The notes beneath the pieces were generated by a model, which searched no databases, was not told where the DNA came from, and was given only the letters and a program-made list of their open reading frames with translations. This document shows, piece after piece, positions 1-64,000 of a stretch of 64,000 nt of DNA (position 1 is its first letter; every line of letters begins with the position of its first letter). Made by a program: the position numbers and the translations under genes. The DNA is from Cafeteria roenbergensis. Taxonomy: Eukaryota > Sar > Bigyra > Bicosoecida > Cafeteriaceae. Where the stretch lies: positions 930,001 to 994,000 of the forward strand of contig VLTN01000003.1 in the NCBI GenBank assembly GCA_008330645.1, read 5' to 3'.

Positions 1-2175
1 CCCTAGCTCGTGGCGACCGGGCGCTGCCCCGCCAACGACGGCAGGGACCCCGTCCGCAGTCCCGGCGCCTCGCTCTTCTGCCACCAACTCTGCGAGCTGC
101 AAGCTCATCCTGGCCTCCTGCGGCTCTGCCACGTCGTCCTGGACCACGCTGAGGCAAGCCAGGGTGTCCAAAACGGACGTGGCCAAGCCTTGCGCGGAGG
201 GAGCGGCGCCGTCCCCGCCTCCTCCAGCAAGACGGCGGGCTCGCCCCAGCGCAGCAGCGGCGGCGGCCGGCCGAACAGCCTTCCATGGGCACGGCACCAC
301 GGCCGCGCCAGCTGCTCCTCGTCCACAGCCCTGCCCACCCGGGCCGGCGCCAGCTGCCGTCGCGGGTGCGCCGGCGTTTGCGATGGCGAGGCCTGCTCGT
401 AACACGGCCAGCTCCGCCCCGCTCTTGCACGCCTCCCGCCACGCGCGCAGCAGCGCCATGGCTCCGCCCAGCCCCAGGGCACGGGCCCCCGCGCCCAGCC
501 CCTCCGTCGCCGCGACGGCAACCCGAAACAGCGCCGGCTGGCCCTCCAGGAACAGGGCGTCGAACACTCGCACCAGCGTGTGGTGCGGCAGGGCCGTTGC
601 GAGCAGCGGGATGAGCAGGTGAGAGGCTTGCAAGTCCGCCGTCAGCCCGTGGGCGGCCAGCCTGGCGAGGGTTGACCCTCGCCTTCCCGTCGCGCGCGTC
701 ACCGCCGCCAGCTGGTGAGCGAGGAGGGAGAGCCCTGACAGGTCGGGCGCCCACACAGCCGCGCATCCGCTGCGATCGATCAGGGAGGCCACCAGTTGCA
801 CTGCCCTCGCGCACGCCGCTTGCAGCCACCGGGGGAGCGGCTTGGGGATCGCTGGCCGCCCCGCGCTGATCAAGCCTGGGGGCAGGGGCGACCCTGGCAG
901 AGCGGAGAGCGGGGGCGTGATCGGCCGCCTCCCGGCGCGGCCCGAGAGGGCCGGATGCCTGCCGCCCTGGACGCTGCTGCGGCCCGTCACCGCGCGGTCG
1001 GCTCCTTCGACGCCGCCTTCGGCATCATCGCCCCCCTCGCCGTCGGCGTCGCAGGTGTCGTCGGCGTCATCGGCGTCACCGGTGTCGTGCGCGGACTGCC
1101 TTGACGCCACGAGGGTCAAGCTTGGCGCCAGCCCGGCGGCGGGCTCCGCTGCATCGGCGTCCCAGGTGGCGCGCCGCTGGCGAGGGTCCGGCCGCCGGGG
1201 CGCGGGTGAAGCCAGCCGGGTGAACTCGGTGCGAGGGTCGGGGCCGTGGTCCCGCGCGCCGTGCAACGTGCCGCCGAGGGGCGAACGCTTCGCTCGAGCG
1301 GGGTCGGCACCGGTCGGCGCCGGCACCGGTTTGGGCGGCGGCGGCGGCGTCGGCAGCACGCGCCAGGAGGCGTCCCGGGCGTCGCCTGGCCACCAGCCGG
1401 CCGCCTCCTCGACCCCGGCGCGCTCGCCGCTGGCGCGCGCACTGCGAGGGACTGATGGTTCCATTGCCGCACGCTCGGCTGGGCCGGGCCCACCCCGGGG
1501 CGCCGGCCCAGGTATGCAGTAGGCATCTGCACCAGCCACAGCGAGCAGGATCGCAGCCGCCGCGAAGTTCTCTCCCTGGCAGTACCCCACGGCGGGCCTC
1601 AGCAGCGACGCGCCGCGCAGAACCGCGAACAGCGCGGACTGCCCCTCCGAGGACGACAGCCAGGGGTGGCCAGGACACGTGCGCGGAACGTCCCGCTGGA
1701 TCTCTCCGGGCAGGCCCTGCATGCTGTGGGGCCCGTCGTCGCCCTCTGCGCCGTCAAAGGAGTTCAACCACTCCTGCTCGGCTCGAGCAACTGCGTCGAC
1801 AGCAGTGCCCGACGGAACGCTCTCCAGTCGAGCACACCGCTCCCAAAACACAGGCCTCAAGTGACGCTCCACGGCACCGCTCCAAACACAGCCCTGAAGG
1901 AGCGCGCGCCGCAGTGTGGCGTCGCTGGCAAACTGCCGGGAACAGCTTGCGAGGCGCAGGGAGTCCCGAAGGCCCAGGAAGCCGCCCAGCCTGTCGCCAA
2001 ACCCAACGCACAAGCTGCGGACGCTGCGCGCGGCCGACCTTGCGCGGGGCAGCGCTGCCTGCGTCTCAGGGACGGCCCGCGCGGGCGTGGGCGCCGCGGC
2101 CACCTCCGCAGCGCCGGCTTCCGGAGGCAAAGCAGGAGCCGCGGCCGGCGTGGACTCCCACAGCCATGACAGCAT
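1..2175 (-). CDS. TBC-domain Rab GTPase-activating protein, C-terminus cut by window start
   Basis: One minus-strand frame is open for 725 codons from ATG at 2175 to the window edge. It encodes a TBC domain. The arginine-finger motif IQRDVPRT has D162 and R165, and the glutamine-finger motif VGYCQGENF has Q200, which is the normal R-to-Q spacing of about 35. The C-terminal TBC helices (LPHHTLVRVFDALFLEG, near residue 529) come about 330 residues later, after a Pro/Ala/Asp-rich insert. By family knowledge such proteins accelerate GTP hydrolysis by Rab GTPases in membrane traffic. The N-terminal stretch around residues 70-100 (LGLRDSLRLASCSRQF) looks F-box-like, but that is only a pattern impression. 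No intron is needed. The next gene on the same strand ends 235 bp upstream of this start. Confidence 0.82.
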   Translation of the reverse strand, partial: MLSWLWESTPAAAPALPPEAGAAEVAAAPTPARAVPETQAALPRARSAARSVRSLCVGFGDRLGGFLGLRDSLRLASCSRQFASDATLRRALLQGCVWSGAVERHLRPVFWERCARLESVPSGTAVDAVARAEQEWLNSFDGAEGDDGPHSMQGLPGEIQRDVPRTCPGHPWLSSSEGQSALFAVLRGASLLRPAVGYCQGENFAAAAILLAVAGADAYCIPGPAPRGGPGPAERAAMEPSVPRSARASGERAGVEEAAGWWPGDARDASWRVLPTPPPPPKPVPAPTGADPARAKRSPLGGTLHGARDHGPDPRTEFTRLASPAPRRPDPRQRRATWDADAAEPAAGLAPSLTLVASRQSAHDTGDADDADDTCDADGEGGDDAEGGVEGADRAVTGRSSVQGGRHPALSGRAGRRPITPPLSALPGSPLPPGLISAGRPAIPKPLPRWLQAACARAVQLVASLIDRSGCAAVWAPDLSGLSLLAHQLAAVTRATGRRGSTLARLAAHGLTADLQASHLLIPLLATALPHHTLVRVFDALFLEGQPALFRVAVAATEGLGAGARALGLGGAMALLRAWREACKSGAELAVLRAGLAIANAGAPATAAGAGPGGQGCGRGAAGAAVVPCPWKAVRPAAAAAALGRARRLAGGGGDGAAPSAQGLATSVLDTLACLSVVQDDVAEPQEARMSLQLAELVAEERGAGTADGVPAVVGGAAPGRHELG

Positions 2176-2410
2176 GTGCCGCTTCGCGATGTGGAGGGGG
2201 GTGGGGAGGAGGGGGCGGGGGGCCACTGCTGGCCGGCAAGCCCCAGTGCGTGCGTTTGTCGAGGGGCTGCAAGCGACCGTGCCAATATTGCCTGCAAACA
2301 ATGTAACGCCATGCCGTTCTGACCAAGGCGCTCGTGCTGACGCATCACAGTCGCTGCCTGCCGGGCGCGGCGCTGATGGAGCGCAACCCTCTGCCCTGCA
2401 CTGTCGCGAC

Positions 2411-4417
2411 TCACTCGCCCGCGGGCTGCCGAGCCAGCCAAGCATGGTACGCGTCTGCCACGTCATCCAACTCGGGCATCTCGGCCTGCAGGAACGCCGC
2501 CACGGCGCGCAGCAGGCGCTCCTCGCCCGTGCGCAGCGCAGACGCAGCCATGGACACCCACCGCCCCGCCGCCAGCGGCACCACCTGCACTCGCAAGATG
2601 GCCGGCTCGGCGCCCGCGCTGTCCCGAATCGCCACCGACACCGCTCCGGGAGCCGCCCCCACCAGCACAAGCTGCCCCTCCTCCTCGCCTGCACCCCCAA
2701 CCACTCGCAGTGCGGCCCCGTTCCCTGCCACGGTGCTTGCAGTGGCCGCTCCGCGCAGCACCAGCCGATCACCCTGGCAGAGCCACAGCGTGTCGGGGAG
2801 GCGGGGCGCGCCGCCGGCCGCCGCGCCCCCCTCCGCCGGATCGGAACAGTTCAGGTGCAGCTCGCGCGAGGGCGCGTCCCGGACCTTCTCGCCGTCCGTG
2901 GCGCCGCGCCTTGGCGGCGAAGGCTCCGCTATCAGCACCTGCAGCAGGGCCGAGCAGGCCCCGACGGCGGTCGAGAGGTTGCAGTCACGCAGGGCGGCTC
3001 CCTCAGAGCACCCGGACACCGGCCATGCCTCCAGCTCTGCCCCAACTGCCGCCACGCGCATCCCCTCATCGGCCACCACGAACAGGTCCTCCGCTGCAGA
3101 CGGCAGGCGAAGCCGCCCTCGGCACTGATCCACCACGTCGATCGCCCACCCCAGTGCCTCAGCCATGACACTTCGCGCGAGCGGGTCGGCAGGGAGCATC
3201 GGACCGTGCTTGCGCACCATCATGCCGACGCTCCGGCCCCGCACCGACTCCGACACAAGCGCCACGCCTGAGCCCGCGCCCCCCACCACCACCCCCGCCC
3301 CCAGCGGGTCCGCCGTCCGCGGAGACAGCGCCATCTCCCGCAACAGCAGATACCGGCCGGACGCGGCGGCAGCGGCTGTGGGGTCTCTCGCTGGGTCCAG
3401 CAGCGTCACAGACACCTCGAACGGCACAGCCGTCGCCGCTGCCTCTGCGGGGCTCAGATCCGCCCGCTGACACAGCAGGGAGACAACCGCAGCAGGCGCC
3501 GCCGCGTCGCTCTGCGCATCCTGCTCTAGCCCGCCCCCATCAGCACGGCCGTCCCCAGCCCGCCGAGGGGCGCGCCTCGCGAGCATTCCTGCCGCGTACA
3601 TAGCCCAGTCGTCTTGCATGGCGCGCCAGCACCCAGCCACCGTGTCGCCCAGAGGCGCAACGGCCCTCTCGCATGGCAGAGCGGCAAAGGTGTCCACGGC
3701 CACGGGCCGCAGGTGCGCCAGTGGCACGCGGAGCCGCTCGCACCTGGCCTCAACGGCGGCGGCCATTCGCGCGTGGAACTCGTCGGGAGTCGCTGCGGCC
3801 GGCGCCCCGCCTTCGCCGCCACTCGGGCTCAGTTCCGTAAGCAGCGCTTCAGCGCGGCGGGACGAGAGCGCACTCTCCGTCTGCGCCGTTGCTTCTCCAA
3901 GCTCACGGGTGTGGCGTGCCGTCGCCGCGCGCAGCTGCTCCAGCGCAGCCGACCGGGGGGCGCTGCGGGCTTCCGCGAGCACTCCCGCAAGCTCCTCGTC
4001 AAAACGGGCCGTTGCGTCCCAAAGGGCGGCAACGGAGCCGCCAAGGAGCTCGCAGAGCGAAGGCCAAATGTCTTTGTCCCAAGAAAGAGGACCGCCATGC
4101 TTGGACCGGGCTCCAGCCACTCGCTGCGCGGGCGCGGCGAAGCGCGGTTGCGGGTGCTCGGATGCAATCGTCTTGTTCCCGGCCTGCGCGCCGACAGCGC
4201 CTCATTCCCTCCGCCTCCCAATCGGCACACGGGACTCCGTGTGTGCCCTGCGCATTCCTTTGCTGCTCACGTACGCCTCGGAGAGCCGCTCGAGGTCGGC
4301 GGCCTCGGCGACGCCTCGCTCAACGGCGGCGGTCGCGAACGCGTCCCATTGCCGAACGGACTCGAACGACCCCTTTCCATCCGTGAATTGGGAAACGAGC
4401 TGGGCGATCGAGTCCAT
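2411..4417 (-). CDS. Conserved-looking protein of unknown function, two exons
   Basis: The start is ATG at 4417 (MDSIAQLVSQFTDGKG). Exon 1 (4271-4417) ends TAC|GTGAGC and exon 2 (2411-4123) begins after GCGCAG in the same frame, giving 619 aa. I do not recognise a family. Residues about 70-140 are helical and charged. The middle (about 250-390) faintly recalls a degenerate kinase fold, and the C-terminal part has beta-rich stretches. An ATG is missing at the apparent start of the longer open frame at 4120 (it is GTG), which supports the upstream exon. Exon 1, the intron and the first 14 codons of exon 2 lie inside the tandem duplication and reappear at 8321-8659. It could be mis-spliced in my model, but the frame and both splice sites agree. 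Confidence 0.6.
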
Positions 4418-4679
4418 GCCCTGACTGGGACGCCGAGCCCGTGCGCCCAGGCCAAGCTTGGAGTGTTGCAACCCGTTCGCCCCGCTCTGCATCGCTATCA
4501 CAGGATTGGAGATGCCGCAGTTAACACAGCCGGCCAGCATTCTTGTGCCAATCGCTTGCGGGCCTGTGCACATCCTTTCTGCTGCCTCCCTGGGCCACTG
4601 GGACGAGGTGGGGGCCAGCAGCCGCGGGCTGCAACATGTGCCCGCGCTGTGCCGAAGCTCGCAGTCCCACGCACGAACA

Positions 4680-6887
4680 TCAGGCAGCACACACAGCCCG
4701 CTGGGAGCTGGAAAAGGACGCAAACCGCTTTGCCAGGTCCCGGATCGCTTTCGAAGCCTCCCTGACGCGATCGACAACCAGGCCCACCTCGGCTTTGATG
4801 ACCCCGCTGTGCGAAGCCACGGCCGGGGTGAGGGCGTGCCACTTGAGTCCCAAGCGCGCGCACATTGATCCGTACATGATGTTCACGGGCCGCGCCAGGA
4901 GCTCGACGACGTGCGCCCACGGCGGGCACCCCACGATGTTTGCAAGGCCGGCCCCGTGAGGGGCAAGCACGACGTCGGCAGCCGCAAACGCCTCCAAATC
5001 TCGCTGCAAGCCCGCGGGCGAAAAGGCAGTCACCTGGCCGACGTCCTCCAGGTGCGATAGGGCCTCGAGAAGCTCACCCTCGTTCTCGACGCGGCGGGAG
5101 CCAGACCGGCGGACGAAGAGCACCCGGATGGGCCCGGGCGCTGGCGCCACCAGGCCGACAGCTTGTGGGTGAGCGAGCACGCACGTTGCGGCCTGCTGCA
5201 CCGCATCCCGGCCACTGCCCCACGCGGAGACAGCGCCGGCTGGCCCCAGAGCAGCGGCAGCGGCGCCCAGGCTCAGCAAACCGGCTGGGCATGCGCCCTC
5301 GGCATCAGCGCTCCAGCTCGCATCAGGCGCCGCCGAGGCGCTGACGCCGTCTTGCTCGGGGAGCAGGCGGCTCGCGGCTTGCAAAAGGTCCTGACGCGCG
5401 GGGTCCTTGCAAGCGCCCGACAAGCTCCATGCCCACCGCCGCATGGGGAGGAGGGCCGAGGCGGGCGGGTTGCCGCAGAACGTGCCGTCGGGGACCAGCA
5501 TCCGCGGCGCGCGAACGCAGCCCGACACGAGCCGGTCGGGACGCAGCCCCACTGCGTCCATCGCAGCGCTCACCATCGGGTTCGCCTGCGTCACGTGCAC
5601 GAGGGCGCCTTCGCGGCGAGCGGCCGAGAGAGCCATGAGCAGACGCGGCAAGCACTCGGCCAGGAAGTGGGCTGGCCCGTAGCCCATAGGTTGCGCAATC
5701 ACCACAACGGGCGCGTTGTGGGCCGCACACTGCGCACGGCGAACAGGCTTGGCAACGAGGCCAGGCGTTCCGCACGATGGCAACACGACCGTCTCGGCGC
5801 TGTTTCCCCAGCGGCCACCCGACACCGGTGCAGACACGACCCCATCCTCCGAAACCGCCGCGTCCCGGACCACTGCGACCATGGGACGCTCCGACCACGG
5901 TGACACGCGCGCCTGCCTCTCGTGCAGCGTGGAGAGCAGCACAGCGTGCAAGCCACTGCTGCCGCCACTTGCGATGGCCCCCGCCATCGAGTCGGCGTAC
6001 TCGCGGCTTCCGTGAGAAGATAGCCAGGACCCAAGGATCGCCCCGCTCTCCTGCAGCCACGGCAACAGTCTTGGCTGGCTGTCTGGCAAGCCACGCCAGC
6101 GCGCTTCGGCGGACAGAACTGCGTCGAGCTGCGCGCACCACACGGAGAAATGCTGGCAGCCCCTTGCCCCCCGAAGCGCATCGACCATTGGCCCGTGATG
6201 CGCAACTGCGCTTCCACCTTCTCCTCGTCTCTTCGCAACCGAAGAGTGGCCCGTGCTGAGCATATGGAGCGTTCCGTTAAGAGCTGCATGCGGCGGTCCC
6301 GTGCGGGCGGCGGCCCGAACCGAGGCAGACTCGCTGGCCCGCAACGAGTCACCTTTTTCGGCCCTCAACGAGGCAGCCTCTTCGGCCCGAGGTGGGGCGG
6401 ACTCTCCGGCCCGTAGCGGGGCAGACTCGACGGCCGGAGGCGAGGCAGATTCGCCGACCCGCAGCGAGTCCGCTTTTTCGGACCGCAACGCGTCACGCTT
6501 TTCGGACCGCACCGTGTCAGCTCTTTTGACCCAAAGTGGAGCAGATTCGCCGACCCGCAGCGAGTCACCTTTTTCGGCCCTCAGCGAGGCAGCCTCTTCG
6601 GCCCGAGGTGGGGCGGACTCTCCGGCCCGTAGCGGGGCAGACTCGACGGCCGGAGGCGAGGCAGCTTCGCCGACACGCAAAGAGGCGGACTCTCCGGCCC
6701 GCAAAGAGGCGGACTCTCCGGCCCGCAAAGAGGCGGACTCTCCGGCCCTCATCACCAGCGCAAGAAGCGTGGCCGCCAGCAGCAAGGCTGTCAGCGCAAC
6801 TCGGCCCGTTGGGAGGCAAGCAGTGGCGCTCTGGCCGTGTGCCCGGCTGCGCTCAGTCCGCTCTTGGCCGCGCGCCCGCGAGCGCAT
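4680..6887 (-). CDS. GT61-type glycosyltransferase, copy A, with expanded stem repeat
   Basis: The ATG at 6887 gives 735 aa. The leading frame upstream begins with GTG, so I start at the ATG. Residues 29-45 (RVALTALLLAATLLALV) form a signal anchor typical of type II Golgi glycosyltransferases. Residues about 46-195 are a degenerate eight-residue repeat (LRAGESAS-like). The catalytic domain carries PAHFLAECLPRL near residue 405 and PHGAGLANIVGCPPWAHVVEL near 643, which I recognise as the GT61 (DUF563) signature. Family members transfer xylose, arabinose or GlcNAc onto glycans; the substrate here is unknown. It is divergent from the MED6 fragment. It differs from copy B by about 7 bases outside the repeat and one 46-bp patch of 18 changes. 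The coding frame is intact in both copies. Confidence 0.85.
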   Translation of the reverse strand: MRSRARGQERTERSRAHGQSATACLPTGRVALTALLLAATLLALVMRAGESASLRAGESASLRAGESASLRVGEAASPPAVESAPLRAGESAPPRAEEAASLRAEKGDSLRVGESAPLWVKRADTVRSEKRDALRSEKADSLRVGESASPPAVESAPLRAGESAPPRAEEAASLRAEKGDSLRASESASVRAAARTGPPHAALNGTLHMLSTGHSSVAKRRGEGGSAVAHHGPMVDALRGARGCQHFSVWCAQLDAVLSAEARWRGLPDSQPRLLPWLQESGAILGSWLSSHGSREYADSMAGAIASGGSSGLHAVLLSTLHERQARVSPWSERPMVAVVRDAAVSEDGVVSAPVSGGRWGNSAETVVLPSCGTPGLVAKPVRRAQCAAHNAPVVVIAQPMGYGPAHFLAECLPRLLMALSAARREGALVHVTQANPMVSAAMDAVGLRPDRLVSGCVRAPRMLVPDGTFCGNPPASALLPMRRWAWSLSGACKDPARQDLLQAASRLLPEQDGVSASAAPDASWSADAEGACPAGLLSLGAAAAALGPAGAVSAWGSGRDAVQQAATCVLAHPQAVGLVAPAPGPIRVLFVRRSGSRRVENEGELLEALSHLEDVGQVTAFSPAGLQRDLEAFAAADVVLAPHGAGLANIVGCPPWAHVVELLARPVNIMYGSMCARLGLKWHALTPAVASHSGVIKAEVGLVVDRVREASKAIRDLAKRFASFSSSQRAVCAA
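6310..6755 (-). repeat. 24-bp-register coding minisatellite in GT61 copy A
   Basis: The minus strand encodes repeated units such as LRAGESAS, LRVGESAP and SLRAEKGD. A higher-order unit of about 118 bp starting at 6346 recurs at 6562, a spacing of 216 bp or nine 24-bp units, with only a few base changes. Copy B has only a trace of it (WAGESVLLRG). The repeat lies between the membrane anchor and the catalytic domain, where Golgi enzymes have their stem. Confidence 0.9.
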
Positions 6888-7037
6888 GGTCACGTCAAGC
6901 CTCCCTCCCGCAGGCAGGATAGAGGCGGCAGTCTGGTGTCAACGGCAAGGCTGCCGCTTGCTTCGCGCGTCCTTTCTTGGCGCCCTGGGTGGTCTCGGGG
7001 TTCTGAAGCTGCTGCGTGCGTGCCTCCGATGTCGTCC

Positions 7038-7084
7038 ATCCTGCGAAACAAGCATTGCTGAAGTCTATGCTAGTTTCGCAGGAT
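7038..7084. repeat. Foldback (inverted repeat) inside a 65-bp copy-A-specific segment
   Basis: Positions 7038-7055 and 7067-7084 are inverted repeats of 18 bp with one mismatch, separated by an 11-base loop. The arms read ATCCTGCGAAAC and onward. The whole 65-bp segment 7027-7091 is absent from copy B. Confidence 0.85.
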
Positions 7085-7441
7085 CAGCCGCTGCCTGGTT
7101 CCGCAACACGTGCGCGCCGACATCAACGGGAGACACAGCTTCAGCCGCCCTGCATGGCACACGTGGGCCAGAGTGGGGCTCGGCCGTTGACTTCCCGTGA
7201 CCGCAGCGCAGCGGGCTGGAAACCTGTGGCAGGTTGTCGCTGCGAAAGCGCTGCATCGAGGCTCAAGCGACAGATCGAAAGTCTGCGGCCAGCGTCATTC
7301 TTGATTGTTGGGGGGCACTCGCACCTGCTCTTGCTACTGAAACGACATTGGTCTGCGTTGGGACCCAACTTTGGTTCGCATCTGGTGTGTGTGCCACGTG
7401 CGCCGATTTCGGAATTGCGCGCATCAGCAGTGCCGGTGCAC

Positions 7442-7457
7442 TGCAAATGCATTTGCA
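7442..7457. repeat. Perfect 16-bp palindrome with octamer-like halves
   Basis: The sequence TGCAAATGCATTTGCA is its own reverse complement and contains ATGCAAAT-like octamers in both orientations. It lies in the copy-A-only intergenic segment. Confidence 0.7.
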
Positions 7458-7853
7458 TCTGGCCCTTGTGGGTGCGTGCTTTGGCAGGTCGACAGGCTTC
7501 TGGCGCGTCACGACGCTGCTGCGACAGCGCTGCTCCCGAGCTGGCCGTCGCTGCTTGCTGTGACCGCTCTGGGCACCGCACGCACACCAATCTGGTTCAG
7601 TGTGCCATTGTGCCCATCGCCCGCGCTGTCACCTGGAAACATCATCGGCACAGTGGTCTGCGCTGGTGGCAGCCACGTCCAGAAACAGCCAGTTCGGGTG
7701 CCCACACAGCTCGCCAACCCGCAACTCAGCGGCGCGGGCAATGCTCGCCGGGTGCGAGATATTATTGCACAACACGAAGAACAGCTGCAAGCTCGAGCCT
7801 GCCGACACTCGGCCACGGCTGCCTCCTCGCCTTCCCCAGTTGGCCGTGGGGGG

Positions 7854-8181
7854 ATGGACGGGGAAGCGTCAGCGGGGGATGCGTACTCGACCCCGCACGA
7901 CGATGAGTCTCTTGGTGAGCCACGGAGCCGTCCATGAGCTGGGGGGTGCGCTGCCTCTTGCATGCTTCGCGCCCAGGCCTGCGCGCAAGCCCAGGTGCGC
8001 TGCCTCCGCGTGCGTGTGCGAGGACGGCCGCAGGCTTGAGCTTCAGAGAGGAGCAGTGGCTGAACACACGCCCTCTCTCGGTGGGGACCGTGATGGACTA
8101 CTTTCGGCTCTCGCCGTGGTACGACCCCGGGAGCATCAACGCTCGCGCCATCGAGCAGGGGCTCGCCCCCGAGGCAGCCAG
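7854..8181 (+). pseudogene. MED6 5' fragment (exons 1-2 only), left by the tandem duplication
   Basis: Exon 1 (7854-7914) and exon 2 (8034-8181) match MED6 exons at 11129-11189 and 11309-11456, apart from a synonymous change near the start of exon 2. The copy stops inside intron 2 at about 8312, where the next duplicated block begins, so exons 3 and 4 are missing. Splicing exon 1 to exon 2 and reading on would give a peptide of under 100 residues. It could still be transcribed, because its promoter region is duplicated with it. I call it a pseudogene because the MED6 core is incomplete. Confidence 0.88.
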
Positions 8182-8320
8182 GTGCGCCCGTATGCGAGGT
8201 CTGCGCGTGGGCCGACGTGACGGTCGTGCCTAGTTCGCGCGGGCTGTGGAGGGTGGGGAGGGTGGCGTGCGCTCTGGTGGTCACGCCGCCAGGGCCTTGC
8301 GCCTGTTTGATGTGCCTGTC

Positions 8321-8659
8321 CTAAGAAAGAGGACCGCCATGCTTGGACCGGGCTCCAGCCACTCGCTGCGCGGGCGCGGCGAAGCGCGGTTGCGGGTGCT
8401 CGGATGCAATCGTCTTGTTCCCGGCCTGCGCGCCGACAGCGCCTCATTCCCTCCGCCTCCCAATCGGCACACGGGACTCCGTGTGTGCCCTGCGCATTCC
8501 TTTGCTGCTCACGTACGCCTCGGAGAGCCGCTCGAGGTCGGCGGCCTCGGCGACGCCTCGCTCAACGGCGGCGGTCGCGAACGCGTCCCATTGCCGAACG
8601 GACTCGAACGACCCCTTTCCATCCGTGAATTGGGAAACGAGCTGGGCGATCGAGTCCAT
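8321..8659 (-). pseudogene. Truncated copy of the unknown gene at 2411-4417
   Basis: Exon 1 (8513-8659, starting MDSIAQ) and the intron are duplicated intact. Exon 2 is duplicated for only 14 codons, and the frame meets TAG at 8321-8323, exactly at the duplication junction. The predicted product is 63 aa against 619 aa for the full gene. Confidence 0.8.
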
Positions 8660-8921
8660 GCCCTGACTGGGACGCCGAGCCCGTGCGCCCAGGCCAAGCT
8701 TGGAGTGTTGCAACCCGTTCGCCCCGCTCTGCATCGCTATCACAGGATTGGAGATGCCGCAGTTAACACAGCCGGCCAGCATTCTTGTGCCAATCGCTTG
8801 CGGGCCTGTGCACATCCTTTCTGCTGCCTCCCTGGGCCACTGGGACGAGGTGGGGGCCAGCAGCCGCGGGCTGCAACATGTGCCCGCGCTGTGCCGAAGC
8901 TCGCAGTCCCACGCACGAACA

Positions 8922-10721
8922 TCAGGCAGCACACACAGCCCGCTGGGAGCTGGAAAAGGACGCAAACCGCTTTGCCAGGTCCCGGATCGCTTTCGAAGCC
9001 TCCCTGACGCGATCGACAACCAGGCCCACCTCGGCTTTGATGACCCCGCTGTGCGAAGCCACGGCCGGGGTGAGGGCGTGCCACTTGAGTCCCAAGCGCG
9101 CGCACATTGATCCGTACATGATGTTCACGGGCCGCGCCAGGAGCTCGACGACGTGCGCCCACGGCGGGCACCCCACGATGTTTGCAAGGCCGGCCCCGTG
9201 AGGGGCAAGCACGACGTCGGCAGCCGCAAACGCCTCCAAATCTCGCTGCAAGCCCGCGGGCGAAAAGGCAGTCACCTGACCGACGTCCTCCAGGTGCGAT
9301 AGGGCCTCGAGAAGCTCACCCTCGTTCTCGACGCGGCGGGAGCCAGACCGGCGGACGAAGAGCACCCGGATGGGCCCGGGCGCTGGCGCCACCAGGCCGA
9401 CTGCTTGTGGGTGAGCGAGCACGCACGTTGCGGCCTGCTGCACCGCATCCCGGCCACTGCCCCACGCGGAGACAGCGCCGGCTGGCCCCAGAGCAGCGGC
9501 AGCGGCGCCCAGGCTCAGCAAACCGGCTGGGCATGCGCCCTCGGCATCAGCGCTCCAGCTCGCATCAGGCGCCGCCGAGGCGCTGACGCCGTCTTGCTCG
9601 GGGAGCAGGCGGCTCGCGGCTTGCAAAAGGTCCTGACGCGCGGGGTCCTTGCAAGCGCCCGACAAGCTCCATGCCCACCGCCGCATGGGGAGGAGGGCCG
9701 AGGCGGGCGGGTTGCCGCAGAACGTGCCGTCGGGGACCAGCATCCGCGGCGCGCGAACGCAGCCCGACACGAGCCGGTCGGGACGCAGCCCCACTGCGTC
9801 CATCGCAGCGCTCACCATCGGGTTCGCCTGCGTCACGTGCACGAGGGCGCCTTCGCGGCGAGCGGCCGAGAGAGCCATGAGCAGACGCGGCAAGCACTCG
9901 GCCAGGAAGTGGGCTGGCCCGTAGCACATAGGTTGCGCAATCACCACAACGGGCGCGTTGTGGGATGTGCACCACATGGGGCGAACAGGCTTGAACATCA
10001 GGCCAGATGATCCGCACGATGGCAACACGACCGTCTCGGCGCTGTTTCCCCAGCGGCCACCCGACACCGGTGCAGACACGACCCCATCCTCCGAAACCGC
10101 CGCGTCCCGGACCACTGCGACCATGGGACGCTCCGACCACGGTGACACGCGCGCCTGCCTCTCGTGCAGCGTGGAGAGCAGCACAGCGTGCAAGCCACTG
10201 CTGCCGCCACTTGCGATGGCCCCCGCCATCGAGTCGGCGTACTCGCGGCTTCCGTGAGAAGATAGCCAGGACCCAAGGATCGCCCCGCTCTCCTGCAGCC
10301 ACGGCAACAGTCTTGGCTGGCTGTCTGGCAAGCCACGCCAGCGCGCTTCGGAGGCCAGAACTGCGTCGAGCTGCGCGCACCACACGGAGAAATGCTGGCA
10401 GCCCCTTGCCCCCCGAAGCGCATCGACCATTGGCCCGTGATGCGCAACTGCGCTTCCGCCTTCTCCTCGTCTCTTAGCAACCGAAGAGTGGCCCGTGCTG
10501 AGCATATGGAGACTTCCGTTCAGCGACGCATGCGGATGAGCAAGGACTGCAGCGCCCCGCAGCAAGACGGATTCCCCGGCCCACAGCACCAGCGCAAGAA
10601 GCGTGGCTGCCAGCAGCAAGGCTGCCAGCGCAACTCGGCCCGTTGGGAGGCACGCAGTGGCGACCTGGCCGTGCACGCGTTTGTATTTTTTCCGCTGCTG
10701 GCCGCGCGCCCGCGAGCGCAT
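8922..10721 (-). CDS. GT61-type glycosyltransferase, copy B
   Basis: The ATG at 10721 gives 599 aa. The signal anchor (RVALAALLLAATLLALV) occupies residues 29-45. The catalytic domain is the same as in copy A, with PAHFLAECLPRL near 270 and PHGAGLANIV near 507. The stem is short and has no repeat expansion. Residues about 233-254 differ sharply from copy A (for example GLMFKPVRPMWCTS against GLVAKPVRRAQCAA), and MGYGP becomes MCYGP just downstream of the patch. By family it is a Golgi type II glycosyltransferase. It faces away from the complete MED6 gene across 407 bp. Both copies look functional; the paralogs may have different acceptor preferences, which is inference. Confidence 0.85.
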   Translation of the reverse strand: MRSRARGQQRKKYKRVHGQVATACLPTGRVALAALLLAATLLALVLWAGESVLLRGAAVLAHPHASLNGSLHMLSTGHSSVAKRRGEGGSAVAHHGPMVDALRGARGCQHFSVWCAQLDAVLASEARWRGLPDSQPRLLPWLQESGAILGSWLSSHGSREYADSMAGAIASGGSSGLHAVLLSTLHERQARVSPWSERPMVAVVRDAAVSEDGVVSAPVSGGRWGNSAETVVLPSCGSSGLMFKPVRPMWCTSHNAPVVVIAQPMCYGPAHFLAECLPRLLMALSAARREGALVHVTQANPMVSAAMDAVGLRPDRLVSGCVRAPRMLVPDGTFCGNPPASALLPMRRWAWSLSGACKDPARQDLLQAASRLLPEQDGVSASAAPDASWSADAEGACPAGLLSLGAAAAALGPAGAVSAWGSGRDAVQQAATCVLAHPQAVGLVAPAPGPIRVLFVRRSGSRRVENEGELLEALSHLEDVGQVTAFSPAGLQRDLEAFAAADVVLAPHGAGLANIVGCPPWAHVVELLARPVNIMYGSMCARLGLKWHALTPAVASHSGVIKAEVGLVVDRVREASKAIRDLAKRFASFSSSQRAVCAA

Positions 10722-11128
10722 GGTCACGGCAGGCCTCCCTCCCGCAGGCAGGATAGAGACGGTAGTCTGGTGTCAACGGCAAGGCTGCCGCTTGCTTCGC
10801 GCGTCCTTTCTTGGCGCCCTGGGTGGTCTCGTGTGTGTGGAGCTGTTGTGTGCCTCTGCCTGGTTCCTGGTTCAGTGTGCCATTGTGCCCATCGCCCGCG
10901 CTGTCACCTGGAAGCATCATCGGCACAGTGGTCTGCGCTGGTGGCAGCCACGTCCAGAAACAGCCAGTTCGGGTGCCCACACAGCTCGCCAACCCGCAAC
11001 TCAGCGGCGCGGGCAATGCTCGCCGGGTGCGAGATAGTATTGCACAACACGAAGAACAGCTGCAAGCTCGAGCCTGCCGACACTCGGCCACGGCTGCCTC
11101 CTCGCCTTCCCCAGTTGGCCGTGGGGGG
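10722..11128. promoter_or_regulatory. Shared divergent promoter region of GT61-B and MED6
   Basis: 407 bp between two start codons that face apart. It is the shorter counterpart of 6888-7853 and lacks the foldback and the 490-bp segment. No core element is certain. Confidence 0.5.
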
Positions 11129-12397
11129 ATGGACGGGGAAGCGTCAGCGGGGGATGCGTACTCGACCCCGCACGACGATGAGTCTCTTGGTGAGCCACGG
11201 AGCCGTCCATGAGCTGGGGGGTGCGCTGCCTCTTGCATGCTTCGCGCCCAGGCCTGCGCGCAAGCCCAGGTGCGCTGCCTCCGCGTGCGTGTGCGAGGAC
11301 GGCCGCAGGCTTGAGCTTCAGGGAGGAGCAGTGGCTGAACACACGCCCTCTCTCGGTGGGGACCGTGATGGACTACTTTCGGCTCTCGCCGTGGTACGAC
11401 CCCGGGAGCATCAACGCTCGCGCCATCGAGCAGGGGCTCGCCCCCGAGGCAGCCAGGTGCGCCCGTATGCGAGGTCTGCGCGTGGGCCGACGTGACGGTC
11501 GTGCCTAGTTCGCGCAGGCTGTGGAGGGTGGGGAGGGGGGGCTCGGCCGCTCGCAGGGGTCACGCCGCCAGAGCCTCCCGCGCGTGTTTGTCCGATCCTC
11601 GCAGCCGCTTGACTGGGATGGAGTACAGAGTGTGCCCCCAGCCTACGCAGGCCCAGGGCCTGATTGTGCTGGAGGCGTGGCGACGCAGCGGGCCCAAGGA
11701 CTCGGACGTGGAGCTAATGGCGCTGTACTATTGCTTGTGGGGGACCATTTACCAAGCGCCAGACATTCGCTCGGTGCTGGCTGGGCGCGCAGTGAGCCCG
11801 GCAGCACCCGCACCGCACACTTGCCATCTGCTTTGGTCCGTCGTACCGTACCGTCGCCCTTCGCCTTCCAGCCCCAGAGGGCGCGCACACACGCACGCCC
11901 TCGTCCGCGCGGCTCAGACTGCATCAACTGCCCACCCCCGAGACCTCCCCGTCTGGCCTGGGTGCCACCCCCGTCCGCAGAGGCGCGCCGCGGTGCATAT
12001 CCATAAGGCAATGGCTCTCATCGCGGAGTGTAGTCTGCCGGCGGTCGAGGCCCCTGCGCCAGCAAGCCGCAAGCGGCGTCGGGCAGGCGCAGCCGATGGC
12101 CCCGCGGCGGCGGAGGGTGCGGCGGCGGCGGGCGTGGCCGACGTCGACGACGAGGAGGGCGGTTGCGCTGTGCCTGGCGACAGCGAAGGCGTTGGCGGCG
12201 GTGTGAGCGCGCCGCTCGCGCTCCTCCAGGGGCGCCTCTCTGCCCAGGACGCCGCCCTCGTCGGGGCGTCAATCTCCGCGGCCATGGAGGGCGAGCTCGC
12301 CTCCATCGTCGCGGCTCGGCGCTCCGCCACACAGCGCACGGGGGCGGTGCGGCGCGCAGCAGATGGCGCATTCCGCGGCACGGAGGAGGATACGTGA
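11129..12397 (+). CDS. MED6: Mediator complex subunit 6 (MED6)
   Basis: Four exons: 11129-11189, 11309-11456, 11605-11791 and 11981-12397, 270 aa. The introns begin GTGAGC, GTGCGC and GTGAGC and end in GCAG. Family signatures appear in order: EEQWLNTRPLSVGTVMDYF, SPWYDPGSINAR, GMEYRVCP and the diagnostic LYYCLWGTIYQAPDIRSVL. The C-terminal part holds a basic KRRRAGAA stretch and an acidic, Ala-rich tail. MED6 is a head-module subunit of Mediator and helps link activators to RNA polymerase II in the nucleus. The start gives MDGEASAGDAY and is conserved in the duplicated fragment. Exon 3 to 4 joining is the least certain, because the tail is variable in the family. Confidence 0.88.
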
Positions 12398-12755
12398 GGC
12401 GCGTCCTGGTCGAGGCGACGACCGCTCGGCAAAGGCTGCGGGCGACGCGCTTGGCGCAGCCCGGGCGACGCAAGCCGCTGCGCTGTGCAGCCGGGAGTGT
12501 TTCGTGAGCGCGTGAGGCCCAGCGCCCAGTGAGCGCACAGGACGCACCAAAAACTGTTCGTAGGCTGCGCGGCTGCTGCGTGGTCGGTCTGCGCTGCGGC
12601 GATAGACGCCAGGCTTCCGCTTGCACCACCAGCGCGCGCGAGGCAACGAACGACACGCAACCAGCCCTCGTGTGACGGCGCGACCGGCTGCGCCGCCTCG
12701 AGGGCCAGGGTGGGCCGTTGCGCTGCTGCAGTCTCGGCGCCGCTGCCGCGACGCG
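12398..12755. other. Convergent intergenic spacer (MED6 / NKAP)
   Basis: 358 bp between the MED6 stop and the NKAP stop. I see no gene and no clear repeat in it; it should hold both 3' ends. Confidence 0.5.
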
Positions 12756-14411
12756 CTACTCCTCGGTCTGCTTGGTTGCCTCCGCAGCCACGGCCGCCGC
12801 GCGAGCCCTGGCTGCCTCCTGCACGGACACGGGGAGGGGCCGCGCCGCCTGCTCCTCCACGATGCGCGCCAGCGCGGCGAGGGACTGCTCTTGCCGCTGC
12901 TGCTCCTGCTCCCAGTTGAGCATGGCCATGGCTCGCTTCTCCTCCGCGTTGAAGACCTGGTTCTCCTTGCGCAGGCGCACCTCGTTCATGCGCACGTTCC
13001 GGCTGCCGCTCATCACGTAGCCTGACGCCTCAAACTTGGTGATCTCCTCCCCAGACCAGGCCACCTCGCCTCGCCTGGGAACCCGCTTGCCAGCCTGCAC
13101 GAACGCAGCGATCTTCTGGCCTTCCCCGGGCCGCATCGCGCCGCCGAACCCGCCGCGAGACGGCTGCACCATCAGCTCCCCGTCGTCGCCACGCAAGGGC
13201 ATGGGGCCAAAGTCGCTGTCGCTGTCGCTGCCGCTGTCATCGCCGTCCAAAGCTCCATCCGCCCCTTGGGCAGAGGTGCCTTCAGCCCCGGGCGCACAAG
13301 CAGCGCCGGTTGAAGCACTCTCCTGGTCCCCAGCCGCAGCGGCGGGCGCAGCCGCCTGCTCCTCCGCCTCCGACGCTGCCCGCTGGTCCGCGCGCACTGC
13401 GCCCGCTGCAACCTCCGCCTCTGTGGCAGTTGCTTGCGCCTCTGCCTGCGCCTCTGTTGCGTCCTGCTTGGCCTTCTTGGCCCGCCCCCGCCTCTTCCGT
13501 TCGCGATCGAGCTTGGCCGCTTCCTCGCGCACCGCCTCCAGCACATCGGTGGGCGGTGAGGGGCTATCCGCCCAAATCCACGGCATGGCAAGTGCCTCTC
13601 TTGCGTCGCGCCGCCCCTCGGCAAAGGAGCCCGATGGCGTTGCAGGAGCGCGGCCCGAGGCGCCCTCCCCTGCCGCTGAAAGGTTGGCAGCCCGGGGCGG
13701 CGCAGCGGCCGGCACCTGACTGGCCGGGGTGGTGGGCCCCCTCCAAGCAGGCGCGTGCCCCCCGTATGCTGCAGGAGGGGCGTCGGAGCGATCGCCCCAC
13801 CTGCTCCCTCCGCGCCGACCAGCGTCGCGCCCCCAGTGGGCAGGACGGCGGTCATCGCCGCTGCCCCCCCAGCCGCCACGCCCACTGTAGCCACCGCCAC
13901 CCCCGCCGCCGCCTCGGCCGCCCTCGCGGTCGTAGCCGCCGCCTCGGCCGCCCTCGCGGTCGTAGCCGCCGCCTCGGCCGCCCTCGCGGTCGTAGCCGCC
14001 GCCTCGGCCGCCCTCGCGGTCGTAGCCGCCGCCTCGGCCGCCCTCGCGGTCGTAGCCGCCGCCTCGGCCGCCCTCGCGGTCGTAGCCGCCGCCTCGGCCG
14101 CCCTCGCGGTCGTAGCCGCCGCCTCGGCCGCCCTCGCGGTCGTAGCCGCCGCCTCGGCCGCCCTCGCGGTCGTAGCCGCCGCCTCGGCCGCCCTCGCGGT
14201 CGTAGCCGCCGCCTCGGCCGCCCTCGCGGTCGTAGCCGCCGCCGTCCGCGCTCGCCCGGGGTGGTGCGCGAGCGTGCGAACTAGCTCGGTCCTCATCGCC
14301 GTCCTGACCGCGGGTCGCCCAAGCCGGGAGGGTCCTGTGCGCGCCCCTCAAAGAGCTAGTTCCGCCGCCCGCCCGTCCGTAGCCTCCGTCACGGGCCGAG
14401 CTTCCAGACAT
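12756..14411 (-). CDS. NKAP: NKAP family protein (SynMuv / NF-kB-activating protein C-terminal domain)
   Basis: ATG at 14411 (MSGSSARDGGYGRAG), 551 aa, no intron needed. The C-terminal part carries the family signature: RRGEVAWSGEEITKFEASG, YVMSGSRNVRMNEVRLRKEN and QVFNAEEKRAMAMLNWEQEQ, followed by a charged helix. NKAP proteins are nuclear and linked to spliceosomes and transcriptional repression. The N-terminal half is an RGG/SR-like low-complexity region with about 11 copies of the ten-residue unit GGGYDREGGR, which replaces the RS-rich region of animal NKAP. A second low-complexity stretch is rich in Ala and Glu. It is divergent from the CMGC kinase gene. Confidence 0.9.
   Translation of the reverse strand: MSGSSARDGGYGRAGGGTSSLRGAHRTLPAWATRGQDGDEDRASSHARAPPRASADGGGYDREGGRGGGYDREGGRGGGYDREGGRGGGYDREGGRGGGYDREGGRGGGYDREGGRGGGYDREGGRGGGYDREGGRGGGYDREGGRGGGYDREGGRGGGYDREGGRGGGGGGGGYSGRGGWGGSGDDRRPAHWGRDAGRRGGSRWGDRSDAPPAAYGGHAPAWRGPTTPASQVPAAAPPRAANLSAAGEGASGRAPATPSGSFAEGRRDAREALAMPWIWADSPSPPTDVLEAVREEAAKLDRERKRRGRAKKAKQDATEAQAEAQATATEAEVAAGAVRADQRAASEAEEQAAAPAAAAGDQESASTGAACAPGAEGTSAQGADGALDGDDSGSDSDSDFGPMPLRGDDGELMVQPSRGGFGGAMRPGEGQKIAAFVQAGKRVPRRGEVAWSGEEITKFEASGYVMSGSRNVRMNEVRLRKENQVFNAEEKRAMAMLNWEQEQQRQEQSLAALARIVEEQAARPLPVSVQEAARARAAAVAAEATKQTEE
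13910..14240. repeat. NKAP: 30-bp perfect minisatellite, about 11 copies, inside NKAP
   Basis: The 30-bp unit starting CCCTCGCGGTCGTAGCCGCC repeats from about 13921 to 14240, with all full copies identical. It encodes GGGYDREGGR on the minus strand. Perfect identity over ten units means recent expansion or strong homogenisation. Confidence 0.97.
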
Positions 14412-14725
14412 GGCTGCAGTTGAGCCGGGGTCACGCGCAGCGTGCGGCCTGCAACTGACGGGCCGGTCGCTGAAGTGATGGCCGGGCCGCAGCCGGGAAG
14501 CCACGCACTGGCGGGCGCCGTCGCGGTTGACAGAGCGAGCAGAGCCGGGGCCGGAGCGGCATTTGCATGTGGCACGGTCGCCCCGGCACAACAACTACGA
14601 AACACCCCGGCGCCGCCCCGGCGCTTTGTCTCCTGGGATCGCTGGTAGCCGCGCGCGCTCTTGCGGCTGGGCGCTCGTGTTTGCGCTGCCGACTGCGAGA
14701 CCGACGACTCGCGCACTGAGCGGCC
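14412..14725. promoter_or_regulatory. Divergent promoter region, NKAP and CMGC-like kinase
   Basis: 314 bp between opposed start codons. I find no recognisable core motif and no repeat. Confidence 0.45.
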
Positions 14726-17130
14726 ATGTCCTGGTCCGGCGTCGGAGCCCAAGTGGGCACCATGCTTGGCGAGAGCCACCCAGTTGCCACGATTCCTCCC
14801 CTTGCGATGGATGCGGAGGCGGTCGGGTGCGTGGCAAAGCGCGTGTGTCTGAAGCAGGGCAAGATCGGCAGCGGGACGTTTGCCACCGTTTTTGCGTACG
14901 TGAGTGATCCCCTGGAACCCCAGGCCCCCGTGCCCGTGATGCCAGCCAGTGAACAATCTGCGTGGTGTGGTGCTCCTCCGCTCCGCCCCCACGGGAGGGG
15001 CCCGTATTCGCTAGCCGGGTGCGACTGTGTTTCCGTGAGTTAGCCACCGCTCCGCCGACGCAGTCTGGTGCCGCATCGAGCGGGCAGGTGGCTGTCAAGC
15101 GTTCCCGAGAAGGGACGCTTGCAGGCGGAATTGAATCGCCCGCCATTAAAGAGTTGGCGTTCCTGACGGAGCTGCAGGCCAGCCAGGCCGTCGTGCCACT
15201 CGCGCCGGGCGTTCTCGACGCCGATGCGGAGCTTGCTGGCTCGCACCGCAGAGCTTCTGGCGCGGCTAGCAGGGCCTTGGACAGCGGCGCGTTCGTCCAC
15301 AAGCGCCAGCTCTACCTCGTGATGGAGCCGTGCGCTTGCGACGTGTCTGGGTGGATTGCCAGCTCTGATGGCCTCTCGCCAACGTCGCGCCTGGCGGCGG
15401 GGCTGGCGGTGGCGCGCGGCGCTTTGCAGGCGCTTGAGCGGGTCCACAGCCGCGGCTGGTGCCACCGAGACATAAAGCCGGGGAACGTTCTGCTGCGCTC
15501 TCAGCCAGGCGGGGCACGGGCCAGTCTGGCCGGCGGGGGGCATGAGAGTTGCGCCGCTGGGGCGGAGGCGGGCGGACCTTGGCATGCCTCGGCCGCAGCC
15601 GCCCGCACGGGTGGCGCAGCGACCGATGCCCCCCCCAGAGCGCTTCGCCAGCAGCAGCGGAGCCGATGCGCGGGCGTTGTCCTGGCAGACGCCGGCCTGG
15701 CCTGCCGGCTCGCCCCAGGGCCGTGCTCCGGCCTGCAAGCGCTGGCCGCGGTGAGGGCTTCCCTCGCCGCGGAGGACCCTTGCACGGCCCTGTGGGCTGG
15801 CGGGTGCGGCGGTGCTGCGCCCTGCACCCTGCCGGCGCGGTCCTCGGCAGGCGACGGCTCGGAGGGGGGGTCGGAGCACTCCTCGCCCATGCCTTGGGAG
15901 GCTGCGTGCTGGGCGCCCGCTGTCGCACCAGCGGGGTCCGCCGAGGCCGCCACTCCGCCTCCCAGGCGGGTGTGCGCCCAGGCCGGCACGCTCTGGTACC
16001 GCGCGCCCGAGCTTCTGTTCGGGGCTCCCCGGCACGGCCCCGCCGCCGACGTGTGGGCAGCCGCTTGCCTCGCGTGGGAGGCGTTCGTTGGCCGCGGCGA
16101 CAACGCCGAGCCGCTGCTCCGCGCCGACTCGGAGATGGCTCAGCTGCGCGTGATTTCCGAGCTGCTGGGGCCCGCACGGCCGGAGGTGTGGCCGGGTATC
16201 GCGCTCGCAGCGCCCTACATGGCGGGCGGCGGCTCGCCGGACGCGGAGGGAGGAGCTCCAGCGCAAGCCACCCGCCCCGAGCGCCCCGCCGCTGAAGGCC
16301 TCTGGGGCACCCGCCCTGCTCTTCCGGCCGCCGTCGAGGCCTGCCGCGCGCGGGTGCAGGCGAAGCTGCTGGAACGGCTGCGCGCCTCCCACGCGCTCGG
16401 CGGCGGCGGCGGCGGCGACAGTAGCCGTGACGGCGGCGGTGGCGGCGGCGGTGGCCGTGGCGGCGCGGATGAAGCTGCGCCGCCGGCAGGCAGCAGGCCG
16501 CCTGACGAGGCGCTTGAGAGCGTCGCGTCGCTGCTGTCGCACATGCTACTCTACGACCCCGACCTGAGGCCTGCCGCCTCCCAGTGCCTCGCCCACCCCG
16601 TCTTTTCCACCGCCTGTCCCCTGGGCGACGTCGTGGTCCCGCCCCTCAGGGTGGAGCCGCGCCGCCAGGCCGCTCGGCCAGCTGCTGCTCAAGCCAGTGC
16701 TGCGGCGGCGTCCGCCCGCCCCGCGTTCGCGACCCGGTTTTCGCTCGGCGGGGCCTCTCCCGGCGGCCTTGCGCTGGCTTTCCCGTCCCCAGGCGCGTCT
16801 CCTAGGGCCAGAGGCTTCCCCGCGGGGTCCGGCGCCGCCGCCTCGCCAAAGGGCGGGAACGGCTCGGCTGCAAGGCACGCCTCTGGCGGGCGTCTGCTCT
16901 TCGCCGACCCTCCAAGCACTGGCGCCTCCTCTGCGGTGGAAGGGCCCGCAATGGGTCGCGCCCTGCGGCTGCCAGCGCCTGCCGGCCCGTTCTCGCCGCT
17001 GATGCGCCCCAGCGCCCTGGCCTTTGATGACGTGTCCCCGGGGAGTCAGGCGTCGCCGGGCATCGGCGGCGCTAGCCTCGACGCCAGCTCTCGCAGAGGG
17101 TCAGCGCGCAAGCGGCCTCGGGGCGACTGA
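14726..17130 (+). CDS. CMGC/CDK-like protein kinase with DAG in place of DFG
   Basis: Exon 1 is 14726-14899 and exon 2 is 15064-17130, with donor GTGAGT and acceptor GACGCAG, 746 aa. The glycine loop is IGSGTFATVFAY (about 46-57), the VAVKR lysine is residue 70, and the catalytic loop is HRDIKPGN (192-199). The metal-binding motif reads DAG (267-269) instead of DFG, with 73 residues between HRD and DAG against about 18 usually, because of a Gly/Ala-rich insert. WYRAPELLFG marks the CMGC type. A poly-Gly insert lies before the last kinase helices (LLYDPDLRPAASQCLAHPVF). The tail of about 170 residues is Pro/Ser-rich with KRPRGD at the end. A second in-frame ATG at 14807 is a possible alternative start. 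Substrate unknown. Confidence 0.82.
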
Positions 17131-17237
17131 CTGCCGCGGTGCCCCGGGTGCTGGCGCGCCGCGAGAAGCATGCCCGGGGCGCACCTCAGCCGCGCCGGGT
17201 GGCGGCAGGCCCACCGCGCGAAACGTCGAACGCGTGG

Positions 17238-18595
17238 CTACGAGTGTGACTTCGAGGTGCAATGCGCGCTCCGCCGCCTGTCAGCCGGGTTCGACACGGC
17301 AAGGACGCTCACACGCGCACAGACACAGTCGTCGCTCGAGCACACACGCATACAGTCGCACACAAGGATTGCTCTCGCCTTTGGGGGCGGGCGGGCGGGC
17401 GGGCGGGGGGGAGGGAGGGGAAGGGTGTGTGTGGAGCAGTTGCCCATCTTCGCGGTCCTTGGCGCACTCACCTCGTTCGGAGGCTGGTCGCCGAAACGGA
17501 CGCGCCTGAAACCCCCTGCCCCGAGAGCCCGGACCGCGCCGCCATCCGCAGCGAGTCGCCTCGCGCCGAGCTCGTGCGCCGCGCGGCCGCTTCCCCGGGG
17601 CGCCCGGCCGACGCAGCGTATCCAGCCGAGCCGCTCGCGGCCGACTTACGGCCGGAGGAGCGCGCGCTGGACCGGGCGCTCGACTTGGCTCCGCCCGCTC
17701 TGACCGGCCTTCGCCCTCCACCCGGCCGGGTGTGCGGGCCGGCAGCGCCGGCAGAGGCCCGAGGCGGCCTGGCGGAGGCCCCGGCGCTGCCTGCGGACGT
17801 CGGGGGCAGGGCCCCGTCCTCGGCGTCGACGTCCCTCGCGGCCAGGTAGCCGTCGTCGGCCGCGATGGCCCCGCCTGCAGTGTCGTCTGCCGGCGCGTCC
17901 CCAGCAAGCGCGCGCTCAAGCTCCTCCATCTCGCGCTGCTGCAGCACCTGCGTGCGCCGGAGGCGCTCAATCATCTGCTCCTCCACGCGGGCCAGGTCGG
18001 CCAGGCGCTTGTTCATCCGTTCCGTCTCCGCCCTCTCAGCCTCGATGCGGGCCTCGTACTCGGCGCGGCGCTTGGCCTTGGCGCGCTCCTGCTCCTCCTT
18101 CCGGCGCTGCCTGGCCTCCTGTTCCGCCCTGCGAATCGCCTCCGACCGCTTCCGGTTGGCACGCTCCACCTTGGCCTCCTCCTCCGCCCGCATCGCCCAC
18201 AGGCGACGCTTCTCCTCCTTGAGCTCCTCGGCCCCTCGGGCCTTGGCGAGCTTGGACCGCTCTACCGCGGTGCGCGACCGAGACTTGGTCTTCTGGCGCT
18301 CGTCCGGCGACGTGGCGGCCTTGGCCAGGCGGCGCCGCTCCAGCCTCCTGGCCTCGGCCTCTGCAGCACGCTTCTCCTCCTCCTGCATCTCCAGCTCGGC
18401 CTTCCCCCTGGCGAGCTCCTCGGCCCTGCGCTTGGTATGCTCGATCTTCTTCCACGCCCGCTCGTTCTCCTGCTTGAGCAGCGCAATCCGGTTGGCCAGG
18501 ATCTGCGCGTCCTGCTCGGCAACCTTGCGCGCCTCCTTGGCCCGGAGCAGCTCGCTCTTATGGGCGCGCGACCCCGCGGAGGTCACGCTCATCAT
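17238..18595 (-). CDS. Coiled-coil protein of unknown function
   Basis: ATG at 18595 (MMSVTSAGS). Residues about 10-235 are an almost continuous Glu/Arg/Lys/Ala coiled coil (KSELLRAKEARKVAEQDAQI, LANRIALLKQENERAWKKIE), and the rest is Ser/Ala/Gly-rich. The long exon (17472-18595) ends AG|GTGAGT, and the TGA at 17468-17470 lies within that donor, so I infer an intron (17278-17471) and a short last exon (17238-17277) adding RRSAHCTSKSHS. Without splicing the protein ends at 17468, at 375 aa. It could be a cytoskeletal or flagellar component, but nothing in the sequence proves it. It faces ubiquilin across a shared upstream region. Confidence 0.7.
17290..17440. repeat. CA-rich tract followed by a G-rich GGGC tract
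   Basis: CA-rich sequence (about 17305-17365) is followed by repeated GGGC and long G runs (about 17383-17420) and a short GT run. It lies between the convergent kinase and coiled-coil genes, or in the latter's last intron. Confidence 0.75.
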
Positions 18596-19328
18596 GTCGT
18601 CTCGCGAGGCGCTGGCGCCGCCACCCGAAGCGCCAAGGCCAGACGGGCGCGGCCGCGGCCGGCCAGCCTGCGGGTCGCGAGAGCGCGCGGGAGTGAGGCG
18701 AAAAGGGGGGACATCGTGGCCTCGGCATGCCAGGCGGCCAAAGCCCGGTCAAAGGGCAGCACGCGAGAGCAATGCGGTGCGCCCGCAGCCTCGCCGCTCG
18801 GCCGCCGCCTGCGCGCGCGGCGAAAAGCCGCAAGACGCGGCTCGCGATCGCGCCGAGCCAGTCCCCGGCGCCGCGCCGCAGGCTGGCGTTCGCGCAGCGC
18901 CACGGCCCGCCGGGTAATCCCTGGCACGCCTTGCTCGCGACGGCCGGCAGGGGCCGGACGTGCGCCCGCCTCGCGCGCCGCGCAGTGCACCTGCACCGGC
19001 GCCGACCCGTTGCCGCTGCGCGTGCGAGCCCCGCGCATCCCCACTCACAGGGGCGTGGGACATGTCCGGCTGCGCGCCAGCTCCCCAGGCAGGCCTGGTG
19101 GGTGTCCTGCGCGCCCGCTCCGCGAGGGAGAGCCCCTCGAGGCGAGTGCCGCCCGCCCGGCGCCGGCGCAAGCAGGAGCGGGCTGTCCGCTGCCGCCGCC
19201 GCCCGAGCCCGGCAGAGCCGGCGGCCCAGCCTCTCCAGAGAACATCCTCGGGCATTCCTGTCGGGGCACAGGCACTTGAAACAGCCTCGCGCGCGCCCAG
19301 CCGTCGCACTTGCCTCGTTGCAGTCGCC
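18596..19328. promoter_or_regulatory. Divergent intergenic region, coiled-coil gene and ubiquilin
   Basis: 733 bp with open frames on both strands but no convincing protein; these look like GC-driven frames. It must hold both promoters and 5' UTRs. Confidence 0.4.
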
Positions 19329-21038
19329 ATGGTTGAGGTCAAGATCCGCTCCGTTGACGGCACCACCGACACCGTGTCCGTGGACGACCTGTCGTCGACG
19401 ATCCGTGATGTCAAGCTTGCCATCGAGGCGGCCAAGTCCTACCCGGTGGAGACTCAGCGCCTGGTGTTCCGCGGCAAGGTCCTGCAGGACGATAAGACCC
19501 TCGCCGAGTACTGTGAGCGAGCAGCCGCCGCGAGGGGCTGGCACCGGCGTCCGCGCGGCCCGGCCCTCTCCCCGGTCAGGCGCGCGCGGAAGCCAAGTTC
19601 GCCGCGGAACACGCGCGCCCTCCGCCCCAATCCCCGCGGAGCCCCCATTGCTGCGCCTGCCCCCCTTGGCGAAAGCAAGCGGAGCCAGCCGCACCTGCGG
19701 CGGCCGCTGTGCGGCTCGCTGCGGGGGGGCGATAGCCCGACAGGCTGTTCGGACTGGAACTGCTTCTCGCGCTTGCGCTCGCTGCCCCGCCTGCCTGGCT
19801 GGCCCGCGGCCTTCCCGCGGAGCCTGCGTGGGCCGGCACGGCTGTGCCGCGGGATCTCCTGCAGCCACGGCGGCCCCCATGCCTCGCGAGCCGCGCAGCC
19901 GATGGCGCGACGGCGGGTCGGGCGCAAGTCGAGCCGCTCTGCTCGGGCAGTTCGCGACGCGATCTCCCCGCCGTGCGCGTTGCGTGCTCGGTCCCCGACC
20001 CGCGCTCCGCGCCAAGACCAGGCGCTCCGCGACGTCTGCCCCCCTCGCCCCGTCCCCCTCGCTCTGTCCTGTGCCGCTGCAGCGTTCGAGGACGGTGCCA
20101 CGATGCACCTGGTGCGCTCCAAGCCGGCTGCTGCACCGGCGACTTCTACCACTCCCGCCCCAGGTGCGTATCGCCCTGCCGCTGCTGCCCCAGGGAGGTT
20201 CGGCGTCCCCGCCGCCCCTCCCAGCGACACGTCCTCCATGGGCGGGATGATGCGTGCGGCCCAGTCCATGATGCGCAACCCGGAGGCGATGAGGCAAATG
20301 ATGGAGTCGCCCATGGTTCAGTCCATGATGTCCAACCCGGACATGATGCGGTCCATGGCCCAGTCCAACCCGCAATTGCGAGAGCTCATGGAGCGCCGCC
20401 CGGAGTTGAGGGCGGCCCTCAGCGACCCCGAGACCATGCGGCAAGCCATGCGGGCAGCCATGGATCCGAGGTACGCGGCGGAGCTGAACAGCTCCACAGA
20501 CCGCGCCATGGCGAGCCTCGAGGCCCACCCTGCCGGGATGCGGGCGCTGCAGCGCATGTGGAGCGAGGTCGGGGAGCCGCTGTCTTCGGCGAGCTTGTCG
20601 GGCAGCCCGGGGACCACCGACGACGCAGATGCCCCGAGCACTGCGCCCGAGGCGCCCGTGGCTGACCCCCTACCCAACCCCTGGGGCCCCCCAGCGCCCC
20701 CATCCGCCACACCTGCAACGGCTGCTGCATGGCCGGGGGCGTCGCCGTGGGGCGTGCCCCGCGCTTCGACGGCAACCAGTGAGGCTTCAACACGCGACTT
20801 TGACGCCCTCTCCCATCCCCCTCGCCAATCGCCGTCGGCCTTTGGTCCTCGGCGGCACCTCGCCCTTGGGCCGGCCTTCCAGCGGCTGGAGCCAGGATCG
20901 CATGCACCAATGCCCAGAGCCCGTTGCTTCTCGCCACTGCCGCCGCCCTGTCCTCTCGCTCGTTCGATTGCCTTTCTCGCAGGCGCGGCGCCGACCTCGT
21001 CCCCGGGAACCATGCCCGGCATGCCTGGAGGCATGGGA

Positions 21039-21070
<32 letters not shown>

Positions 21071-21074
21071 AGGA

Positions 21075-21106
<32 letters not shown>

Positions 21107-21857
21107 TGGCATGCCTGGAATGGGCGGCATGCCTGGCATGGGCGGCATGGGCGGTATGCCCGGGCTCCCCCCGGGTGCTGACCCTAGCGCGGCCCTCTCC
21201 ATGCTGGAGAACCCCGAGATGCAGCAGCAGATCGTGACCATGATGTCCGACCCCGCCACCATGGCCATGATCGAGTCCTCCAACCCGATGCTTAAGCAGA
21301 TGCTTGATGCCAACCCGATGATGAGGAGCATGCTCTCAAACCCCGAGACGGTCCGCGCCATGCTCAACCCCCAGTCCATCTCCATGATGCGTGGCATGAT
21401 GGGCGGCGGCGGCGCTGCCGGCATGGGCGGTATGCCCGGCATGGGCGGTATGCCCGGCATGGGCGGTATGCCCGGCATGCCTGGTATGATGCCCGGTATG
21501 CCTGGCGCGCCCACCAGCACGCCCTCGACGTCGGGAACCGCGCCCTCCACTTCCGCGCCGGCGTTCGACTTTGCGCGCATGCAGCGTGCCATGGCCGGCA
21601 TGGGTGGCATGCCCGGCATGGGCGGCATGCCCGGAGGCGAGATGCCCGGCATGGGTGGCTCCAGCGGCTCGGCGCCCGCCCCGGCACCAGCACCGGCACC
21701 GGAGCCCTCGCTTGACGAGCTGCGCACCAAGTACAGCGAGCAGCTGACGATGATGAAGGACATGGGCCTCGATGACGAGGAGGCCTGCCTCCGAGCGCTC
21801 CATCGCTCCCAAGGCAACGTCCAGTTTGCCATCAACCGCATCATGGGCGACATGTGA
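19329..21857 (+). CDS. Ubiquilin / Dsk2-type proteasome shuttle
   Basis: Three exons: 19329-19512, 20083-20778 and 20983-21857, 584 aa. The N-terminal ubiquitin-like domain runs from MVEVKIRSVDGTTDTVSV to DGATMHLVRSK. STI1-type Met/Asn/Pro repeats follow (MMRNPEAMRQMMESPMVQSM, AMLNPQSISMMRGM), with long Gly-Met-Pro runs (GMGGMPGM). A C-terminal UBA domain ends the protein (MKDMGLDDEEACLRALHRSQ, NVQFAINRIMGDM). Ubiquilins bind ubiquitinated clients by the UBA domain and the proteasome by the UBL domain. Both introns begin GTGAG, are multiples of three (570 and 204 bp) and contain no in-frame stop, so the frame also reads through unspliced. The splice points are set by UBL continuity. Confidence 0.92.
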
Positions 21858-22572
21858 AGCGGCGACGACCCCACCCTATGAGCGGTGCGCGTTCGTTGGT
21901 CGCCTGCCTGGTCGGCCAGGATTGGTTCCGGAAGCCACGCACCTCGCCGCAGCCTCGCGCTGCGCTGAGCCGGGGATTCGCCGTGCAAGTGCTCCGTGGC
22001 ACGCCCAGGCCCAGGGACTCTTCAAGCTGCACCGCTACTACATCGCAGCGCCCTGGGCCCTCACCTCGCGTGGCGTCACTTTTGCGTGTTCTTTCGGAGT
22101 TCAAAAGTCCATGTGACAGCCTGCGCCCAGTCGAGTCAGTCACCATGCACCTGCCTCCCCATTCGATTGTTTGCGCGCGAGGACTGGGGTGCATGCGCAC
22201 GTGCGCGCGCGGGAGGGGTGGGCAAGGAAAGAGAGCTGGGGGGGGTGCAGGCAAGAGTGCGCGTGCGCAGCGTTGCAAAATTCGCAGGCCACGAGCAAGT
22301 CGCAAACGGATGCGCCAGGCAACGTGAGCGCCAACGGTGTGGAGCTCCTCCATCCGATGCATGTGTCGGCAAGCGGTGAGGCTCAAGCACAGTCGGCTTC
22401 CGTCAGCCGCTGGAAGCGAGCAGCGGCGGCGGCTGTCAAGCGGAGGCAGAGCGAGCAGTCGTCAAGTCAGGGCCGGGTACGCAGAGCAGAACGAGGAAGA
22501 GGCAGGCCGGAGATTCTTCAATGGCAGGGTGTTGTCGGACGAGGGCGGCAAGGGCCACATCCCACGGCTGTT
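21858..22572. other. Convergent intergenic spacer (ubiquilin / HMG-CoA synthase)
   Basis: 715 bp. No gene seen. It contains alternating CG/CA-type sequence and a run of eight or more G near 22180-22270, and is less GC-rich than the genes. Confidence 0.5.
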
Positions 22573-24549
22573 TCACGCGCGACGAGCATACGACCGCCTC
22601 CAGGTCTCATCGACGCTCTCGAGGTAGAAGGCACCGGGCGGCACCTGCTCGATGGGGCTCACGGGAGTGAACGAGTTGCGACCGTAGGCGGCTTCGCGCA
22701 GCAGCATGTCGCTGGTGAACTGCTCGCACGGCACGCGGGTGCGAGCGTCGAGCGCGCCAAAGACGTCGGCAGTCTCCTGGATTCGCTCCAAGGTGAATGG
22801 CCCGGTGGCGTCGGCGGCAAAGTCCAGGCCGAACATGGTGGCGATGAGGCCGGAGCCGTACGAGAAGGCGGCCGCCTTGGAGCCACGGAGGTTCGCGCCA
22901 CGGTTGCAGACGAGCCCGAGCAGGTTGGCGTGCATGGCGCCGGTGTAGGTGTTGCCCACGCGCTGCGAAACGGTCTCGCCGGGGGCCACGAGCGAGGCGT
23001 GGGCGGACAGGCTGCGGTCGACGGCCTGCAGCGCCTTGTCGAGGGCGCGATCGGTATACGACGCCTCGAGGGCGGCGGCAGAGTCCTGGCCGGCGCACGC
23101 CTCCGCCCACTCGCGCACAGGCTCCAGGGCCTCGGGCAGGGGCTGGCCTGCCTCGATGGCGCGGACGGCGTCGTTGAACAGCAGGCGGCGAAGGCTCTGC
23201 TGCACGAGCTTGTTGTACGGGCTGTGGAAGAGCATGGAGCCGACCGAGTCGGTGAGCATGGAGGGGGCGGTCTGGCCCTCGGCGGCCTCGGAGCGCGCCT
23301 TGAAGCCGCGGTAGCAGGAGTCCAGCGCGCGCATGTAGCACACCTGCGAGTCCTTGCCATTGACAACGGGGTACTCGGAGCTCATGGAGGGCTTGTAGAA
23401 GTCGTAGGCATCCTCGGCGTAGGAGGTGCGCACGCCCGGCACGAGGCGGATGGGCGCGTCGCGGCCCACAAGCACGGCAACTGCACCGCAGCCGCCTGTG
23501 GGACGAGCTGGCCCGGCCTCGTACACGGCCACGTCCCCGGCCACGTAGATGGCGTATGGCTTTTCCGCGCGCCATTCCGACGACTCGGCCCACGCGGCCG
23601 AGTTGAGCAAGGCCGCGGTCCCTCCGTAGCAGGCATTCATGACGGTTGCGCCCTCCATGTCGCGGTTGTCGCCAAAGAGGCTCACTGCGTCATCGGGCAG
23701 CCGGGCAAGGGCGCAAGCGCGCGCGAAGCGGGGGAGGGGAATGGCGAGCGAAACGAGGTGCGCCGCGCGTGCCTCGGGCAAAACTCGGCGCGGCTGGGTT
23801 CAATTTGCCCGACGCGCGCGTGCTGCTCCCGCTGCAACCGCTCGGTGCGGCCGCGGATCGGGGCCGTGCTCACTCAGCGTCGTCCGGGAGGACTTGGACT
23901 TGTCGACCAGGGACTCGGTGCCAACTTCGAGGCGTCCAACGAGGGCTGGGTCAATTTCGTAGCGCTCCAGCAGGCGCGACACCGCGCTGAGCATCACGCT
24001 GTTGATGTCCTCGCGGTCGCTCACAAACGCCATTTCCTTCTGGCCAAGGCCTGCGGGGAGCGGACGGCCGAGCAGCCCAGCGCGAGCGCGCGAGGTTGTT
24101 CAGTTGAACGCAGCGGGATGGGTCAGCGCCACCTCAACAAACCTGACCCGGCGCACGGGCCCGGCCACAATAAGCGACGAGCACAGCCACGCAGCGCGCC
24201 CCCGGCGGCCCCAATCCGTCCCGGACACAAAGGCGAGCTGCCCTGGACGCTCGGACGGGCGGCGCATTGCTCGCAAGCTCGGGGAGCTGAAGCAACCTGC
24301 AGCGGGCAACGTCAAGTTCGCAGAACGGAGCGCTTCAACAACGGTCGGCGGCGGTTTGGCCTCACCAATTGTGTACTTGCCCGAGCTAACACCATCTGCT
24401 TGCTCCAAATCGTCCTGGCTGACGTACCGCCCCGGGAAGTAGGCGTCCATCGCGAGGATGCCCACGTTCGGCTTGGGAGCTGCGGTGGCAAGGCCGCGAC
24501 GGCCGGCCGCGGCGGCCGCTGCGCGCATGGTTCCGCTCCGGCTGAGCAT
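22573..24549 (-). CDS. HMGCS: Hydroxymethylglutaryl-CoA synthase
   Basis: Three exons on the minus strand: 24366-24549, 23874-24050 and 22573-23684, 490 aa. The enzyme condenses acetyl-CoA and acetoacetyl-CoA to HMG-CoA in the mevalonate pathway. Landmarks in order: [20 protein letters not shown] with the general-base Glu, [12 protein letters not shown], the [13 protein letters not shown] catalytic Cys, [50 protein letters not shown] with the active-site His, [13 protein letters not shown] and the final RRSYARRA. Both splice joins fall inside conserved blocks, so they are firm. The first 25 residues ([20 protein letters not shown]) extend beyond the cytosolic enzyme and look like a mitochondrial or other targeting presequence. 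It is divergent from a secreted-protein gene. Confidence 0.95.
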
Positions 24550-25045
24550 GGCGAGCGAATTCCCGTGTGCGGCGCGGGCACAGATACCTCCTGCGTCCCA
24601 GGGAGACCCTGAGAGTGCAGTTTCGGCAGTGCGCCGCGCGCTCGGCGGCAAAATCGGCGGGATCGGGGTCACGGCAGGCGCCTGGCTCTGCCGCGGCCAG
24701 GCAGCGCCGCGCAAGCAACTGCCACGTCATTGGAGCGCCGGTCGACTGGGGGTCGCAGCGACCCCTGCTTCCGCCGCGCGGCCTCGGGGCGCTGGGCATG
24801 GGCCCAGCGGCGCCTACCGCACCGCATCGCTCACCGCGCCTGGGGCTGCGTCGCGTGCGGGTCCGAGAGGCGCGCCCGCCGGAGCTGCGTCGCAAGCACT
24901 GTCGCGGCCGCAATCGCCGGGCTCTGCAGGCTCTGCCGAACGTCGCTGCGCGTGGCAAGTGCAAACGCCCGTCGCCGCGCCCCTGCCGCGCGGCCGGAGG
25001 ATCTCACAGCGGCCCCTCGAACCTCGAGTCGCCGCCCCGCACGCA
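24550..25045. promoter_or_regulatory. Divergent promoter region, HMGCS and secreted protein
   Basis: 496 bp between start codons facing apart. No stand-out motif or repeat. Confidence 0.4.
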
Positions 25046-26026
25046 ATGCGCACGACCTTTGGCATCGCCGCTGCCGCCGCGCTCCTGGCGCAGGGCTGCG
25101 CTGCCGCCGCCGCCGCCGGCTCGTGGATCGGAATGTCGCCCGACTACGGAAGCGGGGTCGTGGACCTTTTCAACCTCCAGGGCAAGGCCGAGCGTGGCGC
25201 CAACGTGGCGACTGTCCCGATCTCGCAGCAGGAGCGCGTGGCCGTGGACTCGTTCCGCTGCCGGCCGGGGGGCACGTTCTGCTTGTTCACCACGACGAAC
25301 AGCAAGGACAGCTCGTGGCTGTACAACGTGAGCCTGACCTCGGGCGTCATCAACAGCAAGACTGCCCTCCCCAACATGATCGCGCACAACCTTCACGTGG
25401 ACATGGCGTCGGGTGCAGCGTACACCGTGGCTCTGGGGACCTCCTCTGTGAAGATCATCCAGGTCTACGCCGGGGCTATCACCGACCTCATCGACCTGAG
25501 CAGCCACTTCGGGGCCAACGACACCGTCCCCGTTGGGGGCACGACGCAGTGCAGCGACACTGACATCATGTGGGTCGGAATCAAGTCCGGCTCGGCCGGC
25601 GACCCTGACCGCGTGATCACGACCCACCTCCCCACCCGCAACGTCTCGGGCGTGCGCAGCCTGACCCAGCCCCTTCCCACCTCCCTGTGGGCCAGCTGTC
25701 AGGACTCCACCAAGGTGAACAAGCTCGGCGGCATCGCCATGCTGGGCGGCCGCCCGGCCACCTTCGGGTACGTGTGGATCAACGAGAGCGGCGGGTTCGA
25801 CGTGGTGGAGTCCGCTCCCGTGCCCACCGGCGGCGCCCCCGTCGTGCTCTCCGGCCTGCTCAGCGAGCCCCCGTTCACGGCCTACTTTACAGCCCTCTAC
25901 CCCGCCACGGCAGAGCCGGGAGACGACGTCCAGGGCTTCGTGGCCTTCGGGACCAACCGCGCAGGCGCCGCGCTCTCCGTCAGCCCCATCAACTACTACC
26001 TCACCGGCGCAGCCGCCGTCTTCTGA
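25046..26026 (+). CDS. Secreted protein of unknown function
   Basis: ATG at 25046, 326 aa, no intron. Residues 1-25 (MRTTFGIAAAAALLAQGCAA) form a clear signal peptide. The mature part is even in composition, with recurring beta-strand-like blocks (GSWIGMSPDYGSGVVDLFNL, TDIMWVGIKSGSAGDPDRV), so a beta-propeller-like fold is possible. Sequons NVS (twice), NDT and NES suggest N-glycosylation. The frame continues open upstream, but the signal peptide and divergent gene favour this start. It does not match a family I can name. An extracellular or vacuolar protein is likely. Confidence 0.72.
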   Translation: MRTTFGIAAAAALLAQGCAAAAAAGSWIGMSPDYGSGVVDLFNLQGKAERGANVATVPISQQERVAVDSFRCRPGGTFCLFTTTNSKDSSWLYNVSLTSGVINSKTALPNMIAHNLHVDMASGAAYTVALGTSSVKIIQVYAGAITDLIDLSSHFGANDTVPVGGTTQCSDTDIMWVGIKSGSAGDPDRVITTHLPTRNVSGVRSLTQPLPTSLWASCQDSTKVNKLGGIAMLGGRPATFGYVWINESGGFDVVESAPVPTGGAPVVLSGLLSEPPFTAYFTALYPATAEPGDDVQGFVAFGTNRAGAALSVSPINYYLTGAAAVF

Positions 26027-26592
26027 GGGGGGGGGGGCGGCGTCCCCGCCGAGCCCGCGCCTCCGGCGCTGCTCTCTCGCGTGCGCCGGCGCACCCAGCG
26101 AGCGCTCCAGGGCGCTTTGAGAGCGGGGAGGAGGGGGGAGGGGGGGAGGACGAAGGGCGGTCAGCCGGCGCAGCACTTGCGAGGCGGCGTCCATGTGTGG
26201 ATGGACAGGCCTGCCCCCCAACGCCACGCCACGCCACGCCGCGCGCGCACGTATGATATATCTATTCTTTTCTTTCTTGCCAAGGGCTGGTGTGATGCGT
26301 TCCAGAGCCGCAAAGCAAAGCTTGCCGCGCGTCGCGGTCGTTCGCTCCTCACGCACCGGTGTGCCCGTGGGACTGGGTCGCCGCGTGGAGAATCACCGGC
26401 GCACGCCAGCCCGCGCCGAAGCGCATCCGTGCTGGGTTCGTCGCGCCGCACGTGTGCGGTGGTCTACGAGCGGGGATTGAGCGAGTGCGCGTGCGCAACA
26501 ACAATAGGAGACGTCATCCAGTTGCCTCTGGGCAGCTCCCGAACTTGCTGCGCCTGGCGCAGCGGCACCGCGGCGGGACGGGACCCGAAGCC
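26027..26592. other. Intergenic region with a G run after the stop codon
   Basis: 566 bp between two plus-strand genes. A run of about ten G follows the TGA directly, and 26120-26150 is G/A-rich. A less GC-rich stretch (near 26250-26280) may hold the polyadenylation site or the next promoter. No gene seen. Confidence 0.45.
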
Positions 26593-27767
26593 ATGGCAGC
26601 TGCCGGCGGAACTGCTGTGCGGGCCATGGGAAACGATGCGCTCATCGTCAAGTGGAACAAGTGAGGGGAGCGCGAGGGGCTTGTGCGGCCGACGGCACAC
26701 TCGGGCCTGTGCTTGCGACGGCCAGCCCTCCCCATCAGCGTGCCCATTGGCTCCATTGCCGCAGGTTTTCGAAGGCCTACAGTGCAGTGATGGAGCAGTG
26801 GAGCTGGCCGTCTTACGCGAGCCTTGTCTCGGCAACAGGGCTGCCCGTGCTGGACGGCTCGGGGCTCGCCTCGTGGAAGCACCTGGACGCCGCGAAGGCG
26901 CCCTCCTCGTCGGGCAAGCGCCCGCCGCTGGTGCTGGACGTGGGCTGCGGCCCCGGCTCCCACTCCTTGGAGCTGGCACGAATGCACCCCGGCCTTCGCA
27001 TCCTGGCCACCGACCTGTCTGAGGGCATGATCGAGCTCGCGCGGTCGCGCGCAGCAGGCGTCGATAACATCGCGTTCGCTGTGGCAAGCGCCGACTCGGA
27101 GGAGGTGGCGGCTCGCGGGCTGGCCACTGTTGCGGCGGGCTCGGTGCTTGCGGGTGAGCACGTCAGCGACCCCATGTCGGAGGCGCTGCGCGTGCCCGGC
27201 GGGGAGGGGGCCCTGCTCGCCGACGCGGCCATCGCCAACCTGGTCATGCAAATCGTTCCGGACACGCTCGCGGCGTTCCAGGGCGTGGGGGCCTCGCTGC
27301 GCCCCGGCGCGCCGTTCGCCTTCGCGGTGTGGGGAGACAGGTCTCGCTCCGCCCTCTTCACGGCGCTGCCGGGCGCTCTGCGCTCGCTCGAAATTCCAGG
27401 GCTGGAGGCAATGCAGGCAGAGGTGGCGGAGGCGGCCGCTACGACGCGTTCTGGGTTCCACCTCGAGGCGGACGTGCCGCGGGTGAAGCGGCTGCTGGCT
27501 GAGGCTGGCTTCGGGCCGGTGTCCACGTGGACGACGGAGCTGCCCATGCCGGGAGGCCCTGTGCTGTCCGCGCAGGACGGGGCCGCGCGCCTGATCGATC
27601 TGATTCCGGCCAACAGCGAGCTGGCCGCGCGAGTTCACAAGGAGGGCGGTGACGAGGCGCGCGCAGCGCTAATCAGGGCCCTTGAGGGACGGGTTCAGGC
27701 CCTCATGGACGAGGACGCTGTGCTTGGGCTGCATGTGCGCGTGTATGTGGCCGCCAAGCGAGGGTGA
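26593..27767 (+). CDS. SAM-dependent class I methyltransferase
   Basis: Exon 1 (26593-26660) ends AA|GTGAGG and exon 2 is 26765-27767, 356 aa. Motif I reads LVLDVGCGPGSHSLELAR (about residues 78-95), followed by the acidic end of beta-2 in LATDLSEGMIELARS. Later blocks ANLVMQIVPDTLAAFQG and RPGAPFAFAVWGD match motifs IV-V of the methyltransferase-11/25 type. The start MAAAGGTAVRAMGNDALIVK leads into WNKFSKAYSAVMEQW across the splice, a typical N-terminal helix of this class. The substrate cannot be told. A long insert (about 125-155) separates motifs II and IV. Confidence 0.85.
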
Positions 27768-28124
27768 AGTTCGGGCGAGGGCGGGGAGTGAAGAGTTGCA
27801 GACCCCGACTCGGCGCGGCGGCGCAGCCATCGCGACTTGCGGGGTCGCCGCGCCGCGGCCGCGGGGAGGAGAGCCCAACCCCCCCACGGTGCGCCCCCCC
27901 GTGTGCACCAGGCCCGCCGAGCGGGCTCGCCGCTGGGCTTGGGATGCGCGAGGGCGGCAGCGGGCTTGCGACCGCGCTGCTCCGATGGCTGCTCCGCAAC
28001 GGCGAGCATCGAGTTGCCACAGCCGGCGATGCGTCCATTTAAAAGCAGGCGGCACACGCAGGGCACTCACACGCAACGAGAGGGAACTGCGGGGGATGAG
28101 TGCACTCTCCCCACTCCACTCGGT
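27768..28124. other. Convergent spacer
   Basis: 357 bp between the methyltransferase stop and the small membrane protein stop. It contains C runs near 27880-27905. No gene seen. Confidence 0.45.
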
Positions 28125-28436
28125 TCAAACGGAGGCGCTCGCGGCCAGCAGGAGCCACGGCAGCGTGGACCAGAAAAACGTGCTCCCAATGTGAGCGGCA
28201 GACATGGGCGCCGACCGACTCTCCGGCACCGCGACCTCCTGCGCGAGGGTGGCTTTCAGGGCGAGCTCGGGGTGCCCGCGGGCCACCTGCACGGCGGAGT
28301 ACACCTCCCCGCAAGCCCAGATGGAAGACGCGCCCGCCCACGTGAAAATGACTGCCTTTGCGACGGCCTGGCTCACGCCCGATTGGCGGACGGCGGCCGC
28401 TCCTGCAACCGTGGACATGCGGCGAACTGCGTGCAT
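28125..28436 (-). CDS. Small membrane protein, unknown
   Basis: ATG at 28436 gives 103 aa. The N-terminus (MHAVRRMSTVAGAAAVRQSG) is basic and Ala-rich like a short mitochondrial presequence. Two hydrophobic segments follow, about residues 27-50 (AVIFTWAGASSIWACG) and at the C-terminus (STFFWSTLPWLLLAASASV). Upstream in-frame sequence lacks a convincing start. The gene lies on the same strand as the mitochondrial-looking protein at 28827. The reading frame looks protein-like against the opposite strand, but with no family match it may be spurious. Confidence 0.45.
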   Translation of the reverse strand: MHAVRRMSTVAGAAAVRQSGVSQAVAKAVIFTWAGASSIWACGEVYSAVQVARGHPELALKATLAQEVAVPESRSAPMSAAHIGSTFFWSTLPWLLLAASASV

Positions 28437-28826
28437 TTCTGGCGGGACGGCGCGGCGAAGGGGCGGGTCTGCTCGCTTCGGACGAGGTGGCCCAACTGGG
28501 GCACCCTCTCGACGGCCCTGTCGTCCTGGCAGCCCCATGTTCGATGGCCGGTGTTTGTTGGCGCTTGCAGAGCCAGCCGAGAGGCGCGCAACTGCAACTG
28601 CTCGTCCCCGCGCGCGAGCGCCGAGGCCGCAACGGCCTGCCGAGAAGAGGTGCCATCTCGCGGGGCAGCCTCGGCCGGCTCCGAGGGTGGGGGCAGAACG
28701 CCAGTCGGGCCCCGGGCGTGCGGTCTCGCACAGTGTGAGCGCGTGTGCGCGCGCATGCATCGCGGCTCGCATTCGCAGCCGGGCCCGAGCCCACACGCGC
28801 CGCAGATGCGCACACGCACACGCGGC
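28437..28826. other. Intergenic region with CG/CA alternating tract
   Basis: 390 bp between two minus-strand genes. Positions about 28735-28825 are alternating purine-pyrimidine (GTGTGCGCGCGCATGCATCG and CACACGCACACGCG). No gene seen. Confidence 0.5.
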
Positions 28827-30041
28827 TCAGCTTCGCTCGTCCTGGACGGCCGCGGAGGCCATTTGGAAGAGCAGGTGCGGCAGCGCCTCCAGCCGGTCCT
28901 TGGCCGCCCTGCTGCGCACCGCGCCCTCGGGCACGGCCTCGGCAAGGTCGCTCACCGCCTCGGCCACGGCACGGAACACCACGGGGTGGGTGCGGCTCTG
29001 CTTGATCAGCTCCTGCGCGCACATCCCTGCCACGCCCACGCTCATCGCCTTGGCGCTGTTCTCGGACTCGACCGGCTCGCTTGGCGAGACGCCGGCAGAG
29101 CTGTCCCCGTCGCGGAGGGCGGAGGCCCACGGCACGACGCCGTCGCAGATGCGGGTGATGATGGCTGCGTCGCCCGTGGCGTGGAACGCCCCGAGGAGCA
29201 GCTGCGTGTGGGCGAGCGAGCAGGCTGTCCAGAACACGCGCGCCCGGTCCGAGGACGAGGCGCCCTCCTGGTCCGGGTCAGGCTGCGCGGTGACGATCTC
29301 GCGGATGTACGGAACGCACTCGAGGGCGTGGGCCTTGGCCCCCGCGCCGGTGGCGCCCCCGACCGCCTTGCCCTCGAAGCCCTCCGCTGCCCAGTGCCGC
29401 TCCATGTGCGGCAGCGGCTGGTCCAGCAGGTCCAGCGACACGTCCACGGCCTCCAGGCGGGTCATGGTGTTGCTGATGTGCTCCGCGGCTGCGGGAGGCG
29501 CCTGCCCAGACTCCACAGCCATGGCCGTGGCCTTGGTCAGGCTGTCGGCGAAGCGGCCGAAGATCTCCTTGCCAACGAAGGGCCCCCCCATGCGCAGAGC
29601 GCCAAGCACGAACTCCTTGGGGGCTACGCCGTAGAACATGAGGCGGAACGCGGTGTCCCCCGCCTCCTCGGGGGAGAGCCGGCGCAGCACGTGCGACGTG
29701 AGGCCGACGAGGTACGCCTGCGTCGAGGCGTCCATCTCGAACGCAGCGTCGCCCTCGAACCAGCGGTGCAGCGCGGGCACAAGAAGCTCGGTCCGCTGGT
29801 GCTCGAACAGGCGCATCGCCCACGCCTCGTGCGGCGCTTCGGCCCCGAACTCGGCAGCAAGCTCCTTGTCACGGGCTTGCAGCGACTGGTGCAGCTGGTC
29901 CCGAACGCGGTCCAGCTTCTCCGTCTCCGCATCGGCAGCCGGCCGGCTGGTGCTCAGGCACGCGGCCTGGGGAACGCGGCGGGCGAGCCCGGACGAGGCT
30001 GCAGCCACCCCGCGCGCCAGACTGCGACGAGCGGCGAGCAT
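28827..30041 (-). CDS. Probable mitochondrial protein of unknown function
   Basis: ATG at 30041, 404 aa, one exon. Residues 1-40 (MLAARRSLARGVAAASSGLA) are rich in Arg/Ala/Ser with no acid, a typical mitochondrial presequence, ending near RRVPQAACLSTSRPA. The mature part is helical (KLDRVRDQLHQSLQARDKEL, GVAPKEFVLGALRMGGPFVG, YIREIVTAQPDPDQEG). The even, conserved-looking composition supports a real gene. I do not recognise the family. Its start faces the giant NTPase gene, with about 550 bp shared. Confidence 0.7.
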   Translation of the reverse strand: MLAARRSLARGVAAASSGLARRVPQAACLSTSRPAADAETEKLDRVRDQLHQSLQARDKELAAEFGAEAPHEAWAMRLFEHQRTELLVPALHRWFEGDAAFEMDASTQAYLVGLTSHVLRRLSPEEAGDTAFRLMFYGVAPKEFVLGALRMGGPFVGKEIFGRFADSLTKATAMAVESGQAPPAAAEHISNTMTRLEAVDVSLDLLDQPLPHMERHWAAEGFEGKAVGGATGAGAKAHALECVPYIREIVTAQPDPDQEGASSSDRARVFWTACSLAHTQLLLGAFHATGDAAIITRICDGVVPWASALRDGDSSAGVSPSEPVESENSAKAMSVGVAGMCAQELIKQSRTHPVVFRAVAEAVSDLAEAVPEGAVRSRAAKDRLEALPHLLFQMASAAVQDERS

Positions 30042-30595
30042 TCTTGTCGTCCACGGAATACAGCCGGGAGGTCGGGCTCTGGAGCGGCTGCCCGATCTGC
30101 TGTCCCAACAGCAGGCGCGAGGTGCGCACTCGCTCGCGCGCGCGGCGCGGGGGGACGGGCAGCGAGGCAAGAACTCGGCACACAACTCTGAAAAAGCCAA
30201 GGTCGCTGCGCTGCGCCGGCAGAGCCGGGTGCGGCACACAGCCGCCAGCAGGGGCGGCTGCTGTTAGGCCTCGGTCGCGCGCCCCGCGGAGCACCAACGC
30301 TGGGGGCTGGCCCGCCAGGACCCGCCAGGCGAGCCGTCCCGTCGTCCCGGGAGGCGCACCTGCGGCCCGCCGGTGGCACTCGCACTCGCCGGCGCGACCT
30401 GGTGCCGTTGCCTGCCAGAAAACCGTTCGGACGCGCAGCAGCCCGCCCCGCGCGCACGGCCAGAGAGCCGCGGCAAGGCCCGCATCGCCAGGCCGGGCAG
30501 CAGGTGTTGTTGCTGCCTCACAGCTGTCTCGGCCAGGGCCGGGAACCTCTGCACGACCAGCCAGCGCCAGACTCGCGTTCGAGCTGCATCGCGAC
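30042..30595. promoter_or_regulatory. Divergent intergenic region upstream of the giant NTPase gene
   Basis: 554 bp. The plus frame is open through it in phase with the giant gene but has no ATG there that gives protein-like sequence, so I treat it as promoter and 5' UTR. Confidence 0.4.
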
Positions 30596-31529
30596 ATGGA
30601 CGCCGAGGCCTCGCGGGAGGCAGCGGTCCACAATGCGGCAGCGGCCGCCCTTGTGCGGGAGCCCTTTTGCTCCCGGCTGCCTGCAGTGCGCCGGGTGTGG
30701 GACGCCCTCGCGGAGCTCTGTGACAACGAGGCCATGGCCGAGAGCCGGCCTCCGCTTGTGATCGCGGGGCCCCCCGGGTGCGGCAAGAGCGCCGCCGTGG
30801 CGCAGTGGGTGGCAGGGAGGCTGCGCCGCGTGGAAGACGAGTCGCGCCGCCACCGCCGCGGCAGTTCCGTGGGAAGCCTTCTCGATGCCCAGGCAGCCAT
30901 GCGGGCGGCGGGAGTGAGTTTCGCCGGGTCTGACGGCAGGTTCTGGAACGCGACGCAGGACGACCCCGAAGCAACCGGCGACGGGACTGCCGGGGCGGGG
31001 TCCTCGGTGTCAGCCGCCGCAGCAACGGCCGCAGCGGCCCTCGGCGCCGCGCGGGCCGCAGAGGCAGCCGGCGCTGGCGCCGATGCTGCTTCCGCTGCAG
31101 CGAGAGCGACGCCGCCGTCCCGCGCGCACAGCTCCAGCGTGGGCGCTGGCACCGGCTCCCACGCCCCCTTTGCCTCCATGGGCGCCGGTGCCAGCTCCGG
31201 AGCTGGCGCCGCGCCGCGCAGCGCCATGTCGAGCAGGGGTGCCGGCTCCGTCGTCAGCTTCGCCGACAGAGCCGATGGCGGCGGCGCCGCAGCCTCCAGC
31301 GTCGTCGGGAGCGAGCGGGGCACGGACGCCTTGTCCGCCGCGTCCAGGAAACGCGCCCGCGCGTACAGGGCTGCCATCGGGTCGGTCCGCATCCCGCCCG
31401 AGGCCGTACGAGAGGCGGGGCTGCAGGCGGGAGCGAGGGGCGGCACGGACCCCAGCGGGGCCGATATCGGGGCCGCGAGCGGCGACGAGGGCGACGCTGT
31501 GCTTGCCACGGGGGCCCGGGTGATTCCCC

Positions 31530-31581
<52 letters not shown>

Positions 31582-34500
31582 GGGCGCAGGGGCAGGAGCG
31601 GGCGGGGCGCTTGGGAACACGGGAAGCAGGGGGTCGGGCGGGGCGAGCGGCGGTGCTGGCGGGGGCGGCGCGGGCGAGACCGAGGTGGCGTCGCTCACGT
31701 CTCGCCCCGACGTGACAGTGTACCTGTCCGCCGGGTGCTCGCGGGACGCCTGCACCGTGCGAGGCATTCTGCATCAGATTGTCGCCCGGGTGAGCGACGC
31801 GCTCGGGCTGGAGCTGCGCCCCTCTCGGCAGGAGCACCTGCTCTCTTCTGAGTTCGGAAGGGTTCTGGAGGCTGCCGGCCAGCGCGGCAGGCTGCTGGTC
31901 ATCGTGGACGGCGTGAACCGCCTTCGCTCCGCCGTGTTCGACGGCCTCAAGTGGCTCCCGCTCAGGCTCCCGCCCCAGGTGCGCATCGTGCTGGTCGCAA
32001 CAGCCCAGCCCAGGGACCTCGCCCTCCTCCTGCGCGGCACGACGCACGACTCCGGCGCGCCCTCGATGCTGCGCCTGGCCGCCCAGCCCCGCCTGATGGA
32101 GGACGGCGCCTCGAGGCTGGCGCCGACCGACCCCAACCTGGCCGAGCTGGCGCGCCGCAACTGGCCCGTCGTCGCCATGGGGTATTGGGGCCCGGAGGAC
32201 CGGCGCAGCGCCGTGTCGGCCATCACCTCCGGCGACCGAAGCGCCAAGCGGCGGCGCGGGCACCCGTCCGCCCCGGGCATGCTCACCCGCTCGGCCACGC
32301 TCGTCGTCGGCACGGTGCCCACCGGCACAGCGGCGGCCTTCTCGGGGCCCCTCCGCGCCCTGCAGCTGGGGACCGAGCTGGAGCGCCGCCTCCTCGCCCA
32401 CCCCTGCTCTGGCAGGGCCTCGTGGACGCGCCTCATCATCGCGGCGGCGCGGGAGGCCAGGGAGGAGGGCTGGGACTGGCGCGCCTGCCTCGACTGGTGG
32501 CTTGCAGTGGCCCCCTCGGAGCGAGCGCTCGCCGAGGCTGTCATCGCAACCTTTGCCGCGGGACCCGCTGCAGGGATCGCCGAGGCCGGCGCCACCATTG
32601 CAGCCATCCTGGAGGGCCGAACGACGGCCCCCGCCACCACAGCACACCTGGCCGGCGGCCTGGGCGACGAATCGGGCGTGGACGCAGCGGCGGGGCTGGA
32701 TCTCTCGTCGCCTGCCAGCTCCGCGCAGCAGTCGCGCCGCTCGTCGCTGGAGCGACAGGCACCCCCTCCGCCGGGCCGCCGCCCGTCGGACACGCCGTCG
32801 GTCAGCTCAGTGAGGCGGAGGCCGCCGGGCCCCCCGCCCCGCCCTCCCGTCATGGGCGGCGGGGGCACCAGCAGCAGCGACACCAGCGCAGCAAGCAGTC
32901 CCGGGGAGGGGAAGCACCACTCGGACGGCAAAGAGGCCGACGACTCTGCCAACGAGTACGGCGACGACGATGACTACGAGAACGACTACGAGGACGACTC
33001 CGCGAGCCCAGCCAAGCCGGAGCTGGCCGCGGAGGGCGGCAGCGCCCACCCAGCGAGGGGGTCAGCCGGCGGCGCCAGGTCCCCTGCCTCAACCCACGTC
33101 ACAGCCACCGCGTCGCCGATGCGCGCCTCGGGTGGGGGCCGCCCCTCCGACGCTCCCTCGATGCACGGGCGCGCCTCGCCGCTGCGCGGCCCGCCCCGCA
33201 CTCCGTCGTCCAAGCAGCCCGCCCGTGCTGGCCTCAGCTCCGCCATGCCCGCGGGCGCCCCCTCCCGCCGCAACTACCGCATCTCCATGGCGCTAGGGCG
33301 TTCCAGCCCTGCCACGCCCCTGGGCCCCGCGCTGCTCGTCTCCCTCGCGGCGCTTGCCACGGCGCGCAGGGGGCTTCTCGACTCGGAGCTCGCCGCCCTC
33401 CTGGCAGCCACGCTGAGCGGCGAGGACTTGGCAGAGTGCGAGGCGGGCGGGGATCCCGGCGCCGCGGGAAGAGCCCAGGCTTCGCACGCGGACGACCTTC
33501 CCGCCCGTGGCGCTGCGGCCGTGGTCCGGATTCACAGGTTCCTGGCCCGCGTGCTGGGATGCCCCGCGCTGCCCGGGTCGGTGATGCTGGCTCGCCACCA
33601 GGGCGCGGTGCGCTCGGTGGTGTGGCGGCGGCTGCTCTGCAGCGGCGCGGCTCTGCCCGCGTGCCGCGAGATGCTCTGCGATCTCTTCAGCTCCGTCGTG
33701 TGCTCCCTGCCGCGGCGGGCGGAGGAGCTGCCGTGGCTGCTGGAGCGCGGGAGGCGGTGGCATGGGCTGCGGCGAGCGGTGCTGCAGCTTGACACGGCAG
33801 TGCAGCTGTGGCGCCCAGCGACTCGCGGCGACGCCCTCCGCTACTGGGCGCGGCTGGTGCGGGCGGCCAGCCTGCCGGAGCGAGGGGCGGACGCCGATGC
33901 CGGCGACCCGCTCGGGGCTCTGCCGGTGGTCCCGGCAAACTCGCCGGCTCTCGGCGACGAGGCCGTTGCGGAGGCGCAGGAGCGCGCCAGGCGCGCGGCC
34001 AGCAGCCACGAGCGGTCCGCTGCGGTGGCGCGCGTCGGTGCTGCCGGCTCGGCAGGGTGGGCGCTCAAGCCTGCAGGGAGCCTCGACCCGCGAGCGCGGC
34101 TGCCGTCTCACGCGTCGAGCGCGGCCGACGCGGAGGGCCGCGTCCCCGCCGCGTGGGCTGGCTCGAGCATGTCGTCGATGCCGCTTCTGTGGGAGCAGGA
34201 CGAGCCAGCGGGGCCCTGGTCGCTGGAGAGCTCGGGAGACTGCGGGGCCGCCCCCTGCCTGGCGCCCGACGCCTGGGAAGAGAGCGGGGCGGCGGACGTG
34301 CTGATGCGCCTGCCGTGGGCCGACGTCATCGGGGACGGGTCCAGCTGCTCTCAGCCCCAGGGGCACCGCGCCACAGGCCCGCCGCCCCGAGCGCCGGGCG
34401 ACGAGTCGTCGGCCAGGCTGGCTTCGGGCAGCACCGTCCAGCGCAAGGCGCGCGTGGTGACTCGCTCCCACTTTCACGGCTCACGGCTCCGGGCCATGGC

Positions 34501-37500
34501 AGCGGGGGACCCCGGCGACGGGGAGGACCCCTTCTGGAGCACCGCGGCCGCGGGGTCGACTGACGCCGGCAGCGCCAGCGCGGACAGCTTCCCGCCCGTC
34601 GACCCGGTCCAGGCGTTCAACGCTGCCGTGGAGCGGTGGGTGAGGCGCTTCTCGCCGTCGTTCACGAGCCTGCGGGCAGTGCTCCAGGCCGTGGCCGGGA
34701 TCCTGTACACGTTTGGGGAGGAGGGACCCTCGGCGGGGGGCGACTCCACCGCAGCGGAGGAGATCACGCCGGTGGCTGCGGTGTGGTCGGGCCGAGGCGG
34801 AACTGCCGGCACAGGGATCCCTGGCGGGGGGGTCGGCGGGCTTGGGACGGGGCGGTCCGGGGCGGCAGCGGCCGGCGCGGGCGGGGCCTTGACCGACAGG
34901 CAGGGCGGGCACTCTGCCCGCGGCGGTGGCGGCGGGGAAGGCAGAGGCGGGCACGGCACCAGCCGCGACCCGACCGACTCGTCACGGCTCCAGTTCCTGC
35001 ACCGTCCGCTGGGCGATGAGGCAATGCGAGCCGTCGGCGTGGAGCTGAGGCGGCACCCGACCCGCCGCGGGGGCGCCGGCGCGCAGGCCGTGTCGCTGTC
35101 GGTGGACAGCCAGGGCTTTTACCTCTACCGCCGCTGGATGTGGGTGCAGTTCCCGTGGCTCGCACTCGCAGCCTGCGATTCCGTCATGGCCGAGCGCGAG
35201 AAGCAGGGGATTGCTCCCAGCGGCGTGGTTGCGGCGCGCGCGGGAAGCCTCCCAAGAGTCGCTCCGTTCAAGCGGAGCACGCAGACTCTCGCCGCCCTCA
35301 CGCTTGCCCAGCAGAGCGAGAGGCGGAGCAAGGCCACGGAGGTGGTGCGGGCCAAGCGCCGCAGCCTGCTTAGCTCCTTCGGCGGCGCCATCGGCGCGGA
35401 GGACGGCTTCGCGACGGCTGCGCTTCTCAACGAGTCGGACGACTCCGACAGCCCGCGCCCCCTCGGCGCCGTTCCGGCCGCGCCCCGCCTTGAGCACGGC
35501 CCCGGGTCCGTGGCGTCCTCCGCAAGCGGGGAGGTGGGGCCCACCTACGCAGCGCACGGCGTCGCGGGCAAGGGCGGTCAGCTGCCGCAGGGCCTGCAGG
35601 CGCTACCGCACGCCGCCAACCTGCCCGGGCATGGGTCGCCGAGGGCGGGCCACTTGGAGCGGCAGCGGCAGATTGCCATGCTTCGGGACGCGCTCATGCC
35701 CCCCGACGGCGACAGCGACGGAAGCCCCGCGCGGCGAGGCGACGGCCAGCGCGGCGCCGGAGCCAGCAGCTGGAGCGGCAACGACGACGGCGAGCCCGGG
35801 CCCGACGGGGAGGACGAGAGCAGCAGCGACGCGTCGAGCGCGGGCAGCGGGCACCCAAGCCGGGCCTCCGATGCGGGAAGCACTGGGAGCAAGGCCGGGG
35901 GCAGCGCGGAGTCTCGCCTGCGCCGCAAGCGGAGGCGCCGCCGGAGGCGCAGGCAGGAGAAGGCCGCCGCCGCGGAGCAGCGCAGACAGCAGGAGCTGCT
36001 CGGCGTGGGCGGAGCTGGCGGCGTGGGCGTGGACAGCGTTACGCAAGAGCTGCTTGCGATGGACGGCGGGCGCGTGCCCGGCGCGGACTCCAGGCGGCCG
36101 ATGATGGGAGCAGCGGCCTTTCGCCGGCTGATGCGGGCGGCCGAGGCTGTCGGGTCGGGCGTGCGTGGCTCCAGCATGCAGGGCCCTGGCGTGGCTGGCG
36201 GCGCGGCGCTGTTCCACACGGGGCTGACCACGATCGACGAGCTGGTGGGGCGCGCGACCACGCTGGAGGCGCGCAGGGAGGTGATCCGCTCGGTGGTTCG
36301 CGGCCTTCCCGCGCACTCGAACCAGCAGCCCGTGAGCGACTACGAGGTGCAGGTGATGACGGCGCGCGCGCGCACCATGCTGCTGCGCGAGCGGCTCGAC
36401 AGCATGCGGTCCGAGGCGCGCAAACAGCGGGCAGAGCTTGCCCGGCTGCGCAAGCAGGCGTCTACCGACGTCGGGGCAGCGGGGCAGCGCGCCAAGGCGG
36501 AGCTCGGCGCTGCAGCGGCCATGGTCGCCGCGCTCGAGGACCGTGTGGAGGCGGCCGAGCAGGCGATGCGGCGCGCCTGGCGCCTTCGCGTGTTCCTCGA
36601 GCTGGTCGTGCACGAGTGCGAGAAGTTCCCAGCCCAGGACCCCGTGTACATGGAGCGGGCGACGCGGGCTCTCAAGGTGGTCAAGGCGGAGACGAGCCGC
36701 ATGGCGGGCGAGGAGGCTGCGCTTCGTCAGGAGACGCGCGAGCTCGTGCGAGTCACCATCCCGGGGCTCAAGGCGGAGGGGGAGCGGGCTGCAGCGCAGC
36801 GCACCAAGCTTCTCCAGCGCCTGCAGCGGCAGCGGGAGAGGCAGGTGGAGCTCGTGCGGCACGGCGTGCAGCGAGAGCGGCGGCGGCTGGAGATTGCCAA
36901 CCAGGTCGCCGGCGACCTGGGCGAGGCCGAGGAGAAGCAGCTGCGCCACGACCTCGAGCACGCGGAGGAGACTGTTGCGGAGGAGCGGGCGAAGCTGGAG
37001 GAGCGGCGCGAGGCGCTGAGCCGGTACACGCGCCTCTTCGAGCGGATCAAGGAGACCACGGGCGTGAACGAGGCGGCGGACCTCATCCACAGGCACCGCC
37101 AGCGGGCCGAAATCCGAGGAGGGCTCGTTGCCCGCCTGGCCTCGTACGAGTCCAGGCTGAGGGAGCTCCAGCGAGAGACGGAGGCGGCGATCGAGGAGCG
37201 CAAGGCGCTCGAGGTGAAGGCCGCCGAGGTGACCGCGCGGCGCCTCCGGGAGCTGGAGGACGCTGCCGCGCGGGAGGCCAGCAAGGTTCGCACCTCGCGC
37301 CAGAAGCTGGCGTTTGCCAGGCAGGTCCTGGCGGACATGCGGGCCGGAGCGACGCACATGTGCGCGATGCTTGGCGTCACTGCCGCGGAGATCAGGCAGG
37401 CCGTTGACGCGGGCCACACGGCCGTCACAGACGCGTCCCACGCAGGCACCGTCATCACCGCCAGCGGTGACACCCGGCACGACGCGTCTCGCACGCTCTT

Positions 37501-39505
37501 CAGCGTGGCGAACGAGCGCGTGCCTGACGAGGACGTGCCTGCCCTCATGGCTCTGGCCGAGCAGGCGGCGCTGAAGCAGCTCGAGCGCTTGGCGGCCGAG
37601 GCGGACGACGAGACCATCCGCGCCGCCGAGGCGCTGGGGCTGGCCAAGGCCGCTGGCTTTGCCCGTCTGGCGCGCGGAGGGGTCGAGGTTACCGAGACCG
37701 CGGTGGACGTCAAGCAGCAGCAGCAGAAGCAGCAGCAGCAACCGCCCGCAGGCGTCCCCGCGGCTGCCAAGCCGGCCCCGGCATCCGGCAGCCCCTCGTC
37801 GGCCTACGGGACGGACGCGGAGTTCGAGGACGACGAGAGTGCGTACAGTGAAGCGGGCTTTGAGGACGAGGGGGCAGCGGCAGGCAGAGCCGGCCAACCC
37901 AGCGGCGTCGGGGGGGGGCGCTCGCGGCCTCCCGCGCTGCGCCCGCTCGACACGTCGCCAAGCGGCCACGTCGACACGCGGACGGCCCCGCCGCCCAGCA
38001 GCCCGCTGCACGCCATTAGCAAGGCGTCGAGCCTCGAGGCCACGCGTGCCGCGGCGCGCATCCTCGGGCTGGGCCTGTCGGACGAGGGCCACCTCACGAG
38101 CGAGGACCTCCACAAGCCGTCGGCACAGGACACGGTGCACGTGCCCGCGGACCTCCAGCGGTTTCGGCAGGAGGTGGCGCTGCAGGCGAAGATCCGCAAG
38201 CTGGGCCGCGTCACCGGCATGGCGGAGGCGACGCACGTGGCGCCCGCCTCGGAGGCGTCGTCCGACATGGAGGCTGGGGGCGGGGACGCCTTCTCGGAGC
38301 TGAACCTGGCTCTGACGCGCTCCGGGCCGCGGCGCGTACCCCACGGAGCCACAACGCCGACGCTTTCGCGTCGCAAGTCCAAGATGGCGGGCGGCGGGTT
38401 CGCGCCGGGGGGGGGCGACTCAGCCGCGGGGACGGGCCGCCTACGCGGCAGGGGCAGTGGCGCGCTGGGGCCCAGCTCGTCCGTCCCAGCGGGCGGAACG
38501 GGGCGGTCTCACGCGTCAAGGAACCGGCAGACCGTGGCCCCGCTCCCCACCGCCGCCCTGCGGCGCGCCCCCGACAGCAGGAGGGACCCGCAGGTGCAGG
38601 CGCTGCTGGGAGCGATGCTCCGAGGAGACTCGGAGGTGGAGCGGGCCACGCTTGCGGCCGCGCAGTCCAAGCGCGAGGCCCGGGCTGGGCGCTCTGCCGC
38701 GGCCGCTGCGGCTGCGGCTGTGTCCCGCGAGACTCTCCGCTCGAGGGAGTCTGCCTCTGGCGGTCAGAGGGGAGGCAAGTCGCGCCGGACCGGCCTGCCG
38801 GTCGACAGCGGAGCCGGCGCCGGGGCCGCGGGGACGAGCTCGGTCAGGGGCCGCGCCCTTCGCACCAGCAGCCGGGAGAGCGCTGCGGGCGCAGGAGGAA
38901 GCAGCGCCGCAAGCGCGCGCAGCGGGCCTGCAGGCGATGCTCTGCCCTCCGGCGGCAGCCACTCGGCCGGCGCGCCCGCTGGAGTAGCCGCAAGCGGCAA
39001 GGACTCTCGCTTGCGTGTGTCCGCGCTGCAGCGGTCCAAGGGGCGCGCTGGCGCACCATCTGGCGCGGTGCCCAGTCCGAGCCGCTCGGTGCGGGAGCGA
39101 CGCTCCAAAGGCCCCGCCCTCGACACCGACGACGTCGTTCGAGACCTGCTCGTCGCCAGGGGCGTCGACGAGGCATCTGCCCAAGCTGCAGTTTCGCAGA
39201 GCGGGTCTGGGCTGCACAGGCGGCGCGGTGCGTCGGTGGACAACACGTTGGATGACGACTCCTCTGGCCCGGGCATGGGCCGGTCTCGGCGACGCCCGCC
39301 AGGCCAGGGCCAGGCCCTGGCGACGGCAGAGCTCTTTGCGCGCACGGGGCTGCTGCAGTTCGCCGGCGTCTCGGCGGTGCAGTCCGTCCTGAGCGCAGAC
39401 GAGCAGGTGGTCGACCGCAAGGCCTTCAAGGAGGTGGCGGCTGGGGTGCACCGCTCGGCCGCCGTCCGGGCCAGTCGGGCCGCCGAGGGGTCCGATGTGC
39501 GGTGA
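30596..39505 (+). CDS. Giant STAND/NACHT-like P-loop NTPase with coiled-coil core
   Basis: ATG at 30596 opens 2,969 codons without a stop or intron. The N-terminal module has a Walker A motif (VIAGPPGCGKSAAVAQW, about 56-72), then a Gly/Ala low-complexity stretch with GAGA repeats, then VTVYLSAGCSRDACTVRGIL and a Walker-B-like LLVIVDGVNRL (near 431) followed by VRIVLVATAQPRDL. This order is typical of NACHT/STAND ATPases such as nephrocystin-3. A helical part (GPALLVSLAALATARRGLLD) follows. The middle holds a basic cluster (RRKRRRRRRRRQEK), then about 400 residues of coiled coil (near 2,000-2,270) and a short Gln run (near 2,373). The tail is Ser/Arg-rich and disordered. No known family covers the whole protein that I can name. 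A scaffold or cytoskeletal NTPase is inference. Confidence 0.75.
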
Positions 39506-40219
39506 TGCCGTCGCGATTGATTGCAGGTCTTGGGTTTTCGCGCTGATGCCTGACTGAGCCAGCGCTCCAGCCTGAGGCCGGCCAGGTCACCGCCCAAATC
39601 TGCATGCGCTCTCTCTCTCTCCTGCTCATCCAGCCGAGACTTCAGTGTTGCGTCGCCACTCCATTTGGTCACCCGCCCGCGCACGAGTGCGTCGCACACA
39701 CCCACACCCACACTCGGAAAGGAGGCGGTGGCGTGGGATCAGGTGTCCAACGGTTGGCACGGTGCGTGTGCGAGACAGAGCGCTCTGGTTTTCTCTTTGG
39801 GTCTGGTTTGGCCGCTGTGCGGCCGCGGATACTGCCCTGCCACGGCAACGCGGCGGGGTGAGGGCCCAGGACCGAGCCACGCAGAGCGGAACAAGAAGAG
39901 GCGAGGGTCAGTCGCCGACGAACGCAAATGGGCCGAATACACAAGCAAGGCGCGGCACAGATCCCATCCTGTCGACTGGGCGAGCGGGGGAGGGGTGGGA
40001 ATGGAAAGCGTGCGGCCATCGCGCCTGGGCAACGGCAGGGAGGGCTAGCCGAGGGGGGAGAAAGCCAGCGCTCCGGGGGCGACGCCGTCGCAAGCCCCCT
40101 TTCCAGCCTCCCTGGCCTCCTTCCTTGGAAGCACCATGGGACCAAGGCGGCGCGGGAGCGCGCCCCATCGCCAACGACGCCATTGCCAAGGATCGGAGCT
40201 TGAGGGGGTGGAGTGCTGG
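39506..40219. other. Convergent spacer with CA-rich tract
   Basis: 714 bp between the giant gene stop and the kinase stop. CA-rich sequence lies near 39690-39715. Several short frames exist but none looks like protein. Confidence 0.5.
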
Positions 40220-41743
40220 CTAGCCCAGGCCCAGATCGTCGTCGTCGAGCGCGAAAACGCCTGTCAACGCCGTGGAGCTCATGCCCTGCGCCGCGGCAGC
40301 CCTGGCACCAGAAGCTCCGTGGGAAGCGTACGGGGTGGAAACCGACATCATCGCCGCCGAAGACGTTGCGGACGACGAGGACGAGGACGAGGACGATGTT
40401 GAGGAGCTAGCGGCTCCCCTGCTGACAGGAGCCGCTCCAACGGCGGCAGCCTCCGCTGCGCGCGGGCCAGTGGCGGCCCCAGCGGACGCGAATGCCGCCG
40501 AGACGGGCTTGGGAATCGCCTTGGCGGCCTCCTGCTGCCGGATGCGGTGGAGGCCCTCGCAAACGCGCTGGCCGGCCTCCAGGTTTCCCGCCGCGGCCCT
40601 GACCATGCTCCGCTGGTCGCGGAATCCCAGGATGGATGCGGCCGGCTCCATGTAGGACGAGGAGAGGACCTCCAGCATGCTCGGGCGGTGCCTGGGATTG
40701 GAGGCTGTCATGCGCCTCATCAGCTCAAAGGCCTCAGGCGGGGCCCAGCGATCACGCCCGTACCTGTGCACGTCCTCGAAGAGCCTGCCTGCTGCGATGC
40801 GCTCTGGGGGCGGGGGCTGCATGCCCAGGAAGAAGAGGAGGAACAGGATCACACCGAGAGAGTACACGTCCACCTTTTCGTCGTGGGGCAGCCGCATGGC
40901 CAGCTCCGGTGCCCGGAAGTGATTCTTGCCAAGTATGTCCCTGTCGCCCGGCAAGGGACCGGGCCCGTTGGCCCACTTGTCCACCGCCTGGCCAGGGTCG
41001 CACACTTTGGCCTGGCCGCGGTCGTCGAGCAGAATGTTCTCCGGGGACAGGTCTCTGTGAACGATGCCCCACCCGTGCATGGCAATGACAGCCGAGCACA
41101 TGTCCGTGAAGAGGCGCAGGATTTTGTCGTTGGAGAAGCGGTTCTCCTCTCTGCCTTCGGTGGCCGTAATGTGGTCGAACAGGTCTCCGCCGCTGCAGAA
41201 CTCCAGCACGACGAACATTTCCCGGTCTTCGGGCGCCAGGTCGTGCGCGGGCGTGCGCGCGTCAGTGTAGGCGCCGAGCAGGCCGGCGATGCTCGGGTGC
41301 TTTCCCGTCAGGTACTTGAGGACGCGCACCTCGTGGAGCGGGTCTTCGCGCACGCTGCGACCGGACTTGTCCTCGCCCCTCCGAACCAGCTCGACGAAAG
41401 AGCGCTTGATCACCACTCGCTCGGCGGGGACTTTGTCCACGAGGGCTTGCGCGGCGTCGTCAAAGCCGCAGCGGACGGCGAGCCACACCGACCCCATCAG
41501 CGAGTCCGCTATTTGGCGCACGAAGCGGTACGCGGGCCCGTCGGCGCACGCCAGGTACTCGTGGAACACCTCGGCGCCAGGAACCTGCTGAATGGCGCCG
41601 CGGATGGCGCCGTCGGGGCCGCTGACGACCTGGGCCAGGCGCACGGGCTGGGCCGCAGTGCTTGCGATGAGCTCTTTGGGCGGCAGCGCTGCCAGGCCGT
41701 AGGCCTTGGCGGGAGGCGGCCTCGTGCCATCGGCGGCTGCCAT
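40220..41743 (-). CDS. Atypical Ser/Thr protein kinase with DPG in place of DFG
   Basis: ATG at 41743 gives 507 aa. The frame stays open upstream to 42097, but that part looks non-coding. The glycine loop is degenerate (RQIADSLMGSVWLAV). The VAIK-type lysine is K113 (RVVIKRSF). The catalytic loop HRDLSPENILLDD has D231 and N236. The metal-binding motif reads CDPGQ (D249). HFRAPELAMRLPHDEKVDVY supplies the APE motif and helix F. The hinge region is FVVLEFCSGGDLFDHI. All catalytic acids are present, so it may be active despite the altered loop and DFG. The C-terminal 130 residues are Ala-rich with a poly-Ser run and end in ALDDDDLGLG. Confidence 0.82.
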   Translation of the reverse strand: MAAADGTRPPPAKAYGLAALPPKELIASTAAQPVRLAQVVSGPDGAIRGAIQQVPGAEVFHEYLACADGPAYRFVRQIADSLMGSVWLAVRCGFDDAAQALVDKVPAERVVIKRSFVELVRRGEDKSGRSVREDPLHEVRVLKYLTGKHPSIAGLLGAYTDARTPAHDLAPEDREMFVVLEFCSGGDLFDHITATEGREENRFSNDKILRLFTDMCSAVIAMHGWGIVHRDLSPENILLDDRGQAKVCDPGQAVDKWANGPGPLPGDRDILGKNHFRAPELAMRLPHDEKVDVYSLGVILFLLFFLGMQPPPPERIAAGRLFEDVHRYGRDRWAPPEAFELMRRMTASNPRHRPSMLEVLSSSYMEPAASILGFRDQRSMVRAAAGNLEAGQRVCEGLHRIRQQEAAKAIPKPVSAAFASAGAATGPRAAEAAAVGAAPVSRGAASSSTSSSSSSSSSATSSAAMMSVSTPYASHGASGARAAAAQGMSSTALTGVFALDDDDLGLG

Positions 41744-44700
41744 GAACTCGGTCCAGCCCCCGTCCGAGGAGCAGTTCGAGCTCGGGGGCGACGCGAGCGG
41801 CAAGGTGCGGCCCACGCGGCGGAAATCCGGGTAGCAAGAAGACGGCTGCGGCAGAAGCGGCGAGCAGCAGCCGCGCGCGGACGCCAAAGGCGCTCCGAAC
41901 TCGGCGGGCGGGCCCGGAGGTCTGCGGGGCGACGGTCTCGCGGCAGTGTGCCCCGCCCGTTCAAGTTGGCGTGGCCGACTGGTGCAAGCCCTGTCGCCGC
42001 TCGCCCTCCTCGATCGTTCCTGCGGATCGGGGCAGAGTCTCGCGTTGGAACAGCCAGAGCGGGCGCAATCGCACGCGGCGCGGCTGCCGGCAGCCACAAA
42101 TCTGCCGGGGGGCTCGTGCGCATGCCCGGGGCGCAGGCATAGCGGGGAGGGGGCCGGGGGTGCGGGGCAGCGGGAGCCCGGCCGACACGGATCCCAGCGC
42201 GACGTTCGCTCTCCGACCCCAGAGCAACTGCTTTGCCCGAGAGCGAGTGCGCGTGCCCGACTCTGCGGCTCGGCCAGTCACCAGCGAGTCATCGAGACAC
42301 GCGCCCCCAGTCCCGTCCGTGCAACGCCTTCGCCAGCCCCGCTCCAGGAACGGCTTGTAGCTCCGGGGCTGCCTGGCTGTGCCACGGGCTGGCGAGAGGC
42401 AGCCGGCGGCCAAATTGCGGGGGCCACCTCCGCGCCTCGGGCGAGAGCGCGCATTTCACCCCGTCTATTGCTGTCTCGGACAAACTTTGGCCTGCGCACA
42501 GCTCCGTCGTTGGGCCACCCGCCAAGGCCCCACCGCCAACGTCGCAGTCGGCGCAACGGCGCGTGCGTGCGGAGCAACGTGCACGCGCGTGCCGGGGGGG
42601 GCGCCTTGGCGGGATGGCGAGGAGCTGCTGGCCCTTCACGGCGAGCGAAAACGGATGCGTGGAAGCAGGCTGCCGGCCTCTCGAACCGTAGCTTCCGCAG
42701 CCCCGCACGAGAAGGCCATGCGCACCAGCGACTCACACCGGGGAGGGACCGAGGGGATTCTGCTGCCCGAGCACGCAAGCGCATCGGCATTCGGGCCGAG
42801 TGTGCGCGACGGAGCTGAGGCGGGCGCGGATCTTGGCCAAAGCCGCCGCCAGCTGTGCATGCAGGGAGGCACGGCGGTCAGCGCGGCATCACGGTGGCGA
42901 AGTACGCGGCGGGAGCACTGCGGCCTTGCGCTGTGGGCGCGCGGCAATGCCTCTCGCCGGCCCCGTTGCGGGCAGCCGCCCTCTGCTGCAAGGGGCGGGC
43001 GCGCTTGCGAAGTCTGTCAACCCGGGGTCGCTCTCCCGCTGCTGCTCCGACTGACCCCTGGATCGGTCTCCTCAACAACGCACCCCGAGTCACTGGGTGT
43101 GCGCCCGACCGGGGCGGCAACAAAGGCAGCATGCCTTCTCACACTCGGGCCGGTTGGGAAGAATCGCGGCGGAGGTGGGCAGCGCGCCAGGCAGGGAAAC
43201 GCGCGGCGGTTGTTGGCGGCCGGCGGTTCCCGACGGTTCCATCAGCCGCTGCACGGGCAGAATCAGGATACTTTCCGCTGCCCCCTTGCTGCCGACGTGT
43301 GGCTGGCTTGAGTGGCTCGCGCTCCGCCCGCTGCCCCCCTGCCTTGCGATGGGTGAAACTCTGCTCCCAAAGCTTCTTCGCTGCCTTCCACGCCCATCCG
43401 ATTTGTTCGATTGCGGATGGAACGCAAGCCGTGCCTGTCCCGCCTTCATCACCGAGTGCCGAGGGCGATCTGGCAAGCGAAGCATTCGGCCAGTTGCGCG
43501 AGCCCCCGGATTGCAACGGCCATGTGCGCCGCTGCGGGCCGCAAGACTGAATCTTGGCTGATCGGCGGTGGCTCGAGCTGCGCTCAGCAAGGGTTTCCGG
43601 CGGGAGTGCGCCCCGCCCCACCGCCACCACACTGCGATTGCTGCACCCGGTTCTGGAGCACCCAGAGCCCCTTCCCCCCTGGCAAGCGCACGCCTCGCAA
43701 AAAGGGCTGGCAGTGCTGCATAGGAGCGAGAACGCTGGCCGGGCGGGCAGCGGCAGTGCGTGCCGACTGCTGCAGGCGCTCAGCTTTGGCAGTTCGGTGG
43801 TGCAGGCTCGGCCCGTGGGCGTTGAATCGTTCAGCAAGCCCTGCGGCGCCCCACCCCCATTTCCTTGGTGGCGTCGCCTACGTAGAGCCTGGACGTCTGC
43901 GGGCCGACGCGCCAGTGTGGATTGGTGGTTGCGAGCCGACATTGCAACGCCTGAGTTTTGGCCCTTGGCCCGGTCGCAAGGTCTTGGTCCAGCTGCGCGC
44001 CAACATCACTGAATGCGATGAGCTGCATCTCACGGCAGGAGCCCCAGGCCTGGCCAGAGTGCCCAACACTCCCGGCCAGGGTGTGGCGGCGGTCGACAGA
44101 GCGGTGCTGGCTCGACCCCCCCAGCTGACGGACTGGCCAAGATCCGCGCCCCCCCACGGCGCGCGCCCCGAGGTCAGCTTTCGCGAACCCGATCGGGTCC
44201 GCAATGGCTGCGCCCAATGGCCGGGAAACCACGCCAAAGAACTGCAGAGCGTCCCCTCCCCCCCCCAGTCCCCGGGCCGCGCAAGCGGTTCGTTTTCAGC
44301 TCGCGCGCCCCCACCGCCACGTCTCTTGGAACGTTGCCTCGCCGCCTCTCTGGGCTCACTACCATGGCAAAACGGCCCTCGATTGCGTCTCCGCCAGCGC
44401 CAGGCAGGTGCAGCGTGCACCTGAGCGCGTGAGTTGGGCGCATGGCAGTCGGCCGCAGCAATGCTGGCGCTGCCCTCGCCGGTGGCGCACGCTCGCTAGT
44501 GGCAGGGCTGCCACCGGCCCAGGCCGCGAGGTTGGCGAGAGGCTTCGCGTCTCGCTTGCGCACTCGCGGCGGCTGGCTGCCGTTTTTTTCGGTGCCCGCT
44601 CACAGGAAGGCGCAAGCGAGAGCTGTGCACAGCTGAAGTTGGCACCGCAACTTTCGCCCGGGACTGTTGTTCCCCGCATTGGCCATTCCCGCTTCTCAAT

Positions 44701-45236
44701 GCGACCATGCACTCAACGCGCGTGCACGGAGAGTGTCGCGAACGCGACAGGGCAGCCACGGCCGGCGTGCTGGCAAGCGGACCACGCGCCTCGACCTTGG
44801 TCGCGGTCCCCGGGCCCCAGGCCGATATTGGCGCCCAGCGAAGCGAATCTGACCGAGTGGTGTGCGCCCGCATGCGACGGCCGCCAGGAGCGTGGGCGCC
44901 TGCGTCCGCGAGGCGGGCGGAACCCGCCCCGTTGCCGCAGCCGCCCGGACTGCGGCCGCTCGGCGCCTGCTCGCCCCCGCAAACACGGGCGAGCCCGCCA
45001 CGCTCGTCTCTGAGCGCACAAAGGGGCGGGGCTCTCGCCGCGACCCCCCGAGTGGCGTGGCCCGGGCGCCGGCAGCGGGGCTGCGTTGCGAGTCGCGCGG
45101 CCCGACGGCGCTCTGCACGCAGTCGAAAATCCTGTTCCCGCGCCGCACGGGCTCTGCCGGGGGCCGTCACGAAGACGCCCGGGCAGCCTTCGCCCAGCGA
45201 GCACCACAGCCGCTCCTCAGCGCAGCTCAGAACATC
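41744..45236. other. Long gene-poor region
   Basis: About 3.5 kb, the largest stretch without a gene I can support. It is less GC-rich than the coding DNA. The many open frames on both strands have Cys/Arg/Pro/Trp-rich, unprotein-like translations. I see no tRNA, rRNA, transposase or tandem array. It must contain the promoters of the kinase (minus) and the RRM gene (plus). A non-coding RNA or a fast-evolving multi-exon gene cannot be excluded. Confidence 0.5.
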
Positions 45237-47622
45237 ATGGCCGCGTGAGCCCGAGACGGCGGCTTGAGCGGGCGCCTTGGCGGGGGCGCGCCGGGGCCGC
45301 GGGCGGGGGCCGCGGCGCGGGCGCGGCGCGCTGCTTCTGCCCGTCGCTGTGCCAAGGCGCTTGGACGCGCAGCAACGTGGCTTGCAGTTTCCGAAGCCCC
45401 AGCGCGCCCGACCCGCGCCAGCCGGCCCGCCCAGCCCTGCCGCGTTCCGTCCTCCGCGGGAGCAGCCTCGGCTGAGGTCCCGCTTGGCGCCGGCCGGCGG
45501 GAGCGCTGCGGCTTGCCGGGCGGCTGCCGCGGCTGGTTGCTCGGCGCAGTGGGCGACCGCCGCGCTCCCCAAACTACGATTTTTGCGTCTGCCCCCGCAG
45601 CACCGCCAGCACCGCCCGCACTGTCGTCGTGCGCGGCATCTCCACCGAGGCCACCGAGGCCTCCGTCCGGTCCCTCTTCGGCGCGTCCGGCGCCATCGAG
45701 AGCGTGACCGTGGGCCGCGCGCCCGCCACTTCCGAGTGAGCCTGCATTTTCCGTCGGGCCCGCTGGATTTGCCAGCGCGGCACTCCGAGCGCGGATCGAG
45801 CGCCGCGCACGAGCACGGGAGGGATCCGTGGCCGCCTCGCGGGGGCCACGCGGGCCGAGAATTGAGCGGGTCCTCGTGGGCTGCGCAAGTGAGCGCGCCG
45901 TGGAGAGGCTTCGAGGACTTTGAGGCGGCCAGCGCGCCCCGGAGCCACCTCCCTCGCCGACACCGTGCGCAAGCTTGACGGCGCCGCTCGCCCGTTTTTT
46001 TTCTTTTCTTCCTTCCGTGCCCCCGCCGATCCCTTCGCAGCCGCCAGCGCACGGCCGAGATCGTCTTCACGACCCCCGCGGCCGCCGCCGCTGCCCGCGA
46101 CGGCACCAACGGCACCATCTTCCCCGGCGCCGAGGCCCCCATGCGCGTCTCCCTCGCCACCTACGACCCGACCACCGTGTTCGTGGGCAACCTCGCCGGC
46201 GCTGACGAGGCCGAGGTGACCGCCTTCTTCGCCAAGGCCGGCACCATCACCGAGTCCGACGTGGGCAGCCGCCGCGCCTACCTCACCTTCGCCACCGAGG
46301 CCGGCGCCACCGCCGCCGTCGCCCTCTCCGGCTCCTTCCTGCCCTCGGCCGCCGACCGCGCCATCCGCGTGGAGCGCCGGCGCGTGGTCCTCGGCGAGGA
46401 CGGCGAGCCCCTCCCGGCCCGCCGCTCCTCCCGCCGTGCTGCCCGCACGCCGCGCGTCCGCACGCGCGTCTTCGTGAAGCCGGTGCCCGCTGCCGTGACC
46501 ACCGACGAGCTCGCCGCGTGCATGGGCGGCGCCGAGGCTGGCGTGGTTGACTGCACCATCGATGCCGAGACCGGCGTCGGCATGGTCGAGTTCTCCACCG
46601 CCGAGGGCCGCCAGGCCGCCATCGACGACGCCACCGTGGACCTGCGCGGCGAGATCGCCCAGATCCGCCCCCAGGCCCCGCGCCGCCGGCGCCGCGCCGC
46701 CGCCGGCGCCGCTGCCGCCGCGGGCACTGCCGAGGGCGCGCCCCGCGCCCGCGCGCCCCGCGCCCGCGCCGCGCGCACGGAGACCGTGGAGACCCCCGCG
46801 GACCCGCGCGAGCTCCTTGTCAGCGGCCCCACCACCGAGGAGGCCTGCACCACCCTCTGCAACTCCGTCGGCACCGTTGAGGCCATCCGCGCCGTCGGCA
46901 GCGGCCGCGTGACCCGCGACGGCTGGCAGCTGCACTCTTTCATCGTGACCTTCTCCACCGCCGCGGAGGCCGAGGCCGCCATCCCCGAGCTCGAGAAGGC
47001 CACCGCCGTGGTGCCGGTGAAGAAGACCGCCGAGGGCGAGGCCGTCCCCGAGGGCACCACCACCACTGTGTCCGTGCGCGCCCGCCCCGCCGGCCCGCGC
47101 AAGACCCGCGCCCCCCGTGCCGCTGCGGCCGCTGGCGCCACTGAGGGCCGCCGCGCCGGCGGCCGCCGCACTGGCGGCGCCGCCCCTGGTGCCGCCGCCG
47201 GTGCCGGCCGCCGTGGCGGAGCCCGCCGCGAGGCTGGCGTCGCCCCCGAGGACATCCCCCTGGACCCGCTCACCGTGCTCATCTCCGGCCCCGACTCCGA
47301 GGCGGCCGCCACCGCGATGGCTGAGGAGGTCGGCTCCCTCGAGAGCGTGCGCATGCTCCCGGGCCGCCCGCCCCGCCCCGGCATGCCCCACTCCCGCCGC
47401 TTCATCGCCACCTACGCCAACGAGGCCGCCGCCGCGGCTGCCGTGGCCGCCTTCAACGGCCGCGCCATCACCGTCCAGGTGCCCACCCACGAGGACGGCT
47501 CCGCCACCTCCGGCGATGTGTTTGCCGACGCCGTGGTGACCGCCCGCATCGCCCGCGAGCGCCGCGCCGGTGGTGGCCGCCGTGGCCCCCGCGGCCGCCG
47601 CTCCGGTGCCGCGGCCGAGTGA
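45237..47622 (+). CDS. Multi-RRM RNA-binding protein
   Basis: Three exons: 45237-45244 (only ATGGCCGC), 45601-45735 and 46041-47622, 574 aa. The splice joins keep frame and build the first RRM: ARTVVVRGISTEATEASVRS, then [19 protein letters not shown]. Further RRM-like beta-1 strands follow: TVFVGNLAGADEAEVTAFF (about 91), RVFVKPVPAAVTTDEL (about 188), RELLVSGPTTEEACTTLC (about 300) and TVLISGPDSEAAATAM (about 460). Arg/Ala/Gly linkers separate them, and the end is RGG-like (RRAGGGRRGPRGRRSG). Codon use is extreme, with GCC, CGC, GAG and ACC almost exclusive, which suggests high expression. Ribonucleoprotein or mRNA-binding is the likely role. The first exon is inferred from phase. Confidence 0.8.
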
Positions 47623-48041
47623 GTGCTTGTCGACCCGCGGCCTGGCCTAGCAAGCTTTGAAGGCTGTCTTCGGAACGGCTAGCGCCAGGCTTTGGTCGCG
47701 TTGAAGCGTTTTGTGCACGAAGGAGTGTCTTGCGTATCCTGTGTGCCCTGCGCTTCCCCCATTTCCACCTTAGCTCATGCTACTGCCACAGCCTGCCTCA
47801 GCATGGCTCGCGTTGTCACAGCCGCCGCGCCCTCGTCCGCAGCACGCGCGCACAGCCTGCAACTGCACCTGCCACACACCAAGGCCTTCATCGTCCACCT
47901 TCGGTTCAACGAGCCCGCAGCGACCGGCAGCACCGCTCCCACGCAAACGAACCCTTCCTGCGCCCTCCCCGCCCCTCCCCTCGCTTCCCCCTCAAACCCC
48001 GCTGTCGCGTTCCTCACCACACAGCTCTCAGTCTGCGCGAC
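47623..48041. other. Convergent spacer (RRM gene / PP2A-A)
   Basis: 419 bp, lower in GC and C-rich on the plus strand. It contains short CA-rich runs near 47850-47880. No gene seen. Confidence 0.5.
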
Positions 48042-50934
48042 TCAGTCCTTGAGCTCGCTGAGCGCCACCCCTGAAAAGTGCCTCACATCCGCGTCCTTGT
48101 CGTCGCGCATCTTTGCCAGCGCGTCACGAATGCGGCCGCTGCGCTTCTCCGGCGTGGCGGCTGGGGCAAGGAGGGCCACCGCCTTGGCGACGTTGAAGCG
48201 CACGTTCGGGACGGCGTCCTTGGTCAGCGCAATCACAAGCGGAAGCAGCTCCTTGTCCACAAGAGCAGCGTGCGCCGCAGACGCGGGAACGAAGGCCGCG
48301 CGGGCGCTTGCGGCGGAAGCGGCACCCTTGGCCTTGGAGGCGGCCGAGGCACCAGCGCCTGCGGCGGGCGCAGCCGGGGCCAGGGCGCCGAGCCTGGCGG
48401 CGGCTCGCACAGCAGTTACCCTGATGAGGTAGGAAGGGTCGGCAGCGAGGGACTTGAGGCGTGGCACGAGCGAGCGCCCCGCCCATTCGAACCCGAACAC
48501 GTCCGTGACGGCACGGAGGTTGCTGGCCGCGTCGTCGCGCACGCTTGCCACGTCATCGGACAGCCACTCGATGCAAATGTCGGTGAGGCGCGACGAGAAC
48601 GTGGCCTCCCCCAGCTGGCGGGCGAGGAGGGGCATGAAGGCGAGCAGAGCGCGGCGCACGCGCCACTGGGCGTCCTTTGCCAGGTCGACGATGGCGGGCA
48701 GCAGCGTCTCTGTCAGGAGCTTGCTTCCCGCCACCGCGTTGACCTCCTCGAGGCGCTCGATGACGCTGAGGCGCACCTGGGAGGCGGTGTCGCGGAGGAG
48801 CTCCAGGGCGATGGGGAGGAGGTCCGCCTCGCAGCGCTCGTCCGAGAGGACGCCGGCCATGCCCAGGACGGAGCCGGCGAGGGCGGCGCGGACGTGCTCG
48901 AAGGAGTCGCTTGCCAGCTCGCGGCACCGCTCCAGAACCCTGTCAGTCACGGTGGCATCGCGTGCCTGGGACGCCACTTGCGACACGCGGGCGGCGGCAG
49001 CGGCGCGCACTTCCGCCTCGGAGTCCCCAAGCAGCTCTGCAAACGCCATGCCGACCTCAACGCAGCCGGTGTCCGCGTCCGGCGCGGGCTCAAGCGGGGG
49101 AAGGTGGCTCGCAGCCCCACCGGCGGCGGCGGTGGCGGTGGCGGCGGCGGCGGCCGACGAGGCGGAAGCCGAGGACGAGGACGAGGACGACGTGGCCGAG
49201 GACCCCGCCGCGGCGCCTGCGGGTCCCGCGGCGGACGGCGCTGCGGACCCCGCGGCGTCGGTCGGTCGGCCGGGCCGCTGGCCGCGCAGCGCCTGGCAGA
49301 TTGCGAGCGCCTGGGAGGCGCTGCTCCAGCGGACGCGCCAGGAGGAGTCCTTGGCGAGGCGCTTGAGCGGCGGCAGGGTGCTGGAGGAGCGCGACGCGGC
49401 GGGCAGGAGGACTGCGAGGGCGGCGAAGGACTCCGCGGCGAGCAGGCGCACGCTATCTTGCTCGTCCGTTGAGAGCTGGCCGGCGAGCGGCAGCGCCACG
49501 GTGTCGACGAGGTCCGCGGGAAGGACGGCAGCGAAGCCGGCCAGGTGGGACGCCGCGGCGCGGCGCACCATGGGGGTGGTGTCGGTGCAGAGCGACTGGA
49601 AGAGGGTGACGATGCGCTTCCGCGCGCCGTCCGGAGCCCTGGGGTAGATGGAGGCGACGAGGCCGGCCGCGGCGATGCGGCTGGTGAACCAGTCGCGCTC
49701 GGCAAGGCGGCTCAGGAGCGGGAGCGCGTTCTCCTCGATGTGGTCCTCGGGCATGGTTGAGATGGCCTCGGACATGCTCTGGACGGCTCGGTCCCGCACG
49801 CTCAGCTCCTCCACAGTGGCGAGCTGCTCCAGCGGCGCGAGCAGCGCGAACGCGTGCTCCGGCCCGCCCACGAGCTCGACCATGGACTCGCCCAGCCCCT
49901 CGGCCATGGCCCGCAGCACGTCGTCGTCGTCGTCCACGCTCTCCACGAGAAACGGCAGCAGCTCTTCCCGGGTGCGCTCCGGCCCGAGGGCTCCGGCTGC
50001 GAGGCAAGGCACGTCGCGGGAAGGGCGAGCGGGACGTCGGGCACGATCCCGGGCGCACACGGGGAGAGAGGGGCCGCGGAGCCCGCCATCCCGCTCCTGC
50101 CCGGGCGGCGCCTGCCCGGCCGCAGGCCGCCAGCGCGCGCCCGAGCCCGAGCGTGTGCGCGACTCTCGCGCGCGGCCGCGGCGTCCTGGGTGGCGCGCTG
50201 CTGCGCGTGCTTCCGCGAGTCGCGGTCTGCGCCGGCCGCGCCTGTCCCCACTGTCGCTTGCCGCCGCCTTCCTCCCCTGGCCCGCAGATCACATTCGCAG
50301 CGGCCGCGCGCGCGGGCCGCCCCGGCCCGCAGGGCACGCCCCCCTCCCGCCGCACTATGCAGCCCTTGGGGACCAGAGAGGAGGGGGCGGCGGAGAGGGG
50401 CGCTGCGGCGCCGCTGGAGCCGAGGGCGCGCTGGGGAGCCGGCGGCCGTTCGAGGCCGCGAGAGGCTTTGACCTGCGGCGCCGCCTTCATTTCGGACCGC
50501 TTCGCACGGGCGCGGCCGCCCAGCGCGCGCGCGAGCGCTCACCGATGGTGGCCAGCTGCCTCATGGAGTTGAGTCTGAGCTGGACGTCCTCGTGCTTGAG
50601 CTCGTCGATCAGAACGGCAACCTTGACCAACTCGCTGTCCTCGCCGGGCGCGGCTGCGGGCCGCGCAGCAGGGAGTGAAGCGGGCAGGCGCTTCCGCGGT
50701 CGGCGGGCGGGCGGCCCCGGCGCAGCAGCGGCAAGCGCTCCCCGCCCTGGGGCCGCGAAGCCCGTCCGGGGGCAGCGCGGAGGGCGGGAGGCCGGGGGCG
50801 CGCGGGCGACTGGACGCACAACGCGCGGTGCACAGCAAAGGCGGCGCTGCCGTTTACAAAGCGGCGCGGACGCTTGCGTGCGCCCCGGGGAACCCGCAGT
50901 GCGAGGGCGCCTCACCGTGGGTCGATGAGCTCAT
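48042..50934 (-). CDS. PP2A 65-kDa regulatory (scaffold) subunit A, HEAT repeats
   Basis: Exons 50916-50934, 50543-50653 and 48042-49996, 694 aa. Starting MSSSTHAAPGED, the protein runs into VAVLIDELKHEDVQLRLNSM, then ALGPERTRELL-like sequence (LGPERTREELLPFLVES), which is the PP2A-A N-terminus almost word for word. HEAT repeats continue to the end (VPNVRFNVAKAVALLAPAA, DVRHFSGVALSELKD). The subunit scaffolds the PP2A catalytic and B subunits. The family is about 590 aa; the extra length is a Ser/Ala-rich insert at about residues 272-350 (49080-49300), between HEAT repeats. Both joins fall inside conserved sequence, so they are firm. It is divergent from the MAP2K gene over 267 bp. Confidence 0.93.
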
Positions 50935-51201
50935 GCTAGGAGGTCGGGGCACGCAGGTTGGGTGTCCCGCTCGCAGCAGCGGCGGCTTCGCGCCGGGGTG
51001 GGCGAGGGCTCGGGACCTCGGGCTGCCTGCGCGGGTTGCCGGCAGAGTTGGGCGCGGTGTTGAGCCTGAACTCTGCGAATTCTGCCGCGGCCGCAGAGTC
51101 CCGGCACCGCTGCACCGGAGACCGCCCAGCTGCCGCGAAACGCGTTCGTCGCACCGGATCCGACTGGCCAGGGCTTCCGACAGAGCAGCAAGGTTGCGGC
51201 C

Positions 51202-54200
51202 ATGTCAGGTGAGCCCGGAACGGCGCGCTGGCCAGCGCGCAGGACCCGAAGCAAAACGGCAGCGCATGGAAACCATCGCGGGCAGGCTGGGTTCCGCGCG
51301 CGGGGCGGCGCGTTTGGCGACGCCCCTGTGCCCGCTCAGTCGCGCTAGGGCTCGTTTGCGTGTCCCCCGCTGCGCAGGCATGGGGTCTGCAGGCAGGGCG
51401 CCCGCTCTCGGGGCGCCCCCGAGCCGCGCTGGCAGGCAGCAACGCGGCGGGCCGCACCCGCACGCTTCGGGCGCCCCCTCCGGGTGGCCGGCGGGCGGGC
51501 CGCCCCGCGACGGCGGTGGCGGCATTCGCTACGACCCCTCTTCGCCGGGCATGCCGCTGGACTCGGGCGGAGGCCCGCTCGGGGGCATCGCCAGCCACGC
51601 AACCGAGGCCGAAATCGCCGACGTTTCGCTGACGGAAACGAGCGTCTACCTCAACGGCGTCCGCATCCCAGCGCACGGCGTGGCCGTGAGCTCGGAGCAC
51701 GCCTCGCCCCGCGGCACCGGGGGCGGCTCCGTGCCGCTGTCGCAAGGAACGCTCTCCGACGCGGCCGCTGCGGCCGCCGCCGCCCGCCGCGGCCGCCGCT
51801 ACGCGGGCGAGGCTGGCGGCGGCGCGGACCTTCGCCGGTCGGCCCATTTGCGCGCCGCGGGTGCGGACCCCGCTCTGAGCGACACGCTGGGCACAACCGC
51901 CGGCGGCCTCACGGGCGGGAGGGGGGAGCTGGCTGCCGAGCTGCGCAGCGCGCTGGGCAGGGGCGCCCACGCCGCCGGCGAGCACGCCATGGAGGACGGC
52001 CGCGGCGGGTGGGTGGACCCCTCCGCCTCGCAGACGCTGGACCTCTCGCGCACCGCACTGCTCCGCAAACAGCACGGCAGCGGCGACGAGCGCGGCTCTG
52101 CCGGCTCTGCTGGCTCTGCCGGGCCCCTGGTCGACGGGGCCGGGAGCGCCAGTGATGCCCACGGGCGGCTGTCCGCCGCCGGCGCCGCCGCAGGCCCCGC
52201 TTCGCGCGGGCCGGCGCATCTGCACAAGGTGGACTTTCGGCGCGAGAGCCTCCGCGTGAAACCGCTCGGCCACGGCGCCTCGGGAACGGTCACCCTGGTC
52301 GTCCACGTGCCCACCCTGACGCTGCTGGCGGCCAAGACCATCCCCGTGACGGACGCCGAGAAGCGGCACAACGTGGGGATGGAGTTCACCCTCATGTACG
52401 AGGCCATGGCCAACTTCGCCGACCACGTGGGCACGCGCGCCAACTGCCTCACGGAGGAGCTGGCGCTGGCGTCGCTGCAGCGGCGGGCGGAGCGGGACAT
52501 GGAGGAGGCGGACGCAGCAGCCGGGGCGGACGCGGAGTCCCCCGCCGCCCCCGCCCCGCTGGTGGGCAGCGGCGCCTGCCCGTACCTGGTCTCCTTCTAC
52601 GACGCCTTCAGCGACGCCGGGGCGGGCACGGTCACCTTCGTGATGGAGTACATGAACGCGGGCACGCTGGAGCAGTTCGTGGACACGGGCGGGCTGCCCG
52701 ACGAGGGCATGATTCAGTGGATCACGTGGCAGTGCCTCAAGGGCCTCGAGTGGATGCACAGCAGGGGCGTGCTCCACCGGGACATCAAGGCCGCCAACGT
52801 GCTGGTGTCCACGTCGGGGGACGTGAAGCTGTCCGACCTCGGCATCAGCAAGCGAACGGACGAGGCCGGGCTGGCCAGCACTGTGGTCGGCACTGTGTCG
52901 CACATGGCGCCCGAGCGCGTGGACGAGAAGCCGTACGACGCCAAGAGCGACGTGTGGTCGCTCGGCCTGGTGCTGCTCAGCGTGGCCGAGGGCCGCGGCG
53001 CCAACCCGTACGAGGGGAAGAACCTGTTCGAGGTGACGTCCATGCTCGCTGAGGACCCCACGCCGTCGCTCAGCAAGGGGCGGGGCTGGACCCCCGAGGC
53101 CGTGGACTTTGTGGACGCGTGCCTGCGCAAGCGGCCCGAGGACCGCGCCTCGGTGGCAGAGCTACTGGAACACCCGTGGCTCGCGGGGGTCGGGGAGCGC
53201 GTCCTGCGGCGCAAGGCGGACCGCCTTCGCGCGTGGATCAGCTCCGCAAGCGACGCCGCCGGCGCAGAGGCCGTCGCCGGGGTGAGCGAGCTGGCTAGGT
53301 CGGAGCTCCACGAGCTGGTGGAAAAGGTTCAGCGCTACCGTTTCCGGGCCGCCATGACCAAGCGGCTGCCCGCCATGCCCCGCGTGAGGCCGTCCCGGAT
53401 GCGCTGGCTCGCGCGGCAGCTGGACCTGCCCCCCCGCCTCGTCGTGCGCGCCTTCCGCAAGACCCAGGACAAGATCAACGCCAAGCTGGAGCAGATTGCC
53501 AGGCGCCGGCGGGAGGCCGCCGCTGCCTCGGGAGGGCTTGAAAGTGGAGCGGCGGGGACGGCGTCTGCAGCCACCGCCGCCGCCGTCGTCCGTCCACGCG
53601 CCGGCGCAGGCGGCCGGGAGGCGCCCGCTGACCCCGAGGCACGGGCGCCCGACCGCCGCCAGGCCCCGGTCGGCCCCTCGGCAGGCATGTCCCCCTTCGC
53701 CTTCGGCGCCCCGCCCCCGCGCTCCGCGCGCTCGCCCACTTCGCCAGCGCCCTTGACCGGGGAGTCGTCTGCGTCGCGCTCCCAGGTGGGCTCCCCCGCT
53801 GTCGGCGGCCACTCAGCCCGCTCCAGGGGCTCCGATCCTGCCGACGACGAGGAGGGCGCTCTGTCGGGATTCGAGCGCCGGCAGCGCGGGAGGGGCTCCG
53901 CAAGCGGAGCAGTGGCGTGGGAGGTGCCCCCCGCCCCGCCCGGCGTGGCACAGCGGAGGGCCGACAGCGCCTCTGCGGGCCCGGCCAGCGCCTTCGGCGA
54001 CGCCCCCGCTCTGGCGATGCCGCCGCCGCAGCCGCGCCAGCCCCGCGGCGTCCCTGGCCCGGTGACCGACCCGCAAGGCCTGCTGGCTCCCGTGTCCGCG
54101 CGGGGCGCCGCCCCCGTGCTCGTGCCGAACCCGAGCCGGCATCGCTCTGGCCGCAGCGACCTCGAGCCCGGAGCGGGAGGGCGCCCAGGCCGCGGCGGAG

Positions 54201-54259
54201 CGCCCCCTCTCGCGCTCAAGCTGGACCAGGTGCCCCGCCGGGGCGTGGGAGGCTTCTGA
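51202..54259 (+). CDS. STE7/MAP2K-like protein kinase with long flanking regions
   Basis: Exon 1 is only ATGTCAG (51202-51208). Exon 2 (51378-54259) continues after CTGCGCAG in frame, 962 aa. The N-terminal 290 residues are low-complexity. The kinase domain starts at LRVKPLGHGASGTVTLV (near 295), with the lysine in LLAAKTIPV, a long insert before FYDAF, the hinge FVMEYMNAGTLEQFV, the catalytic HRDIKAANVLV (near 469) and DLGISKR (DFG read as DLG). The activation segment TVVGTVSHMAPER and the SDVWSLGLVL helix are MAP2K-like. The C-terminal 380 residues include a basic helical stretch and Pro/Ser-rich tail. MAP2Ks phosphorylate MAP kinases; the partner is unknown. Without the tiny exon the start would be ATG 51380. 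Confidence 0.85.
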
Positions 54260-54707
54260 TCCGACTCTGGACTGCCTTGAAGCGTCAAGTGCCTTGTGCT
54301 GCTGAGGGCCTTGGAACGGACGCGTGCCCGCCTGCGCCAAGCAGCGCTGCGCCCAGCCGCAATTTCGCCCCACGAAGCGCCCCCGAACGGGCGGCAGCGA
54401 CGAGCACAGGCCTCACGCGGGAGCGGAGACGGGTGGCGCGCGCCCGCACGCGTGAGATATGGACTGCAATGCACGGATCCACGCGCACCCACGCACTCAC
54501 CCACGCACACACACACTCATACACACAGAGAGCGAGACTCACACGCACGTACACGGACATGCACGCGCACGCTCGTGGCGGACCCCCGACGAGCACCCCG
54601 ATGAGCCTGCGCTCGCCATCGGCCGAGGCGCCGACGCTTCAGTGCCGGCCGCCGCCGCCACCGAGCGCTCTCATCGCGCGGTTCAGCGGGGGGGGGGGGG
54701 GGGGCGC
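54260..54707. other. Convergent spacer with CA tract and 17-G run
   Basis: 448 bp between the MAP2K stop and the MCM6 stop. Positions about 54475-54580 are CA-rich (CACGCACACACACACTCATA), and 54688-54704 is a run of 17 G, ending four bases from the MCM6 stop. No gene seen. Confidence 0.8.
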
Positions 54708-57580
54708 TCAAGCGTCCAGCTGGCTGGTGACGTTCTCCTCCGGAAGCACCACCTCGGGGTGTACCACGAGCAAGCGGTCCTCCTCGGCAACCCCCTCGGC
54801 TTGCGCGTCCACCTCCTCCAGCTCGTCCTTGGCCTCCTCCCCGTCCTGTCCCTCGCTGCGCACCACCTGCACGGCGATGAGCATGAAGTCCCGCAGAAGC
54901 AGCCTCCGGATAACCCGGTTCACGAGGCGCCGCTGTGCCGCCAGCTCCTCCACGCTGTCCACGTCACCGGCCGCCTCGCTCAGGTACCACTCCACAACGT
55001 CTCGCTGCCTCACTGCCGCAGTCGTCTCCTTCCCGGACGCCACGGCCGCGGTTTCGCGGCGGCGAAGGAAGGTGGCGATCGCCCTGGACATGCGCTGGTA
55101 CTGCTGGAAGCCGATCGTCTCCGCGGCCGCGGCCTCCGGCGCGCCGGCAGAATCCTCCCCGGCCTTGCCAGAGGCTGCGGCAGCCGACGAGGAGGACGAG
55201 GAGGACGAGGAGGACGAGGACGACGAGGAGGACGACGAACCACCACCACCTCCACCACCGCCACCGCCACCCCCGCCACCGCCGCCACGGCGCGCTCCCA
55301 CGGCCTTGGCTGCGAGGTCGTCGTCCAAGTCCACATGTCCGGACTCGACGTGAATCACGCTCTTCTTGATCAGCCGGAACGCCTCCAGGACGAACTCGGT
55401 GGTGACGTCGCGCTGCAGGTGCAGCCGAGCCAGCGCCTCCGCAAGGCGGATCATGGACTCCAGCTGCCGCACGGTGATGCGGAAGGCGCCCTGGCCGCCC
55501 GCAGCGTCGTTCTCGCGGAGGCGGCGGTAGCAGCTGACCACCGCGTCCATGGCATCTGGCGTGAGGCGGGGCCTGAGGGTGCGCGCGTAGCGGATGTACC
55601 GCTGGAGGAAGCGCACGTCAAAGTCCGGCTCGAGCGCGGCCTCCTTGCGCTGGTGGACGTCGACGATGTGGCGCGCGATGGCCGTGTCGAGCGCCTCGTC
55701 GCACTCGTCAAGCACGATGAAGAAGAGGTCGAAGCGGGACATGATGGGAGGGCTGATGTTCACGTTCTGGCCAAGCGTCTTGGCGCGGTCGTAGCGGCCG
55801 TAGATGGGGTTGGCAGCGGCCAAGATGGAGGTCCGGGCGTTGAGCGTGGCCTGGATGCCGGCCTTGGTGATGGAGATGGTCTGCTGTTCCATCGCCTCGT
55901 GAATGGCCACCTGGTCGCCGGGGTCCATCTTGTCGAACTCGTCGATGCAGCAGACGCCGTTGTCCGCCAGCATCAGCGCCCCGGCCTCCACGGTAAACTC
56001 TCCCGTGTCGGGGTCCTTGGCCACGGAGGCGGTGAGGCCGGCAGCGGACGAGGCCTTGCCCGATGTGTACACGGTGCGGGGCATGAAGCCAGCGACGAAC
56101 TTGAGGAACTGGCTCTTGGCAGTGGAGGGGTCGCCCACGATGCAGACGTTGACGTCGCCACGGAGGCGAACCCCCTCGGGCGTGCGCTTGTGCACGCCGC
56201 CCAGCAGCATGAGCAGCACCCCTCGCTTCACCTCCTCGTGGCCCCACACGGTCGGCGCGATGGACCGCACCAGCCGCTCGTAGAGGGTGCCGCTGTGGTG
56301 CGCGGCCACCTCCTGGAACTCGGCGATCTCACGGTCCGAGAACATCCTGGCGGCCTGCTCGCCCTCGGCCTCGGCCTCGTCGGGGTCGGCGTTGGCGAGG
56401 CCCTTGCTCCCGTCGCGCTGCACGCTGCTTGCAACGAACGCGGTGCGGTACGTGAGGTCGCGCACGCCGAGCTCGCGCAGTCCCGTCACGCCCTCAGTCA
56501 CGCCGCCGGTGCCTGCGCGGCCGAGCGCCGGGCGGTTGACCGCGCGAGGGGCCTCCCCCGCCTTCATCAGCTGGGCCACGTCCGGTACCACCACGAGCAT
56601 GCCCGTGAAGGTGCACTTGTCGCCGGCCTTGGCCTTCTCCACCGCGCCGCCGCGCAGCACCACGTCAACGGTGCGGGGCATGGACCCGGGCGGGATCTCG
56701 TCTGCGTTCTCCTGCACGCGCACGCGCTGCCAGTCCACAAAGCGGCACCTGTCCAGGCGCAGCTTCCACCCAGACTTGTTCGGGCAGTGCTGGTTGGAGC
56801 ACCGGACGGGATAGGTGAACTTGAACTGCTGCTCCACGCCGTCCAGAACTGTCGAGCACTCTTCGCACTCGAAGCTGCCCGACAGAAGCTCGGGCCGCAC
56901 CTCGGACGTCCGCGTCACGGTGCCGTTGAACGAGGTCAGGCAGCCGATTTCGCGCGTCTTGAGGTCGCGCACACTGCACGGAGCGGGAGTCGGCAGACAG
57001 CACGAGCAACGCGAGCCACTGATTGCGCGCGCCCCGCAAGCGCAGCCGCCCGAAGCCCCTCACTCGCCCAGCAACCGCGACGGCGGGAGAGGACACTCAC
57101 CGCAGCTGGGCCTGCATGTTGTAAAACGCCACGAAAAAGTCGCGAGGGCTGCCCTCGACCAGCGCAAAGTCGGCATGCCTGTCCTTCACAACCGAAAACA
57201 CGGCCGTGCGCAGGAAGGGCTCGAAGCGGTAGTACTCCTCCACGATTGTGCTCGCCAGGTGGCTGTCGTACTGCTGCAGGTGCGAGAAGTCGACGAACAG
57301 CGTGTTCTGGTCAAACTCCTTCATGCTGTCCACAGCCAGCTCGTACTCCTGCGCAGCAAGGCGAGGTGGGGCGAGGCGAGGGACGGGCACGGCTCGCAGA
57401 GGGTGGACGGCCGCAGTATCAGAGTGCTATGCGCGGCGGCACGGCGAGGGACACGCCTCCGAGGGGGGGCCGGGGGCCGCGAGAAATCGAAACGGGCTGC
57501 CGTCGCCGAGTGAGCCTCACCTTGACAAGGCGCGTGCTGCGGCTGCGCTCGTCGATGCCGCTCTCGCTTTCCGAGGGCAT
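54708..57580 (-). CDS. MCM6: DNA replication licensing factor MCM6
   Basis: Exons 57521-57580, 57101-57348 and 54708-56973, 857 aa. This is a subunit of the MCM2-7 helicase. The start MPSESESGIDERSRSTRLVK joins EYELAVDSMKEFDQNTLFVD. The N-domain zinc finger is CEECSTVLDGVEQQFKF with a second CSNQHC pair. The AAA+ core has Walker A GDPSTAKSQFL (about 382), sensor-type VYTSGKASSAAGLTASV, Walker B CIDEFDKMD and the arginine finger PIMSRFDLFF. RITVRQLESMIRLAEALAR is the MCM6-type lid, and KKSVIHVESGHVDLDDD supports MCM6 over its paralogs. A run of 16 Gly then 18 Ser (about 660-697) replaces the usual acidic linker before the C-terminal winged helix. It is divergent from the mARC-like gene. Confidence 0.95.
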
Positions 57581-57984
57581 GGTCACCTCGACCTCAACCG
57601 TGAATCTGCGGAGCGGTTGCGGCGGGAAGGAGGGGCGCGGGGCGTGCTTGGCACCTGCAAGATGCCAACCCGGCGTCGCCGCGTGATGAGCTGCGCCCCC
57701 CGCCCGCACCGCCGCCCGCGGCAATCCCAGCGGGGCGACGCGGCAGGCTCACTCGCGCAGGAAGTTGGAAAAGCGCTCGCGCACGATGCGGCCGGGCGCA
57801 TCGTCCTTGACCGCGGCGGCGCCTGCGGAAGCCATGGCCCCGGTGCCGGTCGCTGGGCGACGGAACTGCCGGCGGGTCGACGATCGACGACGGCAGCGAC
57901 CACGTCGAGGCGCTGCGCTGGCTCTGCAGCTGCGGCGCGGGTCGTTCTCGGCACCGCCCTCGCCCCGCGAGCGGCATTGCGACC
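57581..57984. promoter_or_regulatory. Divergent promoter region, MCM6 and mARC-like gene
   Basis: 404 bp between start codons facing apart. No E2F-type or other motif is clear to me. Confidence 0.4.
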
Positions 57985-59373
57985 ATGGACGACGTGCTGT
58001 CCGCCTTTATCGGCTCGCTGCACATGGCCGCCGAGCAGCTGGGCCTGCCCGACGGCGTGGTGATGGTTGTGGCCATCTGCTCGCTCGTTGTTGGGCTGGC
58101 CATGCCCATTGTTCTGCTGGCGCTGCCCTCGGCGTACACGGTGGGCAACGTGACCAGGCTCTTTGTGCACCCGGTCAAGGGCTGCCGTGGCATGCAGGTG
58201 GAGGAGTGGCCCATTTCCAAGACGGGACTCATGTGGGACCGCGCGTGGATGATCACTCGCGAGGAATCAGGCGAATTCGTGTCACAGCGCCAGGCGTCAG
58301 CACTGGCTGGCATCAGCGCCAAGGTTGGGCACCTGGACGAGGGCGCGGGCGGCGGCCTCAAGCCTTGGGACGGCGACTGCCTCGTGCTCTCGGCGCCAAA
58401 GTGCGGCAGCATCACGGTACCCATCACCGACAGCAGCGGCACCCGCGGCGGCAAGGCAACCCCGGCCGGCGCCGGCGTGCTTCGCGCCACCCACGTCTTC
58501 GGCAAGGAGCTTCACGGCGTGGACCAGGGCGATGCTGCTGCGCGCTGGATCGAGAACGCGATCAAGACGCTGGGCGGCGACCTGCTCCACCCCAAGGCCA
58601 TGGGGGAGCCCAACGACATAATCGGGGTCAAGCTTCGCCTCCTGCTGTCTCCTTCCGACAACGGGGCCGGTGGCCCGGGCGAGGAGGGCCGCGCCGGCGC
58701 CCACCGCCACGTCGGGGACAAGCACGCTCGGGACGGCTGCCCCGGCAACCTCTCCTTCGCGGACGGTGAGACAGCCGCTGCAAAAGGCCACTGCTTGCAC
58801 GTTGTGCCACAGCCTGTGCCAGCCCGCCACGCCCCGCTGCAGCCGCGCGCCACGCTCTCCCCCCTCACTGTCCCCCCTTCTTCCGCAGCCATGCCCATTC
58901 TCGTGGCGAACGAAAGCAACCTCGACGACCTCGGCGCCCGCATGGACCGCCGCGCCGCCGACGCCGCCTCCAGCACTGGCCGCACCCCCATCCCAGTGGA
59001 CGAGCGCCCCGTCGACATCCGCCGATTCAGGCCCAACATCGTGGTCAACAACCCCAAGCCCTGGGCCGAGGACAACTGGGGAGTCATCTCCATCAGGCGC
59101 GCAGCCGGCGCTGACCCGTCCTCCGGCGCCAAGCTCCACAGGACGATGCGCTGCGGCAGGTGCTCCGTGCCGTCCGTGGACCCCGCGACTCACCGCCGTG
59201 CGGGGTTCACGCACGAGCCGCTCGCCACCATGCGCACCTTCCGCAAGCACCCCAAGAACAAGGCCAACGTCTGCTTCGGCAGCTACTTCGCGCCGCACCG
59301 GACTGCCATCGGCCACGTCATCCGCGTGGGGGACACGGTGGCCATGCATGAGGTGGACGAGCGCCCGGTGTGA
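57985..59373 (+). CDS. mARC/MOSC-domain molybdenum enzyme, membrane-anchored
   Basis: Exon 1 is 57985-58765 and exon 2 is 58889-59373, 421 aa. The N-terminus has a hydrophobic anchor (VVMVVAICSLVVGLAMPIVL, about 26-45), as in mARC proteins of the outer mitochondrial membrane. The MOSC N-terminal beta-barrel follows (VTRLFVHPVKGCRGMQVEEW, LMWDRAWMITREESGEFVSQ). The splice joins NLSFAD to AMPILVANESNLDDL, matching the conserved SFADG-P-L-S block. The MOSC core carries RFRPNIVVNN, EDNWGVISI and MRCGRCSVPSVDP with the molybdenum-ligand Cys. mARC enzymes reduce N-hydroxylated substrates with cytochrome b5. The 123-bp intron is a multiple of three and stop-free. Family assignment is firm; location is inferred. 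Confidence 0.88.
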   Translation: MDDVLSAFIGSLHMAAEQLGLPDGVVMVVAICSLVVGLAMPIVLLALPSAYTVGNVTRLFVHPVKGCRGMQVEEWPISKTGLMWDRAWMITREESGEFVSQRQASALAGISAKVGHLDEGAGGGLKPWDGDCLVLSAPKCGSITVPITDSSGTRGGKATPAGAGVLRATHVFGKELHGVDQGDAAARWIENAIKTLGGDLLHPKAMGEPNDIIGVKLRLLLSPSDNGAGGPGEEGRAGAHRHVGDKHARDGCPGNLSFADGETAAAKGHCLHVVPQPVPARHAPLQPRATLSPLTVPPSSAAMPILVANESNLDDLGARMDRRAADAASSTGRTPIPVDERPVDIRRFRPNIVVNNPKPWAEDNWGVISIRRAAGADPSSGAKLHRTMRCGRCSVPSVDPATHRRAGFTHEPLATMRTFRKHPKNKANVCFGSYFAPHRTAIGHVIRVGDTVAMHEVDERPV

Positions 59374-59725
59374 TCGGCAGCTGCGGGGTTGCGCGCGCCA
59401 GAAGCCCCGCCCGCGTGCGGGGCACGGGTGCTCTGGCGTCGAGCTGCGTGCGTGGCCCGGCCAGGCGCGCTTGCCGCTGCGGTGACTGGATCGAACCTGC
59501 CACCACGAAACCGTGCACATTGGTCCTTTCGCAAATCTTTCGGGCACGCCGCCCGCACTCACGCACTCCGCCTCTTGTCTGAACCGCTCCGGCCTCCGCA
59601 ATCCCGCACTGCCCTGCCCTGCCCTGCCCTGCCCTGCCCTGGACGGCAGCGACCCGGTGCTGTGTGACCCCTTCGCCCAGGGCGCCCCCCCGCCCCCGCC
59701 ACCCCTTGCCAGCTGCGCTCAGCGG
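59374..59725. other. Convergent spacer with CCCTG repeats
   Basis: 352 bp between the mARC-like stop and the CYB5D1 stop. It contains six tandem CCCTG units (about 59611-59640) and C runs (59686-59705). No gene seen. Confidence 0.7.
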
Positions 59726-60442
59726 TCACCCCTCTGTCAGGTCGTCGTTGAACGAGAGGTGAATGACAGGCAGGTAGTCATCTGCGTCCAGCCCCAGCTC
59801 CCACGCCTCGTCCTGGTTGTCCTCCACCCCGTTGTCCTCGAGAGACTTGGCCATGTCCAGCGGCTTGAACGAGGAGCCCGACCCGTCCTCGTTGGGCACG
59901 AGGACCTTCCATGTGTAGCTCTTGGCGTGCGAGTTGTACTCCAGGAAGCGGTCGCGCACCTGCTCGAGCGTCTCCTCGGCACCGAACACGAGCCGGTGGC
60001 GCTGCTCGGTCAGCACGTTGACGATCCACGCACGCATCATCTTTCGCGTCATCACGCCCCGAACCAGCGAGTCGTCGCGCCACCACGGAACCTCGGGCGG
60101 CTCTGGGCCGTTGGACAGCGGCTTGCCGTCGATGGACAGGTGCGGGAACCGGCCCATGGGCAAATACGGCACGCGCTGCAGCGTAGCGGGGTCGATGCGC
60201 GTCCTGACCTCTCCGGTCTCCTCGTCGAACCAGTGCGAAATGTCTGTGCCCGCGTTGTCCAGCAGCGGGTCCGCGAGCGCGGCGTGCTCGGCAGGGAGGC
60301 TCGCAATTACGGGAGTAACGTCTATGACCTTGTGGTTCACGGCAACCCAGCAGTTGTCGCGCGAGTTGTGAACCGCCAGCTCCTCGGGCACAAACACGCG
60401 AGGCCGCGTGCTCGCGCCATCCGTCTCGGCAGCTCCTGCCAT
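59726..60442 (-). CDS. CYB5D1: Cytochrome b5 domain-containing protein 1 (axonemal)
   Basis: ATG at 60442 gives 238 aa, close to the 228-aa human protein. Family landmarks run in order: FVPEELAVHNSRDNCWVAVN, VIDVTPVIASL, AGTDISHWFDEETGEVRTRI, GRFPHLSIDG, PWWRDDSLVRGVM, YNSHAKSYTWKVLVPNEDGS and the C-terminal FNDDLTEG. The canonical b5 HPGG motif is absent, as elsewhere in this family. CYB5D1 is found in motile cilia and flagella, so it implies a flagellate stage. An in-frame stretch upstream (to 60562) looks like 5' UTR. It is the second of two minus genes; the HD gene lies upstream. Confidence 0.93.
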   Translation of the reverse strand: MAGAAETDGASTRPRVFVPEELAVHNSRDNCWVAVNHKVIDVTPVIASLPAEHAALADPLLDNAGTDISHWFDEETGEVRTRIDPATLQRVPYLPMGRFPHLSIDGKPLSNGPEPPEVPWWRDDSLVRGVMTRKMMRAWIVNVLTEQRHRLVFGAEETLEQVRDRFLEYNSHAKSYTWKVLVPNEDGSGSSFKPLDMAKSLEDNGVEDNQDEAWELGLDADDYLPVIHLSFNDDLTEG

Positions 60443-61169
60443 TGCTCCCACCAGCCTACGGAGCCGCGGCTGTGCCGTTCGCCCGCTCGACCCCGGTCGG
60501 CAGAGCCCGTGTGCGAGTGCAACGCGCATCACGCTTGCACGAGGTGCCTGGCCCCGCCGCACCCCAGTGGCAGCAAGCGTTCAGCCAACCCCGCGCCTCT
60601 TGGGGCCCAGGCTGCGATCGCCCGCGAGCTTCGGGAACATGGCACGCAGTCTGAAACCATGCCATGGCGTGCGCCACAGGCGGGAGGCAGCTCTGCCTCG
60701 CGTCGCGGCAACTCGTGTGGGAAGCGACTGCGGTGGCAGCAGCAGTCCCAGGCGGACGCTTCCGAACGGAGCAGCAACACGCGCGGCCCGCCCCTCCCTC
60801 GTCGCCAGCAGTCCTTGCCGTGCTTGGGCGGTGCCTCGCGCGCGCACGCACGCAGGCGCCCGGCTGACCCTCCACCTCCAGACGCGCGTGCGCGCAGTCG
60901 TTGTATTCAGGGCAGGCTGAGCGCGAGAGCGGCAGGCTCCGGCCACAAGCGCGGTGCTCTTCTGAATCGGGCTCAGCGCGCCGGCCCGCGCTGTCCAAAG
61001 GACGGGACGCGCGTCCTCGCGAGGCACCGTCTCCGCGAGGCACCGTCTCCGCGAGGCACCGTCTCTGCGGTGGTGCCAGCGGCACCTGCCCCGACACCGA
61101 GCCATGCTCCTACTCGGGAGCACGTCACTGCCGAGCCTCTCCGCGATGCCAGCCACCCCCGCTCGTCCG
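60443..61169. other. Intergenic region with a 16-bp triple repeat
   Basis: 727 bp between two minus-strand genes. It contains three 16-bp direct repeats at 61021-61068. It should hold the CYB5D1 promoter and the HD gene 3' end. No gene seen. Confidence 0.5.
61021..61068. repeat. 16-bp direct repeat, three copies
   Basis: GAGGCACCGTCTCCGC is repeated twice exactly and once with one change. Confidence 0.95.
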
Positions 61170-62075
61170 CTACGGCCCAGCCGGCTTCAGAGCCTGGAGC
61201 TCCCACTCCATGTTGCGCCTTGCGGGGGCATTGAGGCCGGCAAACGCGCCCGTGCTAAACACGCCCTCGCCCGTCGCCAGCGTGGCTCCCAGAAACGCAG
61301 CTCTGCCCTCCCTGAAGGCCTCGCTGCCGATGTGGGAGTATTCGCGCCTCACCTGCGCAGCGTACTCCTCGTAGCGCGGGGGCGGGGAAGCCAAAATCGC
61401 CATGTCAGCGTCGAGGAAGTGTGCAACGTCTCTCAACGCAGTGTCGCTCAACTCGGACACTGCGGCCGTGCTCCACGCGCCGGTGGACGAGCGGACCTCA
61501 GGGACAGGGCGCGCCGGGAGAGCGCGCTCCGTGCCGGGGGGGTCCGTGCTGTGCACCTTTGTGCACAGAATGGCGAGAGCCGCGAGCGCTGAGGTCGAGG
61601 CTTCGGCCGCGGGCGCCTCCGCCAGAAAATCCTCCAGCGAGCCGCACGACCGCTCCTCGTTGTCACTCGCGCGGGGGTCATACACAACGTCGTGGAAGAA
61701 GAGCGCCAGCAGGACTCCGTCCGGGTCAGCCCAGCCAGGGCCAGACTCGGGCAAGTGCTCGCGCACCGCCGCACTTGCCCCAGCGGCCGCCGCGCCTGTT
61801 CCTGTCTTCGCTCCCACCCAGTCATGCCACGACAGCAGCTCTGTGATGTGCTCCATGGTATGGTAGTGGCGCTGGCTCTCCCCGTACGAAGCCTCGAGTC
61901 GCTGCCACCATTTCCGCGCTGACGCGTCGGGCACCGACAGGCGCTGGCACAGCCCTGTCCAGACAGCCGCAGCACGTGGCCCTGCCCTTTCCGCACTCGC
62001 CGCCATCCGGTCCGCTGACAAGGCGGTGGCGTGCAGCCGTGGCCAGAGCGCTGTGCTCGCGGAGGCCACACCCAT
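61170..62075 (-). CDS. HD-superfamily metal-dependent phosphohydrolase
   Basis: ATG at 62075 gives 301 aa (a second ATG lies at 62006). HD motifs in order: RHYHTMEHITELLSW (His), LLALFFHDVVYDPRASDNEE (His-Asp and downstream acids) and DADMAILASPPPRYEEYAAQ (Asp). The order and wording match the uncharacterised predicted HD phosphohydrolase group COG4339. An Ala-rich insert lies between the first two motifs. The first 30 residues (MGVASASTALWPRLHATALS) could be a targeting peptide. The substrate is unknown. The start lies 77 bp from the FKBP start, facing apart. Confidence 0.85.
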   Translation of the reverse strand: MGVASASTALWPRLHATALSADRMAASAERAGPRAAAVWTGLCQRLSVPDASARKWWQRLEASYGESQRHYHTMEHITELLSWHDWVGAKTGTGAAAAGASAAVREHLPESGPGWADPDGVLLALFFHDVVYDPRASDNEERSCGSLEDFLAEAPAAEASTSALAALAILCTKVHSTDPPGTERALPARPVPEVRSSTGAWSTAAVSELSDTALRDVAHFLDADMAILASPPPRYEEYAAQVRREYSHIGSEAFREGRAAFLGATLATGEGVFSTGAFAGLNAPARRNMEWELQALKPAGP

Positions 62076-62152
62076 TCCTTGCCAGGCGCAAACATTGCGG
62101 GGCAGCAAACGCAAGCAGCGACGCACTCGCCCCGCAGCGTTCGGCGTGGACG
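62076..62152. promoter_or_regulatory. Very short bidirectional promoter, HD gene and FKBP
   Basis: Only 77 bp separate the two ATGs. Either the promoter elements are shared, or one 5' UTR overlaps the other gene. Confidence 0.55.
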
Positions 62153-62732
62153 ATGGCTGCGAGCTTGACCACCCCGATCGGGCCAGGCTCCCCCTCCAAG
62201 CAGCTGCGGTTTAACACGGCGGACAAGCTCAACGTGGAGATCTTCATCGCCGGCGACGGCGAGCACTACCCCCGCAAGGGCCAAACCGTTGAGGTGCACT
62301 ACACCGCCTACGTGAGCCGCGCGCCGGGCCGCGCGCTCCGCCTCTATCGCGTGCGCCTCCGAGAGCTGCCTGATCCGCGCCCCACTTCGCCAGCGGCGCG
62401 GTCTTCGGGCCAGGCTGCTCTGTACTGCGAACCTCGCGACTGGCCTGCGCTGCTGCTTGCGTCGTTGCCCGCAGCGGGCCGACGGGAAGCTATTTGATTC
62501 GACCAGGGCACGCGACCGCCCGCTGGCGTTCCGCATCGGTGAGGAGCAGGTGATTCCGGGCCTGGAAGCCGCCGTGCGCACAATTTCAAAGGGCGAGCGG
62601 GCCAAGGCAACGCTCCCTGCAGCCATGGCGTACGGTTCGCGAGGCTTCCCGGGCCGTGTCCCACCAAACATGGACCTCTTGTTTGACCTGGAGCTTGTTG
62701 ACATCCGCGGCTCGGTCCTCCCGGAGTCGTAG
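62153..62732 (+). CDS. FKBP-type peptidyl-prolyl cis-trans isomerase
   Basis: Exon 1 is 62153-62311 and exon 2 is 62475-62732, 138 aa. The protein is a single FKBP domain: RKGQTVEVHYTAY joins RADGKLFDSTRARDRPLAF across the splice, followed by EEQVIPGLEAAVRTISKGER and FPGRVPPNMDLLFDLELVDI. Pocket residues corresponding to Tyr26, Phe36, Asp37, Val55, Ile56, Tyr82 and Phe99 of FKBP12 are present; Trp59 is Leu, which usually lowers FK506 affinity in the family. It catalyses proline isomerisation. No targeting signal is obvious. Confidence 0.94.
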
Positions 62733-63160
62733 TATGCCCAGTCCAGCGCGGCTGAATCTGGGGGAAGAATGAAGGACAGAGCAGCGCCTCCCACGCCCTG
62801 GCCAAACCGGCGCTGCCGCCACGGATCCCTGCTGCCGGCGGAGTCCAGCTCCGGGCCCAGCCACTACTGGGCCGCACAGTGCCTGCTCCGCGGACGCCGC
62901 CCGGCCACCGGGATGAGTCGGGTCTTTTGGCGCGCAGCACAAGCGGCTGGCGCGTCGCGCGAGCAGGACTCCTTCGAGGAGCGCGAGGATCTTTTTGCTT
63001 CCGTTGCATGGCATGTGTGATTGTGCGTGTGTGTATTGCATCCGCGAGCCGGTCTCCGCTGCGCAACGGCAGTCAAAGGGAGCGGCCGTGTCTTGAAGCG
63101 TCCCTCGCAATGCACCGCGCAAGCCATCACGACGGCCTGCCCCACTCCCCCCCAATCGCC
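62733..63160. other. Convergent spacer with TG-rich tract
   Basis: 428 bp between the FKBP stop and the last gene's stop. A TG tract lies at about 63012-63035. No gene seen. Confidence 0.55.
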
Positions 63161-64000
63161 TCAGCTAACGGCGAGCACGACGCTCGCGCGTGCAGCGCCA
63201 CGGGGCTTCGGCCGCACTGTGGACCCTCGCAGCGTGCGCCTCGCCGAGAGTCTGGCTTTGGGGGACTCCTGCAGCACCTGGGGCTTGCTGGATGCGCGTC
63301 GAATCGGGCTCGCCGCAAAAGACGGCTTTCGCGAGCCGTAGGGCCGCCACTGAGTGACGCTCCGCTCCACAGTCGTTTTCGCAATGTCGGCCCTACGCAC
63401 CGGGCGCAGCATTCCCAGCGCGTCCGTGTCCGCCTCCTCCACCTCTTCGTCGTCGAACTCTTCCACGGAGGGGGCGGACATCATCGCCCCAAGCCGTGGC
63501 CTGCCATGGAAGCTTCCTCGAATTGGCGCCAAGTCGGGCAGGCGAGTCATCGTGTTGGGACCATCGATTGCCACCTTGCCAAGGGGCCCAGAGCGGAACC
63601 GGTCGATCATTTTATCGATCTCCTCGGGCTGCACCTCAGGCAGCGTTGCTCCCGCGCGCGCAGGCTTCGTGCCGCCTTGGGCAGCAAGCTTGCTCCTTCG
63701 CCCACGCCGGGCAGAACCCGGCCGCTTCGCAGCCTCGACGATCACGGCCCGGTCCTCTTGCAGCGTCAGCAGGTTGGAGAACACCATGGCAAGCTCGTCG
63801 ACCTTGGATTGTGTGGCTCCCATGAGCTGCTGGACGCTCACCAAAGTGAGGCGAAAAGGCTCGTGCCCGTCCTCTGGGCACTCGGACTCATCGTCGTCGC
63901 CTCCCGTGCGGGGTTTCGACCTGCTGGACTCTTTCGATTCTGCCGCAAGCTTGAGCGCCGCGGCTGCCCCGGACCCGCCTGCAGTCGCCGACCGTTTGGC
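63161..64000 (-). CDS. Partial protein of unknown function, N-terminus beyond window
   Basis: The minus frame is open from the window end to the TGA at 63161, 280 codons with no start seen. The N-terminal visible part is Ser/Lys/acid-rich (SKPRTGGDDDESECPEDG), then a helical block GHEPFRLTLVSVQQLMGATQ and SKVDELAMVFSNLLTLQEDR. A further block is EEIDKMIDRFRSGPLGKVAI. An acidic run precedes a basic Ser/Arg tail. I recognise no family. Protein-like composition and the intact frame support it. Confidence 0.55.
   Translation of the reverse strand, partial: AKRSATAGGSGAAAALKLAAESKESSRSKPRTGGDDDESECPEDGHEPFRLTLVSVQQLMGATQSKVDELAMVFSNLLTLQEDRAVIVEAAKRPGSARRGRRSKLAAQGGTKPARAGATLPEVQPEEIDKMIDRFRSGPLGKVAIDGPNTMTRLPDLAPIRGSFHGRPRLGAMMSAPSVEEFDDEEVEEADTDALGMLRPVRRADIAKTTVERSVTQWRPYGSRKPSFAASPIRRASSKPQVLQESPKARLSARRTLRGSTVRPKPRGAARASVVLAVS

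Follow-up and report, generated by a model that had tools for sequence, protein, structure and literature searches.

Divergent islands in a tandem pair of GT61 genes of Cafeteria roenbergensis, probable remnants of an old duplication

Introduction

How can two neighbouring genes be almost identical along their common coding sequence and still differ at 18 of 46 consecutive positions? The question is raised by two GT61 genes of Cafeteria roenbergensis, referred to here as copies A and B. They are found in a 64,000-nucleotide stretch (the window; positions 930,001 to 994,000 of contig VLTN01000003.1) with a G+C content of 71%, which belongs to an assembly of 36.3 Mb in 167 contigs (GCA_008330645.1). 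The original prediction regarded the patch as hypervariable and attributed it either to a short gene conversion tract donated by a third paralog or to diversifying selection on a substrate loop.

The tandem duplication and its two GT61 genes

Self-BLASTN shows that copies A and B are carried by the two units of a direct, adjacent tandem duplication (Table 1). Their products score 47.7 and 48.4 bits, respectively, against the PF04577 profile (gathering cut-off 27), which assigns both to GT61. The units differ by two long stretches present in A. The first is a series of 24-bp repeats across which the offset of the A/B alignment changes from 4242 to 3834; these extra 408 bp stand after an apparent membrane anchor, read by eye. 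The array encodes 8-residue AGESASLR-like units that have weak matches at the start of contig C5. The second stretch lies upstream and accounts for a length difference of 559 bp (572 bp in A vs 13 bp in B). Copies of very recent origin would not be expected to differ by such lengths. Towards its distal end (8242–8309), the unit features 9 mismatches and 6 gap positions.

Two sequence features were noted in the upstream stretch. An imperfect inverted repeat (7038–7084), 83% identical to its own reverse complement, is close to island 5 (see below) and to the point where the A/B alignment stops. The heptamer CTGGTTC, found by eye at 7095–7101 and 7592–7598, brackets 490 bp of the upstream difference, and reading the alignment in the same way locates it twice in tandem in B (10860–10873).

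The direct adjacency of the two units is what would be expected if the assembly had placed two haplotypes in tandem or had generated a chimaeric copy. Such an artefact is very improbable: both ORFs are open, the differences in the patch are in frame and free of indels, and random sequencing error is unlikely to yield 18 substitutions and zero indels.

Table 1. Features of the duplicated unit; positions are those of the window.
Feature	Position	Strand	Evidence and remarks
Unit A of the tandem duplication	4075–8309		self-BLASTN blocks 4075–6293, 6719–7019, 7592–8309; alignment
Unit B of the tandem duplication	8317–11590		self-BLASTN partners 8317–10535, 10553–10853, 10867–11590
GT61 gene copy A, 737 aa	4680–6893	-	ORF; PF04577 E=2.4e-12, residues 409–663
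GT61 gene copy B, 601 aa	8922–10727	-	ORF; PF04577 E=1.4e-12
A-only 24-bp repeat stretch	6311–6718	-	408 bp = 17 x 24, AGESASLR-like repeats; repeat family D2; alignment
A-only upstream stretch (13 bp in B)	7020–7591		self-BLASTN; alignment
Island 1, copy A (reported patch)	5723–5768	-	18/46 substitutions; residues 376–391
Island 1, copy B	9965–10010	-	partner of A 5723–5768
Gly404 (A)/Cys (B)	5684	-	single change, 5 residues before His409
Island 2	A 6269–6310, partner 10511–10552	-	17 substitutions/42 bp; edge of A-only repeat stretch
Island 3	A 6719–6753, partner 10553–10587	-	9 substitutions/35 bp
Island 4	A 6819–6865, partner 10653–10699	-	16 substitutions/47 bp; N-terminal tail; no indel
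Island 5	A 6997–7019, partner 10831–10853		7 substitutions/23 bp; 5' non-coding, beside A-only stretch

The reported patch

The alignment at the constant offset of 4242 reproduces the 18 substitutions without indel that had been counted in the patch, and the nearest indel is not found within about 500 bp. The reading frame is kept and the nine predicted residue changes (TP/SS, VA/MF, RAQ/PMW and AA/TS) are all present among the 16 residues of the patch. The Gly/Cys change is indeed separate from it. The count of about seven differences in the remainder of the coding sequence is correct for the other 512 aligned codons (4683–6268; 7 of 1536 bases, at 5037, 5160, 5684, 6110, 6113, 6216 and 6234), but this remainder omitted the amino terminal part of the genes, which holds three more coding islands. 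The argument that point mutation at the background rate cannot give such a patch holds: when the 25 differences of 4081–6268 were placed at random 20,000 times, the maximum within 46 bp was 7, compared to the 18 observed.

Five islands across the duplicated unit

The complete duplicated unit was segmented by a two-state model applied to its gap-free blocks (4075–6310, 6719–7019 and 7592–8262; 3,208 positions with 85 differences), leaving out the two A-only stretches (6311–6718 and 7020–7591) and the gapped end (8263–8309). Rates of 0.5% and 33% fit the alignment with a log-likelihood of -271.8, vs -392.5 for one rate. The A/B pair is a mosaic of five islands of 23–48 bp with 26–40% divergence in a background that differs mostly by 0.4–0.6%. 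The reported patch, delimited by the model as 5722–5769 (18/48), is thus not unique: four other islands diverge to a similar degree, and the rates of the five are homogeneous (chi-square p=0.69). Islands 2–5 are located in the amino terminal coding region and in the 5' part of the unit. The low-state background amounts to 8/2146 in the coding core block, 4/671 upstream (7592–8262) and 6/196 in the 6719–7019 block. The latter is intermediate and exceeds the 12/2817 found elsewhere (p=0.0007, for a comparison picked after viewing the data).

Base composition also differs between copies. Substitutions over the islands lean to a lower G+C in B (36 S-to-W vs 18 W-to-S, p=0.02), and those that change G+C in the low-state regions are balanced (8 vs 8). 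Taken one by one, B is lower in G+C than A in four of the five islands (5722–5769, 6269–6310, 6819–6865 and 6997–7019).

The differences are clumped inside some of the islands. The patch has an identical run of 14 positions (P=0.006) and 10 adjacent pairs of differences vs 6.2 expected (P=0.02); once its identical runs of 14 and 7 are removed, matches occur at just 7 of 25 positions, which is near chance. Clumping is found in island 4 (P=0.03) and in the five islands pooled (29 adjacent pairs vs 21.0 expected, P=0.007) but not in islands 2, 3 and 5 (P=0.22, 0.62 and 0.94, respectively). Clumps of this kind would result from complex mutation, such as local template switching or multi-nucleotide mutation, that wrote the clusters. 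This origin is quite improbable, given that no match longer than an 11-mer to either version of the patch is found within 3 kb on either strand and that the islands keep their frame, their alignment and a common level of divergence.

Silent and amino acid divergence

Diversifying selection on a substrate loop, acting on point mutations that arose after duplication, would account for the change of 9 of 16 residues and for the non-synonymous divergence of the patch (pN 0.355, 12.5/35.2), which exceeds that of the other three coding islands (0.29, 0.22 and 0.20). The silent sites of the patch are, however, raised as well: pS is 0.43 (5.5/12.8) vs 0.010 (4/410) in its flanks (Fisher p=4e-8), where pN is 0.003 (3/1126). 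The pS of the other coding islands is 0.46 (5.5/11.8), 0.33 (3.5/10.5) and 0.56 (4.0/7.2), and the 6269–6296 segment taken as ten codons gives 0.49; site numbers are small in the patch as in these islands. Since silent divergence in the patch equals that of the other coding islands and far exceeds that of the flanks, selection on new amino acid mutations alone is not its cause. Such selection is unable to lift silent divergence about 40-fold locally, which calls for an older or a foreign history of the islands. The other islands, moreover, are found in the amino terminal part and in non-coding DNA. Diversifying selection alone, one of the two causes originally proposed, is hardly credible.

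Search for donors, paralogs and outgroups

The other proposed cause, conversion of the patch by a third paralog, finds no counterpart in the assembly within the limits of the searches. A tblastn search of the 36.3 Mb with copy A (E<=10) revealed no close paralog beyond A and B: three of the 12 rows correspond to A and B and the other nine all fall within query residues 37–196, the repeat stretch. PF04577 is detected at nine places of the genome, eight of them over the cut-off. Copies A and B are two of the nine and the seven others are too distant to show the ancestral version of the patch. Donor searches covered the patch and island 4. A DNA search of the assembly with either version of the patch and 10-bp flanks matched only the query copies themselves, as did 28-mers with up to 3 mismatches that cover the patch up to about its midpoint, and either version of island 4 matched only itself. 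Note that neither patch query recovered the other copy, showing that these searches are weak for diverged donors; a well-diverged or unassembled donor would therefore be missed.

An ortholog or outgroup was found neither in viral contigs (six peptide patterns) nor in genome contigs (two peptide patterns). BLASTN (matches of at least 150 bp) over the window and 20 further stretches totalling 200 kb of its contig detected no other gene-size duplication. The 21 rows obtained are all tandem arrays of short period, apart from a single inverted match of 165 bp, and so this region offers no within-genome control for the A/B pair. Long tandem repeat arrays were observed from 746468 and from 806627 of G000:C3, with BLASTN shifts of ~108 and ~384 bp. 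Elsewhere in the window, a gene on the minus strand with an NKAP C-terminal domain (12756–14594; PF06047, E=2.7e-36) carries a tandem repeat of 30 bp at about 13815–14333, which is in frame and encodes YDREGGRGGG units.

These results bear on a scenario in which the tandem duplication is recent (~0.5% divergence) and one copy later received short tracts from a third, diverged homolog. The homolog could be a paralog that was lost or not assembled, or could belong to a different haplotype or strain. The similarly low background of the coding core and of the upstream DNA, as well as the sharp edges of the islands in the alignment, agree with this scenario, and the lower G+C that B shows in four of the five islands could be the signature of a foreign source common to them. 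Import is nonetheless unlikely. It requires several separate events, and the assembly displays neither a donor for the versions of the patch and island 4 nor a third close paralog, bearing in mind that diverged donors escape detection.

The lower G+C lean of B would fit an allelic as well as a foreign source for its islands. The tandem pair could then have been made by unequal crossing-over between alleles for which the islands were an old polymorphism, present before the duplication. A background of 0.4–0.6% would be an ordinary level of heterozygosity, and the several islands would be accounted for at once. This origin is rather improbable as it needs old alleles held mosaic by recombination.

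Probable homogenisation of an old duplication through conversion

The reading we favour, with a probability of roughly 0.58, is that the islands are remnants of old divergence in an old tandem duplication that was mostly overwritten by gene conversion. The GT61 copies would have once diverged to roughly 0.4 differences per silent site. Conversion between them, later and for the most part recent, would then have replaced most of the alignable sequence, bringing it to a difference of about 0.4–0.6%, and short islands that escaped overwriting would retain the old divergence. The original prediction was therefore probably right in invoking gene conversion, but the order of events is likely the reverse: the flanks rather than the patch would have been overwritten and the islands left. 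Reverse order is the more likely because the patch is one of five similar islands, some of which belong to the amino terminal tail or to non-coding DNA. The intermediate class of differences in 6719–7019 fits conversions of different dates.

Persistence of the islands might have more than one cause. Four adjoin the large indels and the repeat array or are no more than about 0.2 kb away from them, and this heterology could block conversion. At the reported patch, conversion tracts may have ended by chance, or converted versions may have been selected against owing to a functional difference. Under a constant rate of conversion an island this old would survive with a probability of exp(-0.35/0.0043), about 2e-36. 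This reading therefore further requires that conversion came in a recent burst, was suppressed locally or was opposed by selection. If a burst of 300-bp tracts covers all but 46 of 2188 bp, the expected number of gaps is 0.59, with an average length of 78 bp; it is 0.18 with 1000-bp tracts and 1.78 with 100-bp tracts. Chance survival in a burst and selection may each account for the catalytic-domain island.

Some observations go against overwriting of an old duplication. The background of the coding core resembles that of the upstream DNA, which is also expected from a single recent duplication. The clumping of differences inside the patch speaks against it too, and the lower G+C lean of B is not predicted by old divergence.

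Position of the patch in the protein and possible function

The Pfam match in copy A begins at residue 409, a His followed by FLAE, and the patch is just amino terminal to the matched domain, its residues standing 18–33 positions ahead of His409. In EOGT, N245 and H248 (N-x-x-H) are described together with R372 and R377 (PMC13123520). EOGT is also matched by sequence in the PDB (9wjk, E=0.0027), as is POMGNT2 (7e9j, E=1.7), and the EOGT alignment sets R596 and R600 of copy A on two EOGT Arg residues that are five residues apart, taken to be R372 and R377 according to our own residue mapping. His409 is likely in the place of the proposed catalytic His, in an alignment that we infer for this residue. 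Copy A shares the Pfam GT61 domain with EOGT and POMGNT2, and would resemble EOGT in the two aligned Arg and in the likely placement of the His. It would differ from EOGT in that, judging from the spacing to His409, the Asn position of the N-R-R constellation for UDP seems to be Gly406. A G-R-R variant of this kind is reported for Proteobacteria (PMC13123520). An AlphaFold2 model built from two sequences has a mean pLDDT of 34.9, too poor to place the patch.

One possibility, put forward tentatively, is that the catalytic-domain island acts as a substrate-specificity switch: two GT61 enzymes otherwise made identical by conversion would be kept apart by selection for two glycans. The switch could, at a similarly guarded level, comprise the 16-residue stretch before the catalytic His together with the nearby Gly/Cys change.

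Known parallels

The A/B pair alternates between stretches of high and low divergence, at silent sites too, as found in the class of conversion islands. A close parallel is provided by the linked paralogs GOT1p1 and GOT1p2 of Tigriopus californicus, whose islands of high divergence lack fixed indels and lie inside a single exon amid ongoing gene conversion (Willett 2013, PMC3728101). According to the same work, clustered divergence can lower the conversion rate even where it covers a small region. Conversion is shown there directly by four populations and GENECONV, whereas the GT61 pair is represented by two copies in one assembly, with islands of 23–48 bp and no outgroup. A peak of divergence is also found in the human red and green opsins, where conversion keeps the flanks alike and selection is proposed to restrict it at the peak, which coincides with functionally different sites (reviewed in PMC3924837). 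The function of the opsin sites is known, while the GT61 patch is described here from its sequence. Unlike in the opsins, four of the five GT61 islands are outside the immediate amino terminal flank of the Pfam-matched domain. The kind of pattern is already known and, by analogy, the GT61 pair looks like a further example of it.

Concluding remarks

The A/B pair illustrates that the whole duplicated unit should be aligned before a short divergent patch is called hypervariable. If selection maintains the island of the catalytic domain, it marks residues that set specificity in this GT61 pair. Otherwise, the islands would provide an example of the patchy record that conversion leaves in a compact, GC-rich genome.
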